Positions 1 through 64,000 of a stretch of 64,000 bases of DNA are shown piece by piece. The translations under genes were made by a program, and so were the position numbers. The DNA comes from Brachyspira pilosicoli P43/6/78 (GTDB taxonomy: Bacteria; Spirochaetota; Brachyspiria; Brachyspirales; Brachyspiraceae), in NCBI RefSeq assembly GCF_000325665.1, contig NC_019908.1, forward strand, positions 868,001 to 932,000, read 5' to 3'. Position 1 is the stretch's first letter. Each line of letters starts with the position of its first letter. The notes beneath the pieces were generated by a model, which made no database searches, was not told where the DNA came from, and was given only the letters and a program-made list of their open reading frames with translations.

Positions 1-220
1 TTATATAATTTATCATCCAAGAAGCTAAAAAATATATAACCGCAAGCATAGCTATCATTTTTGGTACAAAAGTTAAAGTTTGCTCTTGAATACTTGTAGT
101 AGCCTGTATTATAGATATAATAAGACCAACTATTATAGAAACTCCCAAAACAGGAGCTGAAAGAAGCATAAAAGTCCATAAAGTTTGCTGAACTAAAACA
201 ATAATAGAAGTATCATTCAT
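1..220 (-). CDS. fliQ: Flagellar export apparatus protein FliQ (partial, 3' end beyond window)
   Basis: FliQ is a small inner-membrane subunit of the flagellar type III export gate, assembling with FliP and FliR. Translating from the ATG at 220 gives a protein starting MNDTSIIVLVQQTLWT, with the family's PVLGVSIIVGLIISIIQATT stretch and a following QEQTLTFVPKM segment; two membrane helices are evident. About 73 codons are present of the usual 87-90, and the C-terminus lies left of base 1. An AGGG ribosome binding site sits just upstream of the start. It follows fliP by 24 bases in the same direction, the usual fliP-fliQ order, so the two are surely co-transcribed. Confidence 0.95.
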   Translation of the reverse strand, partial: MNDTSIIVLVQQTLWTFMLLSAPVLGVSIIVGLIISIIQATTSIQEQTLTFVPKMIAMLAVIYFLASWMINYI

Positions 221-244
221 AATTTACCCTCTTATTAATATTTC

Positions 245-1027
245 CTAATTAAAACTTTGTACAAGCTGTAATATCAAGAGCTTCCAACCATCAACAGCTA
301 CAAACAATATTATTTTTAAAGGCAATGATATCATAATTGGAGGAAGCATTATCATACCCATAGCCATTAATATTGAAGCTACAACCAAATCTATAACTAT
401 AAAAGGTACAAATAAATATATACCCATCTTGAATGCTATAGTAAGCTCATTGATAATAAACGCAGGCACTACAACTATAGTTGGAATCTTTGCCAAATCT
501 TCTACAGACTGAATATCTCTTAATCTAACATTGGTATCACTAATACTTAAGAACAAATCCAAACTCTTCATACCGTTTTCGCCTCTCAAAGAGTTGAACA
601 TAAACATCCTTATAGGCTGTATTCCTCTGCTGTATAAATCATTAACACCTATAGTACCGTTTAAATAAGGCTGAAGTGCTTCATTATTTATTTGAGTTAA
701 TGTTGGCATCATTATAAAAAATGTTAAAAACAAAGAAAGCCCCATTATTAATGCTCTTGGAGGTGTTTCTTGTAATGACAATGCTCTTTGAACAAAACTT
801 AAAACTATAGAAACTCTCACAAAACTAGTAGTCATTATTATAATAGACGGAGAAAGTGAAAGTATAGTAAGCAAAAACAATACTTGAAGACCTAAGCTAA
901 CTTGCTGAGGTGTTTGAGCTTGTGTAACATTTAATCCTATTGTAGGTATAGGTATTTGTGTTTGAGCAAAAAGAGTAATCGGAGCAAATAAACACAATAT
1001 AACAATAACAGCAAGAAACTTTTTCAT
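245..1027 (-). CDS. fliP: Flagellar export apparatus protein FliP
   Basis: Core membrane subunit of the flagellar type III export gate (FliP/FliQ/FliR pore). The 260-residue protein has an N-terminal signal peptide (MKKFLAVIVILCLFAPITLF) that is cleaved in the family, then the conserved LTILSLSPSIIIMTTSFVR block, the periplasmic domain and C-terminal helices ending in DGWKLLILQLVQSF. The longer reading from 1045 begins with TTG. I prefer the ATG at 1027 because it starts directly at the signal peptide and has a GGAG about 12 bases upstream. fliQ follows 24 bases downstream. Upstream (1028-1160) is non-coding and probably carries the promoter or the junction with the GNAT gene. Confidence 0.97.
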   Translation of the reverse strand: MKKFLAVIVILCLFAPITLFAQTQIPIPTIGLNVTQAQTPQQVSLGLQVLFLLTILSLSPSIIIMTTSFVRVSIVLSFVQRALSLQETPPRALIMGLSLFLTFFIMMPTLTQINNEALQPYLNGTIGVNDLYSRGIQPIRMFMFNSLRGENGMKSLDLFLSISDTNVRLRDIQSVEDLAKIPTIVVVPAFIINELTIAFKMGIYLFVPFIVIDLVVASILMAMGMIMLPPIMISLPLKIILFVAVDGWKLLILQLVQSFN

Positions 1028-1160
1028 TTTTTTATCATACTCCAATTTTTTTATTAAATATAATCAGAATTATACCGTTAATATATAAGTTATCATATTA
1101 CAATAAAAAGTCAAGTATTATGTTAACTATTTTTAGACAAAACTATATAAAAATTATCAT

Positions 1161-1658
1161 TTATAGTAAAAGACCAAACAAATAGCAGTTATAATAAACT
1201 CCATTCAAATAAAAAAAATTTCTTATCTCTCCTTCTATTTCAAAGCCAAATTTTTTGTATAAACTTATTGCTCTATTGTTATCAGCTCTTACGTCTAACT
1301 CTATCTTTTTTAAATCATTAGCCTTGCAATAATTTATTGTGTATTCAAGCAGTTTAGAAGCTATACCTCTGCCCCAATATTCTTTTAAAACACTTATACC
1401 TAAGCTTACCCTATGTTTTACTCTCTTTTTATTAATACCTCTAATACTGCATATACCAACTATTTTTTCATCAATCTCACACAAAAACATCTTCTCTAAT
1501 ACAGATTTCTCTATTGTCTGTATAAACTCGCTTTCTTTCTCTACACTAAGCTCTCTCTCATCAGATGCACATATTAAAAAATCGCTCTCATCTGATACTT
1601 CTTTTATAAAATCAACAACATTTTTAGCATCTGTTATATGCACTTCTCTTATAATCAT
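1161..1658 (-). CDS. GNAT family N-acetyltransferase
   Basis: Predicted acetyl-CoA-dependent N-acetyltransferase; substrate unknown. The 165 residues cover a single GNAT domain: beta strands with LGISVLKEYWGRGIASKLLE (the motif A acetyl-CoA loop, WGRGIA) near residues 88-107, then LDVRADNNRAISLYKKFGF, the hallmark motif B found in RimI/RimJ-like and spermidine-acetyltransferase-like members. The C-terminus ends in hydrophobic strands. It lies on the same strand as fliP but 133 bases away, so it may be a separate unit. A substrate cannot be inferred from context. Confidence 0.9.
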   Translation of the reverse strand: MIIREVHITDAKNVVDFIKEVSDESDFLICASDERELSVEKESEFIQTIEKSVLEKMFLCEIDEKIVGICSIRGINKKRVKHRVSLGISVLKEYWGRGIASKLLEYTINYCKANDLKKIELDVRADNNRAISLYKKFGFEIEGEIRNFFYLNGVYYNCYLFGLLL

Positions 1659-1788
1659 ACTAAAGCTTAAATTTTATTATGTAAACTGTAATATGATAAC
1701 TCTTTTTTTGTTTTTGTAAATACCATTAAATATTTTTTAAATAAAAAATAATAAAAAACAAATAAAATATAAAGCAAATACAAAACAT

Positions 1789-1817
1789 TTGACAAAAAAA
1801 CATCATAGATATAATAT
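1789..1817 (+). promoter_or_regulatory. Sigma-70-type promoter for the TauE/SafE gene
   Basis: TTGACA at 1789-1794 is followed by TAATAT at 1812-1817 (17-base spacer), with an overlapping TATAAT at 1810-1815 (15-base spacer). It faces the permease gene starting at 1858, giving a leader of about 35 bases. Confidence 0.6.
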
Positions 1818-1857
1818 CTTTGCTTAAATAAATTAAAAAATTATTGGTATCATTATC

Positions 1858-2625
1858 ATGCTTAGTATAGAAAATTTAATTATAGTAATTATAGGCTGCT
1901 CTATAGCGGGGTTTGTTGACGCCGCTGCTGGTGGAGGCGGACTTATAAGCTTGCCTGCATATTTAATAGCCGGTATTCCTCCGCACACTGCCCTAGCTAC
2001 AAATAAACTCACTTCTACATCAGGTGCTGTAGTTTCTGCTTTTACATTCTTCAAAAATGGAAAACTAACAACAAAACTAATAAAGTTTTTAATACCTATG
2101 ACAATATTAGGCTCTATTGTAGGTGTTCAGGTTATTGTACTTATAGATGCAAAAGTGTTACAGCCTTTAATAATGATACTTATCTTATTAGTAGGCCTTT
2201 ATACTCTATTTTCAAAAACTTTTGGTACAGAAAACTTATTCGATGAAAACAACCTCAAAGCTAAAAACTATATAATAGGAATGTTCTTTGCCTTTCTTTT
2301 GGGTTTTTATGATGCAGTATTTGGTCCCGGCACAGGAAGTTTTTTAATAATGTTTTTTGTGCTTTATTATAAAATGGATTTTCTTCTTGCCTCTGGTAAT
2401 GCTAAGGCTTTGAACCTTACAAGCAATTTATGTTCATTAATAATATTTGCAATAGAAGGAAAGGTTAACTATATGGCTGGTGTATTCGTTATACCTTTTA
2501 TAATGACATCAACTTACTTCGGTGCTAAGTTTGCTATAAAGAAAGGAATAAAAGTTATAAAACCAATATTTGTAACTATTTCCTTACTAACTACATTGAA
2601 AATATTAATAGATATAATTAAATAA
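1858..2625 (+). CDS. TauE/SafE family membrane permease
   Basis: Predicted anion exporter of the TauE/SafE (DUF81) family; members move sulfite, sulfonates or other small organic anions across the inner membrane. The 255-residue protein is almost wholly hydrophobic, with about eight helices arranged as two repeats. It shows the family's N-terminal GFVDAAAGGGGLISLPAYL and the second-half YDAVFGPGTGSF motif, plus GNAKALNLTSN. The start at 1858 has no convincing ribosome binding site. The gene stands alone between a promoter and a repeat-containing gap, so its substrate is unknown. Confidence 0.92.
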   Translation: MLSIENLIIVIIGCSIAGFVDAAAGGGGLISLPAYLIAGIPPHTALATNKLTSTSGAVVSAFTFFKNGKLTTKLIKFLIPMTILGSIVGVQVIVLIDAKVLQPLIMILILLVGLYTLFSKTFGTENLFDENNLKAKNYIIGMFFAFLLGFYDAVFGPGTGSFLIMFFVLYYKMDFLLASGNAKALNLTSNLCSLIIFAIEGKVNYMAGVFVIPFIMTSTYFGAKFAIKKGIKVIKPIFVTISLLTTLKILIDIIK

Positions 2626-2634
2626 ATAAAAAGT

Positions 2635-2924
2635 ACATACTGAAGATTTTTAAGTTTATAATAAAATAATTTTTATATTTTTATATCTGGGGGCTTTGCC
2701 CCATACCCCACTTCTTTTGGTGCCACAAAGAAGCAAAAAGGCTACATTTGGACTTTAATTTAATAAATTATTTTACATGTAAGACAATTTTAGTATGATT
2801 TAGTACTAATTCTATCCTTGCACTTTTGCAACTTTGACGAAGTCCGCAGAGCGTGTGCGACAAAAAAGTAGATAAAATTTATATAAAGTGCATCAGTTGA
2901 CAAACTTAAAAATTTTCAGTATGT
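2635..2924. repeat. Repeat copy R1: modules A and B bounded by a 23-base inverted repeat
   Basis: This 290-base unit fills most of the gene-free gap 2626-3093. Module A (2688-2755) has two hairpins: GGGGC-TTT-GCCCC at 2690-2702, then CTTCTTTTG paired with CAAAGAAG at 2711-2733. Module B (2818-2875) contains GAAGTCCGCAGAGCG. The outer ends, 2635-2657 and 2902-2924, are inverted copies matching at 22 of 23 positions. No reading frame of note. It resembles a MITE-like or other non-autonomous palindromic element. The rest of the gap, 2925-3056, is plain AT-rich DNA leading to the rnpB promoter. Confidence 0.75.
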
Positions 2925-3056
2925 AATAAGCATATATTTAATAATTATAAATTCTCTTTCAAAAGATTATAAAGATTAATCATAAAACTATAACTAAATT
3001 TACATTCCTATTATTTTTTTACCATACGGTATTATTTTTTTAATTAAAATATAGAT

Positions 3057-3085
3057 TTGACATTTTGTAAGTTTTATAATAAAGT
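3057..3085 (+). promoter_or_regulatory. Promoter of rnpB
   Basis: TTGACA at 3057-3062, a 17-base spacer, then TAAAGT at 3080-3085. This places the start of transcription at about 3093, right at the first paired base of the RNase P RNA. A TATAAT at 3075-3080 is present but too close to the -35 box. Confidence 0.65.
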
Positions 3086-3093
3086 AACAAACT

Positions 3094-3434
3094 ATGCGGA
3101 GTGGGTAAACGCGGTATTTAATTAACTAATACTGAGGAAAGTCCGTACCTCTAAAGGGCTTCATGCAAGCTAACGGCTTGAAGGCGAAAGCCTATGGAAA
3201 GTGCAGCAGAAAATATACCGCCTATTTTTAGGTAAGGGTGAAAAGGCGTGGTAAGAGCACACCGCATTTGTGGCGACATGAATGGCAGTGTAAACCCCAT
3301 GAGAGGCAAGAGCAAACAGAAACCGATTGCCCTTTTCATAAAGGTTTCAGGTAGCTCGCTTGAGTACTACAGCAATGCAGTATCTAGATAAATGTTTACC
3401 TTAAATGACAGAATACGGCTTATAGCTCCGCTTA
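3094..3434 (+). ncRNA. rnpB: RNase P RNA component
   Basis: Catalytic RNA that removes 5' leaders from tRNA precursors. Diagnostic conserved blocks are GAGGAAAGTCC (3134-3144) and, near the 3' end, the ACAGAATACGGCTTAT-type block ending at about 3423. The terminal P1 helix can be drawn directly: GCGGAG at 3096-3101 pairs with CTCCGC at 3426-3431. Size (about 340 bases) fits bacterial type A RNA. The next gene starts 25 bases after the RNA, with no clear terminator between, so the downstream lipoprotein gene may be transcribed from the same promoter. Exact ends are uncertain by a few bases. Confidence 0.96.
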
Positions 3435-3458
3435 ATTATTATATATAAGGATTTCAAA

Positions 3459-4262
3459 ATGTTTAAAAAAATAACAAAACATATATTAATTATAACATCT
3501 ATAATAATACTCTCTTTAACAATGCTAAATTGTAAAAAAACAGAAAATATAGAACCTAAAAGAATTGCAATAATAGGTGCTATGGACTCAGAAATCGCTA
3601 ATCTTAAAAGCATGCTTGAAAATACAGAAGAAATAAAAATTGCAGGCATAACATACTATAAAGGTAAATTACATGGAAAAGATGTGGTATTATTAAAATC
3701 TGGTGTTGGTAAAGTTAATGCTGCTGTTGCTACAACTATAGCTATAGAAAAATTTAATATTGAAAAAATAATATTTACAGGTGTTGCAGGTTCTGGAAAT
3801 CCTAATTACAACATAGCTGATATAGTAATTTCAAAAAACTTAATTGAACATGATTTTGATACAAGCGATATAGACGGAGACGATATTACTGTATTAGTTG
3901 AAGGATATAACGATAATTATTATCCGGCTGATGAAGCATTAATAGAGCTTGCAAAATCTTCAGCAGAAAAAGTGATAACAAATAGTAAAGTATATGTTGA
4001 TACAATAGCTACTGGAGACCAATTTGTAGGCAATAATGAAAAAGTTAAACAAATACATGATAAATTCAAAGCTGGTGCTATAGAAATGGAAGGAGCTTCT
4101 GTCGCTCATACTGCTTTAATGTATAAAATACCTTTTGTTGTTATACGCTCATTATCTGATAAAGCTGACAGTGATGCAGAAGTGGATTATCCAAAGTTTG
4201 TTATACAGGCTTCTGATAATTCTGCTAAAATTGTCTCTGAAATGATAAACAATATGAATTAA
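3459..4262 (+). CDS. 5'-methylthioadenosine/S-adenosylhomocysteine nucleosidase, predicted lipoprotein form
   Basis: Predicted to hydrolyse MTA and SAH to adenine plus the thioribose product. Residues 1-25 look like a lipoprotein signal (basic start, long hydrophobic stretch, TMLNC with Cys25), so this copy should act outside the cytoplasm. The catalytic domain follows: KRIAIIGAMDSEI (Glu/acid of the active site), FTGVAGSG, GAIEMEGASVAH (substrate-binding Glu) and RSLSDKADSD (catalytic Asp). All key residues are present. It is closely related, roughly three quarters identical by eye, to the leaderless copy at 6052. Its stop overlaps by 4 bases the stop of the convergent flavoprotein gene. An AAGG site precedes the ATG. 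Confidence 0.93.
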   Translation: MFKKITKHILIITSIIILSLTMLNCKKTENIEPKRIAIIGAMDSEIANLKSMLENTEEIKIAGITYYKGKLHGKDVVLLKSGVGKVNAAVATTIAIEKFNIEKIIFTGVAGSGNPNYNIADIVISKNLIEHDFDTSDIDGDDITVLVEGYNDNYYPADEALIELAKSSAEKVITNSKVYVDTIATGDQFVGNNEKVKQIHDKFKAGAIEMEGASVAHTALMYKIPFVVIRSLSDKADSDAEVDYPKFVIQASDNSAKIVSEMINNMN

Positions 4263-5890
4263 TTATATATTTTATTTATTATAATTTTATTGTTTTCTCG
4301 TTTTACCTGAAGTTTATATACTTTATCATCTGAGTATTTAAAATCTTCTCTATAGTGAGCACCCCTGCTTTCTTCTCTCTCAAGCATACTTAAAGCCATT
4401 ATTTTTATGCTTTCAATAATCAAATAAATTTCTATAGAACCATTTTTTATATTTTCTTTTATACTATAATTACTTCTTATATTATTAAGTTCATTAAGAA
4501 GCAATTCTATTTTTTCTTTGCTTCTTACAACAGATAGATTCTCGCTTACTAAATTTCTTATTTTTATTAAAACTTCATTTCTTGTAAAATTATTCTCTTT
4601 ATCATCTTTTGAAATCTCATTAACCCAATCATTAAATTCTTTTTCTATATTATTTAATTTTATATTATTAGAATCATCAAAGTTTGTATTTTTAATATAT
4701 TCAAAAGCATTTTTAACAGCATTATTTCCAAATACTAAAGCCCCTCCAACAGAATTACCTCCAAGCCTATTAGCTCCCTCTATAGCAGACGATAACTCAC
4801 CTATAGCATAAAGCCCTTTAACACCTGTAAATGCATTGCTGTCTATTTTTATTCCGCCGTTACAGCTATGAGCAAAATGAGTAATAACAGTTTCATCTTT
4901 CAATAAATCTATTCCTATTTCTTTTTTAAGCCAATTTAAATATACAGTGTAAAACTCCTCTTTATCTTTGTATAAATCTTCTGAATATTTTAATTTAACG
5001 CCTTCAGAAGATATTTTTAAATCTATTTCTCTGCTTTCAAAATCATTACTAAAAGGAGCATAAGTACTCCTCTCTATCCATAATCTTTTAGTTTCTTCGT
5101 TTTGTATACCATCTAAAAGTAATTGATTTTTTAAATCATACATACCTATACAATATTTTAATGTATGCTCTCCAAACAATACATTATATTTTGGCTTTAA
5201 ATATGCCGGTATAAATTGTATAAACTCCATATTTTGAGCAACTGCCCCAGCATCTAACGCAACAACATTACCTACTCCATTAATATTTTTTGGATATAAA
5301 CTATTTTTATAATTTCCAGCAACTCCTCCCGTAGCTAATATTATCACCTTTGATTTTATAAAAAAGAATTTGTCTTTATTTTGAAACACCGCTCCTACAA
5401 CTTTATCACCATCTTTCATTATTTTTAATAAAGTGCTTTCTTCAAATATTTTTAATCTTTTATTTTTTCTAAATACCTTTTTTGCTCTTTTTCTTGCATC
5501 ATTCCAATTATTAATCAAAAAAACATCTCTTGAATATTTTGCAAAACATGCAGCTCTTGAATCTTTTCTAAGCCAAGGTTTAAATCCTATTCTTTTTAAT
5601 AAATAAATATCTTTTTTAATATTGTATATATAAGTTTTTATTAACTCAGGATTTTCAACTCCCTTTCCCATATTAATTATATCTTCATAATATTTATCAT
5701 AATCATTTTTATCTTTTGTAGCCTGTATTCCTAAAGTGGCCTTCAATGGAAAATATGAAGCACCTGTGCAAATTTTTCCAGTAGTTACAATACATAAATT
5801 TTTAAAAATATTAACAGCTCTTTCTGCAGCAATAAGTCCCGCTATTCCAGCACCAACAATTAACACATCTGTTTGTTTATATATATCCAT
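4259..5890 (-). CDS. FAD-binding fumarate reductase / aspartate oxidase family flavoprotein
   Basis: A soluble FAD-dependent oxidoreductase of the succinate dehydrogenase/fumarate reductase flavoprotein superfamily (543 aa). The FAD dinucleotide fold is at the start (VLIVGAGIAGLIAAERA). Later come ATGGVAGNY, HFAHSCNGGIKID, GLYAIGELSSAIEGANRLGGNS and, near the C-terminus, ESRGAHYREDF. GANRLGGNS and ALVFG look more like fumarate reductase/SdhA than typical NadB (GANRMASNS), whereas overall size fits either. No nadA, nadC or sdhB neighbour is present, so the acceptor and substrate remain open. There is no signal peptide, so it should be cytoplasmic. It sits between the two nucleosidase genes on the opposite strand. 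Confidence 0.82.
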   Translation of the reverse strand: MDIYKQTDVLIVGAGIAGLIAAERAVNIFKNLCIVTTGKICTGASYFPLKATLGIQATKDKNDYDKYYEDIINMGKGVENPELIKTYIYNIKKDIYLLKRIGFKPWLRKDSRAACFAKYSRDVFLINNWNDARKRAKKVFRKNKRLKIFEESTLLKIMKDGDKVVGAVFQNKDKFFFIKSKVIILATGGVAGNYKNSLYPKNINGVGNVVALDAGAVAQNMEFIQFIPAYLKPKYNVLFGEHTLKYCIGMYDLKNQLLLDGIQNEETKRLWIERSTYAPFSNDFESREIDLKISSEGVKLKYSEDLYKDKEEFYTVYLNWLKKEIGIDLLKDETVITHFAHSCNGGIKIDSNAFTGVKGLYAIGELSSAIEGANRLGGNSVGGALVFGNNAVKNAFEYIKNTNFDDSNNIKLNNIEKEFNDWVNEISKDDKENNFTRNEVLIKIRNLVSENLSVVRSKEKIELLLNELNNIRSNYSIKENIKNGSIEIYLIIESIKIMALSMLEREESRGAHYREDFKYSDDKVYKLQVKRENNKIIINKIYN

Positions 5891-6051
5891 TATATTTTTC
5901 TCTTTATAATAAAAATTTATTAAATATATTTTAACATTTTATTAATCCATTACAATATTATAAAAAAGTTAAATTAAGAAGTTTATAAAAATATAGTTTT
6001 AATATATAATAGTTTTCAATTATTATACTTTTTAAGGAGAAAAATTATATT

Positions 6052-6765
6052 ATGTCTGAAATAAAAAGAATCGCAATAATCGGTGCTATGGACTGTGAGA
6101 TTGATAATTTTAAAAACATGATTGAAAATATAGAAGAAATTGAAATAGCTAATATTACTTATTATATAGGAACTTTATGTGGTAAAAATATAGTGCTTTT
6201 AAAATCTGGTATAGGTAAAGTTAATGCTGCTATTGCCACAACTATTGCTATAGAAAAATTCAATGCAGAAAAAATAATATTTACAGGTGTTGCTGGATCT
6301 GGAAACCCTGATTATGATATATCTGATATAGTTATTTCAAAAGATTTAATAGAACATGATTTTGATACAAGTGCATTAGATGGAGATGAACTTACTGTAT
6401 TAGTTAAAGGCTATGATAAAAACTACTACCCTGCTGATAAATCTTTAATAGAACTAGCAAAAGCTTCAGCTCAAAAAGTTATAACAGACAATAAAGTTTA
6501 TATTGATACTATTGCTACAGGCGACCAATTTGTAGGAGATAATAATAAAGTAAAACAAATACATAATAAATTCAAAGCTGGTGCTATAGAAATGGAAGGA
6601 GCTTCAGTTGCACATGCTGCTTTGATGTTTAAGGTTCCTTTTGTTGTAATACGTTCATTGTCTGATAAAGCTGATAGTGATGCTGTAGTAGATTTTCCAA
6701 AATTCGTAGCAAAAGCAGCAGAAAACTCAAAAAAAATAGTAATAGAAATGCTAAATAATATTTGA
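6052..6765 (+). CDS. mtnN: 5'-methylthioadenosine/S-adenosylhomocysteine nucleosidase, cytoplasmic form
   Basis: Cleaves MTA and SAH, removing inhibitors left by SAM-dependent reactions. The 237 residues begin directly with the catalytic domain (KRIAIIGAMDCEI), lacking the signal peptide of the paralogue at 3459, so this is the cytoplasmic enzyme. FTGVAGSG, GAIEMEGASVAH and RSLSDKADSD supply the purine-binding and catalytic residues. Length matches the E. coli enzyme. AAGGAG lies upstream, with rather long spacing (about 12 bases). An MtnA/eIF2B-type isomerase that could act later in MTA salvage is encoded at 15788, but no methylthioribose kinase is seen. Confidence 0.94.
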   Translation: MSEIKRIAIIGAMDCEIDNFKNMIENIEEIEIANITYYIGTLCGKNIVLLKSGIGKVNAAIATTIAIEKFNAEKIIFTGVAGSGNPDYDISDIVISKDLIEHDFDTSALDGDELTVLVKGYDKNYYPADKSLIELAKASAQKVITDNKVYIDTIATGDQFVGDNNKVKQIHNKFKAGAIEMEGASVAHAALMFKVPFVVIRSLSDKADSDAVVDFPKFVAKAAENSKKIVIEMLNNI

Positions 6766-6847
6766 TAATTATTTTTTGGTTACTATTGAAAATATTTGCA
6801 TATATATTATAATTACAAAATTAAATTAACATAATATTGGGGAGATT

Positions 6848-8602
6848 ATGCCTGATAAAAGAACTATACTAAAAGGAAACGGTATTGGCGATTATGTATC
6901 TATAGGAGATTCATTCCTATATCTTAATTCATTAATAACCCCAATGTATAATATAGAAAAAGAAGATGTTGAAGAAGAATATATAAGATTAGATAAAGCA
7001 ATAGAACAATCAAAAAATCAAATAGAATATTTAATAAATAATGTAGATAATAAGTTAAAAAATATATTATCTATGCATATTTTGCTTATACAAGACCCTG
7101 TAATAATAAAACAGGTAAAAGATGAAGTAAAAGAAAAATTATTAAATGTTGAATATGTATATGATAGTGTGATAACAGAATATTTTGATAGAATATCTGC
7201 TTTTAATAATCAAATGCTTTCAGAGAGAGCTAGCGATATAATAGACATAAAGGGACGAGTAATAAGAAATTTACTTAATCCAAGTAAAGAAAGCACTTTT
7301 TCTATACCAAAAGATTGTATAGTAATATCTAAAACACTAACACCAAGCGATGTATTAAAGTTTAACAGCATAGGTGTTGGAGGATTTATAGTTGAAGGAG
7401 GAGGATATACTTCTCATGCTGCTATACTTGCAAAATCTTTTGGAATACCTACTATTTTTAATGTAGAAAATATTACTAACAGAGCTAAAAACGATAGAAA
7501 AATTATAATAGATTGCAGAAGTGATATTGTAATATTAAATCCAAATGAGAAAGATACTCATAATTATACTTTATTATCTGAAAATCTAAAAAAATATAAA
7601 GAGCAATCTATTAAAGATGCCAAAGAAAAAGCTCTAACAAAAGATAATGTAGAAATAAAAATAAATGCCAATATAGATATACCAGAAGAAATGGAAAGCG
7701 TTATAAAATATGGTATAGATTCTATAGGTCTTTATAGAACAGAGTTTTTATATATCTACTCTGATGACGGCAACACTTGTGCTTTACCAACAGAAGAGAG
7801 ACAATTTAATGTATACAAAAAAATAGCTTCATCTGCAAATGGTAAAGTGATAATAAGAACATTAGATATTGGCGGAGATAAAATGGCTCCTTCTCTTGGA
7901 GTTATTAATATAAAAGAAGATAATCCATTTTTAGGCTGGCGTGCTATAAGATTTTGTTTATCAAATAAGAGAATATTTAAAAATCAAATAAGGGCATTAT
8001 TGAGAGCTTCTGTATATGGAAACATAGAAATAATGATACCTATGATAAGCACTTTAGAAGAGTTTTTAGAGGCTAAAAAATTCATTAATGAAACAAAAGA
8101 AGAATTAAAAAAAGAAAATATAGCATATAATGATAATATAAAAATAGGAGCCTTAATAGAAACACCTTCCGCAGCAATTATTATAGACTTACTAATAGAA
8201 GAAACTGACTTTATTTCCATAGGTTCTAATGACTTAATACAATATGTATTGGCATGCGATAGAACAAATGAAAAATTAACTTATCTTTACAACCCTATTG
8301 ATATATCTGTTTTAAGAATATTAAAGCAGATTATAAAAACAGCAAATGATAATAATAAACTTGTAACTTTATGCGGAGAGATGGGAGGTGTTCCAAAGTA
8401 TACTCCTATTCTGCTTGGTCTTGGTATTAGAGAATTATCTATGTCTGTAACTTCTATAGCGGAAGTAAAAAATATAATAAGGTCTGTATCTATAGAAGAG
8501 TGCGAAAAATTAGTTGATAGCATGCTTAAAAATAAGAACAATGATTTTTCTAAATCAATTTTAGAAAGTTTTATAAAGAAACTAAAAACTCAAAAGGTAT
8601 AA
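6848..8602 (+). CDS. ptsI: Phosphoenolpyruvate-protein phosphotransferase (PTS enzyme I)
   Basis: First enzyme of the PEP:sugar phosphotransferase system; it autophosphorylates from PEP and passes the phosphate to HPr. The 584 residues show the expected order: N-terminal helical and swivelling domain with the phospho-His site GGYTSHAAILAKSFGIPTIF, then the PEP-binding barrel with GLYRTEFLY, NPFLGWRAIRF, GALIETPSA, SIGSNDLIQY and the C-terminal catalytic TLCGEMGG. All are intact. A strong GGGGAG site precedes the ATG. No HPr or EIIA gene is adjacent. The following lipoprotein gene starts one base after this stop, so the two form an operon. Confidence 0.96.
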   Translation: MPDKRTILKGNGIGDYVSIGDSFLYLNSLITPMYNIEKEDVEEEYIRLDKAIEQSKNQIEYLINNVDNKLKNILSMHILLIQDPVIIKQVKDEVKEKLLNVEYVYDSVITEYFDRISAFNNQMLSERASDIIDIKGRVIRNLLNPSKESTFSIPKDCIVISKTLTPSDVLKFNSIGVGGFIVEGGGYTSHAAILAKSFGIPTIFNVENITNRAKNDRKIIIDCRSDIVILNPNEKDTHNYTLLSENLKKYKEQSIKDAKEKALTKDNVEIKINANIDIPEEMESVIKYGIDSIGLYRTEFLYIYSDDGNTCALPTEERQFNVYKKIASSANGKVIIRTLDIGGDKMAPSLGVINIKEDNPFLGWRAIRFCLSNKRIFKNQIRALLRASVYGNIEIMIPMISTLEEFLEAKKFINETKEELKKENIAYNDNIKIGALIETPSAAIIIDLLIEETDFISIGSNDLIQYVLACDRTNEKLTYLYNPIDISVLRILKQIIKTANDNNKLVTLCGEMGGVPKYTPILLGLGIRELSMSVTSIAEVKNIIRSVSIEECEKLVDSMLKNKNNDFSKSILESFIKKLKTQKV

Positions 8603-8603
8603 G

Positions 8604-10061
8604 ATGAACACTATAAAAAATATTTTAATTATTGCATTAATAATTTCTTCTTTAACATCTTGTAAAGTTAAAGATTCTATAAGTGAATTTCAAAAATTAA
8701 AAACAATAGAAAATACAGAAGATAATGGTGCTTTGAGCGAATTTTTAAAATCCCTTCCAAAAAAAGAAGAACTGAATGCACAAACACCATACAATGAATT
8801 AACAACCTTCTTAAAAGGAAGAGACCAAATATTATCATCAAACTATAAAGATGGTTTTGAAACTTTAGCTAGATTTTTGTTTACATATCCTTCAAGTTAT
8901 TATCAAAGTGAGGCTTCATATTTACTTGGTCAAGCTTTAATTTATATGGTAGAAAATGACCCGCTTTATATGGACGCTTTTTACAATAAACTAATATCTG
9001 AAGGAATTGTAGAGGGAGAAGAAAACTCTGCTAATACTAATGTTAATACTGCAACTACAAATAGAAGTAAAGAATTATTAAATATTTATAATCAATTAGG
9101 AATAAAAATTAAAGATAATGTTTATACATTTAACGGGGCTATATTCGACAGAATAGTTGCAGATAGTGAAAGCGTATTTCCGCTCAAAGATTTTGCCTAC
9201 TACTTTGGAATGCGTCATAGATTTCAAACAATATCATCTGCAGAAGATAAAGAAAAATATTTAAGCAATGTAAATTATCTAAAAAGATTTTCAGATAGAT
9301 ATAGAACAAGCATACTTCAAGAGAACATATTAAATAATAAATCATATTTTCCAGATGTGCTTCCTTTTGAATTAACTGGAAATGAAAAAACAGAATATGA
9401 TAAAACAATGAAAACTATTAAAGATAGAATAGAGGCAATTAAACCTGTATTAAATGAAGATTATTATATAAGAGGAAATGGCATTATTATAAGAGACAGA
9501 ATACCTGCTATTAGTATAGGAAAAGAGACAGAATTATATGTAATGCAAAACTATGACTTTGTTACTGTATTAAATAAAACAAATGTATATAATAACAAAG
9601 AGAGAGAAAATGAGGATTGGTCTTTAGTGAGATATGATACATACTATGGTCCTATAATTGGCTGGAGCTATTCTAGATATATGACTAATGATATAGAACC
9701 AGTAAAAGATGTATTTGAACATTATAAGTCAGCTATGAATTATTATAAGAATTATGATTATTTAAAATCTGCAAATTATTTCTCTTATATATTAAATCAA
9801 AAAACTACAAATTATTTTACAGATAAATCAGTATATTTCCTCTGGAAAGTTAATAACAAAATAGGCGAAATTGTAAGCTCTAAAGACAGTCTTTATTATG
9901 ATTATGTTTTAGAATATCCAAAGTATTTTTATTATAATACCAACACATCCGTATTACAAAGCTCAACACTTTTATATAACTATTTAGTAAAAATAATGCC
10001 AACTAATCCGTATAGATTTGTTATAAGCGGAGACAGTGAAGCAGAATATAGCGTAGATTAA
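8604..10061 (+). CDS. Predicted lipoprotein with TPR-like and SH3-like regions
   Basis: Not recognised as a named family. The start MNTIKNILIIALIISSLTSC is a lipoprotein signal peptide with Cys20, so the protein is membrane-anchored outside the cytoplasm (485 aa). Residues about 65-130 look like a tetratricopeptide pair (FLFTYPSSYYQSEASYLLGQAL), and a second similar stretch lies near 370-410. Between them, about residues 290-370, a segment with ISIGKETELYVMQ, WSLVRYD and IIGWSYSRYM resembles a bacterial SH3 domain, often a wall- or peptide-binding module. It is coupled to ptsI (one-base gap) and ends before a strong bidirectional terminator. Confidence 0.75.
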   Translation: MNTIKNILIIALIISSLTSCKVKDSISEFQKLKTIENTEDNGALSEFLKSLPKKEELNAQTPYNELTTFLKGRDQILSSNYKDGFETLARFLFTYPSSYYQSEASYLLGQALIYMVENDPLYMDAFYNKLISEGIVEGEENSANTNVNTATTNRSKELLNIYNQLGIKIKDNVYTFNGAIFDRIVADSESVFPLKDFAYYFGMRHRFQTISSAEDKEKYLSNVNYLKRFSDRYRTSILQENILNNKSYFPDVLPFELTGNEKTEYDKTMKTIKDRIEAIKPVLNEDYYIRGNGIIIRDRIPAISIGKETELYVMQNYDFVTVLNKTNVYNNKERENEDWSLVRYDTYYGPIIGWSYSRYMTNDIEPVKDVFEHYKSAMNYYKNYDYLKSANYFSYILNQKTTNYFTDKSVYFLWKVNNKIGEIVSSKDSLYYDYVLEYPKYFYYNTNTSVLQSSTLLYNYLVKIMPTNPYRFVISGDSEAEYSVD

Positions 10062-10089
10062 AATAATAATATAATAGAAAAAGAAATAA

Positions 10090-10126
10090 AAAAGCCTCTT
10101 AAAATATTTTAAGGGGCTTTCTTGTT
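10090..10126. terminator. Bidirectional rho-independent terminator
   Basis: AAAGCCTCTTAAAA and TTTAAGGGGCTTT (10091-10120) form a long stem with one G-U pair and a tiny loop. It is flanked by A's on the left and T's on the right. It separates the plus-strand lipoprotein gene from the convergent pta gene and can serve both. Confidence 0.85.
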
Positions 10127-10145
10127 ATTAAATTAAATAATTAAA

Positions 10146-11147
10146 TTATTGCAAAGAAGTTAAAACTACTAAGTCAGCAATATCTTGAGCAGAACAGCCT
10201 CTTGAAAGGTCATTAGCAGGTTTAGCAATACCTTGAAGCATAGGACCAATAGCAGTACATTTACCAACTCTCTGAGCAATTTTATAACCAATATTACCAG
10301 CATTCAAATTAGGGAATATAAGTACATTAGCATTACCTTTAACTTTAGAGTTAGGTGCTTTTTGTTCTCCTACTTTTGGAACTATAGCAGCATCAAATTG
10401 AAGCTCACCGTCATAAACAAAATTAACATTTCTTGAATCTAATATTTTTTTAGCTTCTATCACTTTATCAACAGATTCATGACTTGCAGAACCTTTAGTA
10501 GAGAAAGATAAGAATGCAACTCTAGGGTCTTTACCAGTCATTTTTCTAAAAGAATCAGCAGTAGACTCAGCAATATCAGCAAGCTGTTCAGAAGTAGGAT
10601 CAGGTATAACAGCACAATCAGCAAAACAAGCCATACCATCATCAAATAAAGCCTTATCAGGACTCTCTACAAAGAATGTAGAAGATAAAGTTTTAATTCC
10701 TGGTTTTAATCCAATTAAAAATAAAGCAGCTCTAAGCATCTCACCTGTAGCATATACTGCCCCTCCAACCATACCATCAGCTCCGCCGTCAGCTAAAATA
10801 GCAGCACCAGTATATACAGAATTATAAACTATAAGCTCTTTAGCTTGGTCTCTAGTCATTCCTTTTTTCTCTCTAGCTTTAAATAATAATTCTATATAGT
10901 TTTCTGTTTTAGATTCTGTTTTAGGGTCGAATACTCTAGCAAAACTATCTCCTAATACAAGTGAATTTTCTCTTGCTAAAGCCTCTACTTTAGCTTTGTC
11001 TCCTATTAAGATAACATCTTTTGCTAAACCTTCTTTTTTTAGTATGACAGCAGCCTTAACATGTCTTTCATCATACCCCTCTGCTAAAACTATGCTTTTA
11101 GGATTAGCCTTAACCTTTTCTCTTAAACTATCCATAAATGATGCCAT
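10146..11147 (-). CDS. pta: Phosphate acetyltransferase
   Basis: Interconverts acetyl-CoA and acetyl phosphate; with acetate kinase it makes ATP and acetate during fermentation. The 333-residue protein is the short, single-domain Pta type. It shows SIVLAEGYDERHVKAA at the start, a GGADGMVGGAVYATGEMLRAAL block, FADCAVIPDPTSEQLADIA, VAFLSFSTKGSA and a C-terminal GPMLQGIAKPANDLSRGC, all typical. GAGGTG lies 8 bases or so upstream of the ATG. No ackA neighbour appears. G+C in this gene is slightly higher than its surroundings, as expected for a highly expressed enzyme. Confidence 0.96.
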   Translation of the reverse strand: MASFMDSLREKVKANPKSIVLAEGYDERHVKAAVILKKEGLAKDVILIGDKAKVEALARENSLVLGDSFARVFDPKTESKTENYIELLFKAREKKGMTRDQAKELIVYNSVYTGAAILADGGADGMVGGAVYATGEMLRAALFLIGLKPGIKTLSSTFFVESPDKALFDDGMACFADCAVIPDPTSEQLADIAESTADSFRKMTGKDPRVAFLSFSTKGSASHESVDKVIEAKKILDSRNVNFVYDGELQFDAAIVPKVGEQKAPNSKVKGNANVLIFPNLNAGNIGYKIAQRVGKCTAIGPMLQGIAKPANDLSRGCSAQDIADLVVLTSLQ

Positions 11148-11322
11148 AATAAAACACCTCTTAATAAAAATTAATTTGTAATATTCTAATGCATAAATGA
11201 TTATTTTGCAAACAATTATATTTAGAATATTTTAAATATATATTAAATTATAAACTACAGTATTTTTTTAAAATATTATTGTATAGCTTTTTCACAAATA
11301 CTAAAAAAATATATTGAACTAT

Positions 11323-12703
11323 TTATGACACGCCAAGCATTTTTATAGCTTCAGAAATATGGTCTATACCTATAATCTTAACGCCTTCTATTGATTTGCT
11401 TAATTCTTTTACAGCTCTTTTTGAAATATAAACTTCTTTAAGAGAGAATTTTTTCATCTCTTTTATACGCCTTTCAATAAACCTAACAGGTCTCACCTCA
11501 CCAGAAAGCCCCAATTCTCCAATATAAGCAGTAGTTCTCTGAATAGATATTCCATACATACTCGATACTATAGCCATAGCAATAGAAATATCACTAGCAG
11601 TCTCTTTAACATTAAGACCATTTGCAATATTAATATAAACATCTTGATTAGAAAGATTTATATGACATCTTTTTTCTAATATAGCAATAATAATAAGAAG
11701 CCTGTATTGGTCATAACCTATAGTAAGCCTTCTAGGATAACCAAAAGCACTGCTTCCAACCAAAGCCTCTTGCTCTACACAAAAAACCCTGCTTCCTTCT
11801 ATTACAGGAGTTATCACACTTCCAGCAAATACAGCTTCATTGAGAGAACGAGTAAAAACTCTTGAAGGGTCTTTTACTTCCATAAGCCCATTTTCTACCA
11901 TCTCAAATATTCCAACTTCATCAACTGCCCCATAACGATTTTTTACAGCTCTTAATATTCTATATATACCCTTATCATCACCTTCAAAATATAATACACA
12001 GTCTACAATATGCTCTAATATTTTAGGTCCTGCTATAGTGCCTTCTTTTGTAATATGACCTACCAAAAATATTGTTATGTTTTTTAGTTTTGCTGTTTGC
12101 ATTAATGCCCAAGCACAGTTTTTTATTTGTGCAGGAGAGCCTGCAATGCTATTTGTAGAAGGGCTATATATTGTTTGAATAGAGTCTATTATAGCAAGTG
12201 CTGGAGGTTCATCTAAAAGAGTATTTATTATATTGTCGCAATTTGACTCTGATGATATTAAAAAATCAGAATCTTCTAATGAAAGCCTATCTGCTCTTAA
12301 TTTTATCTGCTCAAGAGATTCCTCTCCTGTGAAATAATAAACTTTCTCTTTTTTAGTCAATATTTGAAGCTACTTGTAAAAGGAGTGTTGACTTACCAAT
12401 TCCTGGTTCTCCACCTATAAGTATCACACTGCCAGATACAATACCGCCGCCCAACACCCTATTAAGTTCATCTATATTAGTTGATGTTCTTATACTATCA
12501 GAAGTTTTAATTTTTTTTATTGAAGTTAATTGTGCTTTGTCTGTAGAGAGTGCATTTTTTACTGTTTTTATCTTGCTTTCTTCAGGTTCTGTAAAAGGCT
12601 TTAAGCTATTCCAAGAGCCGCATGAAGGGCATTTACCCATCCAATTTATAGTGCTCTCTCCGCAATTTTCACAAACAAATACTGTATTAGTTTTCTTCGC
12701 CAT
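11323..12703 (-). CDS. radA: DNA repair protein RadA, reading frame broken by a +1 shift
   Basis: RadA/Sms is a RecA-related helicase that processes recombination intermediates. The N-terminal part (12703 to about 12358) has the zinc finger CENCGESTINWMGKCPSCGSW and Walker A GEPGIGKSTLLLQ. The C-terminal part carries YYFTGEES, LAIIDSIQT, the RadA signature KNRYG and a Lon-like domain. The first frame ends at TAA right after VASNID (12353-12355), and the second frame resumes at TKKEKVYYF. Removing one base restores a 459-residue protein of normal length, the whole gene being one base over a multiple of three. The ATG at 12703, inside the end of the GldG-like gene, is preferred over TTG at 12718. 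Confidence 0.9.
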
Positions 12704-14720
12704 TATTAAATTTCTCAAATATTTTCTTTCTTCTGTTTTTATCTCTACGCCACAACATTACACCAAATAATATAACAATCAAAGGAACAATTACTATATT
12801 AATAAATCTCACAGCCATCTTTATGCTTTCTGGTACTTGATAAGGCGGGTTAAATATAGCACCTTTTCTTCTTATATCCATAAGAGCAGTGTCCCCCACC
12901 ATATAATCAATCATATTCATTAAGAAAATTTTATTAGCATCAAAACCGCTATTTCTAGCCATATCAGGCGAACCAACAACTATAACCCTTCCGCTTGTTG
13001 TGGAGTTTAATCTATTAACATTTGCTATATTTATATTTGTAGAGTTAATAGGAATATCTTTACCATCAAAAGCACTAGTCATACTTCCTTGAGAAATTGC
13101 TGCTATAAGTCTTTTAGAAAGTAAATTACTGTCTTTTGGCATGCCATTCATAGACGAAGTTAATTCATTAGTTTCTACCCAACTCTTATCGCTAGAATAA
13201 AATAATGGTGTAATTTTAGCATCATTACTGCTAATTAATATTTCACTAGATAAAGGAGCAAGCATTAAATTAATACTCTTTGTTATATCAGCTTTTGAAT
13301 TAATATTTTCAGGCATTATAAGAGGTATATAATATAATTTCTGCTCAGGCATACCCTCTTGTAATTGTGCTCTATAAGCATTATCATCAAATATCATATT
13401 TGTAGCTATAGAAAGTCCATAACTTGGAAGTATTTCATTTAATCTATTAGTAACAGGAGTTAAACGAGGTCCGTACATTTGTGCATTAGGGTCATTTTCA
13501 TCTATATGAGCTCCATTAAGCATAAATAATACAGGCTTACCGCTCATTATAAATTGGTCTAACTTATATAATTCAGCATCACTAAAAGGAGTTAAACTTC
13601 CTAAAACTACTAAAGCGTCCATTGTAGAAGGAATGTCTTGTGTATCTAAATTTAGAGGCTGAAAATTATAATTAGCTTCAATCTCTGATGCATATCTGCT
13701 AGCACTAATATAAGCATCATTAGGATTTCCACCATATTGAACTGGTATATCTATAGTATTAGGTTCATTATGTCCTTCTATATAACCAATATTAGCCTTT
13801 AATCCAAGCATGCTGTCTATGCCTTTAGAAATCTCATCTGTGATGCCTGCAAAATCTCCGTATAATATTGAAGAAGTAGAAAGCTCTAATACATCATCAC
13901 CATTTTCTAAAACTAAAGAAAAATATCCGCTTCCTTTTGGAACTATAATAGCACCGTCATTATCTTTTATATCCTGCCATTCTAATTTTTTAATATTAAG
14001 TTTTTTTATTATATCTTCATTTTCCTGATTCTTACTAGACATATCAACATGAGTAAATACTACTTTATTCATTAAGTTTTTATTAGCTTCTGTTACAGCC
14101 TGCATTATACTGTCTGGTATTAACTCTATTGCTCCTATAGGTAAAAGCTCATAAACTTCCGGAGAAGATATATAATAAACATTTAAATTATTTTCTAATC
14201 TGCTTAATTTATCATTTTTATCAATTAACTTTCTTATAATTGTATCAATATTATATTCTAAACCTTCGGTAGACCTTACAAAAGGTATAGACTCTATAGA
14301 ATCACCATATATAAAAGCTAAGCCCATATATGCTATTTTACTGCTTGTTTGGTCTTTTTCTAATACATTTATTTGAGTAGAAGTAATTCCGTATTGATTA
14401 GCCATTGTTGTATTTGTAGAGGCGTCTATTATTTCAAAGCTTATATTTTTTCCTGCTGCTGATTTATATTCTGCAAATAAATCTTTTATATATTTTTCGT
14501 ATGTTGAAAAAGGAGGCGGTAAATTGGGTGTTAAAAAAAACTTCACGCTTAAAGGCTCTTTTAAACTCTTAACTAAAGATTTACTTCCGCTGCTTAAAGA
14601 ATAAACTTTATCTTTAGTTAAATCTATAAAAGGCGTAAATTGATTAACTATAGCATTTATTAAAACAATAATCACAAGTACAAAAATAAAAGTTATTATT
14701 CTATCTTTTCTTTTAGTCAT
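12687..14720 (-). CDS. GldG-like ABC-transporter auxiliary membrane protein
   Basis: Belongs to the GldG/uncharacterised ABC-transport auxiliary family (677 aa). An N-terminal helix (residues about 9-27) is followed by FTPFIDLTKDKVYSLSSGSKSLVKSLKEPLSVKFFLT, the family opening. A large extracytoplasmic domain ends in an AMVVGS-like region (RVIVVGSPDMARN), and a C-terminal helix (about 643-663) is followed by a basic cytoplasmic tail. In other bacteria such proteins accompany an ABC ATPase and permease for gliding or export. No ABC genes lie upstream here; a divergent tRNA does. Its 3' end overlaps the radA start, implying translational coupling. Confidence 0.8.
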   Translation of the reverse strand: MTKRKDRIITFIFVLVIIVLINAIVNQFTPFIDLTKDKVYSLSSGSKSLVKSLKEPLSVKFFLTPNLPPPFSTYEKYIKDLFAEYKSAAGKNISFEIIDASTNTTMANQYGITSTQINVLEKDQTSSKIAYMGLAFIYGDSIESIPFVRSTEGLEYNIDTIIRKLIDKNDKLSRLENNLNVYYISSPEVYELLPIGAIELIPDSIMQAVTEANKNLMNKVVFTHVDMSSKNQENEDIIKKLNIKKLEWQDIKDNDGAIIVPKGSGYFSLVLENGDDVLELSTSSILYGDFAGITDEISKGIDSMLGLKANIGYIEGHNEPNTIDIPVQYGGNPNDAYISASRYASEIEANYNFQPLNLDTQDIPSTMDALVVLGSLTPFSDAELYKLDQFIMSGKPVLFMLNGAHIDENDPNAQMYGPRLTPVTNRLNEILPSYGLSIATNMIFDDNAYRAQLQEGMPEQKLYYIPLIMPENINSKADITKSINLMLAPLSSEILISSNDAKITPLFYSSDKSWVETNELTSSMNGMPKDSNLLSKRLIAAISQGSMTSAFDGKDIPINSTNINIANVNRLNSTTSGRVIVVGSPDMARNSGFDANKIFLMNMIDYMVGDTALMDIRRKGAIFNPPYQVPESIKMAVRFINIVIVPLIVILFGVMLWRRDKNRRKKIFEKFNNGEEN

Positions 14721-14863
14721 AGCTATCCCATTTTTAAAATAATATGCATTATATAAGCAATAATTATATTTGTCAAAGTGTATTTACTTAAAAAACAGTT
14801 GTTTTATTTTTTTGTAATAAAGTTAATATATTTAATAAACAAAATAAAATTTAAAAAAATGTG

Positions 14864-14891
14864 TTGACTTTTTTTTATCGTATGTTATACT
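14864..14891 (+). promoter_or_regulatory. Promoter of tRNA-Phe
   Basis: TTGACT at 14864-14869, 16-base spacer, TATACT at 14886-14891; predicted start at about 14898, five bases before the mature tRNA. Confidence 0.75.
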
Positions 14892-14902
14892 AATTTTCAC
14901 TT

Positions 14903-14975
14903 GCCGAGTTAGCTCAGTAGGTAGAGCAAAGGACTGAAAATCCTTGTGTCTAGGGTTCGATTCCCTGACTCGGCA
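14903..14975 (+). tRNA. tRNA-Phe (anticodon GAA)
   Basis: The 73-base cloverleaf is complete. The acceptor stem GCCGAGT pairs with ACTCGGC, the D-arm is AGCTCAGTAGGTAGAGC, the anticodon stem GGACT-GAAAA-TCC carries GAA, and the T-arm is AGGGTTCGATTCCCT. The discriminator is A and CCA is not encoded. No terminator is seen before the RluA-type gene that starts 24 bases later. Confidence 0.98.
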
Positions 14976-14998
14976 CATTTCCTTACATAAAAATCCAT

Positions 14999-15715
14999 AT
15001 GAACAACTTAGAACAAATTACAAACTTTATAAATCCACTATACGAAGACAATCATATTATAGTAGCTGTAAAACCGCCTAACATTCCAACTCAAGCAGAT
15101 AATACAGGCGATACATCTTTCTTTGAAAATATAAAAGACTACATCAAATTGAAATACAATAAACAAGGTAATGTTTTTTTGGGTTTAGTGCATAGACTCG
15201 ATAGACCTGTATCTGGTGTTATGGTATTTGCTAAAACATCTAAAGCAGCATCAAGATTAAGCGAAGCTATAAGAAACAGAAACTTTCAAAAGACTTATTA
15301 CTGCGTAGTAAAAGGGATATTATTAGAAAAAGAAAATACTCTAGAAAATTATCTCATAAAAAAAACAAACAAACTTGGAAACATTGCTATGGTTGTTTTT
15401 GAAAATACTAAGAATGCTAAAAAAGCTATTCTTCATTATAAAGTATTAAAAGAGGATAATATTAAAAATTTAAGTCTTTTAAAAATAGAACTTGAGACAG
15501 GAAGATTTCATCAAATAAGGGTACAGCTTTCAAATCTTGGGCATGCTATATATGGCGACAGAAAATATGGTTCATACATAAAATATGACAGAGATGATGT
15601 GCCTTTAGCTTTGTTTTCCAAAAGCATTAAATTCCCTCACCCTACAAAAAACGAAGAAATATTTATTGAAGCTAATTTGCCAGATTATAACCCTTGGAAT
15701 ATTTTTAATAATTAA
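14999..15715 (+). CDS. RluA-family pseudouridine synthase
   Basis: Converts specific uridines in rRNA or tRNA to pseudouridine. The 238 residues form just the catalytic domain, without an S4 domain. The catalytic Asp is in GLVHRLDRPVSGVMVFAKTSKAA (HRLDRPVSG), followed by the family's FQKTYYCVVKG, LELETGRFHQIRVQLS-type motif (KIELETGRFHQIRVQLS) and YGDRKYG. Target specificity cannot be told from sequence. The ATG lies 23 bases after the tRNA-Phe gene with no obvious ribosome binding site and no terminator between, so it may be transcribed from the tRNA promoter. Confidence 0.93.
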   Translation: MNNLEQITNFINPLYEDNHIIVAVKPPNIPTQADNTGDTSFFENIKDYIKLKYNKQGNVFLGLVHRLDRPVSGVMVFAKTSKAASRLSEAIRNRNFQKTYYCVVKGILLEKENTLENYLIKKTNKLGNIAMVVFENTKNAKKAILHYKVLKEDNIKNLSLLKIELETGRFHQIRVQLSNLGHAIYGDRKYGSYIKYDRDDVPLALFSKSIKFPHPTKNEEIFIEANLPDYNPWNIFNN

Positions 15716-15787
15716 TAAAAACAATATAGATAATTTTTATATTTTACGATAAAATATATATATAAAAACTATTATGGACTACAACAA

Positions 15788-16840
15788 ATGGAAAGAAAAG
15801 ATTATGATTTACCTTTTTTGTTGAGATACGAAAATGTTGCTTGGTATGAAAACAAAAAAGTAAGAATATTAGATAGAAGAATATACCCTACAGAAATTAG
15901 TTTTGTTGAATGTTATAATTACAGAGAAGTTGCTGAGGCTATATACAACATGGTTACTCAAAGTGCTGGTCCTTATACGGCTTGTGCTATGGGTATGGCT
16001 TTGGCTGCAAGTGAAGTTGAAAAGAAAACCGAAAAAGAACAAATCGAGTTTTTAACAGAAGCTTCTAATGTACTTGCAAACTCTAGACCTACAACTGCAA
16101 ACAGATATAAAATTATAACAGAATCTGCATTAGAAGCTGCTAAAAAAGCATTAAAAGAAGGTAAAAGCCCAGTAGAAGCTATTTTTAATAATGCAATAGA
16201 ATCTCTAAACAGAAGATATTCTATTATGGAAGAAGTTGGAACATACTTAATAAAACTTGTAGAAAACAATTCTTCTATATTAACTCAATGTTTTGGAGAG
16301 ACTATAGTAGCAATGATGTGCAGGGCTGCTAAAAAAGAAAATAAAACTTTTAAAGCATATTGTTTAGAGACTCGTCCATACTTTCAAGGGGCAAGGCTTA
16401 CTTCTTCTTGTTTTTATGAAAGCGGTATAGATGTAACAGTTATTACAGATAATATGGCAGCGTATGTTATGCAAAAAGGTGCTATAAATATATTTACTTC
16501 GGCTGCTGACACCATCACAAGAGACGGATATATTGCAAACAAAATAGGAACTCTTCAAGCTGCAATATTGGCAGACAAATTTGAAATTCCTTATTATGTT
16601 ACAGGAATACCAGACAAAGACAAAAACAAAGGCTCTGATATAGTGATAGAAGAGAGAGATCCAGAACTTGTTTTATCATACAGAGGAATACCTAATACAT
16701 TAAAAGGAGTTAAAGGAATATACCCTTCTTTTGATGTTACTCCTCCAAAACTAATAAGTGCCGTTGTTACAGATAAAGGAATATATTCTCCATACAACTT
16801 AGAAGAATATTTTGAAACAGAGACTAGAGATTTCTATTGA
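15788..16840 (+). CDS. MtnA/eIF2B-family sugar-phosphate isomerase (probable methylthioribose-1-phosphate isomerase)
   Basis: Member of the eIF2B alpha/MtnA/ribose-1,5-bisphosphate isomerase family (350 aa). It shows ANSRPTTANRY (phosphate-binding RPT), LTQCFGET with the likely catalytic Cys, ETRPYFQGARLTSSC, TDNMAAYVM, FTSAADTITRDGYIANKIGT with the catalytic Asp, and C-terminal PSFDVTPPKLISAVVTDKGI. MtnA would convert 5-methylthioribose-1-phosphate to the ribulose form. The usual GADR is replaced by SAAD, so a related sugar phosphate is possible. Two MTA nucleosidases elsewhere in the window fit an MTA salvage route, but no kinase is seen. It is single, followed by repeat copy R2. Confidence 0.8.
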   Translation: MERKDYDLPFLLRYENVAWYENKKVRILDRRIYPTEISFVECYNYREVAEAIYNMVTQSAGPYTACAMGMALAASEVEKKTEKEQIEFLTEASNVLANSRPTTANRYKIITESALEAAKKALKEGKSPVEAIFNNAIESLNRRYSIMEEVGTYLIKLVENNSSILTQCFGETIVAMMCRAAKKENKTFKAYCLETRPYFQGARLTSSCFYESGIDVTVITDNMAAYVMQKGAINIFTSAADTITRDGYIANKIGTLQAAILADKFEIPYYVTGIPDKDKNKGSDIVIEERDPELVLSYRGIPNTLKGVKGIYPSFDVTPPKLISAVVTDKGIYSPYNLEEYFETETRDFY

Positions 16841-17144
16841 TGTAATTTAAAAATTTATCAAAAAGATTTTTTTAATTTTTTATTTGTTGCGTATTTGCTT
16901 TTATTAAAATAAAATAATTTTTACAATTATACCATCAACTTTTTCTCGCCGCAAAAAGTACAAATATTTTATCCTATATGTTAGAATATATATCAAATTA
17001 TAGCATAAAACCTAAATTTTAGTTTAAAAAGCAGTCTTTTTGGTTCTTTGTGCCAACAAAAGAACTGGGGTGCGGGGCAAGGCCCTGCAAATATTTTAAA
17101 CTTAAAAATATAATTTTTGACAAACTTAAATTTTTTAGTATACA
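16841..17144. repeat. Repeat copy R2: modules B and A, inverted orientation
   Basis: Fills the gap 16841-17241. Read on the minus strand it has module A (17026-17095: GCAGGGCCTTGCCCCGCACC, then GTTCTTTTGTTGGCACAAAG) and a short module B (16936-16965). Its right end, 17119-17144, matches in reverse the terminal sequence of copy R1. The left end is degenerate. No credible gene lies in the gap. Confidence 0.65.
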
Positions 17145-17173
17145 TTGACAAAACATATTTATTTCAGTATATT
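17145..17173 (+). promoter_or_regulatory. Promoter for the lipoprotein at 17242
   Basis: TTGACA at 17145-17150, 17-base spacer, TATATT at 17168-17173. It starts immediately after the repeat R2 terminus. A second TTGACA-16-TATACA set (17117-17144) lies in the repeat end itself. Confidence 0.6.
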
Positions 17174-17241
17174 TTATTAAACATTTGAATTTTTTGTTTA
17201 ACTATATTATAATAAAGCAATTAAAATAAATGGATTTCTAA

Positions 17242-17775
17242 ATGAAAAAAATAATTTTTTGTATAATAACTTTAATATCAATATTCGCTATCTCTTGTAA
17301 AAATGAGGGCGGTTCTATATATGCTATGGAGCAAAGATATAAAAACTTTTTAAATATATTGCCTAAAGAAGTAAGAGATGATTATCTATTAACTTCATCA
17401 AAATATTCTAATGAATACAAAATGTGGATTGATGAGTTTGATACTTGGGCTAGTAATACTATAAATAAAGAAAATGAAGATGAAAAAGAAATAGCTTCAA
17501 GATTAACTCCAGATAGAATTGAATATGCATTAGAAACTCTAACAAGCAGAAACTATGAAAGGGCATTGCCTATAGAATTAATGTCAAAAGTAAAAACTCA
17601 CACAGATAATTTGTCATTAAAAATAAAAGAACTTGAGCAAGATGAAGCATTTTCAAACTCTATGTACAAATTAAAACAAGATGAAGCAGTAACTCATTTC
17701 AATACAGAAGATACTATATTTTATTATGTTTGGAATTATTTAATCACAATAAATAGAGACAGAAGATTCCAATAA
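17242..17775 (+). CDS. Small predicted lipoprotein, function unknown
   Basis: A 177-residue protein of no family I recognise. The N-terminus MKKIIFCIITLISIFAISC is a lipoprotein signal with the lipid-bearing Cys at residue 19. The mature part is polar, Glu/Lys-rich and predicted mostly helical (for example TDNLSLKIKELEQDEAF), with three Trp residues near conserved-looking acidic stretches. It is transcribed alone from a clear promoter, and its end faces the convergent YggS gene with only 4 bases between. Probably an outer- or inner-membrane-anchored periplasmic or surface protein. Confidence 0.8.
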   Translation: MKKIIFCIITLISIFAISCKNEGGSIYAMEQRYKNFLNILPKEVRDDYLLTSSKYSNEYKMWIDEFDTWASNTINKENEDEKEIASRLTPDRIEYALETLTSRNYERALPIELMSKVKTHTDNLSLKIKELEQDEAFSNSMYKLKQDEAVTHFNTEDTIFYYVWNYLITINRDRRFQ

Positions 17776-17779
17776 AAAA

Positions 17780-18466
17780 TTAAGAGTATCCTAAAAAACC
17801 GCTTCCTATTCTAATCATATTAGCACCATGCTTTATAGCTAAATGATAATCGTTGGTCATGCCCATTGAAAGTATTGAAATGTTTTCATCTTTCAACTTT
17901 ATAAAAACTTCATTTAAAGATTCAAACTCTTTTTCTATCTCAAAATCATTATCAACTTTTAATGATATTCCCATAAGTCCTTTTATATTAACATTTGGTA
18001 AGTTTTTTATTTTATCATATACCATATTATAATCAGATAAATTAAATCCGCCTTTTTGCTCTTCATTGCTTATATTAAATTGCAGCAATATATCTTGAAC
18101 TTTGTTGTTTTTTATAGCTTCTTTGTTTATATATTCAGCAATTTCAATACTGTCAACACTTTGTATTAAATCAGCATATTTTACTATATATTTTACTTTG
18201 TTTGATTGTATTCTTCCTATAAAGTGCCAAATTATATTATTATAATTTTTGTTAAGCTCCTCTGCCCTATCCCTTAAACTCTGTGCCTTAGATTCTCCTA
18301 ATGGTAAATTGATATTCAAAGACAAAAACTCTTTTATAGTTTCTATTGAAGAATATTTACTAACGGCTACAACATCTATATTATAATTTATATTATATTT
18401 ATCTTTAAGTGAATTTATATTTTCTATTATAGAATCATATTTATTTTTAATACTATCTCTATCCAT
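17780..18466 (-). CDS. YggS/PROSC family pyridoxal-phosphate-binding protein
   Basis: PLP homeostasis protein of the YggS (PLPBP/PROSC) family, a single-domain alanine-racemase-like barrel (228 aa). The PLP lysine is in VVAVSKYSS. Other family blocks are WHFIGRIQSNK, LLQFNISNEEQKGGF, LMGIS and the C-terminal LSMGMTNDYHLAIKHGANMIRIGSG; the final motif is SMGMSxD in most members and SMGMTND here. The reading starts with TTG at 18469, but the adjacent ATG at 18466 has AGAGG seven or so bases upstream and is preferred. Monocistronic. Confidence 0.93.
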   Translation of the reverse strand: MDRDSIKNKYDSIIENINSLKDKYNINYNIDVVAVSKYSSIETIKEFLSLNINLPLGESKAQSLRDRAEELNKNYNNIIWHFIGRIQSNKVKYIVKYADLIQSVDSIEIAEYINKEAIKNNKVQDILLQFNISNEEQKGGFNLSDYNMVYDKIKNLPNVNIKGLMGISLKVDNDFEIEKEFESLNEVFIKLKDENISILSMGMTNDYHLAIKHGANMIRIGSGFLGYS

Positions 18467-18551
18467 CAATACACCTCTTAAATATTATAAAATCAATAAA
18501 AAATCTTTCAACTAAAAAATAATATTTACATAATAATCAATTAATTTATAT

Positions 18552-18580
18552 TTGACAAATAACAATCTATAATATATATT
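18552..18580 (+). promoter_or_regulatory. Promoter of the tsaE operon
   Basis: TTGACA at 18552-18557, 17-base spacer, TATATT at 18575-18580. It faces tsaE (ATG 18611), a gene with no evident ribosome binding site. Confidence 0.6.
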
Positions 18581-18610
18581 CTTTAAAAAATACAAACAAA
18601 TAAAAAAATT

Positions 18611-19057
18611 ATGAAAGAAATATTAAAAGAATATAATAATATTACCATAGATAATATAGAAGAAGTAGCTCAATATATATATGAATTGCTAAAAGACGGT
18701 GATTTAATTATAATGAATGGAGATTTGGGCTTTGGAAAAACTACTTTTGTAAGACTTCTTTCAAGACTGCTTCAAAGTGATGACATAGTAAGCAGCCCAT
18801 CTTTTACTTTAATAAATGAGTATAATATTATATTAAATAACAAAGAAACTATACTTCGCCATGTTGATCTTTATAGACTTTCTTCTGTGGCAGAACTTGA
18901 TGATATTGGATTTAAAGATAAGATAAAAGAAGACGGCATTACTATGATAGAATGGGGAGAGAAGTTTATAGAGTATTTTGACAAGCCGTATTATTTATTT
19001 GAAATAGAAATGATTAATAATGACAGCAGATTATATAGGATTAGTTTAATTAAATGA
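18611..19057 (+). CDS. tsaE: tRNA threonylcarbamoyladenosine biosynthesis ATPase TsaE
   Basis: ATPase that drives the TsaB-TsaC-TsaD complex making the t6A modification at position 37 of ANN-decoding tRNAs. The 148 residues include Walker A GDLGFGKTTFVR, SPSFTLINEY, the family's HVDLYRL and IEWGEKF. Length is typical. Its stop overlaps the ATG of the next gene (ATGA at 19054-19057), so the two are translationally coupled. mnmE, another tRNA-modification gene, follows in the same direction. Confidence 0.95.
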   Translation: MKEILKEYNNITIDNIEEVAQYIYELLKDGDLIIMNGDLGFGKTTFVRLLSRLLQSDDIVSSPSFTLINEYNIILNNKETILRHVDLYRLSSVAELDDIGFKDKIKEDGITMIEWGEKFIEYFDKPYYLFEIEMINNDSRLYRISLIK

Positions 19058-20025
19058 AGAAAATATTGTTATTGCTTATATCGACATTAATCTTATCATG
19101 TTCAAAAACGGTAGACAATGATACTATTGTTTATACAAAAACTAGTGTATCATCTGTAAATATATTTATAGGCGATAGCATTACTTATGAAGTGCATATA
19201 ATTTCAAAAAAAGATATAGATTATAATTATCAGGATATTTCTTTTGATGATAGAGTTTCACAATCGAGAATAATAAGCGTAGAGAATATAAATAAAAATA
19301 AAGGCAATTTTAAAGAAAGAATAATAAAATACAATATAGGCTTTTATGATGTTGGACAGTTTGTAATATCTCCTTTTAAAATATCATATAATTACAATAA
19401 TGAATATAGAGAGCTTTATGGTGAGGACATTAATGTATTGGTTAATCCATTTTCTGACGGAGATGTTCTTCCTCCAATGAAAAAAGCCATTAGTATTCCT
19501 ATGCCTTTATATGTATGGATTATTATAATAGCACTTTTAATAATTATAGTTTTAATAATATTCTCTGTATTGTTTTTAGCAAAATATATTGAGAAGAAGT
19601 TTAATGAAAGACTAACAGTAAAAGAAGATACTGAAGCTCTTAATGCTCTAAAAAATATAGATTACAACATTTACTATAACGAAAATAAATTTGCTGAATA
19701 TTATTTTGAATTAACATTTATATTTAAAAGATATTTAACAAAAAGATTTAGATTTAATATTGAAGACATGACAACCAGTGAAATATCTAAATTATTTAAA
19801 GAAATCAATTTTATAGAAAGCGACGCCATAATAAAAATGTTTACTGAAGGCGACTTAATAAAATTCGCAAAAGCTTCTGCAGATATAGAGTTAATGGAAA
19901 AAGATTATAATTTCTGTAAAAACTATATTTTATCAAACGGAAACTTACATACAGCTTTAAAGAAAGAAGAAAAAGAAAAGAAAAAACTAAATAAAAAATT
20001 AAAGAAAAAAAGAGTAAAACATTAA
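19054..20025 (+). CDS. BatD-like membrane protein with DUF4381-like tail
   Basis: A 323-residue protein. The N-terminus MKKILLLLISTLILSC is a lipoprotein-type signal (Cys16). An Ig-like extracytoplasmic domain follows (NIFIGDSITYEVHI ... YDVGQFVISPFKISY), as in BatD 'oxygen tolerance' proteins. A membrane helix lies at about 150-175 (PLYVWIIIIALLIIIVLIIF). The cytoplasmic tail has YYFELTFIFKRYLTKRF, MTTSEISKL and GDLIKFAKASAD, resembling DUF4381. In other bacteria BatD works with MoxR ATPases and von Willebrand proteins; none is adjacent. It overlaps tsaE by 4 bases. The very basic end (KKEEKEKKKLNKKLKKKR) is striking. Confidence 0.65.
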   Translation: MKKILLLLISTLILSCSKTVDNDTIVYTKTSVSSVNIFIGDSITYEVHIISKKDIDYNYQDISFDDRVSQSRIISVENINKNKGNFKERIIKYNIGFYDVGQFVISPFKISYNYNNEYRELYGEDINVLVNPFSDGDVLPPMKKAISIPMPLYVWIIIIALLIIIVLIIFSVLFLAKYIEKKFNERLTVKEDTEALNALKNIDYNIYYNENKFAEYYFELTFIFKRYLTKRFRFNIEDMTTSEISKLFKEINFIESDAIIKMFTEGDLIKFAKASADIELMEKDYNFCKNYILSNGNLHTALKKEEKEKKKLNKKLKKKRVKH

Positions 20026-20044
20026 TATATTGGGAAATTAATTT

Positions 20045-21433
20045 ATGTCTAATTATAATTTAGATGATACTATAGTAGCATTAGCAACCCCCTATTCAAA
20101 AAGTGCATTGGCTTTAATAAGAATGTCTGGAAAAGATTCTATAAAAATTGCTTCAAAAATATGCTATTATGCCAACAATGAAAATAAAAACATTACAAAA
20201 TTTGAACATAGAAAAAGTTATTATGCTTTAATTAAAGATGAAAACAATACTCCTATAGATGAGCTTGTAGTACTTACAACATTATCTCCAAACACATTTA
20301 CATCAGAAGACACTGTAGAGTTTATGTGTCATGGAAGCATAGTTGTTATAGAATCATTAATAAACCTTATAATAAGAAACGGAGCAAGGCAAGCAAATAG
20401 AGGTGAGTTTACATATAGGGCTTATATCAATGGAAGAATTGGCATAAGTGAGGCTGAAGCTATACATGATTTAATAGATTCTAATAACAGATTAATGGCT
20501 GAAGCAAGCATTTATAAAATTAGAGGAAGACTTACAAGAGAGATAGATAAACTTAGAGAGAATGTAAAAAATACTCTTATGCTTATTTATGGAGAATTAG
20601 ATTTTCCAGAAGATGATACAGAAACTTTTTCTTATGACAAACTAATAGAAAACTTTTATACAATAAAAAAAGATATAGAAAATATTTTAAATAATTCTAA
20701 GAGAGTAGAAAATCTAATTAACGGAATAAAAGTATCAATAGTAGGACGAGTTAATGCGGGAAAAAGTAGCATATTTAATATGATATTAGATAAAGAAAGA
20801 GCAATAGTTTCAAATATAGCTGGTACTACTAGGGATTTTTTGAGTGAAAACATTTATATAGATAATATACCATTTTATTTTATGGATACTGCGGGATTTC
20901 ACAAAGAAGCTGATAACGATATAGAACTTGAAGGAATTGAGAGAGCTAAAAAATGTGCTAATGAGGCTGATATTGTAATTGCTGTTTTTGATTATAATGA
21001 CAATGCTAATGATGATGATATTAATTTAATAGAGTTTTTACAACAATTAAAAAATAAAAATATAATTTATGTGTTAAACAAAATAGATTTAGAAAAAAAG
21101 TTTAACGAAAAAATAGACAATGCAATTGAAATAAGCACAAAAACAAAACAAGGAAAAGAGAAATTAATAGAGGCATTAAAAAATCATATAAAAGATTCTG
21201 ATATAACAATTTTTAATAAAGAAAGCTATGTAAACAATAGAGAGAGAGGATATTTAGAGAGAGCAATAGAGCAGTTGAACATATGCATAGAAAAGTCAAA
21301 TAATAATCATTTATTAGATGAAGTAGCAGAAGAGATAAATATATTAAACAACATATTAGGCAATGTAAGCGGAAAGATTGAAGCAGAAGAGATAATAAAC
21401 GAGATATTTGAGAATTTCTGTATAGGTAAATAG
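20045..21433 (+). CDS. mnmE: tRNA uridine-5-carboxymethylaminomethyl(34) synthesis GTPase MnmE
   Basis: GTPase that with MnmG modifies the wobble uridine of several tRNAs. The 462 residues show the N-terminal tetrahydrofolate-binding domain (DDTIVALATPYSKSALALIRMSG, MCHGSIVV, GEFTYRAYINGRI), the GTPase core (GRVNAGKSSIFN, AGTTRDF, DTAGF, NKID) and the C-terminal FCIGK motif whose Cys is typical. All intact. It is the third gene of a plus-strand run with tsaE and the BatD-like gene, 19 bases after the latter. Confidence 0.97.
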   Translation: MSNYNLDDTIVALATPYSKSALALIRMSGKDSIKIASKICYYANNENKNITKFEHRKSYYALIKDENNTPIDELVVLTTLSPNTFTSEDTVEFMCHGSIVVIESLINLIIRNGARQANRGEFTYRAYINGRIGISEAEAIHDLIDSNNRLMAEASIYKIRGRLTREIDKLRENVKNTLMLIYGELDFPEDDTETFSYDKLIENFYTIKKDIENILNNSKRVENLINGIKVSIVGRVNAGKSSIFNMILDKERAIVSNIAGTTRDFLSENIYIDNIPFYFMDTAGFHKEADNDIELEGIERAKKCANEADIVIAVFDYNDNANDDDINLIEFLQQLKNKNIIYVLNKIDLEKKFNEKIDNAIEISTKTKQGKEKLIEALKNHIKDSDITIFNKESYVNNRERGYLERAIEQLNICIEKSNNNHLLDEVAEEINILNNILGNVSGKIEAEEIINEIFENFCIGK

Positions 21434-21467
21434 AAATATAAAAAGAATTATATTCTTGAAATATATC

Positions 21468-21685
21468 AATTTTTTCTTGTTCTTTTTCCCGCCGCAAAAA
21501 GAACCAAAAAGTGCAAATTATTTCAGTTATTCGTATATATTTTGCTAAAGAGTAAATATTTAAGTTTTATATCTAAAAAATAATACCATATGTTTTGGCT
21601 ATACCTCGTAAAAATGCAGTTCTTTTGGTTCTTTTATACCAATAAAAGAACTGGGGTGCGGGGCAAAGCCATGCAAATAAAAAAT
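21468..21685. repeat. Repeat copy R3: modules B and A, inverted orientation
   Basis: Lies in the gap 21434-21843. The module B core is at 21468-21520 (CCCGCCGCAAAAAGAACC) and module A at 21611-21685 (GTTCTTTTATACCAATAAAAGAAC forming a hairpin, then GGGGTGCGGGGCAAAGCC). Same orientation as R2. Short spurious frames run through it. The rest of the gap holds a terminator (below) and a GGGGGGTAGTCC stretch at 21780-21791 that I cannot assign. Confidence 0.65.
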
Positions 21686-21726
21686 TAATAAAACTAATTT
21701 TTAACAAAAAATTTATAGCATATAAA

Positions 21727-21763
21727 AAATAAACCGCTTTTGTGGGATGAACAAAGCGGCTTA
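21727..21763 (-). terminator. Rho-independent terminator of the M19 dipeptidase gene
   Basis: On the minus strand, GCCGCTTTGT and ACAAAAGCGG (within 21734-21760) form a stem with one bulged base, followed by TTTATTTTTT. It lies about 85 bases past the dipeptidase stop. Confidence 0.7.
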
Positions 21764-21843
21764 TTACAAATATAGTTATTGGGGGGTAGTCCAATCAACC
21801 TAAATATAATATCGTCTGTTGCAATAATAACTTTAATATTTTT

Positions 21844-22797
21844 TTATTTTATTACAGTTTTTATTATTCTGTGAAAGTTTTTATATTCTATATTTTCTAT
21901 CTCATCACTGTTAAAACCAGCTTCTTTTAGTTTTTCTAATATAGTATAAGACTTTGAAGCATCTTCAAGCCCCTTCACTCCTGTAATGCCCTCATCTTCA
22001 AAATATTCATTATAATCAAAGCCAAGCCCTATATGATTAACTCCTATAGTATCTGCAATATATTTTATATGATCAACTGCCCTATCTATTGTTTGTTTAT
22101 CTTTATTTTCATCTACAAAATCTTTATAACAATTAAACCCTACTACTCCATTTAAATCTCTTATCACTTTCAACTGCTCATCTGTAAGGTTTCTTAAGCT
22201 GCCGCATAACTTTCTGCTGTTTGAATGTGATGCTATTATAGGAGAGTCTGTAATATTAACAACATCAAAAAAAGACTTATCATTCAAATGAGAAACATCA
22301 ACTATCATTCCCTTATCATTCATTTTTTTTATTACCTTTTTTCCAAGTTCAGTTAATCCTCTGCTGCTATCTCCCCTAGCCCCTGTAGCAAGCTTATTCT
22401 CTTCATTCCAAGTTAAACTAGCATGCCTAATACCATAATCATTATAATAACTATCAAGAATATCTATATTATCTTCAATAGGCATTAAACCCTCAAAACC
22501 CAAAAAAGCATAAAACTTATTTTTGTTTTGTGCCTCAATCATCTCATCATAACTTTTTACAACTTCTATAATGTCATTACAATAATTAAGCTCTTTTTTA
22601 AAACATTCAAGTATCTCATTAGCCCTCTCAAAAGCTCTCTCGTAATTTTTTCTCTCAACCCATACAACAAATATACTTCCTCCAACTTTACCTTTTACTA
22701 AATTATCATAATGATACTTTTTTAATATATTATTCTCGCCTTTCAAAGTCTTTACAGCAACATCAGATAAAACATCAGAATGAGCATCAAAAATCAT
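21844..22797 (-). CDS. Membrane dipeptidase (peptidase M19 family)
   Basis: Zinc-dependent dipeptidase of the renal dipeptidase family, acting on dipeptides including those with a D-residue at the C-terminal side. The 317-residue protein starts MIFDAHSDVLSD, with the metal-binding HxD pair. Further ligands are in GFEGLMPIE, DVSHLN and ASHSNSR, and GLGFDYNEYF lies near the C-terminus. No signal peptide is seen, so the bacterial protein is cytoplasmic. The longer reading from 22827 begins with TTG; the ATG at 22797 has AAGGA eight bases upstream and begins exactly at the domain. Monocistronic. Confidence 0.93.
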   Translation of the reverse strand: MIFDAHSDVLSDVAVKTLKGENNILKKYHYDNLVKGKVGGSIFVVWVERKNYERAFERANEILECFKKELNYCNDIIEVVKSYDEMIEAQNKNKFYAFLGFEGLMPIEDNIDILDSYYNDYGIRHASLTWNEENKLATGARGDSSRGLTELGKKVIKKMNDKGMIVDVSHLNDKSFFDVVNITDSPIIASHSNSRKLCGSLRNLTDEQLKVIRDLNGVVGFNCYKDFVDENKDKQTIDRAVDHIKYIADTIGVNHIGLGFDYNEYFEDEGITGVKGLEDASKSYTILEKLKEAGFNSDEIENIEYKNFHRIIKTVIK

Positions 22798-22913
22798 AAG
22801 TATTTTCCTTAAAAATAAAATTTGCAAAAATAATATATCAACAAAAGCTATTTTACAATAGATTTATTTCATAATTAAATTAATCTATATTAATAGTATT
22901 TTTTAAATTTTAT

Positions 22914-22978
22914 AACGGGGCTTTGCCCCGCACCACAGTTCTTTTATTGGTATAAAATAACCAAAAGAACTATATTTT
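22914..22978 (+). repeat. Repeat copy R4: module A only
   Basis: In the gap 22798-23128. It has GGGGCTTTGCCCCGCACC followed by GTTCTTTTATTGGTATAAAA and AAAGAAC, hence the same two hairpins as the other copies but without module B. The rest of the gap is AT-rich and holds only the promoter of the next gene. Confidence 0.65.
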
Positions 22979-23090
22979 TATATCTAAAAATAATTAATTA
23001 TACAAAATATTACTATTATAATTTATAAATAATTTTATATATAGCTTTATAAAATATTTTTTATAATCTTATAGAAATTAAAAATACAAT

Positions 23091-23117
23091 TTGACAAAGA
23101 TTTTAATATAATATACT
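23091..23117 (+). promoter_or_regulatory. Promoter of the JAB-DinG gene
   Basis: TTGACA at 23091-23096 and TATACT at 23112-23117 (15-base spacer). Transcription would start about 5 bases before the ATG at 23129, leaving almost no leader. Confidence 0.5.
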
Positions 23118-23128
23118 ATCATTCAATA

Positions 23129-25666
23129 ATGAGTGAGTATGATGTTGAAATAAATAATGTCTTTTCTTTAGAAGCAATAAATTTTATGAGGAAATCTATA
23201 GTTGATTCCTACGGTAATGAAGTATATTTTGGAATCAATTTTAATTCTTTCGGCATATTAGATTATATAGAAGTAATGGCAAGGGGAAACAAAGACTCTG
23301 TACCTGCTATAATATCGCTTTCATTAGAGTTTGACGCTGTAATACATAATCACCCATCAGGTCAGCTTACTCCTTCAAGAGCAGATTTAGCTATAGCAAG
23401 CGAATTGGGCAATAATGCTGGGGTTGGTTTTTATATAGTTAATAATGATGTTGATGATTTTTATGAAGTTGTAAGACCAATTAGAAAAGAGAATGTAAAA
23501 AACATAGATGCACCTGATGCCTTATTTATGTTTACAGAAAATGGTCTTTTAAGCAAAATATTAAAAAAATATGAATATAGACAAGAGCAAACAGAACTTG
23601 TAGAAGCTACAATAGAAGCTTTTAATACAAATAAACATTTAATATCAGAAGCAGGCACTGGAATAGGTAAATCATTTGCATATTTAATACCTGCTTTATT
23701 ATGGCTTAAAGAAAATAAAACAAGAATAGTAGTTTCAACAAATACAATAAACCTACAAGAACAAATCATAAATAAGGATTTACCGTCTATAATAGATGCT
23801 ATAGCTCCAAATGTAAAATATGCTTTAGTAAAGGGGCGTAACAATTATGTATGCATCAAAAAAGTAAAAGACGCTTTGAATGATACTGATAAATTAGACT
23901 TTGAAGACCAGATTGAGTTTTTTGAAGATATTGATAATTGGCTCAACATTACAAAAGATGGCTCTATTACAGATTTGGGTTACAAACCAAAATCTGAATT
24001 ATGGGAAATGGTTGCATGCGATACCGACACTTGCACTCATAGAAAATGCGAATATTTAGAAGATTGTTATTTTTATAAAATGCGTAAACAGCTTAATGCA
24101 GCACAATTATTAATAGTTAATCATCATATACTATGTGCAGATTTATCTTTGCATGCAGAAACTTCAGGCAGATATAGCTTACTTCCAAAGTATACAAAAG
24201 TGATAATTGATGAGGCTCATAATTTTGAGAACTCTGCTTCAAGTTATTTTGGAGATGAGGGAAGCAAAAATGGTATATTAAAAGCACTTTTTTATATATC
24301 AAGAATAAAGAAAAATAAAAGGCTCGGCATAATAGAAACTATTAATAATATGGTTAATCAAAATAAATCTTCTATAGAAGTAGATGACTATAGAGAATTA
24401 TTAGAGTTAATTAATAGTGTACATGAAACAACTTCAAGAGTAAGAAATGTAGTAGATGAATCTTCAAAACAGTTTTTAAACTACTGCCACAAAAACATAC
24501 AAACAAAAGAAGGATTAGGATTTAAATTTAGAATATGTCCGGAAATAATAATTAATAATAAATGGAAAGAAGAAGGAATTAAACCTTTAAGAGAAATGGT
24601 TTTAGTTATTACTTCATTGGTTAATGCATGCGATAAACTTTATAAAAAATTCTTTGATATAGCAATAGATAAGGGATTTGATTATGAAGAGATTGCACAG
24701 ATGAGTAATGCCTATCTTGAAAGACTTAAAAGACAATTAATCTCACTCAATGCTGCAATAGATTATAAAAAAGATGAATATATAAGATGGGTTGAAGCAA
24801 GAATAACTAAAAAAGGAAATCTAATACTTAATTGGCATCTTACCCCTGTTACAGTAGCTAAAAACTTAAATGATTATTTATATTTGAGGTTTGATACTGT
24901 TGCTATGTATTCTGCCACTCTCACAGTTTCAAAGAGTTTTAACTTCTTTTCTAATAGACTTGGCTTTGACTATATAGAAAAAAACAAAAAGATAGAAATA
25001 TATTTAGAGTCTCCTTTTAATTATAGAGACAATGCAAGGCTTTATATATCAACCGATTCCCCAGACCCAGCAAGCGATAGTTTTAATGATTATACATCAA
25101 AAGTACTTCTTAATGTATGCGATATTACAGGCGGGCGTGCATTTATACTTTTTACGGCATTCTCTTCTTTAATGAAAGTTTATGAAACAACAGTTGAAAA
25201 GCTAAAAGAAAAAAATATTAATGCCCTTGCACAGACTGCTTCAATACATAGACATACTTTACTTGATATGTTTAAGGCTTCAGAAAATAATGTTTTATTT
25301 GGAGTAGATTCTTTTTGGGAGGGTGTTGATGTTGCAGGTAAAAATCTTGAGGCTGTAATTATACCAAAACTACCATTTGCTGTTCCTACAGACCCCATAA
25401 GCGAAGGAAGGTATAAATATATTGAGGAAAACGGAGGAAATGCTTTTTTGGATTATGCTCTGCCTTTTGCTGTTATTAAGTTTAAACAAGGTTTTGGACG
25501 ACTTATAAGAAGCAAAGAAGACAGAGGGATAGTGTTTGTTTTGGATAAAAGACTATATACAAAAAATTACGGCATGCAGTTTATAAACTCACTTCCAAAT
25601 GCAAGCATATTGAGAGCAAGCATAAAAGAAATTTTTAAAGATATGAACAATTTCTTTGAGCAATAA
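23129..25666 (+). CDS. DinG-type Fe-S helicase with N-terminal JAB/RadC-like domain
   Basis: An 845-residue fusion. Residues 1-120 form a JAB (JAMM) domain with the full RadC-like metal motif HNHPSG at 73-78 and TPSRAD at 81-86. The rest is an XPD/DinG superfamily 2 helicase: Q-motif-like YEYRQEQ (about 148), Walker A EAGTGIGKS (174-182), Fe-S cluster Cys candidates at 243, 298, 303, 308 and 314, DEAH box at 362-365, and a C-terminal half with FWEGVDVAGKNLEAVIIPKLPF and FKQGFGRLIRS. Likely a 5'-3' DNA helicase in repair. What the JAB part does is unknown. The gene is monocistronic, with repeat copies on both sides. Confidence 0.92.
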   Translation: MSEYDVEINNVFSLEAINFMRKSIVDSYGNEVYFGINFNSFGILDYIEVMARGNKDSVPAIISLSLEFDAVIHNHPSGQLTPSRADLAIASELGNNAGVGFYIVNNDVDDFYEVVRPIRKENVKNIDAPDALFMFTENGLLSKILKKYEYRQEQTELVEATIEAFNTNKHLISEAGTGIGKSFAYLIPALLWLKENKTRIVVSTNTINLQEQIINKDLPSIIDAIAPNVKYALVKGRNNYVCIKKVKDALNDTDKLDFEDQIEFFEDIDNWLNITKDGSITDLGYKPKSELWEMVACDTDTCTHRKCEYLEDCYFYKMRKQLNAAQLLIVNHHILCADLSLHAETSGRYSLLPKYTKVIIDEAHNFENSASSYFGDEGSKNGILKALFYISRIKKNKRLGIIETINNMVNQNKSSIEVDDYRELLELINSVHETTSRVRNVVDESSKQFLNYCHKNIQTKEGLGFKFRICPEIIINNKWKEEGIKPLREMVLVITSLVNACDKLYKKFFDIAIDKGFDYEEIAQMSNAYLERLKRQLISLNAAIDYKKDEYIRWVEARITKKGNLILNWHLTPVTVAKNLNDYLYLRFDTVAMYSATLTVSKSFNFFSNRLGFDYIEKNKKIEIYLESPFNYRDNARLYISTDSPDPASDSFNDYTSKVLLNVCDITGGRAFILFTAFSSLMKVYETTVEKLKEKNINALAQTASIHRHTLLDMFKASENNVLFGVDSFWEGVDVAGKNLEAVIIPKLPFAVPTDPISEGRYKYIEENGGNAFLDYALPFAVIKFKQGFGRLIRSKEDRGIVFVLDKRLYTKNYGMQFINSLPNASILRASIKEIFKDMNNFFEQ

Positions 25667-25728
25667 AAGCTATTAAACTTGCAGTAAAACATATTAAATA
25701 GTTTAATAATATTTTATTATTTGCACTT

Positions 25729-26055
25729 TCGTGAAACGTGCACGAAGGGCAAAAACTTTGATGAAGTCCGCACAGAGAAGGCGGGAAAAAGTTGATAGAA
25801 AATTATTGTTACAATATACATTTAAAATTTTTAAGTTCATCAAAATTTAGTTTTTATTTTTTTATTATTATCGGGGACTAGCCCCCGAACCCCCACTTCT
25901 TTTGTTGCCACAAAGAAGCAAAAAGGCTGCATTTTTCAGATTAAAATACAGGCATTATTATATGGTTTATAGATATTCCAAAACATACAACGCTATAGTA
26001 CTTGCACTTTTTGGTTTTTTTGATGAAGTCCGCACCGCGAGCTGCGGGAAAAAGA
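25729..26055 (+). repeat. Repeat copy R5: modules B, A, B
   Basis: Fills the gap 25667-26136. Module B at 25729-25800 (GCACTTTCGTGAAACGTGCA, GATGAAGTCCGCACAG), module A at 25871-25940 (GGGGACTAGCCCCCGAACCC, CTTCTTTTGTTGCCACAAAG) and a second B at 25995-26055 (TGATGAAGTCCGCACCGCGA). Between the first B and A lies a sequence like the R1 terminus (about 25816-25845). Short frames crossing it are not genes. Confidence 0.7.
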
Positions 26056-26136
26056 ACAATAATAGCAGTAATAAAAATTTGACAGAACAAATAAAATCAA
26101 TTATACTGTATAAAAATACTGTCAACGAGGTGGAAT

Positions 26137-29100
26137 ATGGAAAATAATAATGAAGAACAAATAAGAAATAAGTTTGAAAAAATATTCCAATATGAAAACA
26201 ATAAGGACGCATTCCTTGATTATTTTTATGGAAGAACAAACAGCTGCCATACTTCAATAAGGTATTACCTCACTGATGACCAAGAAATTTTCAAATTTTA
26301 TTTTGATGAAAATACTAAAGAAGAAGATAAAAAAGCTTTATCAAGATACGCTGCAACTGTAATTAAATATATATATAAAGGCGATACTACCAATAAAATT
26401 TTAAGATTATGCGTTGGTGAAGATTTAGAAAAAGTATTAATAGAAAGTTATAATATTACATATGAAAGAGAATATGGTACAAAATATGCTAAGTCTGGTT
26501 TAATCCATAATGAAGCAAATAAGTACATACAAATACAAGTAAATAATTTGGGGGGGTTTTTAGGATTAGAATATTATACTCCTAAAGACTTTAATCAATA
26601 TTTAGAAAAAGTAAAAAATGATAATGAAATATTATTAAAAAAAGCACCTCATTTATTATTGACTATTTTTGTATACCTCATAAATAGAGATGATGATAAA
26701 AGCCTTATTAAACAATTATTAAATTATATAGACTCTCTAAAAATTAATGATGAAGAAACTACTGCACTGCTTTTTACTATAGCTGATAAAGATGAAGAAG
26801 TGTATAAAAGATTAATCAATATTTTAAATAAAGATAATAATATGATTTATTTTCTTGTAAATATATCACGTGAAATGGTAGGAAGAACAGGACAATTATA
26901 TAAAAGATTATTTAAAAGCTATTCAGAGGATAAACTATATTATTACTATACGAGAGAACTTATACCTGAATATTTAAAAATATGCTCTTTCCCTAAAGAA
27001 TGTATTTTATTAAGCAAAATACTTAATGACAACACTCTTTTTATTTCTAAGCATACATTGGAAGTAAAAAAATTATATGATGAAGATAAAGAAACTTTTT
27101 ATAAACTTTATGAGATAATAGAAAAATCAAAATTTGAACAATTATATCTTGATTATGCTATGCTTTCATCAATTATGCTTGCAAGCGGTGATAATAAATA
27201 TAATATTGATATTAATTCTATTGTAGCAAAGTTAAAAGAAATATGCGTATATTTATTAGAAACAAATGTAGTTATTAAAAGTTTTGATGAAATAATTTCT
27301 AAAAGCATTAAATATGTAAAAGAAAATCCTTATAGCAATCATAGTCATTATTTGTCAGCTATAATGTCGCTTGACGAAGTAAATGATGAAGCATCAGAAA
27401 TTACTACTAAATTATTAAAGCATTATGGAATATATGGTAAAATTTCTATTTATGTTTCTACTCAGAAAATATTCTATAACAGAGATATTTTATCAATTAA
27501 AGAAAAATTAGTTAATGATAAAAAAGTGCAGTTAAAAGATATTTATTTATCATTATTAGACTCAAAAGATGATATTATCACTCTTATAAAAAACAATTTA
27601 GAAGAAACAAAAACTATTATTGAAGATAAATCATTTATCACTTCTATAACAGCAAATATTCAAGGCACTATATCATTTATCGATTATATTTTTAGTGATA
27701 AGTTAAAAAATTTGATAGATAATAAATTCGATTTTGTTTTCAAAGTTCTAGACACAGCAAAATCAAAAGAAATAAAAAAACATTGTGTATCAGTAATCAG
27801 TAATAATGAAAGCATTGTAAGAAGCGAAGTAGAAAAATTAGCAAATGAAGGAAAAGAAGCATCAAGAACAGTTTATAAAGAAATAATTAAATATTGGGAT
27901 TTACAGAAGTTTGATGATGATTTTCAATTTACAAGCGTTGACGAAATAAACGAATATTTAAATAAATACTATAATGAAGGACATGAAACTCTAATAAAAG
28001 ATATAGATGAAAATATACTTTCTAATATTTTATTAAAAGATAAACAAACTAAGGCACCTTTAAAAATAGTTCAGTATGTGTTTATGGAATATATTGCTTT
28101 AAAAGAGCCTTCTATATTAAAAGACTGCAACAAGATAGCAGAGTTTTTTGATATTGATTCATTTAGAAATGCACTTGATAATATATATACAAATTGGCTT
28201 AACAACAAAGCAGATACAAAATTAAAAAATATACTTATTCCATATTGTATTTTCCAGCCTGAAGATAAACTCTTAAAATTAAAAACTCAAATTGAAGAAT
28301 GGGCATTAAATTCAAGAGGAGCATTAGCAGCACATGCAGTATATGCTATAGCATTAAATGCAAGCAAATTTGCATTAGTATTAGTTGATACAATGTCTGT
28401 AAAAGTAAAAAATAATCAGGTAAAAAATGCTGCAAAAGATGCATTAAAAAAGACTGCCAAAGCATTAGAGATTTCAGAAGATGAGCTAATAGATAAAATA
28501 ATACCAGATTTGGACTTTGATAAAAAAGGAATGAGAGAACTTCATTATGGAGGAGAAGCTGACAGAGTATTTAAACTTCAAATAAAAAATGATTTCACTA
28601 TCGAAGTAACAGATTCAAATGACAAAGTTTTAAAATCACTACCCACACCAAACAGCAAAGACGATAAGGCAATAGCAGATGCTTCTAAAAAAGAATTAAC
28701 TTTGATAAAGAAAAATATAAAAATGATAAGCTCTAATCAAATGAGAAGATTAAATAAAGTATTATTAAATGGAAGAAAATGGTCTTATAAAACTTTTAAT
28801 GAGCTTTTTGTTGACAACCCTATAATGAATATATTTGCTTTAAAGCTTATATGGGGAGTTTATGATGAAAATAATAATTTAATAGAAAGTTTTAGATATA
28901 TGGAAGATGGAAGTTTTAATACTTTTGATGAAGAAGAATATATATTTGAAGATAGTCTAAAAAACAAAAAAAATATTACTTTAGTTCACCCCATAGAATT
29001 AGACGAAGATAAATTATCAAAATGGAGAAATCAATTAAGCGACTACGAAATATTACAGCCTATTAATCAGCTTAACTTATTATTTGAAGAAGTGAAAGAA

Positions 29101-29457
29101 GAGCATATAAAAAATAACAAAATCATTTCATTTGAAGATAAAGAAATAACAGCAGGCGAGATTATGTCAATGGCAAATAAAATGTCATTTGAAAGAAGCA
29201 GAGATATTGAAGACGGCGGAAGCTATAATTGTTATGAATTAAAAGATTCAATATTAGAAATCGCATGCCGTATAAATTTTGAATATATGTGGTTTGGAAT
29301 GGATGCGAGTGAAAAAGTAACATTTATAGATATTACTTTCCACAAGTTAGATGAAAATTCAAACTATGATTATGAAGAATGCGTAAATCCTTTAGAAATT
29401 AATAAGAGATTTACTTCATCAATATACGGAACAGTAAAATCTTATTTTATAAAGTAA
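26137..29457 (+). CDS. Large DUF4132-domain protein
   Basis: A 1106-residue cytoplasmic protein of unknown function. The C-terminal 300 residues match my memory of DUF4132: RRLNKVLLNGRKWSYKTF, NPIMNIFALKLIWGVYDENN, VHPIELDEDKLSKWRNQL, PINQLNLLF and ERSRDIEDGGSYNCYELKD. The preceding 700 residues are predicted alpha-helical, Lys/Glu/Asp-rich and resemble HEAT-like solenoid repeats. There is no signal peptide, membrane helix or nucleotide-binding motif. A good GAGGTGG site precedes the ATG. It stands alone between repeat R5 and a hairpin. DUF4132 proteins occur widely, for example in E. coli YehI-like proteins, with no settled biochemical role known to me. Confidence 0.8.
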   Translation: MENNNEEQIRNKFEKIFQYENNKDAFLDYFYGRTNSCHTSIRYYLTDDQEIFKFYFDENTKEEDKKALSRYAATVIKYIYKGDTTNKILRLCVGEDLEKVLIESYNITYEREYGTKYAKSGLIHNEANKYIQIQVNNLGGFLGLEYYTPKDFNQYLEKVKNDNEILLKKAPHLLLTIFVYLINRDDDKSLIKQLLNYIDSLKINDEETTALLFTIADKDEEVYKRLINILNKDNNMIYFLVNISREMVGRTGQLYKRLFKSYSEDKLYYYYTRELIPEYLKICSFPKECILLSKILNDNTLFISKHTLEVKKLYDEDKETFYKLYEIIEKSKFEQLYLDYAMLSSIMLASGDNKYNIDINSIVAKLKEICVYLLETNVVIKSFDEIISKSIKYVKENPYSNHSHYLSAIMSLDEVNDEASEITTKLLKHYGIYGKISIYVSTQKIFYNRDILSIKEKLVNDKKVQLKDIYLSLLDSKDDIITLIKNNLEETKTIIEDKSFITSITANIQGTISFIDYIFSDKLKNLIDNKFDFVFKVLDTAKSKEIKKHCVSVISNNESIVRSEVEKLANEGKEASRTVYKEIIKYWDLQKFDDDFQFTSVDEINEYLNKYYNEGHETLIKDIDENILSNILLKDKQTKAPLKIVQYVFMEYIALKEPSILKDCNKIAEFFDIDSFRNALDNIYTNWLNNKADTKLKNILIPYCIFQPEDKLLKLKTQIEEWALNSRGALAAHAVYAIALNASKFALVLVDTMSVKVKNNQVKNAAKDALKKTAKALEISEDELIDKIIPDLDFDKKGMRELHYGGEADRVFKLQIKNDFTIEVTDSNDKVLKSLPTPNSKDDKAIADASKKELTLIKKNIKMISSNQMRRLNKVLLNGRKWSYKTFNELFVDNPIMNIFALKLIWGVYDENNNLIESFRYMEDGSFNTFDEEEYIFEDSLKNKKNITLVHPIELDEDKLSKWRNQLSDYEILQPINQLNLLFEEVKEEHIKNNKIISFEDKEITAGEIMSMANKMSFERSRDIEDGGSYNCYELKDSILEIACRINFEYMWFGMDASEKVTFIDITFHKLDENSNYDYEECVNPLEINKRFTSSIYGTVKSYFIK

Positions 29458-29469
29458 AGACTTTTATAA

Positions 29470-29512
29470 CCTGCATATATCTTTAAAATGTATGCAGGTA
29501 TTATAATTTTTT
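29470..29512 (+). terminator. Probable terminator after the DUF4132 gene
   Basis: CCTGCATA (29470-29477) and TATGCAGG (29491-29498) form a perfect 8-base stem. It is followed after a few bases by a T-rich tract (ATAATTTTTTAATT). Confidence 0.6.
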
Positions 29513-29580
29513 AATTAGTAATATGAATTATTAAATTAAAACACTATAAATATTTATTAATTTAATTTTAAACAAATATA

Positions 29581-30561
29581 TTACTTTTCAAAAGGATATT
29601 TTATCTTCCAGCTTCTTCTTAAAGTATCCATTATATTCATAACTCTTATAATATCTTCATGAGGCATCTCTTTACATTCTAACTTTTTATTTCTAATAGC
29701 ATCTGCACAAGAAATAACCTCATATTCATAACCGCTTATTTGTTTTGGAACTTTAATAGTTTTTACAACTTTTCTATCTAATGAATAAACTGTTATGCTT
29801 TCTGGATTATTAATATTTTTTACAACAATGTACCCTTTATCTCCGTTAATAACACCTTCCCTATTTGTTAATGCTGACATAGTGCTGTTTAATACTGCCA
29901 TTTTGCCGTCATCAAAAGTAAGCGTAATAGAGTTTTGTTCATCTACTCCTTTTTTAGTTTTCACGCAAGTAGAATCTATTTTTTTTATTTTATTTCCAAA
30001 TACCATAAGAGCAAAATTGATAGTATAAACTCCAACATCAAGCAAAGCTCCTCCTGCTAATTCTGGTTCTATCAATCTTTCTTTTTTATTTATAACATAT
30101 CCTAAATTTGCTGTTAGAGAACTTACTTTACCTATAATGCCGCTTTTTATAGTTTCATTAATTATATCTCTGCTTGGCATATATCTAGTCCAAATAGCTT
30201 CAGCAAGTAAAAGTTTTTTCTTTTTGGCAAGTAAAATAACATCTCTCGCTTGTTTTGTATTAACTGTAAAAGCCTTTTCACATAAAACATTTTTATTATT
30301 ATTAAGACACAATTTTATATGCTCATAATGATGAGAATGAGGTGTTGCTATATAAACCAAATCTACATTTTCATCTTTAACCATCTCTTCATAAGAACCA
30401 TAAAACTTTTTAAATCCATGTTTTTTAGCAAATGCCTTACTTCTTTTTATATCTCTTGCACTCACAGCATAAGATTCTACATCTTTAATTTTTGCAATAG
30501 TTTTAGCCATAATTTCAGCTATAGAACCTGCACCTATAAAACCTATATTAATTTTTTTCAT
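29581..30561 (-). CDS. Gfo/Idh/MocA family oxidoreductase
   Basis: NAD(P)-dependent oxidoreductase acting on a sugar, inositol or similar alcohol. The 326 residues start with a Rossmann fold (NIGFIGAGSIAEIMAKTIA), then DLVYIATPHSHHYEHIKLCL and NVLCEKAFTVN, where the family EKP motif is EKA. The C-terminal dehydrogenase domain has LAGGALLDVGVYTINFAL, close to trans-1,2-dihydrobenzene-1,2-diol dehydrogenase and YhhX-like members. AAGAGG precedes the start. It is monocistronic and its substrate cannot be deduced. Confidence 0.92.
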   Translation of the reverse strand: MKKINIGFIGAGSIAEIMAKTIAKIKDVESYAVSARDIKRSKAFAKKHGFKKFYGSYEEMVKDENVDLVYIATPHSHHYEHIKLCLNNNKNVLCEKAFTVNTKQARDVILLAKKKKLLLAEAIWTRYMPSRDIINETIKSGIIGKVSSLTANLGYVINKKERLIEPELAGGALLDVGVYTINFALMVFGNKIKKIDSTCVKTKKGVDEQNSITLTFDDGKMAVLNSTMSALTNREGVINGDKGYIVVKNINNPESITVYSLDRKVVKTIKVPKQISGYEYEVISCADAIRNKKLECKEMPHEDIIRVMNIMDTLRRSWKIKYPFEK

Positions 30562-30750
30562 TATAAAAAACCTCTTATAAAATGTTTATAGAAAGATAAT
30601 ATTATTATTTAATATATTGTCAAGAAAATTATTTACCATAAACTTTTTAAATATATTAAAACTCATTTATCTATATATAAATTTAGTTAATCAATATTCA
30701 AAAATATAAATAAAAAATTTGAATCTAAAAAAATAATTTAATTTTATTTA

Positions 30751-31752
30751 TTAAACTATTTCTTTAATATCTGATATATTTGAATTGTATATTTCAGCAT
30801 TTCTTGATAACTCAATGATAGCTTTAGCAAAATTTAAATTATCATTTAAACAAGGTACTAGTATAAAATCTTTTATATCATATTTATTTATAGCTTCTTT
30901 TCTGTATTCCATATCTATTTCATAAATTGTTTCAGAATTGTCTATTGTAAATGCTAATGGATATATTATTAATTTTTCTCCTTTATATTTTTTTATTATG
31001 TCTATTGTGGCAGGAGAAAGCCATTCAATTTTTCCTATTTTTGATTGATAAGAAAGAACAATGTCTTTGAAATTAAGTCCTTCTTCATGTAGTTTTTCTT
31101 TTAATATTTCTATATTATAATTACATTCATATTCATATGGGTCACCTTTATCAGCATACATTTTTGGTATTGAGTGTGCTGAAAATATTAATACATATTC
31201 TTCGGGATTTTTATTTACTATTGACTCTTTTATTAATTGTACTATAGAATTATTATAATTATAATCATAATAGTATCTGTCTATTATATTAATTTTAGGA
31301 TTATATTTTAATTTTTTTATAGCCTTATAAACACTTTCTAATGATGATTTTACTGTAACTTCTGAATATTGAGGATACATACTAAATAATGTAATTTCTT
31401 CTACATTTTTATTTTTTAATTCTTTCAGCACATCATAAGCATAAGGAGGAGTATAATTCATAATATATTTATAATCTGCTGAACTGTCTAATTTATTAAG
31501 TTTATTTACCAATTTTTCTGTATATTCATTTATAGGAGATTTTCCGCCTATAGCTTCATAGTGACTTATAACATCAGGCTTTATTTTATTTACTATTTTT
31601 TTTGCTACCATATTTCTTATAAAACTATTTTTTATATTTAGAATATGATAATCATTAAACATATTCACTAAAAAAGTATTTATTTCTTGAATATTTCTTG
31701 GTCCGCCCATATTTAATAATATAACATTTTTTTTCTTTTCAACAGTATTCAT
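30751..31752 (-). CDS. hemH: Ferrochelatase
   Basis: Inserts ferrous iron into a porphyrin at the end of haem synthesis. The 333 residues begin KKNVILLNMGGPRNIQEINTFLVNMF. SHYEAIGGKSPINEYTE, TLFSMYPQYSEVT, the catalytic His in FSAHSIPKMYADKGDPYEYE, QSKIGKIEWLSPAT and the acidic SETIYEIDMEYRKEA follow in order. It is full length. No other haem-synthesis gene lies in the window, so it may depend on porphyrin from elsewhere in the genome or host. AAGGA lies upstream of the ATG. Monocistronic on the minus strand. Confidence 0.95.
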   Translation of the reverse strand: MNTVEKKKNVILLNMGGPRNIQEINTFLVNMFNDYHILNIKNSFIRNMVAKKIVNKIKPDVISHYEAIGGKSPINEYTEKLVNKLNKLDSSADYKYIMNYTPPYAYDVLKELKNKNVEEITLFSMYPQYSEVTVKSSLESVYKAIKKLKYNPKINIIDRYYYDYNYNNSIVQLIKESIVNKNPEEYVLIFSAHSIPKMYADKGDPYEYECNYNIEILKEKLHEEGLNFKDIVLSYQSKIGKIEWLSPATIDIIKKYKGEKLIIYPLAFTIDNSETIYEIDMEYRKEAINKYDIKDFILVPCLNDNLNFAKAIIELSRNAEIYNSNISDIKEIV

Positions 31753-31905
31753 AATATATCCTTATTAGTAATTATTATTAATTATAATATATTTTTATTA
31801 ATTAGTCAAACCAAAAACATAATTTTTATTGATGACAATTAAAATAAATTGATTTTATATTTGAGGATAAATTAAGAAAACTGTTTTAAATTTTATATTA
31901 TATAC

Positions 31906-31935
31906 AAAAAAAGATGCACCTATAAAAGATGCACC
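31906..31935 (-). terminator. Terminator of the beta-propeller lipoprotein gene (hairpin from a direct repeat)
   Basis: On the minus strand the octamer GGTGCATC occurs twice (31928-31935 and 31913-31920), followed by seven T's (31906-31912). The two direct copies can pair with each other because TGCA is self-complementary and the remaining positions form G-C or G-U pairs. Confidence 0.6.
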
Positions 31936-31958
31936 TTTATATTTATGTGTACTATAAC

Positions 31959-32897
31959 TTATAGCTGTACTTTTTTAATTAAACTTGTAGAAAGTTCAGG
32001 TATATATATAACATTATCAACTAAATCAATATCAGCTACACCAGATAAAGAACCTTCAATTTTTTCTAATTGTTCTTTAGTATTTAAATCAAATACATAT
32101 ATACAAGCATTGTTATTAGCCATATCAACACCCCAATCAGAAACATATAATTTGCCATTAGCAATAGCTATACCATCTAAAGCACCAGCACCTAATCTTG
32201 AAGCTGTCCATTTAGTTAATCCTGTACCGTCTATATTTAAAGTATAAATATCTCCGCCATTAGCATCGCCGCCAAATGTACTTCCTGCTATATATAATAC
32301 TCCATTGTCTAATAATATACCATTAGCACCAACTACTCCTGTTACTGATGAAGCAATAGATAAAGCTGAGTTATTATCTACTTTTACAAAATGAACTGTA
32401 GAAGCACCTGTGTCAGTTAAAGCTACTGTTGTAGGGTCTATAACTACTGTATCATTTAAGAATTTAGAACCTTCTATAGGAAGTTTAGTGATTATTTTAT
32501 TTTCTTTAACATTAGCTAATACTAAATTACCTGTCATAGAACTGTCATTAACTTGGTCAGGAATAATAATAATATCATCAGTTAAGAAAGAAAAACCTTT
32601 AGGGCTGTCTAACTCACCTTCAAAAAGTTTTGTAGGGTTAGAACCATCTTCATTAGCAACAATAATAAATCCATCTTTAGGAGCATTAGGGTCACCTAAA
32701 TTTGCTATATATAATTTACCATTTCTAAACTTAACACTTTCAGGTGCTGCTAATCCTTCTATTGTTATTCCCATAGCTTCTTTTTTGTATTGAGCTCCTG
32801 AAGTGCTGTTGCTAGCTTTAGTTGTTCCATCTCCAGAATTATTTGAACAAGAAACTGCAAATACTACTAATGATAAAATTAAAAAAACTTTATTCAT
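31959..32897 (-). CDS. Predicted lipoprotein with SMP-30/NHL-like beta-propeller
   Basis: The start MNKVFLILSLVVFAVSC is a lipoprotein signal (Cys17), followed by a Ser/Asn/Gly/Thr-rich linker (SNNSGDGTTKASNSTSGA) as in surface lipoproteins. The remaining about 270 residues show repeated blade-like units (VKFRNGKLYIANLGDP, GILLDNGVLYIAGSTFGG, GIAIANGKLYVSDWG, DLVDNVIYIPEL) as in SMP-30 or NHL propellers. Function unknown; it may bind a small ligand or cofactor. It is divergent from the Rrf2 regulator at 33056, which may control it. Stronger ribosome binding site and more balanced codons than neighbours suggest good expression. Confidence 0.75.
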   Translation of the reverse strand: MNKVFLILSLVVFAVSCSNNSGDGTTKASNSTSGAQYKKEAMGITIEGLAAPESVKFRNGKLYIANLGDPNAPKDGFIIVANEDGSNPTKLFEGELDSPKGFSFLTDDIIIIPDQVNDSSMTGNLVLANVKENKIITKLPIEGSKFLNDTVVIDPTTVALTDTGASTVHFVKVDNNSALSIASSVTGVVGANGILLDNGVLYIAGSTFGGDANGGDIYTLNIDGTGLTKWTASRLGAGALDGIAIANGKLYVSDWGVDMANNNACIYVFDLNTKEQLEKIEGSLSGVADIDLVDNVIYIPELSTSLIKKVQL

Positions 32898-33020
32898 TTT
32901 TATCTCCTTTTTTTATTTATTGATTCTGAAAAACTTATATAGTATTTTCAATATTATATCAATACCTATTAAGTAAAAATATTGTTACCAAAAGAGTTAC
33001 AACATTAAAATAAAAAGCTA

Positions 33021-33049
33021 TTGACTATTATGCCTATTCAATTTATTAT
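33021..33049 (+). promoter_or_regulatory. Promoter of the Rrf2-family gene
   Basis: TTGACT at 33021-33026, 17-base spacer, TATTAT at 33044-33049. The expected transcription start (about 33056) coincides with the ATG. Confidence 0.6.
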
Positions 33050-33055
33050 AATATC

Positions 33056-33493
33056 ATGAAAATTAACACAAAATTATCAGTTGCCACACATATAGTTTTA
33101 TGCATAGCCTTTTTTGAAAATGAAGGAACAACATCAAATTTAATTGCTAAAAGCGTAAAAACTAACCCTGCCATAATAAGAAGAATTCTATTAAAACTTC
33201 AAGATGCTGAAATAGTTGAAACTACTAAAAAGGGAAGCAAACTTATAAAAGATGAAAAAGATATAACATTACTCTCAATATATAAAGCAGTATTCACAGA
33301 AGAAGAGAGAGGTTTGTTTAACTTTCATCACCCTAACCATGTATGTCCAGTGGGATGTGCTATGTTTGATGTACTTGGGGAAGAGTTTAATAACGTAAGA
33401 GAAGACTTTGAAAAATCATTATCTAAAATAACTATAAAAAAAATAGCAGATGAAGTGAGAAAAAAGAAAAAAGCATTTGGATTTTATGAATAA
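33056..33493 (+). CDS. Rrf2 family transcriptional regulator
   Basis: Winged-helix regulator of the Rrf2 family, whose members sense Fe-S clusters, NO or cysteine status (145 aa). The N-terminus KLSVATHIVLCIAFFENEG and TSNLIAKSVKTNPAIIRRILLKLQDAEIVET form the DNA-binding domain. Only two cysteines lie in the usual sensor region, in HVCPVGCAMF, so the classical three-Cys cluster site of IscR/NsrR is absent; it looks closer to the YwnA-like subgroup. It is divergent from the propeller lipoprotein gene (158-base gap), the obvious candidate target. No ribosome binding site precedes the ATG. Confidence 0.9.
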   Translation: MKINTKLSVATHIVLCIAFFENEGTTSNLIAKSVKTNPAIIRRILLKLQDAEIVETTKKGSKLIKDEKDITLLSIYKAVFTEEERGLFNFHHPNHVCPVGCAMFDVLGEEFNNVREDFEKSLSKITIKKIADEVRKKKKAFGFYE

Positions 33494-33502
33494 ATAATTT
33501 TT

Positions 33503-34139
33503 TTAATGTTTTAAAATTGTTATTTTATTTCCTTCCAATTTTATTATTTTTTCCTTTGATAATCTATTTAATTCTCTTGATAATGCACTTCTATCTGAAG
33601 ATATAAACTCTGCTAATTTATCTCTATTATACGGTATTACTATATTATTAGATTTTTGTATATTAGACATATATTTCAAATAAAGCATTATTTTACTTCT
33701 TAAACTTTTTTGACTTAGAATATCATTTTTTATAGAAAGGAATATATTTTTATCAGATAGAACCCTAATTAAATTTTTCTAAAAAAATTGCATTATTAAA
33801 AATATTATTAGTATTTATTTTTAATATTTTAGTATCTGTAAAAGATAATGCCTGTATAGTAGAAATTTTATTTGTAGATAAAGCAAAAGATTCAGCAAAA
33901 ATATCTCCCGCATTTAATATATTAACTATATTTTTTCTCGCATCATCATATTCTTTGGAAACCTCTACCATACCATCTAATATTAAATAAATATTATCTA
34001 TGTAGTCTCCTATATCTATAATGGTATTTCCTTTTTTATATGATTTATTTTGAAAGCTATTAATCATATTAAGAACATTATCTCTATCTATATTGCTGAA
34101 TAAACTTGATTTTAATATTATATCTATATATTTTTCCAT
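33503..34139 (-). CDS. Crp/Fnr family transcriptional regulator, reading frame broken by one extra base
   Basis: The N-terminal part (34139 to about 33766) is a cyclic-nucleotide-binding-type sensor: KKGNTIIDIGDYIDNIYLILDGMVEV and NAGDIFAESFALS. It ends at a stop after EKFN. The C-terminal part in the next frame supplies ENLIRVLSDKNIFLSIKND, a dimerisation helix and the winged helix RDKLAEFISSDRSALSREL. Deleting one A from the run at 33774-33778 joins them into a normal 211-residue protein. The subgroup, with GDIFAESFA and DRSALSREL, resembles regulators of nitrosative or redox genes such as HcpR; that is inference. It is divergent from a 4Fe-4S protein gene, with a palindrome between. Confidence 0.85.
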
Positions 34140-34211
34140 AAGACAAACCCTAAAACATCAATATATTCAATAAGTAATATAGTATTTTTTATTAAAAAAT
34201 CAATATTAGTT

Positions 34212-34227
34212 AGTTGCTATAGCAACT
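34212..34227. promoter_or_regulatory. Perfect 16-base palindrome, candidate operator
   Basis: AGTTGCTATAGCAACT reads the same on both strands. It sits in the 160-base space between the divergent Crp/Fnr regulator gene and the 4Fe-4S protein gene. Size and symmetry suit a Crp/Fnr-type dimer (GTTGC-N4-GCAAC half-sites). Confidence 0.55.
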
Positions 34228-34299
34228 GAGTTTTTTATAAAAAATTATATTATATAAACATAAATAACTTTTATCTTTTACACATAGGAGTTTAGCAAA

Positions 34300-35106
34300 A
34301 TGAAAAGAAGAATAATAAAAATAGATGAAGATAAATGCACAGGCTGCGGAGAATGCATACCTGATTGTCCTGAGGGAGCTTTGCAGATAATAGACGGAAA
34401 AGCAAGACTTATAAGTGATTTGTTTTGCGACGGACTTGGAGCTTGTATAAAAAAATGTCCAGAAAATGTAATGACTATAGAAGAAAGAGAAGCAGAAGAA
34501 TATAATGAAAAAAAAGTAATGGTAAATATTATAAAAGGCGGTATTAATGTAATAAAAGCTCATCTTAAACATTTAAAAGAACATGGAGAAGAAAAACTAT
34601 TAAAAGAAGCTATAGAGTATATGAAAGAAAATAATATAGAAGTTCCTGAATTGGAAGATAAACCTTGCGGTTGTCCTGGAAGTATGCAAAGAGATATGAG
34701 AAATAAAATGTCTGCATCTAATAACAATATAGAAATGCATTCTGAATTAAGAAACTGGCCTATACAATTAAAACTTATAAACCCAAATGCTCCATATCTT
34801 GATAATATAGATTTACTTATTAGTGCAGATTGTGTTCCTTTTACTTATGCGAATTTCCATTCAAAATTCTTAAAAGGAAAAGTGCTTATGATGCTTTGTC
34901 CTAAACTTGACAGCGACATAGATTCATATATAGAAAAGCTTGCTAATATATTTAAAACAAAAAATATAAAATCTATTACAATAGTTCGTATGGAAGTGCC
35001 TTGCTGCGGAGGTGTTGAAATGATAGTAGAAGCAGCTCTTAAAAAAGCTAATAAAAACATCATCATAAAAGAATACACTATATCAATAGACGGAGAAATA
35101 ATATAA
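34300..35106 (+). CDS. 4Fe-4S dicluster ferredoxin-like protein
   Basis: A 268-residue cytoplasmic Fe-S protein. Two 4Fe-4S motifs lie at the start: CTGCGECIPDCPEGA (residues about 11-25) and CDGLGACIKKCPE (about 45-57). The remaining 200 residues form a domain with CGCPGSMQRDM near the middle and VEVPCCGGVEM-type Cys pair (MEVPCCGGVEMIVEAAL) near the end, perhaps binding another cluster. It fits the ferredoxin-like proteins found beside hcp in anaerobes, but I cannot prove that. A TAGGAG site precedes the start. It is divergent from the Crp/Fnr gene across a palindrome and probably under its control. Confidence 0.85.
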   Translation: MKRRIIKIDEDKCTGCGECIPDCPEGALQIIDGKARLISDLFCDGLGACIKKCPENVMTIEEREAEEYNEKKVMVNIIKGGINVIKAHLKHLKEHGEEKLLKEAIEYMKENNIEVPELEDKPCGCPGSMQRDMRNKMSASNNNIEMHSELRNWPIQLKLINPNAPYLDNIDLLISADCVPFTYANFHSKFLKGKVLMMLCPKLDSDIDSYIEKLANIFKTKNIKSITIVRMEVPCCGGVEMIVEAALKKANKNIIIKEYTISIDGEII

Positions 35107-35117
35107 TAAAAATAATA

Positions 35118-35146
35118 ATGAGATGATTATAAACTAATCATCTCAT
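35118..35146. terminator. Perfect 12-base stem-loop between the Fe-S protein gene and dxr
   Basis: ATGAGATGATTA and TAATCATCTCAT (35118-35129 and 35135-35146) pair perfectly around a 5-base loop. No T-run follows, so it may be a rho-independent terminator of weak type, an mRNA 3'-end stabiliser or a protein site. Confidence 0.45.
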
Positions 35147-35211
35147 CATACTTGAAATTATTAATCTTAAGATATATCATTCTTTATAATATATTTAAGG
35201 ATTAATTTTCA

Positions 35212-36366
35212 ATGAAAAAAAGAGTTCTCATACTTGGTGCCACCGGTTCTATAGGAGTAAACACTTGCTCTGTAATAGAACATTTTTATAATGACTTTGA
35301 AATAGTAGGAATTACTACAAATACTAAAATTGATGTTTTAAAAGAAGAATGCATTAAATTCAAGCCAAAATATGTGCATATATCTTCTAAAGAAGCATTA
35401 GATAATTTTAAAAATTTTAATATAGATGTTAATATTCATGAAGGAAGCATAGCTGATTTTGTAAAAGATATTGATTTTGATATACTAGTAAATGCTTTAG
35501 TAGGATATTCTGGTTTTCTTCCAACAATAGAAGCAATAAAAAAATCTAAAGTTGTAGCATTAGCAAATAAAGAAACATTAGTTGTAGGCGGAGATATAAT
35601 TAATGATTTATTAAAAAAACATAATGCTAAATTAGTACCAATAGACAGCGAACATTCTGCAATTTTTCAAATATTAAATCATTTTAAAAATGTACCAATA
35701 TCAAAAGTAATAATAACAGCATCAGGAGGACCTTTCTTTAGAACTCCAAAAGAAGAGTTAAAAAATGTTACAGTAGAAATGGCATTAAAACACCCAACTT
35801 GGAATATGGGCGGAAAAATTACAATAGACAGTGCCACTATGATGAACAAAGGTTTTGAAGTAATAGAAGCTCATCATTTATTTAATTTGGATTATGACAA
35901 AATAGAAACTATAATACACCCTCAAAGTTTAATACATTCTATGGTTGAGTTTGTAGACGGAGAGATATATGCTCAAATTGGAAAGAATGATATGCGTCTT
36001 CCTATACAGCATGCCCTCACCTACCCAGAAGTAAGAACAACACCATTTGAAAAATTAAAGCTTTATGAACATAGCGAGATTAATTTTTATAAGATGGATT
36101 TTGATAAGTTTATTATGCTTAAACTTGCATATGAATGCGGTAAGAAAGGCGGACTATATCCTTGTATATTAAATGCTGCTAATGAAGTATGTGTGTATTC
36201 ATTTTTAGAGAAAAAAATATCATTTACTGAAATATTTGATATAGTAGAAAAAATGGTAAAAATAAATGTTGATCACATACCGCTTACTGTAGAAAATATT
36301 ATAAAAATAGACAATGAAACTAGAAAAGAAACTTTAAAATTAATAGAAACTATAAAACAAATGTGA
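35212..36366 (+). CDS. dxr: 1-deoxy-D-xylulose-5-phosphate reductoisomerase
   Basis: Second step of the MEP (non-mevalonate) isoprenoid pathway, converting DXP to MEP with NADPH. The 384 residues show the NADPH-binding RVLILGATGSIGVNT, ALANKETLVVGG, PIDSEHSAIFQ (metal and substrate), TASGGPFF, HPTWNMGGKITIDSATMMNKGFEVIEAHHLF and PIQHALTYPE. All catalytic residues are present. AAGGA lies upstream. In many bacteria dxr is beside rseP or uppS-cdsA; here a DUF815 ATPase follows directly, its start overlapping or within 9 bases of this stop. Confidence 0.97.
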   Translation: MKKRVLILGATGSIGVNTCSVIEHFYNDFEIVGITTNTKIDVLKEECIKFKPKYVHISSKEALDNFKNFNIDVNIHEGSIADFVKDIDFDILVNALVGYSGFLPTIEAIKKSKVVALANKETLVVGGDIINDLLKKHNAKLVPIDSEHSAIFQILNHFKNVPISKVIITASGGPFFRTPKEELKNVTVEMALKHPTWNMGGKITIDSATMMNKGFEVIEAHHLFNLDYDKIETIIHPQSLIHSMVEFVDGEIYAQIGKNDMRLPIQHALTYPEVRTTPFEKLKLYEHSEINFYKMDFDKFIMLKLAYECGKKGGLYPCILNAANEVCVYSFLEKKISFTEIFDIVEKMVKINVDHIPLTVENIIKIDNETRKETLKLIETIKQM

Positions 36367-36374
36367 GAAAAATT

Positions 36375-37535
36375 ATGAAAGAAAAAATAATAATTGGTTT
36401 TTCAAAATTAATAATATTTAGAGAAATACTAAAGACAAAGACAATAAAAAAATTAATAAAGTTATTAAAATATAATTCTAATGATGAAGCAGAAACAACA
36501 TATTTATATTATAATTTTTTAAATGAGCTTTACAATTATAATGATAATATAGGAGATTTTTTATTAGAGTATATATTTAGAGATAACAACATATATATAA
36601 AAAAACTATTATTAAAACAAAATATAAATAAAAATATAGAAAATGCTCTAAAAGAAGAATTAGATTTTTTTAGTTATTTATCTGAAATTAATTTTTCTGA
36701 TATTTATAATAATTTAGCAGAGTTAGAAACAAAAAAAATAGATTTCTATAGTATCTACTCTACTCATATAAAAGAAATAAACAAAAAAGGATACGGCATA
36801 TTTTATAACAGTAATATGTTCACGCTTGATGAAAAAAACAATATCACCAAAGCAAAACATCAAGACAATCAAAATATAAAACAATTATATGGTTATGATA
36901 GAGAAAGAGAGAAAGTAATACAAAATACTAAAATTTTATTAGAAGGCAAAAAAGCTAATAACATACTTCTTTATGGAGATGCTGGTACTGGTAAAAGCAG
37001 CACTATAAAAGCAGTAGCCAATATGTTTAGAGATGAAGGTTTAAGGCTTATTGAAGTTAAAAAAAGCCAATTATCACTTATACCAGATATAATACAAAAA
37101 TTAAGTTTAAGCCCTCTTAAATTTATAATATTTATAGATGATTTAACTTTTTCTTATAATGATGACAGCTTCTCATATTTAAAAGCTGTACTTGAAGGAG
37201 GAGTAAACTCTTTTCCACAGAATATAGTAGTTTATGTTACTTCCAATTATAGACATTTAATAAAAGAAAACTTTAATGACAGAACAGGCGATGATATACA
37301 TGTGGAAGACACTATTCAGCAGATAATGAGTTTAACAAACAGATTTGGTATAGTTATAACCTTCCAAAGACCGGATAGGGATTTATTTATAGATATAGTA
37401 TTATCTTACGCTAAAGATAACAATATACAAATAAACAAAGAAGAGCTTATAAAACAAGCCGAAAGCTACGCCATAAGAAGTGCTGGAAGAAGCCCAAGAG
37501 TAGCAAAGCAATTTATAGAAACATTAATATTATAA
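36375..37535 (+). CDS. DUF815 family AAA ATPase
   Basis: ATP-binding protein of the DUF815 AAA+ family, function unknown. The N-terminal about 160 residues are helical and family-specific. The ATPase core follows: YGYDREREKVIQNTKILLEG, Walker A LLYGDAGTGKSS, Walker B LKFIIFIDDLTF, VYVTSNYRHLI (sensor 1) and a C-terminal lid with GRSPRVAKQF. I chose the ATG at 36375; a GTG at 36363 overlapping the dxr stop would add four residues (MRKI). It is coupled to dxr. The next gene is convergent, the two stops being only 2 bases apart. Confidence 0.88.
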   Translation: MKEKIIIGFSKLIIFREILKTKTIKKLIKLLKYNSNDEAETTYLYYNFLNELYNYNDNIGDFLLEYIFRDNNIYIKKLLLKQNINKNIENALKEELDFFSYLSEINFSDIYNNLAELETKKIDFYSIYSTHIKEINKKGYGIFYNSNMFTLDEKNNITKAKHQDNQNIKQLYGYDREREKVIQNTKILLEGKKANNILLYGDAGTGKSSTIKAVANMFRDEGLRLIEVKKSQLSLIPDIIQKLSLSPLKFIIFIDDLTFSYNDDSFSYLKAVLEGGVNSFPQNIVVYVTSNYRHLIKENFNDRTGDDIHVEDTIQQIMSLTNRFGIVITFQRPDRDLFIDIVLSYAKDNNIQINKEELIKQAESYAIRSAGRSPRVAKQFIETLIL

Positions 37536-37537
37536 AA

Positions 37538-39112
37538 TTATTTTTCTATATATCTGTAAACTTTTAATTTATCATCACCAGCAATGAGTTTAGCATCATT
37601 CGGCAAATTATTTAATATATCATCATAAGGCTTTGATTTGCCTGTAGTTTTTAATCTTATATTTTCTACTTCATAATATATAAAATAAGTTAATTTTGAA
37701 TTATCATCTTTATTCCAATCCAAATTAGGAAAATAAGCTAATCTCATATTACTAAAATAATTATCATCATAAGGTATTATCTTAAATGGCTTTCCTTCAG
37801 CATCTTTAGATATTGCTGTTAATATATTTTTAAATTTTTTCTCTGTATATGGAGCTTCAAATAAATTATAATAACGAGGCATATGCAAAAAACCCATATT
37901 GATGGTATTTAATGTAAGCAATAATATAGAAATTAATAATAATTTATTTTTATCTTTTAAAAGCTCATTAAATAGTATTATTATAGTTATAAAAGAAAAA
38001 GCAAATATACCATATAAATATCTAAATGTACCAGGAGCTGATTTAAATATAAAAAATGTAAAACAAGTAGCTGGTATAAATAGAAGATAAAAAATAAAAA
38101 CCTCTTTTTCAATAATAGATTTACAATTATATAATTTATTTTTTCTTGATTTAATCAAAAATATTATAGAAAATATAAATCCCGCTAAAGAAATAATGGC
38201 AGTAATAGCTAAAAATATCATACCTATAAAAAAAGTGTTTTCATTAAACCAAAAATAGTTTACAGGTGTTGAATTAGTTCCATACAAAACAGAAAGTTCG
38301 TTAGTAGGAAAAATTAATACTGAATAAACTTGAGGCAGCCCCTTAAAATTTGAAGAGCTTTGCATATTAAGCATAAGATTTGTATTAAAAAATCCATTTT
38401 TAATTTCAGAAATCAAATAAGGCAAATATGTTAAAAAAGCAATAAATACCCCAATTAAATGAGCTTTAATATATTTCAATGTTCTTTTGTACCTAATGAT
38501 AAGATAAATAATGGTAGTAGGAACAATAGAAAAAAATACAGCTATATGACCCTGAGCCATTAATGCTTCTAATGGAAAAATAAACATTGCAGATATAAAA
38601 GCTAACTTTTCATCACTATTTGAAACATATTCCGAAAAAACTATCAGTAATATAAAAGAAAGCATCAATGGTATATTAGGATTCCAAAAATCATTAGAAG
38701 AAAATATAACATAACCATTTGTAAGAATTAATGCAGACAAAACCGCACATATATAAAGTGAAAATCTCTTGTACACCCAAAATAAAAACAAAGCAAGTAT
38801 TATAAAACAAAGCATAATATAAATAATTCTAGCACCAACAATAGACTCCCCAGCCAAACTATAACATAATAAATAAATGATATAATAAAATCCGCCTGGT
38901 ATTCTTGCATATGTAGTATTATCCCTAACATCAGAGCTATTCATGAGCCTATTACCTACAACAGGTATAGTTTTAGTTTCATAATACTGTTTCATATCAT
39001 ATAAATGATAAATTGGATCTATATAAATTGCTGTTTTATTGAAAGCATAAAAATGTATAAATATCATAGATGCAAATGATACTGCAATAGATAAAATTAA
39101 TATTTTTTTCAT
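37538..39112 (-). CDS. Polytopic membrane protein, possible GT-C-type glycosyltransferase (paralogue 2)
   Basis: A 524-residue membrane protein with about ten to twelve predicted helices. Its layout resembles GT-C glycosyltransferases (ArnT/PMT type): one N-terminal helix, then a large first extracytoplasmic loop with acidic residues (YIDPIYHLYDMKQYYE, RIPGGFYY), later helices, and a C-terminal soluble domain from about residue 420. It is clearly homologous over its full length to the gene just upstream (shared [24 protein letters not shown] and YGT). Function is inference only. It is the last gene of the opp operon and lies 24 bases after its paralogue. Confidence 0.65.
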   Translation of the reverse strand: MKKILILSIAVSFASMIFIHFYAFNKTAIYIDPIYHLYDMKQYYETKTIPVVGNRLMNSSDVRDNTTYARIPGGFYYIIYLLCYSLAGESIVGARIIYIMLCFIILALFLFWVYKRFSLYICAVLSALILTNGYVIFSSNDFWNPNIPLMLSFILLIVFSEYVSNSDEKLAFISAMFIFPLEALMAQGHIAVFFSIVPTTIIYLIIRYKRTLKYIKAHLIGVFIAFLTYLPYLISEIKNGFFNTNLMLNMQSSSNFKGLPQVYSVLIFPTNELSVLYGTNSTPVNYFWFNENTFFIGMIFLAITAIISLAGFIFSIIFLIKSRKNKLYNCKSIIEKEVFIFYLLFIPATCFTFFIFKSAPGTFRYLYGIFAFSFITIIILFNELLKDKNKLLLISILLLTLNTINMGFLHMPRYYNLFEAPYTEKKFKNILTAISKDAEGKPFKIIPYDDNYFSNMRLAYFPNLDWNKDDNSKLTYFIYYEVENIRLKTTGKSKPYDDILNNLPNDAKLIAGDDKLKVYRYIEK

Positions 39113-39136
39113 ACAATCACCATATAATTAACTATT

Positions 39137-40742
39137 TTAATTTGATTTATATAAATATAATAAACTATTATTTGTAATTAATCTAGATGTTTCTTTTATG
39201 TTATTTATATAATTACTTGCATATTGAGAATTTAGATTCCAAAAATATTGTTTATTTATTATAGTTAAAATATTTGAAGAGCTTGAATTCTCATTAAAAA
39301 CAAACTCTGGAAATAATATCTTTGCAAAATCATTATAAAATCCATCAGTTACAGGGTCAAAAGGTCTTACAATTTTTACTCCATCACTATATTCAAGTTC
39401 ACTTATTGATTTTGTAATAAGTTTAACAGATTCCATATCCATAGGCTTTTCATAATTATTTATATAAGTAATTAATTGAATAGATATTACAAATATATTA
39501 ATTATTAACATAGAATATATTATATATAAAAATTTATTATTATTTTTCATTGAAAACTGAATAAAAAATAGTATTATTGGTATATAAGATAATGCAAAAA
39601 TAGAATATAAATAATGTACAACAGCTATTTTTCCTCCAGCAAGCAAATTAATTATTATAGTAATTGGAATAAATAATAAAAATATAGTAAACATTTCCAA
39701 AATATTTTTTTCATTATTAGATTGAGCAACATATTTTTTATTAAAATAAAAATATAAAGCCCTGCAAAAGCAAGCAAACGAGAAAATAACACTAATAAAT
39801 AAGAATGATATTCCTAGAATTTTAAAAGGATATAATTTCCAAAAATTAATAATAGCATCTATCTTAGTTCCGTACAAAAATGACATTTCATTTGTGGGAA
39901 ATAAAAATATAAAATGTATTTGAGGAAATGTGAATTTGCCAAGACTTTCCTTTAATGTAAAAATCATATTTAAATTATTAAAATTATTTTGAAGCTCTGA
40001 AATCAAATATGGCAAATATAATAGAAAAGATATAAATACACCTAAACTAAAAAATTTAAAATATTTCAAAGTTCTTTTATACCTAATAATCAAATATATT
40101 ATTAATGTTGGTATAGCAGAAAAAAAAGTAAAAAAAATGACCTTGAGCTATTACAGCAAGTATTGGAAAAAGAAATACAGCAGAAATTCTTACTATAATT
40201 TTTCTTTTATCATCTTCTTCATTTTTATCTATATATTCAAACAAAAATATAAAAAATATAAAACTAAATATTAATGATAAACTAGGATTCCAAAAATTAA
40301 CTATAGAAAGTATAAAATATCCATTACATAAAATTAAAGGACTAATAAAAGCTACACTAATAAGTCCAAATTTTTTATAAAACCAAAATAGAAATATTGA
40401 TATTATTATTAAATTAAATATGAGATTAATGATTTTAGCACCTAATAATTTTTCACCAGATAGCTTATAAAATAATGTATAAAATATATAATAAGCCCCT
40501 CCTGGCACTCTTGGAGTTGTATATTCTTCATCTATAACCTTGCTTGCAATAAATCTTGCACTTGTAGTTGGAACTTTATTGCTTTTATACCATTTATTCA
40601 TATCATAGAAATGCTGAAGCTGGTCTATATTAAATGCCCTTCTTGGCATAATATAAGAAGATAAAAATATATTTATAATAATAGATAATAAAATTAAAAT
40701 TATAAATTTACTATTTTTTTTCATAAAAGTATTTATTTTCAT
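39137..40742 (-). CDS. Polytopic membrane protein, possible GT-C-type glycosyltransferase (paralogue 1), frame broken by one extra base
   Basis: Paralogue of the gene at 37538. The first part (40742 to about 40130) has an N-terminal helix, [34 protein letters not shown] and several helices. The frame runs out after [12 protein letters not shown]. The second part resumes with [20 protein letters not shown]. The break lies in two A8 runs (40120-40127 and 40130-40137); removing one base gives 534 residues matching the 524-residue paralogue. The ATG at 40742 overlaps the oppF stop (ATGA), so it is translationally coupled to opp. The longer reading from 40754 starts at TTG. Confidence 0.65.
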
Positions 40743-41702
40743 ACTAAATGGCAAGCACAGTAATGCCCGCTTTCTACTTCTCTAAACTCTGGAGCTTTCT
40801 CAGCACAAATAGCCTGAGCCTTAGGACATCTAGTTCTAAACTTACAGCCTGAAGGAGGATTGATTGGAGAAGGTATCTCCCCAGAAAGTATTATACGCTG
40901 TTTAGTTTTTGCTATAGAAGGTTCTGATATTGGTATAGCAGAAATTAAAGACTGAGTATAAGGGTGAAGCGATTTTGTATATAATGATTCACTGTCTGTA
41001 AGCTCAACAATATTACCCAAATACATAACAGCTATTCTTTTAGATATTTGACGCACCACTGCTAAATCATGAGCAATAAACAAATAAGTAAGCTTCATAT
41101 CCTGCTGCATATCATAAAGCATATTTATAATCTGAGCCTGAATAGAAACATCTAAAGCAGATACAGGTTCATCGCAAACTATAAACTCAGGGTCAACAGC
41201 CAAAGCACGAGCTATACCTATACGCTGTCTTTGCCCGCCGGAAAACTCATGCGGATATCTTTGTGCCTGCTCAGCATTAAGCCCAACAAGTTTAAGAAGA
41301 TTTATTACTTTCTCTCTTCTTTCTATTTTTTGTAGAATAAAGTTTATGTACATCAAGAGCTTCCCCTATTATATCTTCAACAGTCATACGAGGATTAAGT
41401 GAAGCATAAGGGTCTTGGAAAATAATTTGCATTCTTTTAGCATACTGTCTGTAATTATTTTCATTAACTTCTTCTCCATCAAAAAATATTTTACCGCTTG
41501 TAGGTTTATATAAATGAAGCAAAGTTCTTCCAAGTGTAGTTTTTCCGCTTCCGGATTCTCCTACAAGTCCAAAAGTTTCACCCTTATTTATTGTAAAAGA
41601 TACTCCATCAACGGCCTTTACTGTTTGTATATTTCTTCCAAACAAACCGCCCTTTATTTTAAAATGTTGTTTTAAGTCTTGTATTTCTATTAAAGGTGCC
41701 AT
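40739..41702 (-). CDS. oppF: Oligopeptide ABC transporter ATP-binding protein OppF, frame broken by one extra base
   Basis: Second ATPase of the oligopeptide importer. The N-terminal piece has [15 protein letters not shown] (Walker A) and [17 protein letters not shown] (Q-loop). The C-terminal piece has [30 protein letters not shown] (signature), [16 protein letters not shown] (Walker B) and the Cys-rich [14 protein letters not shown] oligopeptide tail. The break is in the T6 run (minus-strand A6) at 41326-41331: with five A's the sequence reads [16 protein letters not shown], giving 320 residues, the usual length. Last of oppBCDF; its stop overlaps the next gene's ATG. Confidence 0.93.
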
Positions 41703-41726
41703 AATTTTTCCTTTTATTTTCTATAA

Positions 41727-42699
41727 TTAATTAGGCATTTGATGAAGCCAGCAAGCAGAAAAATGCCCTTTTTCAAACTCAGTTCTAGGAGGTTTATTAT
41801 CTATACAAACCTTCATACATTCTTCGCATCTTGTGCTAAAAGGACAGCCTGCCTTCATATTAAGCAAATCTATAGGAGTTCCTTCTATAGGTATAAGTCT
41901 GTCTTGCTTTATATCAATACGAGGTAAAGATTTAAGAAGTCCCAAAGTATAAGGGTGTTTAGGTCTTTCAAATATATCAAATACAGTACCTCTCTCTACT
42001 ATACCGCCTCCATACATTACTATAATATCATCAGCCATATCAGCAACAATTCCAAAGTCATGTGTAATAAGAATAACAGCCATTTGTATTTTTTTCTGTA
42101 TATCTTTGATAAGCTCAAGTATCTGTGCCTGTATGGTAACATCAAGTGCAGTTGTAGGCTCATCGGCAATAAGTATTTTAGGGTCTCCTGCAAGAGCCAT
42201 AGCTATCATTATACGCTGACGCATACCGCCTGAAAGCTCATGCGGATATTGTTTTATTCTTCTTCTTGGTTCATTAATACCAACCAATGTTAAAAGCTCT
42301 ACTATTCTCTCTATCGCATCTGTTGTGCTTATTTTTTTATGAGTAGTTAAAGCTTCCATAAGCTGATTGCCTATAGTGTATACAGGATTTAAACAAGTCA
42401 TGGGGTCTTGGAAAATCATCGATATAGAATCACCCCTTATTTTTCTTTTTTTCATGCTCTGAAAGTTTAATCAAATCAGTACCTTCAAAAAGTATCTCTC
42501 CATTAATAATCTTACCCGGCTCTTCAATAAGCCCCATAATAGAATAAGCAGAAACACTTTTGCCGCTTCCAGACTCCCCTACTATTCCCAACACTTTAGA
42601 TTTATCTAATTTATAAGAAATATTATTAACAGCCTTAACTTCCCCAAGCGGTGTAAAAAAAGATACGCTTAAATTTTTAACTTCTAATAAACTTTCCAT
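41727..42699 (-). CDS. oppD: Oligopeptide ABC transporter ATP-binding protein OppD, frame broken by one extra base
   Basis: First ATPase of the oligopeptide importer. The N-terminal piece (MESLLEVKNLSVSF ... [20 protein letters not shown]) holds Walker A. The C-terminal piece has SMIFQDPMTCLNPVYTIG, PHELSGGMRQRIMIAMALAGDPKILIADEPTTALDVTIQ and the C-terminal CPFSTRCEECMKVC. The break is at the A7 run (T7 on plus, 42446-42452): with six A's it reads SEHEKRKIRGDSISMIF and yields 323 residues. It lies 24 bases before oppF and 27 after oppC. Confidence 0.93.
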
Positions 42700-42726
42700 T
42701 AAATACCACCTTTATTTAATAGCTCT

Positions 42727-43710
42727 TTATCTGTTTTTCATTCTAGGGTCTAAAGCATCTCTAAGTCCATCACCCACCAAATTAAAACAAAGTATTATTA
42801 TACTTATTAAAGCAGCAGGAAAAAGCAGCTGATAAGGATAAGAATAAACCCCGCTAACAGCATTTGAAGTTAAAGAGCCAAGCGAAACCATAGGAGCACT
42901 TACACCCAAACCTAAGAAACTTAAAAAAGCCTCAACAAATATAGCATTAGGTATTTGAACCATAGCTGATACTATTATAGCACCCATAGCATTAGGTATT
43001 AAATGCTTAAAAATTATTCTGCTATGCGGAGTACCCAAAGCCCTAGCAGCAGTTACAAACTCCTGATTTTTTAATGCTAAAATTTGTCCCCTAGTCATTC
43101 TAGCCATATTAGTCCAATAAAGCAAAGATATAACTATAAATATACTAAAAAGTCCAGGTCCCAAAAGACCAATACCTCTTAAAGATTCGCTTTGTAAGAA
43201 TAATTTATCCATAGGAGCTTTAAGCACTACAGATAATAATACAACAATTAAAAGCGTAGGCACAGCACTGATAATATCTACTATACGCATCATAATATTA
43301 TCAAGCATACCGCCAAAATATCCAGATATAGAACCATAAACTATACCTATTATTACAACCAAAGTAGCAGAAACAATACCTATTAAAAGAGATATTCTAG
43401 CCCCTATCATACAGCGTACAAGTAAGTCCCTTCCCAAAGTATCTGTACCAAATGGGTGTTCTAATGTAGGCAAACTATTTTCTACGCCTCTGTTTATCTG
43501 TGCATATTCATATTCTGATACTATAGGTATAAATATAGAAAGAAGAGTAATAATACCTATTATTATAATAGAAACTAAAGCTACTTTATTTTTTTTGAAT
43601 CTTCTATATGCATCCTGCCAATAAGTTACACTCTCTCTTTTTACCTCTGCAGCAGCTTTTTCTTCTTCGCTTGCCTTTACAAATAACGATTTATCTAAAC
43701 TATTTTCCAT
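42727..43710 (-). CDS. oppC: Oligopeptide ABC transporter permease OppC
   Basis: Inner-membrane permease of the oligopeptide/dipeptide importer (327 aa). An N-terminal cytoplasmic extension (QDAYRRFKKNKVALVS) leads to a first helix, then HPFGTDTLGRDLLVRCMIGARISL, five more helices and the EAA loop AARALGTPHSRIIFKHLIPNAMGAI. It ends in GDGLRDALDPRMKNR, a classic OppC finish. It lies 17 bases downstream of oppB. No substrate-binding protein gene (oppA) is in the operon. Confidence 0.95.
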   Translation of the reverse strand: MENSLDKSLFVKASEEEKAAAEVKRESVTYWQDAYRRFKKNKVALVSIIIIGIITLLSIFIPIVSEYEYAQINRGVENSLPTLEHPFGTDTLGRDLLVRCMIGARISLLIGIVSATLVVIIGIVYGSISGYFGGMLDNIMMRIVDIISAVPTLLIVVLLSVVLKAPMDKLFLQSESLRGIGLLGPGLFSIFIVISLLYWTNMARMTRGQILALKNQEFVTAARALGTPHSRIIFKHLIPNAMGAIIVSAMVQIPNAIFVEAFLSFLGLGVSAPMVSLGSLTSNAVSGVYSYPYQLLFPAALISIIILCFNLVGDGLRDALDPRMKNR

Positions 43711-43727
43711 TTTGTTATTCCTTAATA

Positions 43728-44648
43728 TTAATCTTGAATCTTTATTCTAGGGTCTATAATACCATAAGATAAATCAACTAAGAAATTCATCGCTATTAAG
43801 AAAGCACCATAAAATATAGTAACTCCTAATATTGTAGGATAATCTCTTTGAGTAATGCTTTCAACAAAGTATCTTCCAAGACCAGGTATATTAAAAATCT
43901 TCTCCACAACAAAAGAACCAGTAAGTATAGCAGCAGCAAGAGGTCCTATGTATGTAACAATTGGTATAATAGCATTTCTTAAAGCATGCTTAAATATAAT
44001 AATACTTCTTGATATACCCTTTGCCCTAGCTGTTTTTATATAATCTTGGTGAATAACATCAAGCATAGAACTTCTCATAAGCCTAGCCATAAAACTAAGT
44101 GAACTAAATGATAAAGCAAAACCAGGCATTAAATATTGCTTAAAAGAATCAAAACCATAAGCAGGAAGTATTTTTAATTTTACAGAAAAAATAATTATAG
44201 AAACAGTAGCAACAACAAAACTAGGAACCGCTATCCCCAAAGTAGCTGCCACCATAACTGCCCTATCTATCGCTTTACCCTGTCTAAGAGCAGCAATAAT
44301 TCCAAACAAAACGCCTATAGTAGTTGATATAAACATACTAAATATTCCAAGCCTAAAAGACACAGGAAAAGCTCTCACTATAGTACCAGATACAGATTGA
44401 CCTATTTTAGTGAGAGAAGTACCTAAATCTCCTTTAATTGCATTTTTTAGATAGTTTGCATATTGAACAACAAGGGGCTTATCTAAACCATATTTTTTAT
44501 TTAAATTCTCCAAAGCAACTTTACTAAGCGGCTTCTCTCCAACAAATGGTCCCCCCGGTACCGTATGCATTAAGAAAAAAGTGATAGTTACTATAACAAA
44601 CAAAGTTAAAACTGATATAAACAGTCTCTTCAAAACATAATCAAGCAT
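43728..44648 (-). CDS. oppB: Oligopeptide ABC transporter permease OppB
   Basis: First permease of the oligopeptide importer (306 aa). It starts MLDYVLKRLFISVLTLFVIVT, with the conserved MHTVPGGPF and NLNKKYGLDKPLVVQY, six helices, and the EAA loop TARAKGISRSIIIFKHALRNAIIPI. It ends VDLSYGIIDPRIK. It heads a minus-strand operon oppB-oppC-oppD-oppF followed by two membrane paralogues. A GGGG-rich site lies before the ATG. The 115 bases upstream are AT-rich and should contain the operon promoter. Confidence 0.95.
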   Translation of the reverse strand: MLDYVLKRLFISVLTLFVIVTITFFLMHTVPGGPFVGEKPLSKVALENLNKKYGLDKPLVVQYANYLKNAIKGDLGTSLTKIGQSVSGTIVRAFPVSFRLGIFSMFISTTIGVLFGIIAALRQGKAIDRAVMVAATLGIAVPSFVVATVSIIIFSVKLKILPAYGFDSFKQYLMPGFALSFSSLSFMARLMRSSMLDVIHQDYIKTARAKGISRSIIIFKHALRNAIIPIVTYIGPLAAAILTGSFVVEKIFNIPGLGRYFVESITQRDYPTILGVTIFYGAFLIAMNFLVDLSYGIIDPRIKIQD

Positions 44649-44763
44649 AAAATATACCCCGAAATTAATAATTAATTATACAATTATTAAAGATATTCAA
44701 TTATATAATAAAAATATTCTTTCGTCAATTATAAAAACTGAATAAAATTACATGTAAAAAGCG

Positions 44764-47700
44764 TCATGCATATTCTATTTCTATCAGAGACCTTAAAGCA
44801 CTCTTAGCTTCGCTTAAAAATCTCTGACTAGGATCAACTTTATAATTTTCACCTATCTTAAATACTTCAGTGCCGCTTTCTGATTTGAGTTTCAAGAAAA
44901 TAGTATAATCACCAGGGTTTGATGATATAGCGTTTTGCAAGCATAATAAATCCATATCATCAAATATATTTTTATTAACATAAAGTGCTAATTGTTTTTT
45001 ACCTGTATTAGTGTTTTTTATAATATTGTTATTAGTTTTCACCGCATGAGTTTCTTTATTATTAACAGTATTTTCATTAGACGGTTTAGGTATTTTATTT
45101 TCTGTTACTAAAGTTTCTGCATTATCTCTTTTTATTTCTCTTTTTACTTCTTTCAACACATTCTTTTTATCATTAAGTACACTGTCTAAATCTTTTATAT
45201 CTATTATGTTGTTATATATTTTACCAGAAAACTTATTTTTATCTCTTTTACCTCTTATTAGTATGCCCATATTTTCATTAAGCAAATCTCTATATTTATC
45301 TGTTTTTGTTGTAATATAGAAAGTACTCTCTGTAAATAAATCTATAACTTTTAATATAAGCATAGGACTATTTTTCTTTGTAGTGCCTTCTGATATATTC
45401 ATTAAAATAGCAGGTATAGAAAACTCATATTTATCTTCAAGTTCTTCTAATTCAAGCAAATTGTTAAAATACTTATAATCAATCTTTGTAATATATCTTG
45501 CAAAAGGATGATATCTCAAAGAAAATCCTAAAACCTCTTTTTCATTTTCCATTAAAATATTATTAGCATATTCAACTTGTTTTTCTATCACCAAAGAAGC
45601 ACTTCCTGTATCATCTTCAGACATAGAATCAAAAAGCATAGTCTGACCAGATAATGTTTCTTTTTGATAGTTAGATGCATGAGCAAGTATTGCATCAAGT
45701 GAAGAAATTAATGCACTTTCTGTATGACCAAAATCTGAGAAAGCACCGCATTTTATAAGCGTTTCATAAACCTTTCTATTAACCAAATGAACATCAACTC
45801 TTTTTACAAAATCTTCTAAATTCTTAAACTGTCCATTATTTTCTCTCTCTTCCTGTATAGCCAAAGCAGCCTGAAGCCCTACACCCTTAACAGCATGTAA
45901 AGCATATACTATCTTTCCATTCTTTTGAGAGAATAAAGCATCACTTTCAAAAACGCTCGCAGTAACAACTTCTATATTTTTTTGTTTAATTTCGTTTAAG
46001 TATAATGCTATCTTATCAGTATCAGCTATTACAGTATTAAGCAAAGCTACATAATATTCCATAGGATAATGAGCTTTTATATACGCCTCTTGATAAGCTA
46101 TTAAAGCATAACAAACAGAGTGAGATTTATTAAAACCATATTCAGCAAAACCTTTCATTGTATCAAAAAGATAGTTTAATAATTCTTCATCATATCCTCT
46201 TTCAAGTCCGCCGCTAATAAACTTCTCTCTCATAGAGTTCATTTTCTCTACGATTTTTTTACCCATAGCCTTTCTTAAGTCATCTGCTTCGGCGGCAGTG
46301 AAACCTCCTATAGCCCTACTTATAGCCATAATCTGTTCTTGATATATTAATACTCCCTGACTTTCTTTAAGTATAGGCTCTAAATCAGGGTGTTTATATA
46401 CTATCTCTTTTCTTTTGTTTTTTCTGTCGGCATAATCTTTATCCATTCCAGATTTTAAAGGACCAGGACGGAATAATGCTACACTTGAAACTAAGTCATC
46501 AAAAGCTGTAGGCTGAATATTTAATAACATCTGACGCATACCAGGACTTTCAAACTGGAAAACTCCTCCTGTATCAGCATGTCTAAATATTTTGTAAACA
46601 GCTTCATCATCTAAAGGTATTTTATCTATATCTATTTCTTTGCCGTATCTTTCTTTTATATCTTTTATGGCATCTTTTATAAGTCTTAAGTTTTTAATAC
46701 CCAAGAAGTCCATCTTTATAAGACCGGCACTTTCAACATAAGTCATCTCATATTGACAAGCTCTTGTACCTGTTTTAGAATCCTGATAAACCGGAGCTAA
46801 ATCAGCTATAGGGTGAGATGATATAATTACACCAGCAGCATGAAGCCCAACATTTCTTACTAATCCGTCAAGCCTCATAGATATCTCATACATATTTTTA
46901 AGCTCTCTGCTATTATCAATCTCTTTTCTAAACTCAGCACAATCAGGGTGGTCATATATATCTACAACTCTTTTAATATCATCAGGTATGCTCTTAGCAA
47001 GTCTATCAGCAGTAGCTAAATCTATACCCATAACACGGCATACATCTCTTATAACAGAACGTCCGCCCAAAGCTCCAAAAGTGGCAATCTGAGAAACATT
47101 GTCTTTACCATATTTGTTTGTTACATAATCTATTACAACTTCTCTCTTATCATCTTGGAAGTCAACGTCTATATCGGGCATGCTCTTTCTTTCAGGATTC
47201 AAAAATCTCTCAAAAAGCAAATTATAATCTAGAGGGTTAACCTTTGTAATTCCGCTAGCAAATGCAACTATTGAACCCGCAGCACTTCCCCTACCAGGAC
47301 CAACAGCAACATCATGATTTCTTGCATAGTTAATAAAGTCTTGAACTACCAAAAAATATCCTTCAAAACCCATCTTAGCTATAACACCCAATTCCATGTC
47401 AAGCCTTTCCATAGCCTCTTTTGGAATATCGTTATTATAATGCTTATTAAGCCCCTCTATACACATTTTTCTTAATGCTGTAGTTTCTGTCTCTCCATTA
47501 GGAAGCTCATAATTAGGCATATAATAAGTTTTTGTCATTATATTTAAATCTTTGCATTGCTCTGCTATTTTTACCGTATTTTCAAAAGCCTTAGGAAGCT
47601 TTGCAAAAGATTTTTTCATCTCTTCTTCAGTTTTTAAATGAAACTCATTGCTTGGAAACTTATATCTTCTTGGAGAATCTAAAGTAGCTTTAGTTTGTAT

Positions 47701-48411
47701 TGCTAAAAGTATCTCATGAGCCTTAGCATCTTCTTTAGATACATAATGCACATCATTTGTAACTACTAATTCTATATTATGATGATTTGCTAATTTGTAT
47801 AATGCACTATTTAATGTTTTCTCTTCTGCTAAACCGTGGTCTTGAAGTTCTATATAAAAATCTTCTCCAAATATAGATTTATAATACTCAGCTAATTTTG
47901 AAGCCTGTTTATAATCTTTTTTTCTTATAGCAATAGGAATCTCTCCGCCCATACAAGCAGATAAACAAATTAAACCCTTATTATATTTTTCTATTAATTC
48001 ATGGTCAACTCTTGGTCTATAATAAAAACCTTCAGTATATCCAAAAGTTACTAACTTACATAAATTATTATATCCCTCTTTATCTTTAGCAAGAAGAACC
48101 AAATGCATAGCACTTTTTTCTTCAGAGTTATCTAATTTTTTGTCAAATCTAGTCTTTGGAGCAACATATACTTCGCAGCCTATGATAGGTATAATTCCTT
48201 TATCTTTAGCCTCAGAAAAAAACTCCATAGCTCCAAACATATTACCATGGTCTGTCATAGCTATAGCAGGCATATCCAATTCTTTTGCCCTATCTATTAA
48301 ACCCGGTATAAGCCTTTTAGTTTTATCAACTTTAGAATATAATGATTTAATACGAGCAGCTCCATCAAGTATAGAATACTGAGTATGCACATGTAAGTGA
48401 ACAAATGACAT
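44764..48411 (-). CDS. dnaE: DNA polymerase III subunit alpha
   Basis: Replicative DNA polymerase catalytic subunit (1215 aa). Features in order: PHP domain (FVHLHVHTQYSILDGAARIK, AMTDHGNMFGAMEFF), palm with GPGRGSAAGSIVAFASGIT and the catalytic PDIDVDFQDDKR, VFQFESPGMRQML, GFNKSHSVCYALIAYQEAYIKAHYP, then helix-hairpin-helix and OB domains. A low-complexity Asn/Lys/Thr linker (about residues 1085-1130) precedes a C-terminal domain. It is dnaE-type, not polC (no exonuclease). Monocistronic. The 248 bases upstream to tRNA-Asn hold only AT-rich DNA and that tRNA's promoter. Confidence 0.98.
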   Translation of the reverse strand: MSFVHLHVHTQYSILDGAARIKSLYSKVDKTKRLIPGLIDRAKELDMPAIAMTDHGNMFGAMEFFSEAKDKGIIPIIGCEVYVAPKTRFDKKLDNSEEKSAMHLVLLAKDKEGYNNLCKLVTFGYTEGFYYRPRVDHELIEKYNKGLICLSACMGGEIPIAIRKKDYKQASKLAEYYKSIFGEDFYIELQDHGLAEEKTLNSALYKLANHHNIELVVTNDVHYVSKEDAKAHEILLAIQTKATLDSPRRYKFPSNEFHLKTEEEMKKSFAKLPKAFENTVKIAEQCKDLNIMTKTYYMPNYELPNGETETTALRKMCIEGLNKHYNNDIPKEAMERLDMELGVIAKMGFEGYFLVVQDFINYARNHDVAVGPGRGSAAGSIVAFASGITKVNPLDYNLLFERFLNPERKSMPDIDVDFQDDKREVVIDYVTNKYGKDNVSQIATFGALGGRSVIRDVCRVMGIDLATADRLAKSIPDDIKRVVDIYDHPDCAEFRKEIDNSRELKNMYEISMRLDGLVRNVGLHAAGVIISSHPIADLAPVYQDSKTGTRACQYEMTYVESAGLIKMDFLGIKNLRLIKDAIKDIKERYGKEIDIDKIPLDDEAVYKIFRHADTGGVFQFESPGMRQMLLNIQPTAFDDLVSSVALFRPGPLKSGMDKDYADRKNKRKEIVYKHPDLEPILKESQGVLIYQEQIMAISRAIGGFTAAEADDLRKAMGKKIVEKMNSMREKFISGGLERGYDEELLNYLFDTMKGFAEYGFNKSHSVCYALIAYQEAYIKAHYPMEYYVALLNTVIADTDKIALYLNEIKQKNIEVVTASVFESDALFSQKNGKIVYALHAVKGVGLQAALAIQEERENNGQFKNLEDFVKRVDVHLVNRKVYETLIKCGAFSDFGHTESALISSLDAILAHASNYQKETLSGQTMLFDSMSEDDTGSASLVIEKQVEYANNILMENEKEVLGFSLRYHPFARYITKIDYKYFNNLLELEELEDKYEFSIPAILMNISEGTTKKNSPMLILKVIDLFTESTFYITTKTDKYRDLLNENMGILIRGKRDKNKFSGKIYNNIIDIKDLDSVLNDKKNVLKEVKREIKRDNAETLVTENKIPKPSNENTVNNKETHAVKTNNNIIKNTNTGKKQLALYVNKNIFDDMDLLCLQNAISSNPGDYTIFLKLKSESGTEVFKIGENYKVDPSQRFLSEAKSALRSLIEIEYA

Positions 48412-48603
48412 AAAATTATACCCCTAATTTTCTAAATCTTATTTTATACCCAATTATGTTAAATATCAAGTTAAAAACCGATTTAAAAACAATATTATCA
48501 TACACTATAAATATTTACGGTAAAAAAAGCTAAAAATTAAATCCAAATATAATAAATTTCAAATAATATCAATAATAGTATAATAAAAAACGCATTTTAG
48601 GTA

Positions 48604-48632
48604 TTGACATTTTTTATTAAACATGCTATTAT
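48604..48632 (+). promoter_or_regulatory. Promoter of tRNA-Asn
   Basis: TTGACA at 48604-48609, 17-base spacer, TATTAT at 48627-48632; start expected near 48640, about 20 bases before the tRNA. Confidence 0.7.
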
Positions 48633-48660
48633 ACTGAAACAATTAAAGATAAAAAAATAT

Positions 48661-48733
48661 TCCGAGATAGCTCAGTCGGTAGAGCAGGTGACTGTTAATC
48701 ACCGGGTCGCAGGTTCGAGCCCTGTTCTCGGAG
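48661..48733 (+). tRNA. tRNA-Asn (anticodon GTT)
   Basis: Complete 73-base cloverleaf. The acceptor TCCGAGA pairs with TCTCGGA, the D-arm is AGCTCAGTCGGTAGAGC, the anticodon stem GTGACT-GTTAATCAC carries GTT, and the T-arm is CAGGTTCGAGCCCTG. Discriminator G; CCA not encoded. Confidence 0.98.
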
Positions 48734-48742
48734 CATTATTTT

Positions 48743-48770
48743 AGCCCTATGTTTAATAGGGCTTTTTTAT
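48743..48770 (+). terminator. Rho-independent terminator of tRNA-Asn
   Basis: AGCCCTAT (48743-48750), a 5-base loop and ATAGGGCT (48756-48763) form a perfect stem followed by a T-run (48763-48768). Confidence 0.92.
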
Positions 48771-48812
48771 TGCAATAATTAATAATAAAATAACTAATTA
48801 AAAAATATAAAC

Positions 48813-49904
48813 TCAATAATTTATCTTAAAAACAACCATAGAACAATCATCATCAGGACTCCTATAATCTAAATACTCATAAAAATCCTTCTTAATAGTT
48901 TCTACAATAGTCTCAGAACTATAAGCACTATTACTTATAAACATATCCTTTAATCTATCTATGCCGTATACATCATATTTATTTTTTGACTTTGAAGCCT
49001 CAATAATACCGTCTGTAAAAAACAAAAATACATCTCCATTATTAATCTCAATATCCTCTTCATGGAAATACGCTGTAGGAAATAAGCCTATTATTGTGCC
49101 TCCGTTTCTATATTCTTTAATAGCATTATTATGTATGGCAAGCAAAGGAGTATGAGATGCATTCGAATAACTTAAAACTCTATTTTTTAAATCTATTTTG
49201 GCAACTATCATAGTAGAATAATAACCATTAGGCATCATATTAATTAAGGTATCATTTATATCATGAAGCAAATCTCTAACACTTGTAAAACTTTTAGATA
49301 AATCCCTAAACGCCGTCTTTATTACAGCCGTTATTATAGCAGCATCTATACCATGACCGCTCACATCTGATATAATAAAAAGTATTTGACTAGTATCATC
49401 ATTTAAATAAACATAGTCAAAAAAATCTCCCCCTATTATCTCAACAGGATTATAAAATGAATAAGAAGATAAATGCTCATTATTAGGCATTTTTTTAGGA
49501 AGCATAAAACTCTGTATCTTCTTAGCTTTTTTCATATCTTTTTTATACTTCTTTCTTATGTTGTCCAATACATCATATCTTCCTAATATATACATGTTTT
49601 TTTCTTTTAATTTTCTTATAGCATTCTGATAATCATATAATATACTGCTAGTAATTTTTGAAAGCCTATATGTAACTCCATTATTTTGAGTTTCCATTAT
49701 TTCTTTATAATTGCTTATAGAACTATTTAAATAAAAATATACTATAGAAAAAGAAATTAAAAAAATTAAAAACAAAACAAGTAAAATAGCAAATACTATT
49801 TTTGTTTCATAATAGATTATAGAAGCAATATTTAATATAAGAAATAGCAAAGAAAATACTATAGCAATAATCTTAAAAAATATTAATAATTTTTCATTTC
49901 TCAT
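48813..49904 (-). CDS. Membrane-anchored PP2C-type (SpoIIE/RsbU family) serine phosphatase
   Basis: Signalling phosphatase (363 aa). Two N-terminal helices (residues about 8-60) anchor it. A linker of about 90 residues, partly coiled-coil, leads to the catalytic domain: QSFMLPKKMPNNEHL, the metal-binding VEIIGGDFFDYVYL and SDVSGHGIDAAIIT, LSYSNASHTPLL, and FFTDGIIEASKSKN with the C-terminal SPDDDCSMVVFKI. All PPM metal ligands are present. Such proteins usually dephosphorylate an anti-sigma-factor antagonist; no partner is adjacent. It is convergent with tRNA-Asn and its terminator. Confidence 0.92.
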   Translation of the reverse strand: MRNEKLLIFFKIIAIVFSLLFLILNIASIIYYETKIVFAILLVLFLIFLISFSIVYFYLNSSISNYKEIMETQNNGVTYRLSKITSSILYDYQNAIRKLKEKNMYILGRYDVLDNIRKKYKKDMKKAKKIQSFMLPKKMPNNEHLSSYSFYNPVEIIGGDFFDYVYLNDDTSQILFIISDVSGHGIDAAIITAVIKTAFRDLSKSFTSVRDLLHDINDTLINMMPNGYYSTMIVAKIDLKNRVLSYSNASHTPLLAIHNNAIKEYRNGGTIIGLFPTAYFHEEDIEINNGDVFLFFTDGIIEASKSKNKYDVYGIDRLKDMFISNSAYSSETIVETIKKDFYEYLDYRSPDDDCSMVVFKINY

Positions 49905-49981
49905 ATATTATTATAGATTATAACAAAAAGAAACAATTATGCAAATCTATTAATAATAAATAGTCATTAATAAAAAATATA

Positions 49982-50350
49982 TTATTTTTTAAATATAAAA
50001 AATACAGCTAATATTAAACATAAAAAACCAATGAAATGATTAATTCTCAAAGTTTCTGTTTTGAAAAATACAACTGTAAATATTGTGAATATTGTTAAAG
50101 TAATAACTTCCTGCATAACTTTTAATTGCATAAGCGAAAAAGGTCCCCCATTTCCATTAAAACCAATTCTGTTAGCAGGCACTTGAAAGCAGTATTCAAA
50201 TAAAGCAATGCCCCAGCTAATTAATATAACAAAAGGAAGAGATAATTTAGCAAAACCTTTCATCTCGCTAAATTTTAAATGCCCATACCAAGCTATAGTC
50301 ATAAATGTATTTGATAAAATAAGAAGTATTATAGTAGTTATACCTTTCAT
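49982..50350 (-). CDS. DUF486 / DMT-superfamily small membrane protein
   Basis: A 122-residue protein with four predicted helices, matching the DUF486 family (multidrug/metabolite-transporter superfamily fold). Recognisable stretches are LSNTFMTIAWYGHLKF, LFEYCFQVPANRIGF and QLKVMQEVITLTIFTIFTVVFF. Function unknown; perhaps a dimeric small transporter. The longer reading from 50359 starts at TTG; the ATG at 50350 has GGAG about ten bases upstream. It follows murB by about 57 bases on the same strand. Confidence 0.88.
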   Translation of the reverse strand: MKGITTIILLILSNTFMTIAWYGHLKFSEMKGFAKLSLPFVILISWGIALFEYCFQVPANRIGFNGNGGPFSLMQLKVMQEVITLTIFTIFTVVFFKTETLRINHFIGFLCLILAVFFIFKK

Positions 50351-50406
50351 AAGTTTCAATCTCCTATTTTTTACTATGATTTATTAAAAAAGAAATATTT
50401 ATTTTA

Positions 50407-51336
50407 CTAACTTAAAAGCTTAATATTAATTTTAGGATTTAAAGCATAATGCTGTTCTATTTTCTTTTTTGTATCATCTATTAAAGATAACACATCAGAA
50501 GCTTTAGACATATCAGTAGAGCAATTATCTATATAATGACATTCATTAACTATATAATTAGGAAATCTTTTGTGCCATCTCATAGTGCCTGCCTTCATAT
50601 CAAGCCCGCCAACTCTCTCAACCATCTCATAAGCTTTTATATTATCAAAATCTTCAAACACAGGACCAATATTAGCTTCCATTGGGGCAACAGAACCTCT
50701 TATATATCTAAACCAATCTATTCTATTATCTATACTTTCAGGAGAATCTTTCTCTAATCTTAAAGTAGCAGATAAAATAATCATATTATCCTTAATTTCT
50801 CTGCTGGAAGATAAATATTCATTTTTAGATATATCTTTTATAATCATTAAATCTTGATAAAGCACAGTTAAAGTCTCTACAATATCCATAAATGACATGC
50901 CAAAAGATTCAAGCTCTCCATAAATAGCAGACTCTATTCTGCTATTAACTAAAGCAACAAACTCCAAACCAGATAAATTTCTAATACGTGCCTCATGCGA
51001 AAGTCTCTCTAAAATAGCAGAACTATTAGCCTTTAATACGCAATCATCTAAAAACTCAAAATCTTCAAAACTTCCTTCCATAGATATAATAACGCCCTCA
51101 TATCCCTCATCAGATACAAGGAATTTATTTTTATCTTTTATCACAAAATATTTTATATTATTTTTATTTAAAAACACAAGTAAAGATAAAAGTTCATCTA
51201 TATTCTTTACAGTAACATATAAATCTACTATTCCACCAACACTAAAACTAGTACATTCTTTAAACGGACGGTTTTTATTGTATGTAACCTTATTTTCTTG
51301 TAAAAAATCTTCAAGAGCCTGATAATTTTTTTGCAT
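50407..51336 (-). CDS. MurB-like protein (UDP-N-acetylmuramate dehydrogenase family), catalytic motifs degenerate
   Basis: Homologous to MurB, the FAD enzyme that reduces UDP-GlcNAc-enolpyruvate (309 aa). The N-terminus (FKECTSFSVGGIVDLYVTVKN), LVSDEGYEGVII, the RYIRGS-like middle and FPNYIVNE keep the fold. Signature motifs are altered: the FAD-binding GGGSNLL is KDKNKFL (68-73), the GIPGTVGGA loop is LVNSRIESA (129-137), the YRxS stretch is YLSS (174-177), and the catalytic-Ser GSVF is GPVF (224-227). It may be inactive or regulatory. It overlaps murC by 26 bases (start inside murC), so it is translated with it. Confidence 0.82.
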   Translation of the reverse strand: MQKNYQALEDFLQENKVTYNKNRPFKECTSFSVGGIVDLYVTVKNIDELLSLLVFLNKNNIKYFVIKDKNKFLVSDEGYEGVIISMEGSFEDFEFLDDCVLKANSSAILERLSHEARIRNLSGLEFVALVNSRIESAIYGELESFGMSFMDIVETLTVLYQDLMIIKDISKNEYLSSSREIKDNMIILSATLRLEKDSPESIDNRIDWFRYIRGSVAPMEANIGPVFEDFDNIKAYEMVERVGGLDMKAGTMRWHKRFPNYIVNECHYIDNCSTDMSKASDVLSLIDDTKKKIEQHYALNPKINIKLLS

Positions 51337-52693
51337 AATCGTTACTAACCTTTACTATATTACCAGCCCCCAAAGTAATTATTATATCTCCGTCTTTTTT
51401 TATTTTTTCTAATTCTGGTAATATATCTTCTATATTTTTTATATATTTTATATTATTATTTTTTACTATTTTGCATATAGTCTCACCGCTAATTCCAGCA
51501 ATAGGACTTTCTCCTGCCGCATATATATCGGTAATTATCAAATTATCAGCATCTAAAAAAGCATTTTCAAAATCATTTAAAAGCAGCTGAGTTCTGCTGT
51601 ATCTATGAGGCTGAAATATAGCTATAATACGTCTGTCTTTATAAGCATTTCTAAGCGAAGACAATGTAGCTTTTATTTCTGTAGGGTGATGTCCATAATC
51701 ATCAAATAATGTTATCTCTTTATCATATAATTTATTTAATCTTCTGCCTACACCTTCAAAAGTTTTAAGTGCTTTTTTTATAGTATCAGTATCTATATCT
51801 AAATGATATGCTACAGCGATTGATGCTAAAGAATTAAGTACATTATGCTCCCCTATTAAAGGAAGTTCAAACTCGCCTAAAAACTTATCTTTATAATAAG
51901 CTTTAAAATATGTTTTAAACTCTTCTGTTTTTATAGAGCTTTTATCAACATAAAAATCATATTCATTAGAAAATCCATAAGAATAATATTTTTTACTTAC
52001 ACTTTTAGCCAAATCTTTTACAACATCATTTTCAAAACAAAGAAAAGAACAGCCATAAAAAGGAACTTTATTAATAAAATCCAAAAAAGCAAGTCTTAAT
52101 TTTTCAACATTGCCGTAATAATCTAAATGGTCATTATCTATATTTGTAACTACGCTAAATACAGGTGAAAGTCTTAAAAAGCTTCCGTCACTCTCATCTG
52201 CCTCGCAAACCATATATTCACTATTCAAATTACAATAAGCATTGCTCTTAAGATTAAAATGATTTCCGCCTATTATACATATAGGGTTTAATTCAGCTTC
52301 TATCATTATTTGACTTATTAAAGAAGTGGTAGTAGTTTTACCATGAGAGCCTGATATTGCTATGCCTTGTTTTAAACGCATAATTTCAGCAAGCATTTCC
52401 CCTCTTGGTATTACAATAATATTTTTCTTTTTAGCTGATATTATCTCTTCATTAGTTGGGCTTATTGCAGAAGAACTAACAACTGCTGTAACATCATCTT
52501 CTACATTGCTTTCTTTATGACCATAATAAACTTTTATGCCGCAATCTTCAAGCGACTGAGTTTTTGGAGTTTTAGCTAAATCGCTTCCTGTAATAGTAAA
52601 TTCATCTATAGAATTAAGAACCAATGCTATAGCACTCATTCCTATTCCGCCTATTCCTATAAAATGTATCTTCTCTTTCTTTTTTGTAAACAT
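51311..52693 (-). CDS. murC: UDP-N-acetylmuramate--L-alanine ligase
   Basis: Adds the first amino acid, L-alanine, to UDP-MurNAc in peptidoglycan synthesis. The 460 residues show the N-terminal nucleotide fold HFIGIGGIGMSAIALVLN, the ATP loop ISGSHGKTTTTSLISQI, EADESDGSFLRL, TNIDNDHLDYYGN, a central LIGEHNVLNSLASIAVAYHL and C-terminal FDDYGHHPTEIKATL with FQPHRYSRTQLLL. All intact and full length. It is the first gene of a pair with the murB-like gene, whose start lies inside its 3' end. Confidence 0.97.
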   Translation of the reverse strand: MFTKKKEKIHFIGIGGIGMSAIALVLNSIDEFTITGSDLAKTPKTQSLEDCGIKVYYGHKESNVEDDVTAVVSSSAISPTNEEIISAKKKNIIVIPRGEMLAEIMRLKQGIAISGSHGKTTTTSLISQIMIEAELNPICIIGGNHFNLKSNAYCNLNSEYMVCEADESDGSFLRLSPVFSVVTNIDNDHLDYYGNVEKLRLAFLDFINKVPFYGCSFLCFENDVVKDLAKSVSKKYYSYGFSNEYDFYVDKSSIKTEEFKTYFKAYYKDKFLGEFELPLIGEHNVLNSLASIAVAYHLDIDTDTIKKALKTFEGVGRRLNKLYDKEITLFDDYGHHPTEIKATLSSLRNAYKDRRIIAIFQPHRYSRTQLLLNDFENAFLDADNLIITDIYAAGESPIAGISGETICKIVKNNNIKYIKNIEDILPELEKIKKDGDIIITLGAGNIVKVSNDYAKKLSGS

Positions 52694-52772
52694 TTATACA
52701 TATCCATAAAATTTTTTATCTTTATAAAACAAAACAAATAATTTTTAGTTAAAATTACATAAAAAATTGTAA

Positions 52773-53228
52773 TTAATTAATATTAATTTTCTTTATAATA
52801 TTTGTGGTAGAATACCCATTTACGAAATCTATTAATACGGTCTGTTTAGCATATTCTCTGCCAACAACCTCTTCTATTTTATAATCTCCGCCCTTTACCA
52901 AAATATCAGGTTTTATAAATTTAATTAATTCTAAAGGGGTGTCTTCATCAAAAATAACAACATAATCAATACATTCTAAAGCAGATAATACTATAGCCCT
53001 ATCAGTTTCATTATTTATTGGTCTGCTAGCACCTTTTAACCTTCTCACAGAATCATCACTATTTAAGCCAAGTATAAGTATATCTCCAAGCTCTTTTGCT
53101 TTTTGTAAATACTCTACATGTCCCCTATGAATAATATCAAAACAGCCGTTAGTAAATACTATCTTTTTTCCTTCTCTAGCATTCAATATATTTTTTAATT
53201 CTTCTAAATTATTAAGTATCTTTTTCAT
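52773..53228 (-). CDS. HldE/RfaE2-type sugar nucleotidyltransferase
   Basis: Nucleotidyltransferase of the cytidylyltransferase-like family, closest to the C-terminal domain of HldE (RfaE2), which adenylates D-glycero-beta-D-manno-heptose 1-phosphate for lipo-oligosaccharide (151 aa). Motifs: [21 protein letters not shown] (HxGH), [39 protein letters not shown] and C-terminal [11 protein letters not shown]. The HldE kinase domain is absent, as in split RfaE1/RfaE2 systems. The reading from 53237 begins TTG; the ATG at 53228 is preferred. Monocistronic, 80 bases before murC. Confidence 0.9.
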
Positions 53229-53337
53229 AATCAACAAAGCATAAACAAAACTATTTTGAAATTTTGATATTAATTATATCATAAAATCAATTAATAACAA
53301 TCAAAATTGAGCAATAATTTAAATTAATTATATTTTT

Positions 53338-54744
53338 TTAATTATTAGCTCTTTTTTTGGAAGCAAAAAATACTATAAAACCAAATAACAAATATAAAGC
53401 AGAAGTAATTATTGCTGTAATTAAATTATCCATAGTAGAACCAATAGCTAAAACAGTATTTAAAATAGGAACAACCAAAAGCCCAGTAACAGACATCAAT
53501 GAAAAGCCTAAAGAAAACTCACTTAAAGCAGGACTTTTATAATCAGGGTCGCATATTTTAAGAAGCGTCATACCAGTGATGAGTACCCCTGTTAAAGTGC
53601 CCCAAGAAATTATAGCTCTCTCAAAAGTATAATCATCTTTAAATAATATTTTAGTAAAATAAAACACTATTAAATATGTAAATACAAATCCAAGCACGCA
53701 CATAACTATTATTGGAGCCATATAAGTCATAACAGCCTTTATAGGCAAGCTTGTTATAGCAGATACTATAGCAAAGTCGCTTAAAGTACCCATTATTTTA
53801 GCCTTTACTTTAGAATCTACACACCAAGATAATTTTAGTTTTTTTATAGCGAAGTTTAATGCAAACATTATTATCATAGCATAAGTCCAAACAGGCAAAA
53901 CATTAAGCCCCTGTATACCTACTTTTTTTATAAATCCTAATACAATATAAGCAACAGCACATACACTAAATATAATAGCAAGGTGAAAAGTTATAGTCTC
54001 TATTGAGCTGCTGAAAAAAGTCTCTCTTCCCAAACTAGCCTGCTTAGATATATCATTATTATAACCCACCTTTGTAGGGTCTTCACTTGATATTTTTTTT
54101 ACTATATTAGTTTTATTTTTTCTTATAGCAATATTAATAAAAACTATACCAAAAAGTATACCGCCAATAAGCCCAATAGTAGCAGTAGTTAAAGCAACAC
54201 CCTGAGCAGTTTCTTGTATTATTATAGGAAGTCCAAAGCCTTCAAGCAATTTACCAGTTGAAGCTGCAAGCCCATGACCTCCTGCAAACCCTGCAGAAAG
54301 TTCATAACCGAATGTTCTATACATTGGCATATTTGGAGATATTTTTGTAAATAGTATATTTGTAGCATAGCCTATAGCAGATTGAGCCATACTTGCACAT
54401 TGAAATATAGCAAATAACATTAAAACTTTAGCAGGATAAAGTGATTTTATAGTTTTGTTTTCATTTAAAAACATACCCAAAGGAATGGCCGCAAATATCG
54501 GCACAGATAAAATACCTGGTAAAAGAGAATAAAACTTAATATATTCAACTGATATAGAATAATTAGTAAATCTTCCTAAAATCTCTGGTGATATTATGAG
54601 TCCTATAAATCCTCCTATTACAGAGGCAGGCAAATATAATTCTTGAAAAAGTTTTACCTTTGCCCTTAAAAAAGTACCTATTAATAATAATATAGACAAG
54701 AGTCCCAATGCTTGAAGTAATTGAGTTAATAATTGCGAAGTCAT
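53338..54744 (-). CDS. gltS: Sodium/glutamate symporter GltS
   Basis: Na+-coupled glutamate uptake protein (468 aa) with about ten to twelve helices in two inverted repeats. Typical motifs: ELYLPASVIGGFIGLI, the first re-entrant loop AGFAGGHGLAASTG, and the second-half WGTLTGVLITGMTLLKICDP (the mirrored GTxTG loop). A polar Lys/Asp-rich loop (about residues 205-245) divides the halves, as in GltS. The start overlaps by 4 bases the stop of the SanA-like gene upstream (ATGA-type), so the two are translationally coupled. Confidence 0.95.
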   Translation of the reverse strand: MTSQLLTQLLQALGLLSILLLIGTFLRAKVKLFQELYLPASVIGGFIGLIISPEILGRFTNYSISVEYIKFYSLLPGILSVPIFAAIPLGMFLNENKTIKSLYPAKVLMLFAIFQCASMAQSAIGYATNILFTKISPNMPMYRTFGYELSAGFAGGHGLAASTGKLLEGFGLPIIIQETAQGVALTTATIGLIGGILFGIVFINIAIRKNKTNIVKKISSEDPTKVGYNNDISKQASLGRETFFSSSIETITFHLAIIFSVCAVAYIVLGFIKKVGIQGLNVLPVWTYAMIIMFALNFAIKKLKLSWCVDSKVKAKIMGTLSDFAIVSAITSLPIKAVMTYMAPIIVMCVLGFVFTYLIVFYFTKILFKDDYTFERAIISWGTLTGVLITGMTLLKICDPDYKSPALSEFSLGFSLMSVTGLLVVPILNTVLAIGSTMDNLITAIITSALYLLFGFIVFFASKKRANN

Positions 54745-55562
54745 TTTTTTTCCTGATATAATTTTTTATTTAATTTATTGCTTTTAGTTTTTATAATTTC
54801 TCTCTCTTCTATTTTTATGTGGTCGCCATAAAACTTTGGAGGTCTATTAAAAAGAATATCGGCAAACATAAGTAATCTTGCACCAACTTCTCTTGGAAAT
54901 TGTCTTATTCTATATAGTTTTCTTACATTATCAGCACTATAGGCTATAGCATTAATCTTTTTTTCTCTAGCAATAAATACTGCCCTCTCATTGTGAAACG
55001 GCTGAGAGACTATAGTAAAATTAGTTAAATCAAAAACCCTATTTGCTCTTAATATAGAATCCCTTGTTCTAAAGCCGGCAAAATCTAAAAATATATGTCT
55101 TTTATCAACCCCAAGCTTTATTAAATCTAAACGCATCTGTCTAGGTTCATTGTAAGACCTATGCCTATTATCACCGCTTACTAGTATATATTTTACTTTG
55201 CCATTAGTATAAAGTTCATAAGCTGCATCCATTCTAAACTTAAAATACATATTTATTCTTCCGTCAGACAAATATTTACTTGTTCCTAATACCAAAGCAA
55301 CATCATTATATGGAATCTCTTCTATAGAATCATATATATATTTCTTTGAATAACTAGATACACTAAAATATGATATTAATGCTATAAAAACAAAAATAAT
55401 AACAAACTCTAAAATAAATTGATAAAAAGAGTAAATAGCTAGTAAAATATAATTAATTATTTTTAAAAATATATTATCATAATTTTTACTAATATAATTA
55501 AACTCATAGGCTATTAATTTTATTTTTTTTATATATTTATTTTTTAATCTGCTAAACACCAT
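54741..55562 (-). CDS. SanA/YdcF-like (DUF218) membrane-anchored protein
   Basis: Protein of the DUF218/ElyC-SanA-YdcF family, linked in other bacteria to envelope integrity and vancomycin sensitivity (273 aa). A membrane helix lies near residues 40-68. The family domain follows: DVALVLGTSKYLSDGRINMYFKFRMDAA, YTNGKVKYILVSGDNRHRSYNEPRQMRLDLI, FLDFAGFRTRDSILRANRVF and TIVSQPFHNERAVFIAREK. The longer reading (55571) starts with TTG; ATG at 55562 is more likely, although the ribosome binding site is weak. The end overlaps gltS. Confidence 0.9.
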   Translation of the reverse strand: MVFSRLKNKYIKKIKLIAYEFNYISKNYDNIFLKIINYILLAIYSFYQFILEFVIIFVFIALISYFSVSSYSKKYIYDSIEEIPYNDVALVLGTSKYLSDGRINMYFKFRMDAAYELYTNGKVKYILVSGDNRHRSYNEPRQMRLDLIKLGVDKRHIFLDFAGFRTRDSILRANRVFDLTNFTIVSQPFHNERAVFIAREKKINAIAYSADNVRKLYRIRQFPREVGARLLMFADILFNRPPKFYGDHIKIEEREIIKTKSNKLNKKLYQEKK

Positions 55563-55672
55563 GCTAAACAATACAAGTTATTATTTTTTTAATATTATCG
55601 TAAAAAATATAGGGAACTTTCCTTATAAATAATTCGTCTAATATTACATAATAAAACTCATTAGGATTGTTT

Positions 55673-55915
55673 ATGTTAAAAGCAATATATATATCTATAA
55701 TATCATTATTTTTACTCTCTTGCAGAGGAGTACCATATCATCATATTGGTCGTTTTGACGGACCTGGTCCTATGCCAGGAGGCCCAGTATTCTTCGATCA
55801 TTTCTTTGGAGTACATGGAATACTAAATATTATAATTAAAATTCTTATAATTGTTGTTTTAGTTTTAGCTATAAAATATATATACGACAAAAATAAAAAC
55901 AATAAAAAAGAATAG
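55673..55915 (+). CDS. Small predicted lipoprotein with C-terminal membrane helix
   Basis: An 80-residue protein I do not recognise. It has a lipoprotein-like start (MLKAIYISIISLFLLSC) and a short middle rich in His, Gly and Pro (VPYHHIGRFDGPGPMPGGPV, then FFDHFFGVHG). A second hydrophobic helix follows (ILNIIIKILIIVVLVLAIKYIY), with a Lys/Asn tail. The many His residues might bind metal. TTAGGA is 6 bases before the ATG at 55673 (the reading from TTG at 55667 is two codons longer). It lies alone between divergent and convergent neighbours. Confidence 0.7.
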   Translation: MLKAIYISIISLFLLSCRGVPYHHIGRFDGPGPMPGGPVFFDHFFGVHGILNIIIKILIIVVLVLAIKYIYDKNKNNKKE

Positions 55916-55928
55916 TTACAAAAATATT

Positions 55929-56805
55929 TTATCTATTATCCGGGTCAAATCTCTGTAGAAGCCTTATTAAAAAGTATGCTGCCAAAAACATTACAGCACA
56001 TAAAGCCCACTCAATGCCTTTTGGCATACCAGGGAAAACCTGTATAATAGAACCTAATACAAAACCTGATATTATTAAATAAGATGATTTTACATAATGC
56101 TCCATCCAATATTCAAGCAGTTTTGTAGTAAGCACAACTCCTAAAATACAACCTATAGCTAATGGAATTAAATATGGAAAATATAAATTATGAACGGCGT
56201 CAATAGTCTCTTTATATATTCCCAAAAGCAAAAACATATATGACACGCTTATACCAGGAAGTATCATTGCAATTGCCACAATTAATCCAGCAACTACAAG
56301 TATAGAATACATAAATGTTTCACTTCTATTGCCGTTTCCGCTAAAAAAGCCTTCTGGTATCATTGATATTAAATACACTATAGCAGCTCCCAATAAAATA
56401 TATACAATACTTAAAAAATCAAATTTATAGGATTTGGTTTTATTGTATACAGTATTAAATCCTCCAAGTGCTGCACCCATAAAAAAGAAAGAAGATACCG
56501 TATAATATTTTTCTATTAAGTTTGATAAAGGTTTTGAAATTATCACCATTCCTAAAACAGAGCCTACACAAAAAAATATTAAAAACAAAAAGTTTAGTTT
56601 ATTTTTTGAAATATAGCTTTCTATTTTTTGAGAAAGTTAGTATACCGCTTAAAGAAGCTATTAATTTATCGTATATTCCAAGTATCATAGCCATAGTGCC
56701 TCCGCTGAAACCCGGTACAAGCATTGAAGCTCCTATTATAAAGCCTTTAATAATTGTGTATATATAATTGCCTATAATTTTCATTATTTTTAATAAACCT
56801 CTCAT
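55929..56805 (-). CDS. DUF368 family membrane protein, frame broken by one extra base
   Basis: DUF368 proteins are polytopic membrane proteins; recent work on relatives proposes undecaprenyl-phosphate or lipid translocation (PopT), which I mention only as a possibility. The N-terminal part has YTIIKGFIIGASMLVPGFSGGTMAMILGIYDKLIASLSG, the family signature, and ends after LYFKK. The C-terminal part begins FLFLIFFCVGSVLGMV and repeats the motif as MILPGISVSYMFLLLGIYKETIDA. Removing one A from the A6 run (T6 at 56602-56607) restores LYFKNKLNFLFLIFF and 291 residues. ATG at 56805 is preferred over TTG at 56808. Confidence 0.88.
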
Positions 56806-57057
56806 CAATTTCTAACTACATAGTTTTTATACTTTATTTTGGAAAGTGATAATATATTAACAAACAATTTTAATCAAGTATTTTTTTTACATTTTATTTA
56901 CATTTTTTACAATAAAAACATATATCTTTTTATTGTTCTTTATAATATATAATATTACTATTTTTTACATAATATGTGTTAAAATAATAATTAATTATTT
57001 TACTTGAATATTTTTTTATATATAAATATAATTATTATAATTTTTATATATAAAAAA

Positions 57058-60000
57058 ATGAAAAAGTTTATATTATTTATAATAAATAAACCTACTACAG
57101 TATCTGTTACTTTAGTTTCTATATTTATAATAGGATTTGTAAGTATATCTAAATTAAAAGTAGATTATTTACCGAATATGGAGATTCCTATTATAAGCGT
57201 AAAAACAGTATACGAAAACTCTGCTCCGGAAGAAGTTGAAAAAAACGTTACAAGAATAATAGAAAGTGCAATATCTTCAGTAAATAATGTAAAAAACATA
57301 AAATCAAAATCAAAAGAATCAGAATCAAATGTAGAAATAGAGTTTAATTGGGGAACTGATTTACAAACTGCAGCAGATGACATCAGAGAAGCAATAGATA
57401 TGATAAGAAGTGAGCTTCCTGATGATGTTGATAATCCAAATATTTCAAAGTTTTCAAGCGATGCTAGTCCTATAATGGAGATAGCATTTTTTGGTATTGA
57501 TAATTTAAGTGCATTATATGATTTAATAGACAGCAGAATACTCACATCATTAGAGCAAATTGAAGGAGTAGCACAAACAGAGATAAGAGGCGGACTTAAA
57601 AAAACTATTTATGTGGATATAAACCTAAATAGATTAAATGCCTATTTTATAAATATTAATGATATAGTAAAAACTCTTTCTATAGAAAATCAAAATATAG
57701 TTGGAGGTCAAACATATGAAGGCGTTTATAAATATGGAATAAGAACCAAAGGAGAGTTTAAAAATATAAATGATATAGAAAATGTAGTAGTAGCTTTAAA
57801 AAATAATATATTTCCTGTAAAAATAAGAGATATAGCAAATGTGTATGAATATTATGATGATGAAGCAGAGATAGTAAGGATTAATGGTCAAAAAGCAGTA
57901 AGTGTAGCTATAACAAAAGAATCTGGTGCTAATATCATACAAATATCAAGAGATGTAAATAAAAGATTAGAAACAATGGATTTGCCTTATGGAGTATATT
58001 ATAAAGTATTATTCAATAGCTCTGATACAATCAATAACTCAATAAAAAATGTAATAAGTACAATATGGCAAGGAGCTTTATTTGCAATAATAATTCTTAT
58101 GATATATTTATGGGATATAAAAAGCGTAATCATAATATCAATATCAATACCCATATCCGTAATAACAACATTTATATTAATGTATTTTTTGGATATATCA
58201 ATAAATATTATATCTCTTTCAGGGTTAGTTCTTGGTGTTGGAATGATGCTTGATAACTCTATAGTAGTGCTTGAAAATATTTTTATACATAATAAAGATT
58301 CTAATAATATAATAGATAATATAAAAGCCTCTGTAAATGGTGCTAGTGAAGTTTCTATAGCAATAACAGCATCAACTCTAACAAGCGTATCCGTTTTTTT
58401 GCCGTTTCTATTTGTAAAAGGTCAAGTGGAGCAAATGTTTAGTGATTTATGTTTAACAGTATCAATATCTCTATTAACTTCTCTTTTTGTTGCCATTACA
58501 ATAGTGCCTTTGCTTGCTTCGAGAATTAAAAACAATAATTTTAAGTTTACAAAATTAGAGTCATTTTTTCAAAATAATATTCACAGCAAAACAGAAAAGT
58601 TTTATTTAACACTATTATCATTAGTGATGAAAAACAAAAGAAAATCATTTTTAATTAATATTTTCAGTATTATTTTCTTTGCTAATATTAATGCTTATAA
58701 AAATACCCAAAGAAGGATACCCTGTGTCTGATGCCGGCACTATAATATCAAGACTAAGAATGCCTGTTGGTACAAGAGTGCAATTTACAGATTTGTTTAT
58801 TGACAGAATGGAAGATGATATAGAAAACAGCGTTGGAGAGAATATAGATTATTATGAAACAAGAGTAAGAACAGGAAGGAATGAACATCATGGAGAGGTG
58901 AGAGTAAAATTAATAGACAGAGAAAAAGGAAGAGATAAAGATATTAACTATTATATAGAAGAGATAAGAAATAAAGTAAATGGATACCCAGGAAGAATAG
59001 AATTAAACTCAGAAAATGTGGCAATGGGAAAACCTAAAGATTATAGCTCTATTATAATAGAATTAGTCGGAGATAATTTAGATATTGGTTATGATGTGGC
59101 AAGCAATGTTATTAATGCAGTTTCTAAAGTAGAAGGAATAAGAAATGTGCTTATAAAAGAAGATGACTCTAATCATGAAATATTATTTACTATAAATAGA
59201 GATTTAATATCAAAAATAGGAATTAGCTTAGATACTATAGGAAGCATAATTCGTACTTCTTTTAGCGGAACTGTTGCAAGTACTATGACATTAGAAAACT
59301 CTTTATATATAGATTCTGATATAGTAGTAAGACTTGAAGACAGTACAAGAGAAAATATAGACGGTGTATACAAATTAATGATACCAACAGGAACAAACAT
59401 TATACCAATATCTTCTGTGGTAAAAATATCTAAATCAACAGGTCCTACAGAAATAAATAGAAAAAATGATAATAGAATAATAGAAATAACAGCAAGTTCA
59501 TATGGAAGGGCTGTAAACGAGATAATAGCAGATATAAAAAAAGAATTAAATAATATATATATACCAAGCGGATTTTTAATAAATTTTTCAGGCGATTATG
59601 AGGATATGCAGGAATCTTTTCAGCAATTATTAGTGTCATTAATAATGGCTATAGTATTTGTTTATGCGATAATAGCAGGTCAATTTGAATCATATATAAC
59701 GCCTTTTGTAATATCATTATCTGTGCCTTTTGCTTTGTTTGGAGCATTAATATTTCTTTATATTGGCGGTGAAACTTTAAACGTATATAGTGCAATAGGT
59801 ATTATAATGCTTGTTGGTATAGTTGTAAACAATGGAATAGTTTTAATAGATTATATGAATAAAGTTGTACTAGAAGAAAATATTTCTTGGAATGAATCAG
59901 CTTTGAGAGCTTGTAAGAGAAGATTAAAACCTGTGCTTATGACTTCTTTAACTACTATTTTGGGTATGCTTCCTATGATGTTAAAAGTAGGAAACGGCAC

Positions 60001-60133
60001 AGAGATGTATAAACCACTGGCTACTGCTGTTTGCGGAGGACTTTTATTTTCTACAGTATTTACTCTTATAATAATACCTGCAGTATATTCTAGTTTTAGA
60101 AATAGATTTAATATAAAAAGAGAATATGATTAA
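57058..60133 (+). CDS. RND family efflux transporter permease (AcrB/HAE1 type), frame broken by one extra base
   Basis: Inner-membrane pump of the resistance-nodulation-division family, proton-driven. The first piece has helix 1 (MKKFILFIINKPTTVSVTLVS), the porter domain with YENSAPEEVEKNVTRIIE, and helices 2-6 with SGLVLGVGMMLDNSIVVLENI (the proton-relay Asp region) and FLPFLFVKGQVEQMF. The second piece carries LPKEGYP-like IPKEGYPVSDAG, PFALFGALIFLYIGGETLNVYSAIGIIMLVGIVVNNGIVLIDYMN and RRLKPVLMTSLTTILGMLPMML. The shift lies near 58673-58680; removing one T gives a normal 1024 residues. No adaptor (MFP) or TolC gene is adjacent. The ATG at 57058 is preferred over TTG at 57004. Confidence 0.92.
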
Positions 60134-60224
60134 ATAAAATTCACTGTAGTTAACATACTTCATAAATTTATAAATAAAACTTTCGATAATTATTAAACTA
60201 CTATATTATTGAAAGGGTTTGTTT

Positions 60225-61148
60225 ATGGAAAATCAATTAAAAAGAATAGAGGCTAATGAGTTAGAAAATCTATTAGAAGAGTTTGCTGATTATTTACAAA
60301 CTTTAAATTATGCCGCTCATACAATCAATAGTTATACTAAAGATTTAAAAGAATATATAAAATTCTTAGAAGATAATAATATAGACTTTAACGATGCTAC
60401 TCACTACACTATAAGAGATTATTTTGCATCATTAAAAAATAAAAAATTAAAAAATGCAACAACTTCAAGACATCTCTCTTCTATAAAGAAGTTCTATAAA
60501 TATTTAATAAGAAACGGTTACTCAGATAAAACTAGAATAATAAACATGAAAAGCCCTAAAAGAGAAGAGCATATAGCTAAGTTTTTATCGCTCAATGATA
60601 TAGATAAAATACTAGAAATAGATGATGAAAATGATTTTACTATTATAAGAGATAAAATGATGGCTATATTTATGTATGCTATAGGTTTAAGAGCTTCAGA
60701 ATTAATATCTATTAAGCTTAACATGATGCATAAAGGCTCTACTACTTTAAGAATACTTGGTAAAGGTTCAAAGGTAAGAGAGATACCATTAATACCTATA
60801 ATATATGATAATTGGGATTTGTATATGCAAAAAAGAGCAATTATACAAAGAGAATATGGCTCTAACAATAATTATTTGTTTGTAAACAGATTTGGAAAAC
60901 CTATAAGCGATAGAAGCGTTAGAAACTCAATGAAAAGACTTATGAGAATGGCTAATATAAGTGTAGATTTTTCTCCGCACACTTTAAGACATACATTTGC
61001 CACACATCTTTTAAATAATGATGCCGAAATTAGAGGTGTTCAAGAATTATTAGGTCATGAAAGCATATCAACAACTCAAAGATATACTCATGTTACAAAT
61101 GATAGGCTTTTTGAAGTATACAATAGAGCTCATCCGCATTCAAAATAA
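60225..61148 (+). CDS. xerD: Tyrosine recombinase of the XerC/XerD family
   Basis: Site-specific recombinase that probably resolves chromosome dimers at dif (307 aa from ATG at 60225, which has AAAGGG seven bases upstream; TTG at 60219 is rejected). The N-terminal SAM-like DNA-binding domain (FADYLQTLNYAAHTINSYTKDLKEY ... SSIKKFYKYL) precedes the catalytic domain. The catalytic set is visible: Arg in GLRASELISI, Lys in LGKGSKVREIPL, HTLRHTFATHLL (H-x-x-R), His in LGHESISTTQRYTHV, and the nucleophile Tyr in that motif. XerC versus XerD cannot be told apart by eye. It appears chromosomal, with no phage genes around. Confidence 0.9.
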   Translation: MENQLKRIEANELENLLEEFADYLQTLNYAAHTINSYTKDLKEYIKFLEDNNIDFNDATHYTIRDYFASLKNKKLKNATTSRHLSSIKKFYKYLIRNGYSDKTRIINMKSPKREEHIAKFLSLNDIDKILEIDDENDFTIIRDKMMAIFMYAIGLRASELISIKLNMMHKGSTTLRILGKGSKVREIPLIPIIYDNWDLYMQKRAIIQREYGSNNNYLFVNRFGKPISDRSVRNSMKRLMRMANISVDFSPHTLRHTFATHLLNNDAEIRGVQELLGHESISTTQRYTHVTNDRLFEVYNRAHPHSK

Positions 61149-61243
61149 AATATACAAATAGAAAATTACTTGATTTTTTGGAATCTTTTTTATATAATTA
61201 ACATATTAAAGTTAATTAATAAAAAATCTTTGAGGATAAATAA

Positions 61244-62714
61244 ATGTCATCTAATAAAAAAATAGTAATCAAAAAAAAGAAGTCCTGTAGTTAAAACTTT
61301 GCAATGGCTTGGAGTATCTGCTGTATCCATTTTACTTATAGTATATTTTTTGGTAATAGATACTAGAGGAAGTCAGAAAACTCCTACTATAGGTTCTGTA
61401 AACGGTACTCCTATATACTATACTTCTACAAGTCCTTATGGTAAAGCTTTTAGAGAGATAGAAAACTATTATCAGCAATTTGGAATACCAATGAATGCTG
61501 ATATATATGCCAATATAGAAGATTTAGCTTTTAGAAGAGCTGTTACTACTATACTTTTAGATGATTTAGCAGCAAAAAATATAACTGTAAGCGATAAAAT
61601 AATACTTCAATATATGCAAAGCCAATTTATAGACAGCAATGGTAATTATAACCAAATGGCTTATGATGCTTTTATTAAAAATACTCCTCAATCAGAAAAA
61701 ATTAGAATAGAAAAAGATTTAAAAGAAACTGTTATGGCTCAAACTATAGCTTTAGAGTTATTTAATAGTGTTAAAATTAATTCTTTAGAACTAGAAAGAC
61801 AATATATAAAAAATCTCACAAAAAGAGATATTGAAATGCTTTATATTGATGCTTCTGAGATAGTAAAAAATGCTGATATACTTGAAACAGATATAGACAA
61901 ATATTTTAATGATAATAAAACTAATTTTGTACAGGCTGACATATCTTGGATACTTCTTGCTAATGCTAAAGATGCTGAAAATGTATATAAAACATTAAAA
62001 AATGATATCACTTTATTTGACAAAACTGTAGCAGAAAAAAGTATTTATACAAATGACTATCATTTAGGATATGTTACAAGAATGGAAATAGATAAAAACA
62101 TAGCTGACAGAGTATTTACAAACACACAAATTACTACTAATACCCTACTCTCTCCTATCAATGTTAATGGGGTTTACTATGTTGTATTAGTTAATGATAT
62201 AAGACTTCCAGAAAAATACACCGATGTTAATTCTGGAGTTTTAAGAGACAGTTATTTAAATGATAATCTTAAAGTATTAGTTGAAGCAGAAAAATCTAAA
62301 CAAGTAGAAATATTGAAAAATGCTGTTGCAAATAACAATAATTTTGCAGCTTTAAATAACAATAATAATATTAAATACTACAAATCTTCAGCACCATTTT
62401 ATTATTCTCAAGGTTTTATAAATTCTACTGATAAAAATGTTATACCAGATTCATCTAGCCCTATATTTAACAGCACTGTATTTTCTTTGAATGTAGGAGA
62501 TAAAAGCGAGGTTATAAAATTAAACAATGGTGTCGCTGTTATAAAGGTTTTATCAGAAGAGAAAGCTGATATAAACAGATTAGCATCATTAGATACAGCT
62601 CAAAAAAATGCAGCAAGAAAAGAATTATTAAATGCATCTGTTGCTAATATTTCTATAGAATGGGAAAATAGAAGTATGGAAGATGCTAAAATAAAAAGAC
62701 ATAAAGTAAGATAA
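61244..62714 (+). CDS. SurA/PpiD-like periplasmic chaperone (peptidyl-prolyl isomerase family), frame broken by one extra base
   Basis: Predicted inner-membrane-anchored periplasmic folding factor. A short basic start (MSSNKKIVIKK) leads to one helix (WLGVSAVSILLIVYFLVID) and a SurA/PpiD-type N-terminal domain with GSVNGTPIYY and helices to about residue 200. A PPIase-like segment follows (DIEMLYIDASEIVKNAD ... LLSPINVNGVYYVVLVND) and a second repeat with FSLNVGDKSEVIKLNNGVAVIKVL. The A8 run at 61271-61278 breaks the frame after 16 codons. With seven A's it reads VIKKRSPVVKTLQWLG and gives 489 residues. AGGA precedes the ATG at 61244. Confidence 0.82.
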
Positions 62715-62728
62715 AATTAGGGGTATTT

Positions 62729-63049
62729 ATGTTTGATAATAACGTACATTATATAAGAAAAGAATTAGAATCTATATACAATGTTGTAGTAGAGCATTTA
62801 GGTAAAGAGTTATTAAGCAAAGAGATAAAAAAGCTTGAATATGAGCCTAAATTAGACAGAATAAATATCAATGATTTTATTTTTATAAGACTTACATTTG
62901 AAAACAAAGAAGACCATAAAGAATTATTTTATGAGATATATATAGAAGATGAAAACGGTAATGCCTTAGAAAACTCAATGATAAATGTAGAGCGTCCGTT
63001 CTCTAAACTTGTAGATAAAATAGATTATCTTATAAAACTAGATTATTAA
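62729..63049 (+). CDS. Conserved-looking small cytoplasmic protein, function unknown
   Basis: 106 residues with no family I recognise. No signal peptide or membrane helix is seen. Strongly charged (Glu/Lys/Asp), it is predicted to be an alpha/beta domain: helix NNVHYIRKELESIYNVVVEHL, strands RININDFIFIRLTFENKE and FYEIYIEDENGNALE, then a C-terminal helix FSKLVDKIDYLIKL. A strong AGGGG site precedes the ATG. It lies 14 bases after the SurA-like gene, so the two are co-transcribed, which hints at a link to the same folding or envelope process. Confidence 0.8.
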   Translation: MFDNNVHYIRKELESIYNVVVEHLGKELLSKEIKKLEYEPKLDRININDFIFIRLTFENKEDHKELFYEIYIEDENGNALENSMINVERPFSKLVDKIDYLIKLDY

Positions 63050-63198
63050 TTATTTTGTAGTATAGTTTTATATATACTTATCTAAAGAGTATATTAATAA
63101 ATATTTATGTTGTTTTTAGTTTAATAATTTATATTATATATAAAATAATATTATTTTCTTAATTTACACTTTGGCTAAACGTAATAGAAAAACTTAAA

Positions 63199-63415
63199 TA
63201 TTTGCACTTTCGCGAAGCGTGCCTAAATGGCAAAAACTTTAACGAATTCCGCAAAGCGAATGCGGGAAAAAGTAGAATAAAACAAATACATATATTAATA
63301 TAAAAAAATATTTGTTTAAATTAACATTTGCAGGGCTTTGCCCTTAATGAAGTACACACCGTGCAGCACCCTACTTCTTTTGCTGCCGCAAAGAAGCAAA
63401 AAGGCTGCATTTTTA
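63199..63415 (+). repeat. Repeat copy R6: modules B and A
   Basis: In the gap 63050-63583. Module B at 63199-63275 (TTGCACTTTCGCGAAGCGTG, then CGAATTCCGCAAAGCGAATG). Module A at 63329-63415 (GCAGGGCTTTGCCC, then CTTCTTTTGCTGCCGCAAAG, a perfect hairpin core). Order is B then A, unlike R1. The rest of the gap is AT-rich, ending in the terminator of the next, minus-strand gene. Confidence 0.7.
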
Positions 63416-63525
63416 TGGAATATATCTACAAACATATATTATTATTTAATATATATTCATAATCAGTAAAATTAAAACAACATAAATATTTATTAAAGCA
63501 AATAATAATATAGTTTTAAGTATGC

Positions 63526-63561
63526 AATAAAAAAGGCTTAAGGAGTAATTCCCTAAGCCTC
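63526..63561 (-). terminator. Terminator of the partial minus-strand gene at the window end
   Basis: On the minus strand, AGGCTTAGGGA and CTCCTTAAGCCT form a stem with minor mismatches, followed by TTTTTTATT (plus-strand A-run at 63528-63534). Confidence 0.7.
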
Positions 63562-63583
63562 TAAAACTATTTATAAAAGTAAA

Positions 63584-64000
63584 TCATTTTGCTTTTACAG
63601 ATAACACATATTTATCGCCATAAGCTCTAGGAGAGTTGTTTGCAATATCTTTTATTAATTGTTGTAACTCTCTTGATACTTCATCTCTAGTGTCACCATC
63701 AACAATATATAGAGTATCTTCATCTGCTAAATAATAAGCTTCAAATTCAGTATCTCTATCATTATCATTCATTTCTTTATTTTGAACTATACAAGCATTT
63801 CTACTTTTTTCACCTGATAAATTTGCTATACTTCCATCGTTAACAGTAATATCAGCAATCCAAGTTAATGTAGAATATTCATCTCTTCCGTCTAATACAC
63901 CATTTTCATATTCTCTTTGAACCATTTTTGAACTAGGGTCAAAGAATATAAAAGTTTCTTCTGTTTCTAATTTACCATCATCATAATCACTTTCTGATTG
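63584..64000 (-). CDS. Unknown protein, 5' end beyond the window
   Basis: The frame is open from base 64000 (QSESDYDDGKLETEE...) to the stop at 63584, so the visible 138 residues are only the C-terminal part. The text is acidic and Thr/Ser-rich with beta-strand-like units: ETFIFFDPSSKMVQREYENG, YSTLTWIADITVNDGSIANL, AYYLADEDTLYIVDGD, ending NSPRAYGDKYVLSVKAK. WIADITVNDGSI recalls repeats in FMN-binding-domain or spirochaete surface proteins, but the match is too weak to name. An apparent internal start at 63925 is not the real start. Followed by a terminator. Confidence 0.75.
   Translation of the reverse strand, partial: QSESDYDDGKLETEETFIFFDPSSKMVQREYENGVLDGRDEYSTLTWIADITVNDGSIANLSGEKSRNACIVQNKEMNDNDRDTEFEAYYLADEDTLYIVDGDTRDEVSRELQQLIKDIANNSPRAYGDKYVLSVKAK

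Follow-up and report, generated by a model that had tools for sequence, protein, structure and literature searches.

A conserved MurB-fold paralogue without catalytic residues, encoded beside murC in Brachyspira and its relatives

The gene that follows murC in Brachyspira pilosicoli P43/6/78 encodes a paralogue of the peptidoglycan enzyme MurB, here termed pMurB, which is without the catalytic Ser and Glu and without the FAD-loop signatures, as judged from its open reading frame, profile searches, alignment and predicted structure. The best explanation that we can offer is that pMurB is a conserved pseudoenzyme that serves MurC as a protein partner without catalytic activity, a reading that leads the others and to which we give about an even chance. 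The usual picture of the early steps of peptidoglycan synthesis is a succession of enzymes under metabolite feedback, and a dedicated protein partner of MurC, if true, would be a new control point. Wall synthesis in Brachyspira is little studied; a study of Brachyspira proteomes lists MurC with the abundant proteins of these pathways, and the name of the MurB enzyme was not found in its main text (PMC4955376). The analysis started from a window of 64,000 nucleotides (NC_019908.1, positions 868,001 to 932,000), to which the coordinates below refer unless a genome locus is named; pMurB and murC both lie on its minus strand.

The pMurB frame, its lost signatures and its fold

The pMurB frame runs from 51336 to 50407 (50407..51336, minus strand), starts with ATG and encodes 309 residues. 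The protein is a MurB homologue that falls under every curated MurB cut-off tried, scoring 116.1 bits with NF010480 (cut-off 259), 66.6 bits with TIGR00179 (cut-off 144.5) and 20.7 with Pfam MurB_C (cut-off 27). The catalytic set of the E. coli enzyme consists of Ser229, Glu325 and the Arg of the YRxS stretch. A role of Ser229 in proton transfer has been stated (PMC9658463). Positions of the canonical residues follow the numbering of E. coli MurB, which serves as an approximate guide. In the alignment, the first FAD loop, GGGSNxL (47–53), is K-D-K-N-K-F-L in pMurB, where KYFVIKDKNKF stands at the place of the canonical LGGGSN (codons 62–72, 51121..51153). The second loop, PG..GG (111–116), is N-S..E-S, with Glu and Leu for N121 and A122, so that NSRIESAIYGEL stands at the place of the canonical PGTVGGAxxxNA (codons 131–142, 50911..50946). 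The YRxS stretch (158–161) is S-S-R-E, Ser229 is Pro225 in a GPVFE that replaces GSVFK (codons 224–228, 50653..50667), Asn233 is Asp229, and the position of the catalytic Glu325 (codons 303–304, 50425..50430) is taken by Asn304, the last 14 residues being without any Glu. Arg213 (Lys217 in E. coli, Arg in these MurBs) is retained in all pMurBs and all canonical MurBs compared.

The original prediction had listed the altered FAD loop, the altered GIPGTVGGA-type loop, the altered YRxS and GPVF for GSVF, and all of these changes are real and fixed, recurring in the orthologues; to them must be added the missing C-terminal Glu. Across all pMurBs compared, the residue aligned with Ser229 is Pro or Leu and that aligned with Glu325 is never Glu. 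The FAD-loop patterns GxGSN and PGxxGG..N are absent from pMurB and largely retained in the pMurBs of a second family of the order (family f2), and of the pattern Y[RK]xS, likewise absent from pMurB, the RxS portion persists only in the f2 proteins. The possibility that the residues are present in shifted positions was ruled out, as the orthologues have no Ser or Cys after the glycine of GxxF and, in Brachyspira, no Arg in the YRxS stretch, and the Glu that lies one column off the Glu325 position in the pMurB of one genome (G026) is absent from its sister (G028). With these residues gone, pMurB is very probably not a working MurB, and by its sequence it would neither bind FAD nor have reductase activity.

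A pseudogene or a sequencing error was also ruled out, as the gene is intact in 28 genomes with a low dN/dS. The assembly that carries pMurB does contain broken frames at other places. An RND-type efflux transporter gene (window 57004-60133, plus strand) is split into overlapping frames (57004-58731 and 58679-60133) by a frameshift or an assembly error, and a murE-like Mur ligase gene is split into two frames (L155:330-1539; G000:C1:1001529-1002738); since the latter gene should be essential, its split probably reflects either an error of sequencing or a site of frameshifting.

pMurB is confidently predicted to keep the MurB fold, with its FAD_binding_4 and MurB_C domains, in line with the earlier remark that the fold-level stretches remain. 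An AlphaFold2 model built from the pMurB alignment with canonical MurBs added has a pLDDT of 91.8, and its top fold match is the MurB 3tx1 (Z 32.2, 1.9 Å over 285 residues); the next non-MurB folds, which are other VAO-type flavoproteins, reach a Z of 14.9 or below, and the Ser229Ala structure 1uxy is among the matches. The canonical rows may bias this model toward MurB, but a model from pMurBs only (overall pLDDT 77.9, with a good FAD domain and poor residues from about 205 to 245) still ranks MurBs at the top, with a Z of 18.1.

A working MurB elsewhere, and the conservation and loss of pMurB

Searches of the whole genome (2.56 Mb, one contig) with MurB_C and NF010480 yielded one MurB gene besides pMurB. 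It is intact, lies 1.47 Mb from pMurB at G000:C1:2387053-2387928 and is unlinked to murC, and it therefore confirms the first of three alternatives that the original prediction had raised, namely that a true MurB exists elsewhere. The encoded protein is above both the NF010480 and the TIGR00179 cut-offs and all of its signatures are intact (GGGSN, PGSIGGA, YKKS, AGST and AEVR). Just 3' of this working murB is a frameshifted gene resembling that of a radical-SAM activating enzyme (L001:1808-2804, G000), whose relatives match over about 99 residues and then diverge. The two MurB-like proteins belong to the same superfamily, are 18% identical in a common alignment and have been on separate tree branches since at least the ancestor of the order: all pMurBs group in a single clade (100/100) that excludes the working MurBs of their own genomes, by which a recent duplication of the working MurB was ruled out. 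All genomes that are at least 90% complete and have pMurB also carry a working MurB, and the two genomes with pMurB and no working MurB are 85–86% complete. Similarity-based annotation can label both genes as murB, and mistaking pMurB for the essential gene would mislead.

pMurB orthologues were found in 28 of 61 related genomes surveyed, comprising 23 of 26 Brachyspira, three further genomes from its family and two from a different family within the order. Across 393 Spirochaetota genomes, matches to the pMurB profile that are not pMurBs score at most 186 bits, compared with at least 384 for true pMurBs. A scan of 84,980 species with short patterns, which distant cases may escape, placed pMurB only in Brachyspira and in unnamed Spirochaetes/Spirochaetia, a Clostridium match proving to be an ordinary MurB. 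Phage records gave weak matches only (22–27% identity in the five listed), so that a phage origin is not borne out, and a library of anti-phage defence systems gave no match to pMurB.

Because its orthologues lie 3' of murC in 28 genomes, show a low dN/dS and form one clade, pMurB is no local curiosity in decay; it is under strong purifying selection as a protein. In close pairs its dN/dS is 0.03–0.10, a range like that of murC and the working murB, and its frame is full-length in all 28 genomes. At longer distances pMurB evolves faster, with a median dN/dS of 0.27 against 0.16 for murC and 0.14 for the working murB. Two near-complete Brachyspira genomes (G009 and G021, both 99% complete) have no pMurB anywhere, and hence pMurB is dispensable over evolution. 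In both, ftsW-murG-murC is followed by unrelated genes, which is a clean loss of pMurB; the comparison of a single loss with separate losses gave an AU p of 0.25, and their MurCs have a single unusual site in common, which does not exceed the number in control pairs.

Linkage to murC and the course of the loss

The constant neighbour of pMurB is murC (51311..52693, minus strand), which encodes UDP-N-acetylmuramate--L-alanine ligase and is intact, matching TIGR01082 with 510 bits (cut-off 335). The 3' end of murC and the start of pMurB overlap by 26 bases (51311..51336, minus strand), exactly the length first proposed. All genomes compared from Brachyspira and Brachyspiraceae have an overlapping start, the overlap in Brachyspiraceae being 20–32 bases with the murC stop counted; for the two f2 genomes, taking the first possible pMurB start gives a longer overlap with murC, but the true start there is unsure. 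In each of the 28 genomes that carry pMurB, the gene comes immediately 3' of murC, and the row ftsW-murG-murC-pMurB is present in both families of the order. The murC of the B. pilosicoli clade has become separated from ftsW-murG, with murG now 225 kb away, and pMurB is still with murC.

Where the row was broken in the B. pilosicoli clade, a gene for an hldE adenylyltransferase domain (window 52773-53237) is beside the relocated murC, and an epimerase gene resembling hldD is beside murG (L156, G000:C1:690500-695500). The flanks of murC-pMurB (window 53338-55571 and 48813-50359) vary between Brachyspira clades; among the loci compared, only the pilosicoli clade has transporter-like and SanA-like genes on the upstream side of this place and, on the downstream side, DMT_6 and SpoIIE-phosphatase genes.

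The nearest canonical relative of the pMurB clade is placed by the tree with weak support (69/86). In an outgroup from another family of the phylum (G032) the row is ftsW-murG-murC-murB, with a canonical MurB in the pMurB slot, and because of this and of the row shared by both families of the order, pMurB most simply descends from an operonic murB. The same outgroup holds two types of MurB, the operonic one and one that groups with E. coli MurB (L112 G032:C71, L099 G032:C67); the acquisition of a second MurB has therefore happened elsewhere in the phylum.

The loss of canonical residues is graded. A set of 42 columns, each conserved to at least 85% among 28 canonical spirochaete MurBs, is retained to 88% in the order's working MurBs and to 70% in the f2 pMurBs, compared with 50–52% in other Brachyspiraceae, 42% in Brachyspira pMurBs and 40% in the pMurB of the window. 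The f2 pMurBs retain LGDATN, LPGTVGG..NA and the Arg of YRxS, and have Leu for Ser229 and Asn for Glu325; they would be expected to take up FAD but to show no turnover. Because they keep the FAD loops without the Ser and Glu, the alignment indicates that the catalytic residues were lost first and the FAD loops later. The order is thus a natural series, with an active outgroup enzyme in the slot, loss of Ser and Glu, loss of the FAD site and loss of the gene, that can be used to study the change from enzyme to pseudoenzyme.

pMurBs have also gained residues of their own. Twenty-two positions are nearly fixed in pMurBs and rare in 40 canonical MurBs, among them E110, R111, E115 and R117 in a helix (110–117) and Y211, G214, W254, F258, P259, Y261, T289, Q295, H296 and Y297 in the C-terminal former substrate domain. 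The latter domain contains the clade-specific motif WHKRFPNYI (codons 254–262, 50551..50577), of which W254, P259 and Y261 are fixed in all pMurBs compared and absent from the 40 canonical MurBs. As a guess, W254, F258 and Y261 might fill the former pocket.

Possible roles of pMurB and comparison with known systems

Catalytic residues lost across the clade, purifying selection and an active enzyme in parallel together make it well supported, at the level of sequence, that pMurB is a pseudoenzyme. In the proposed scenario, the catalytic Ser and Glu would have disappeared, in the ancestor of the order, from the murB product of an ftsW-murG-murC-murB row, with another MurB, encoded at an unlinked locus, carrying out the reduction. 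Relieved of this task, pMurB would have preserved its fold and would still have been translated together with murC, residues new to the former substrate domain would have become fixed, and the FAD-binding loops would have been lost afterwards in Brachyspiraceae. Made together with MurC by way of the overlapping start, pMurB would bind MurC and thereby stabilise it, hold it in a complex of Mur enzymes or tune its activity. That MurC is the partner is suggested by linkage and overlap, and we regard it as about equally likely to be right or wrong. This reading is favoured because the linkage has outlived the break-up of the row, translation overlaps, the fold is kept, new residues have become invariant and MurB-MurC fusions are known. 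The original prediction had offered a regulator of MurC as its third alternative, and this is plausible to the extent that the unbroken murC-pMurB linkage across the order favours it. Against the partnership, the linkage may be a remnant of the operon's former organisation, and the two genomes that lack pMurB show no clear change in MurC, pMurB being dispensable there and evolving faster over long distances. The wider proposal, that an enzyme of the Mur pathway has become a non-catalytic subunit dedicated to MurC, the enzyme of the following step, or an allosteric regulator of it, with living intermediates in which the catalytic residues went before the cofactor site, is held more tentatively, at somewhat below an even chance.

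A pseudoenzyme need not be tied to MurC, and pMurB could instead sense a nucleotide sugar (UDP-GlcNAc-enolpyruvate, UDP-MurNAc or another) bound in what used to be its active site, or be the partner of a different protein. The Arg213 kept in all proteins compared and the newly fixed W254, F258, P259 and Y261 in the former substrate domain would suit such a role, for which the chance is perhaps one in four, whereas Asn233, Tyr158, Ser229 and Glu325 are all changed and the unbroken linkage to murC would be left unexplained. It is improbable that pMurB is still an enzyme, whether a modified MurB or a reductase whose chemistry has changed. The fully kept fold in the prediction and the FAD loops and YRxS Arg of the f2 members speak for activity, but in Brachyspira the FAD loops, Ser, Glu and Tyr are gone and a complete MurB is always alongside in the genomes of at least 90% completeness, and the second alternative of the original prediction, function in an altered way, is unlikely for the same reasons (Ser, Glu, YRxS and the FAD loops gone, an intact MurB alongside). 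Slightly less probable again is a functionless relic held in place by its frame tie to murC, for example by translation or mRNA that protects the murC message. Its clean loss in two species and its faster long-term evolution would fit a relic; the low dN/dS over pMurB, the full-length frame in every genome that has it, the clade-specific invariant residues and the confident fold would not, and the overlap spans only about nine codons.

No description of a MurB pseudoenzyme, a MurB paralogue or pMurB was found in the openly licensed literature, and the pMurB family is apparently undescribed, pseudoenzyme paralogues as a kind being already known. With MurB itself (UDP-N-acetylenolpyruvoylglucosamine reductase, EC 1.3.1.98; 3tx1, 4pyt and 1hsk), pMurB shares the three-domain fold (Z 31–32, about 2 Å over 285–293 residues), the length, the place after murC and a recognisable sequence (20–23% identity), and it differs in being without the FAD-loop signatures, YRxS, the catalytic Ser/Cys and the catalytic Glu and in falling below all of the curated cut-offs. 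Elsewhere, MurB and MurC can be fused in one protein, and in Caulobacter the Mur proteins co-localise (PMC6420597). Such fusions and Mur-enzyme complexes have in common with pMurB a physical or genetic coupling of MurB to MurC; in those, however, the MurB portion is assumed to be enzymatic, while pMurB is without catalytic residues. In general kind, pMurB resembles pseudoenzymes such as pseudokinases that regulate active relatives or partners in their pathway, and which, like pMurB, have kept the fold, lost the catalytic residues and been conserved for long with an intact enzyme in parallel.
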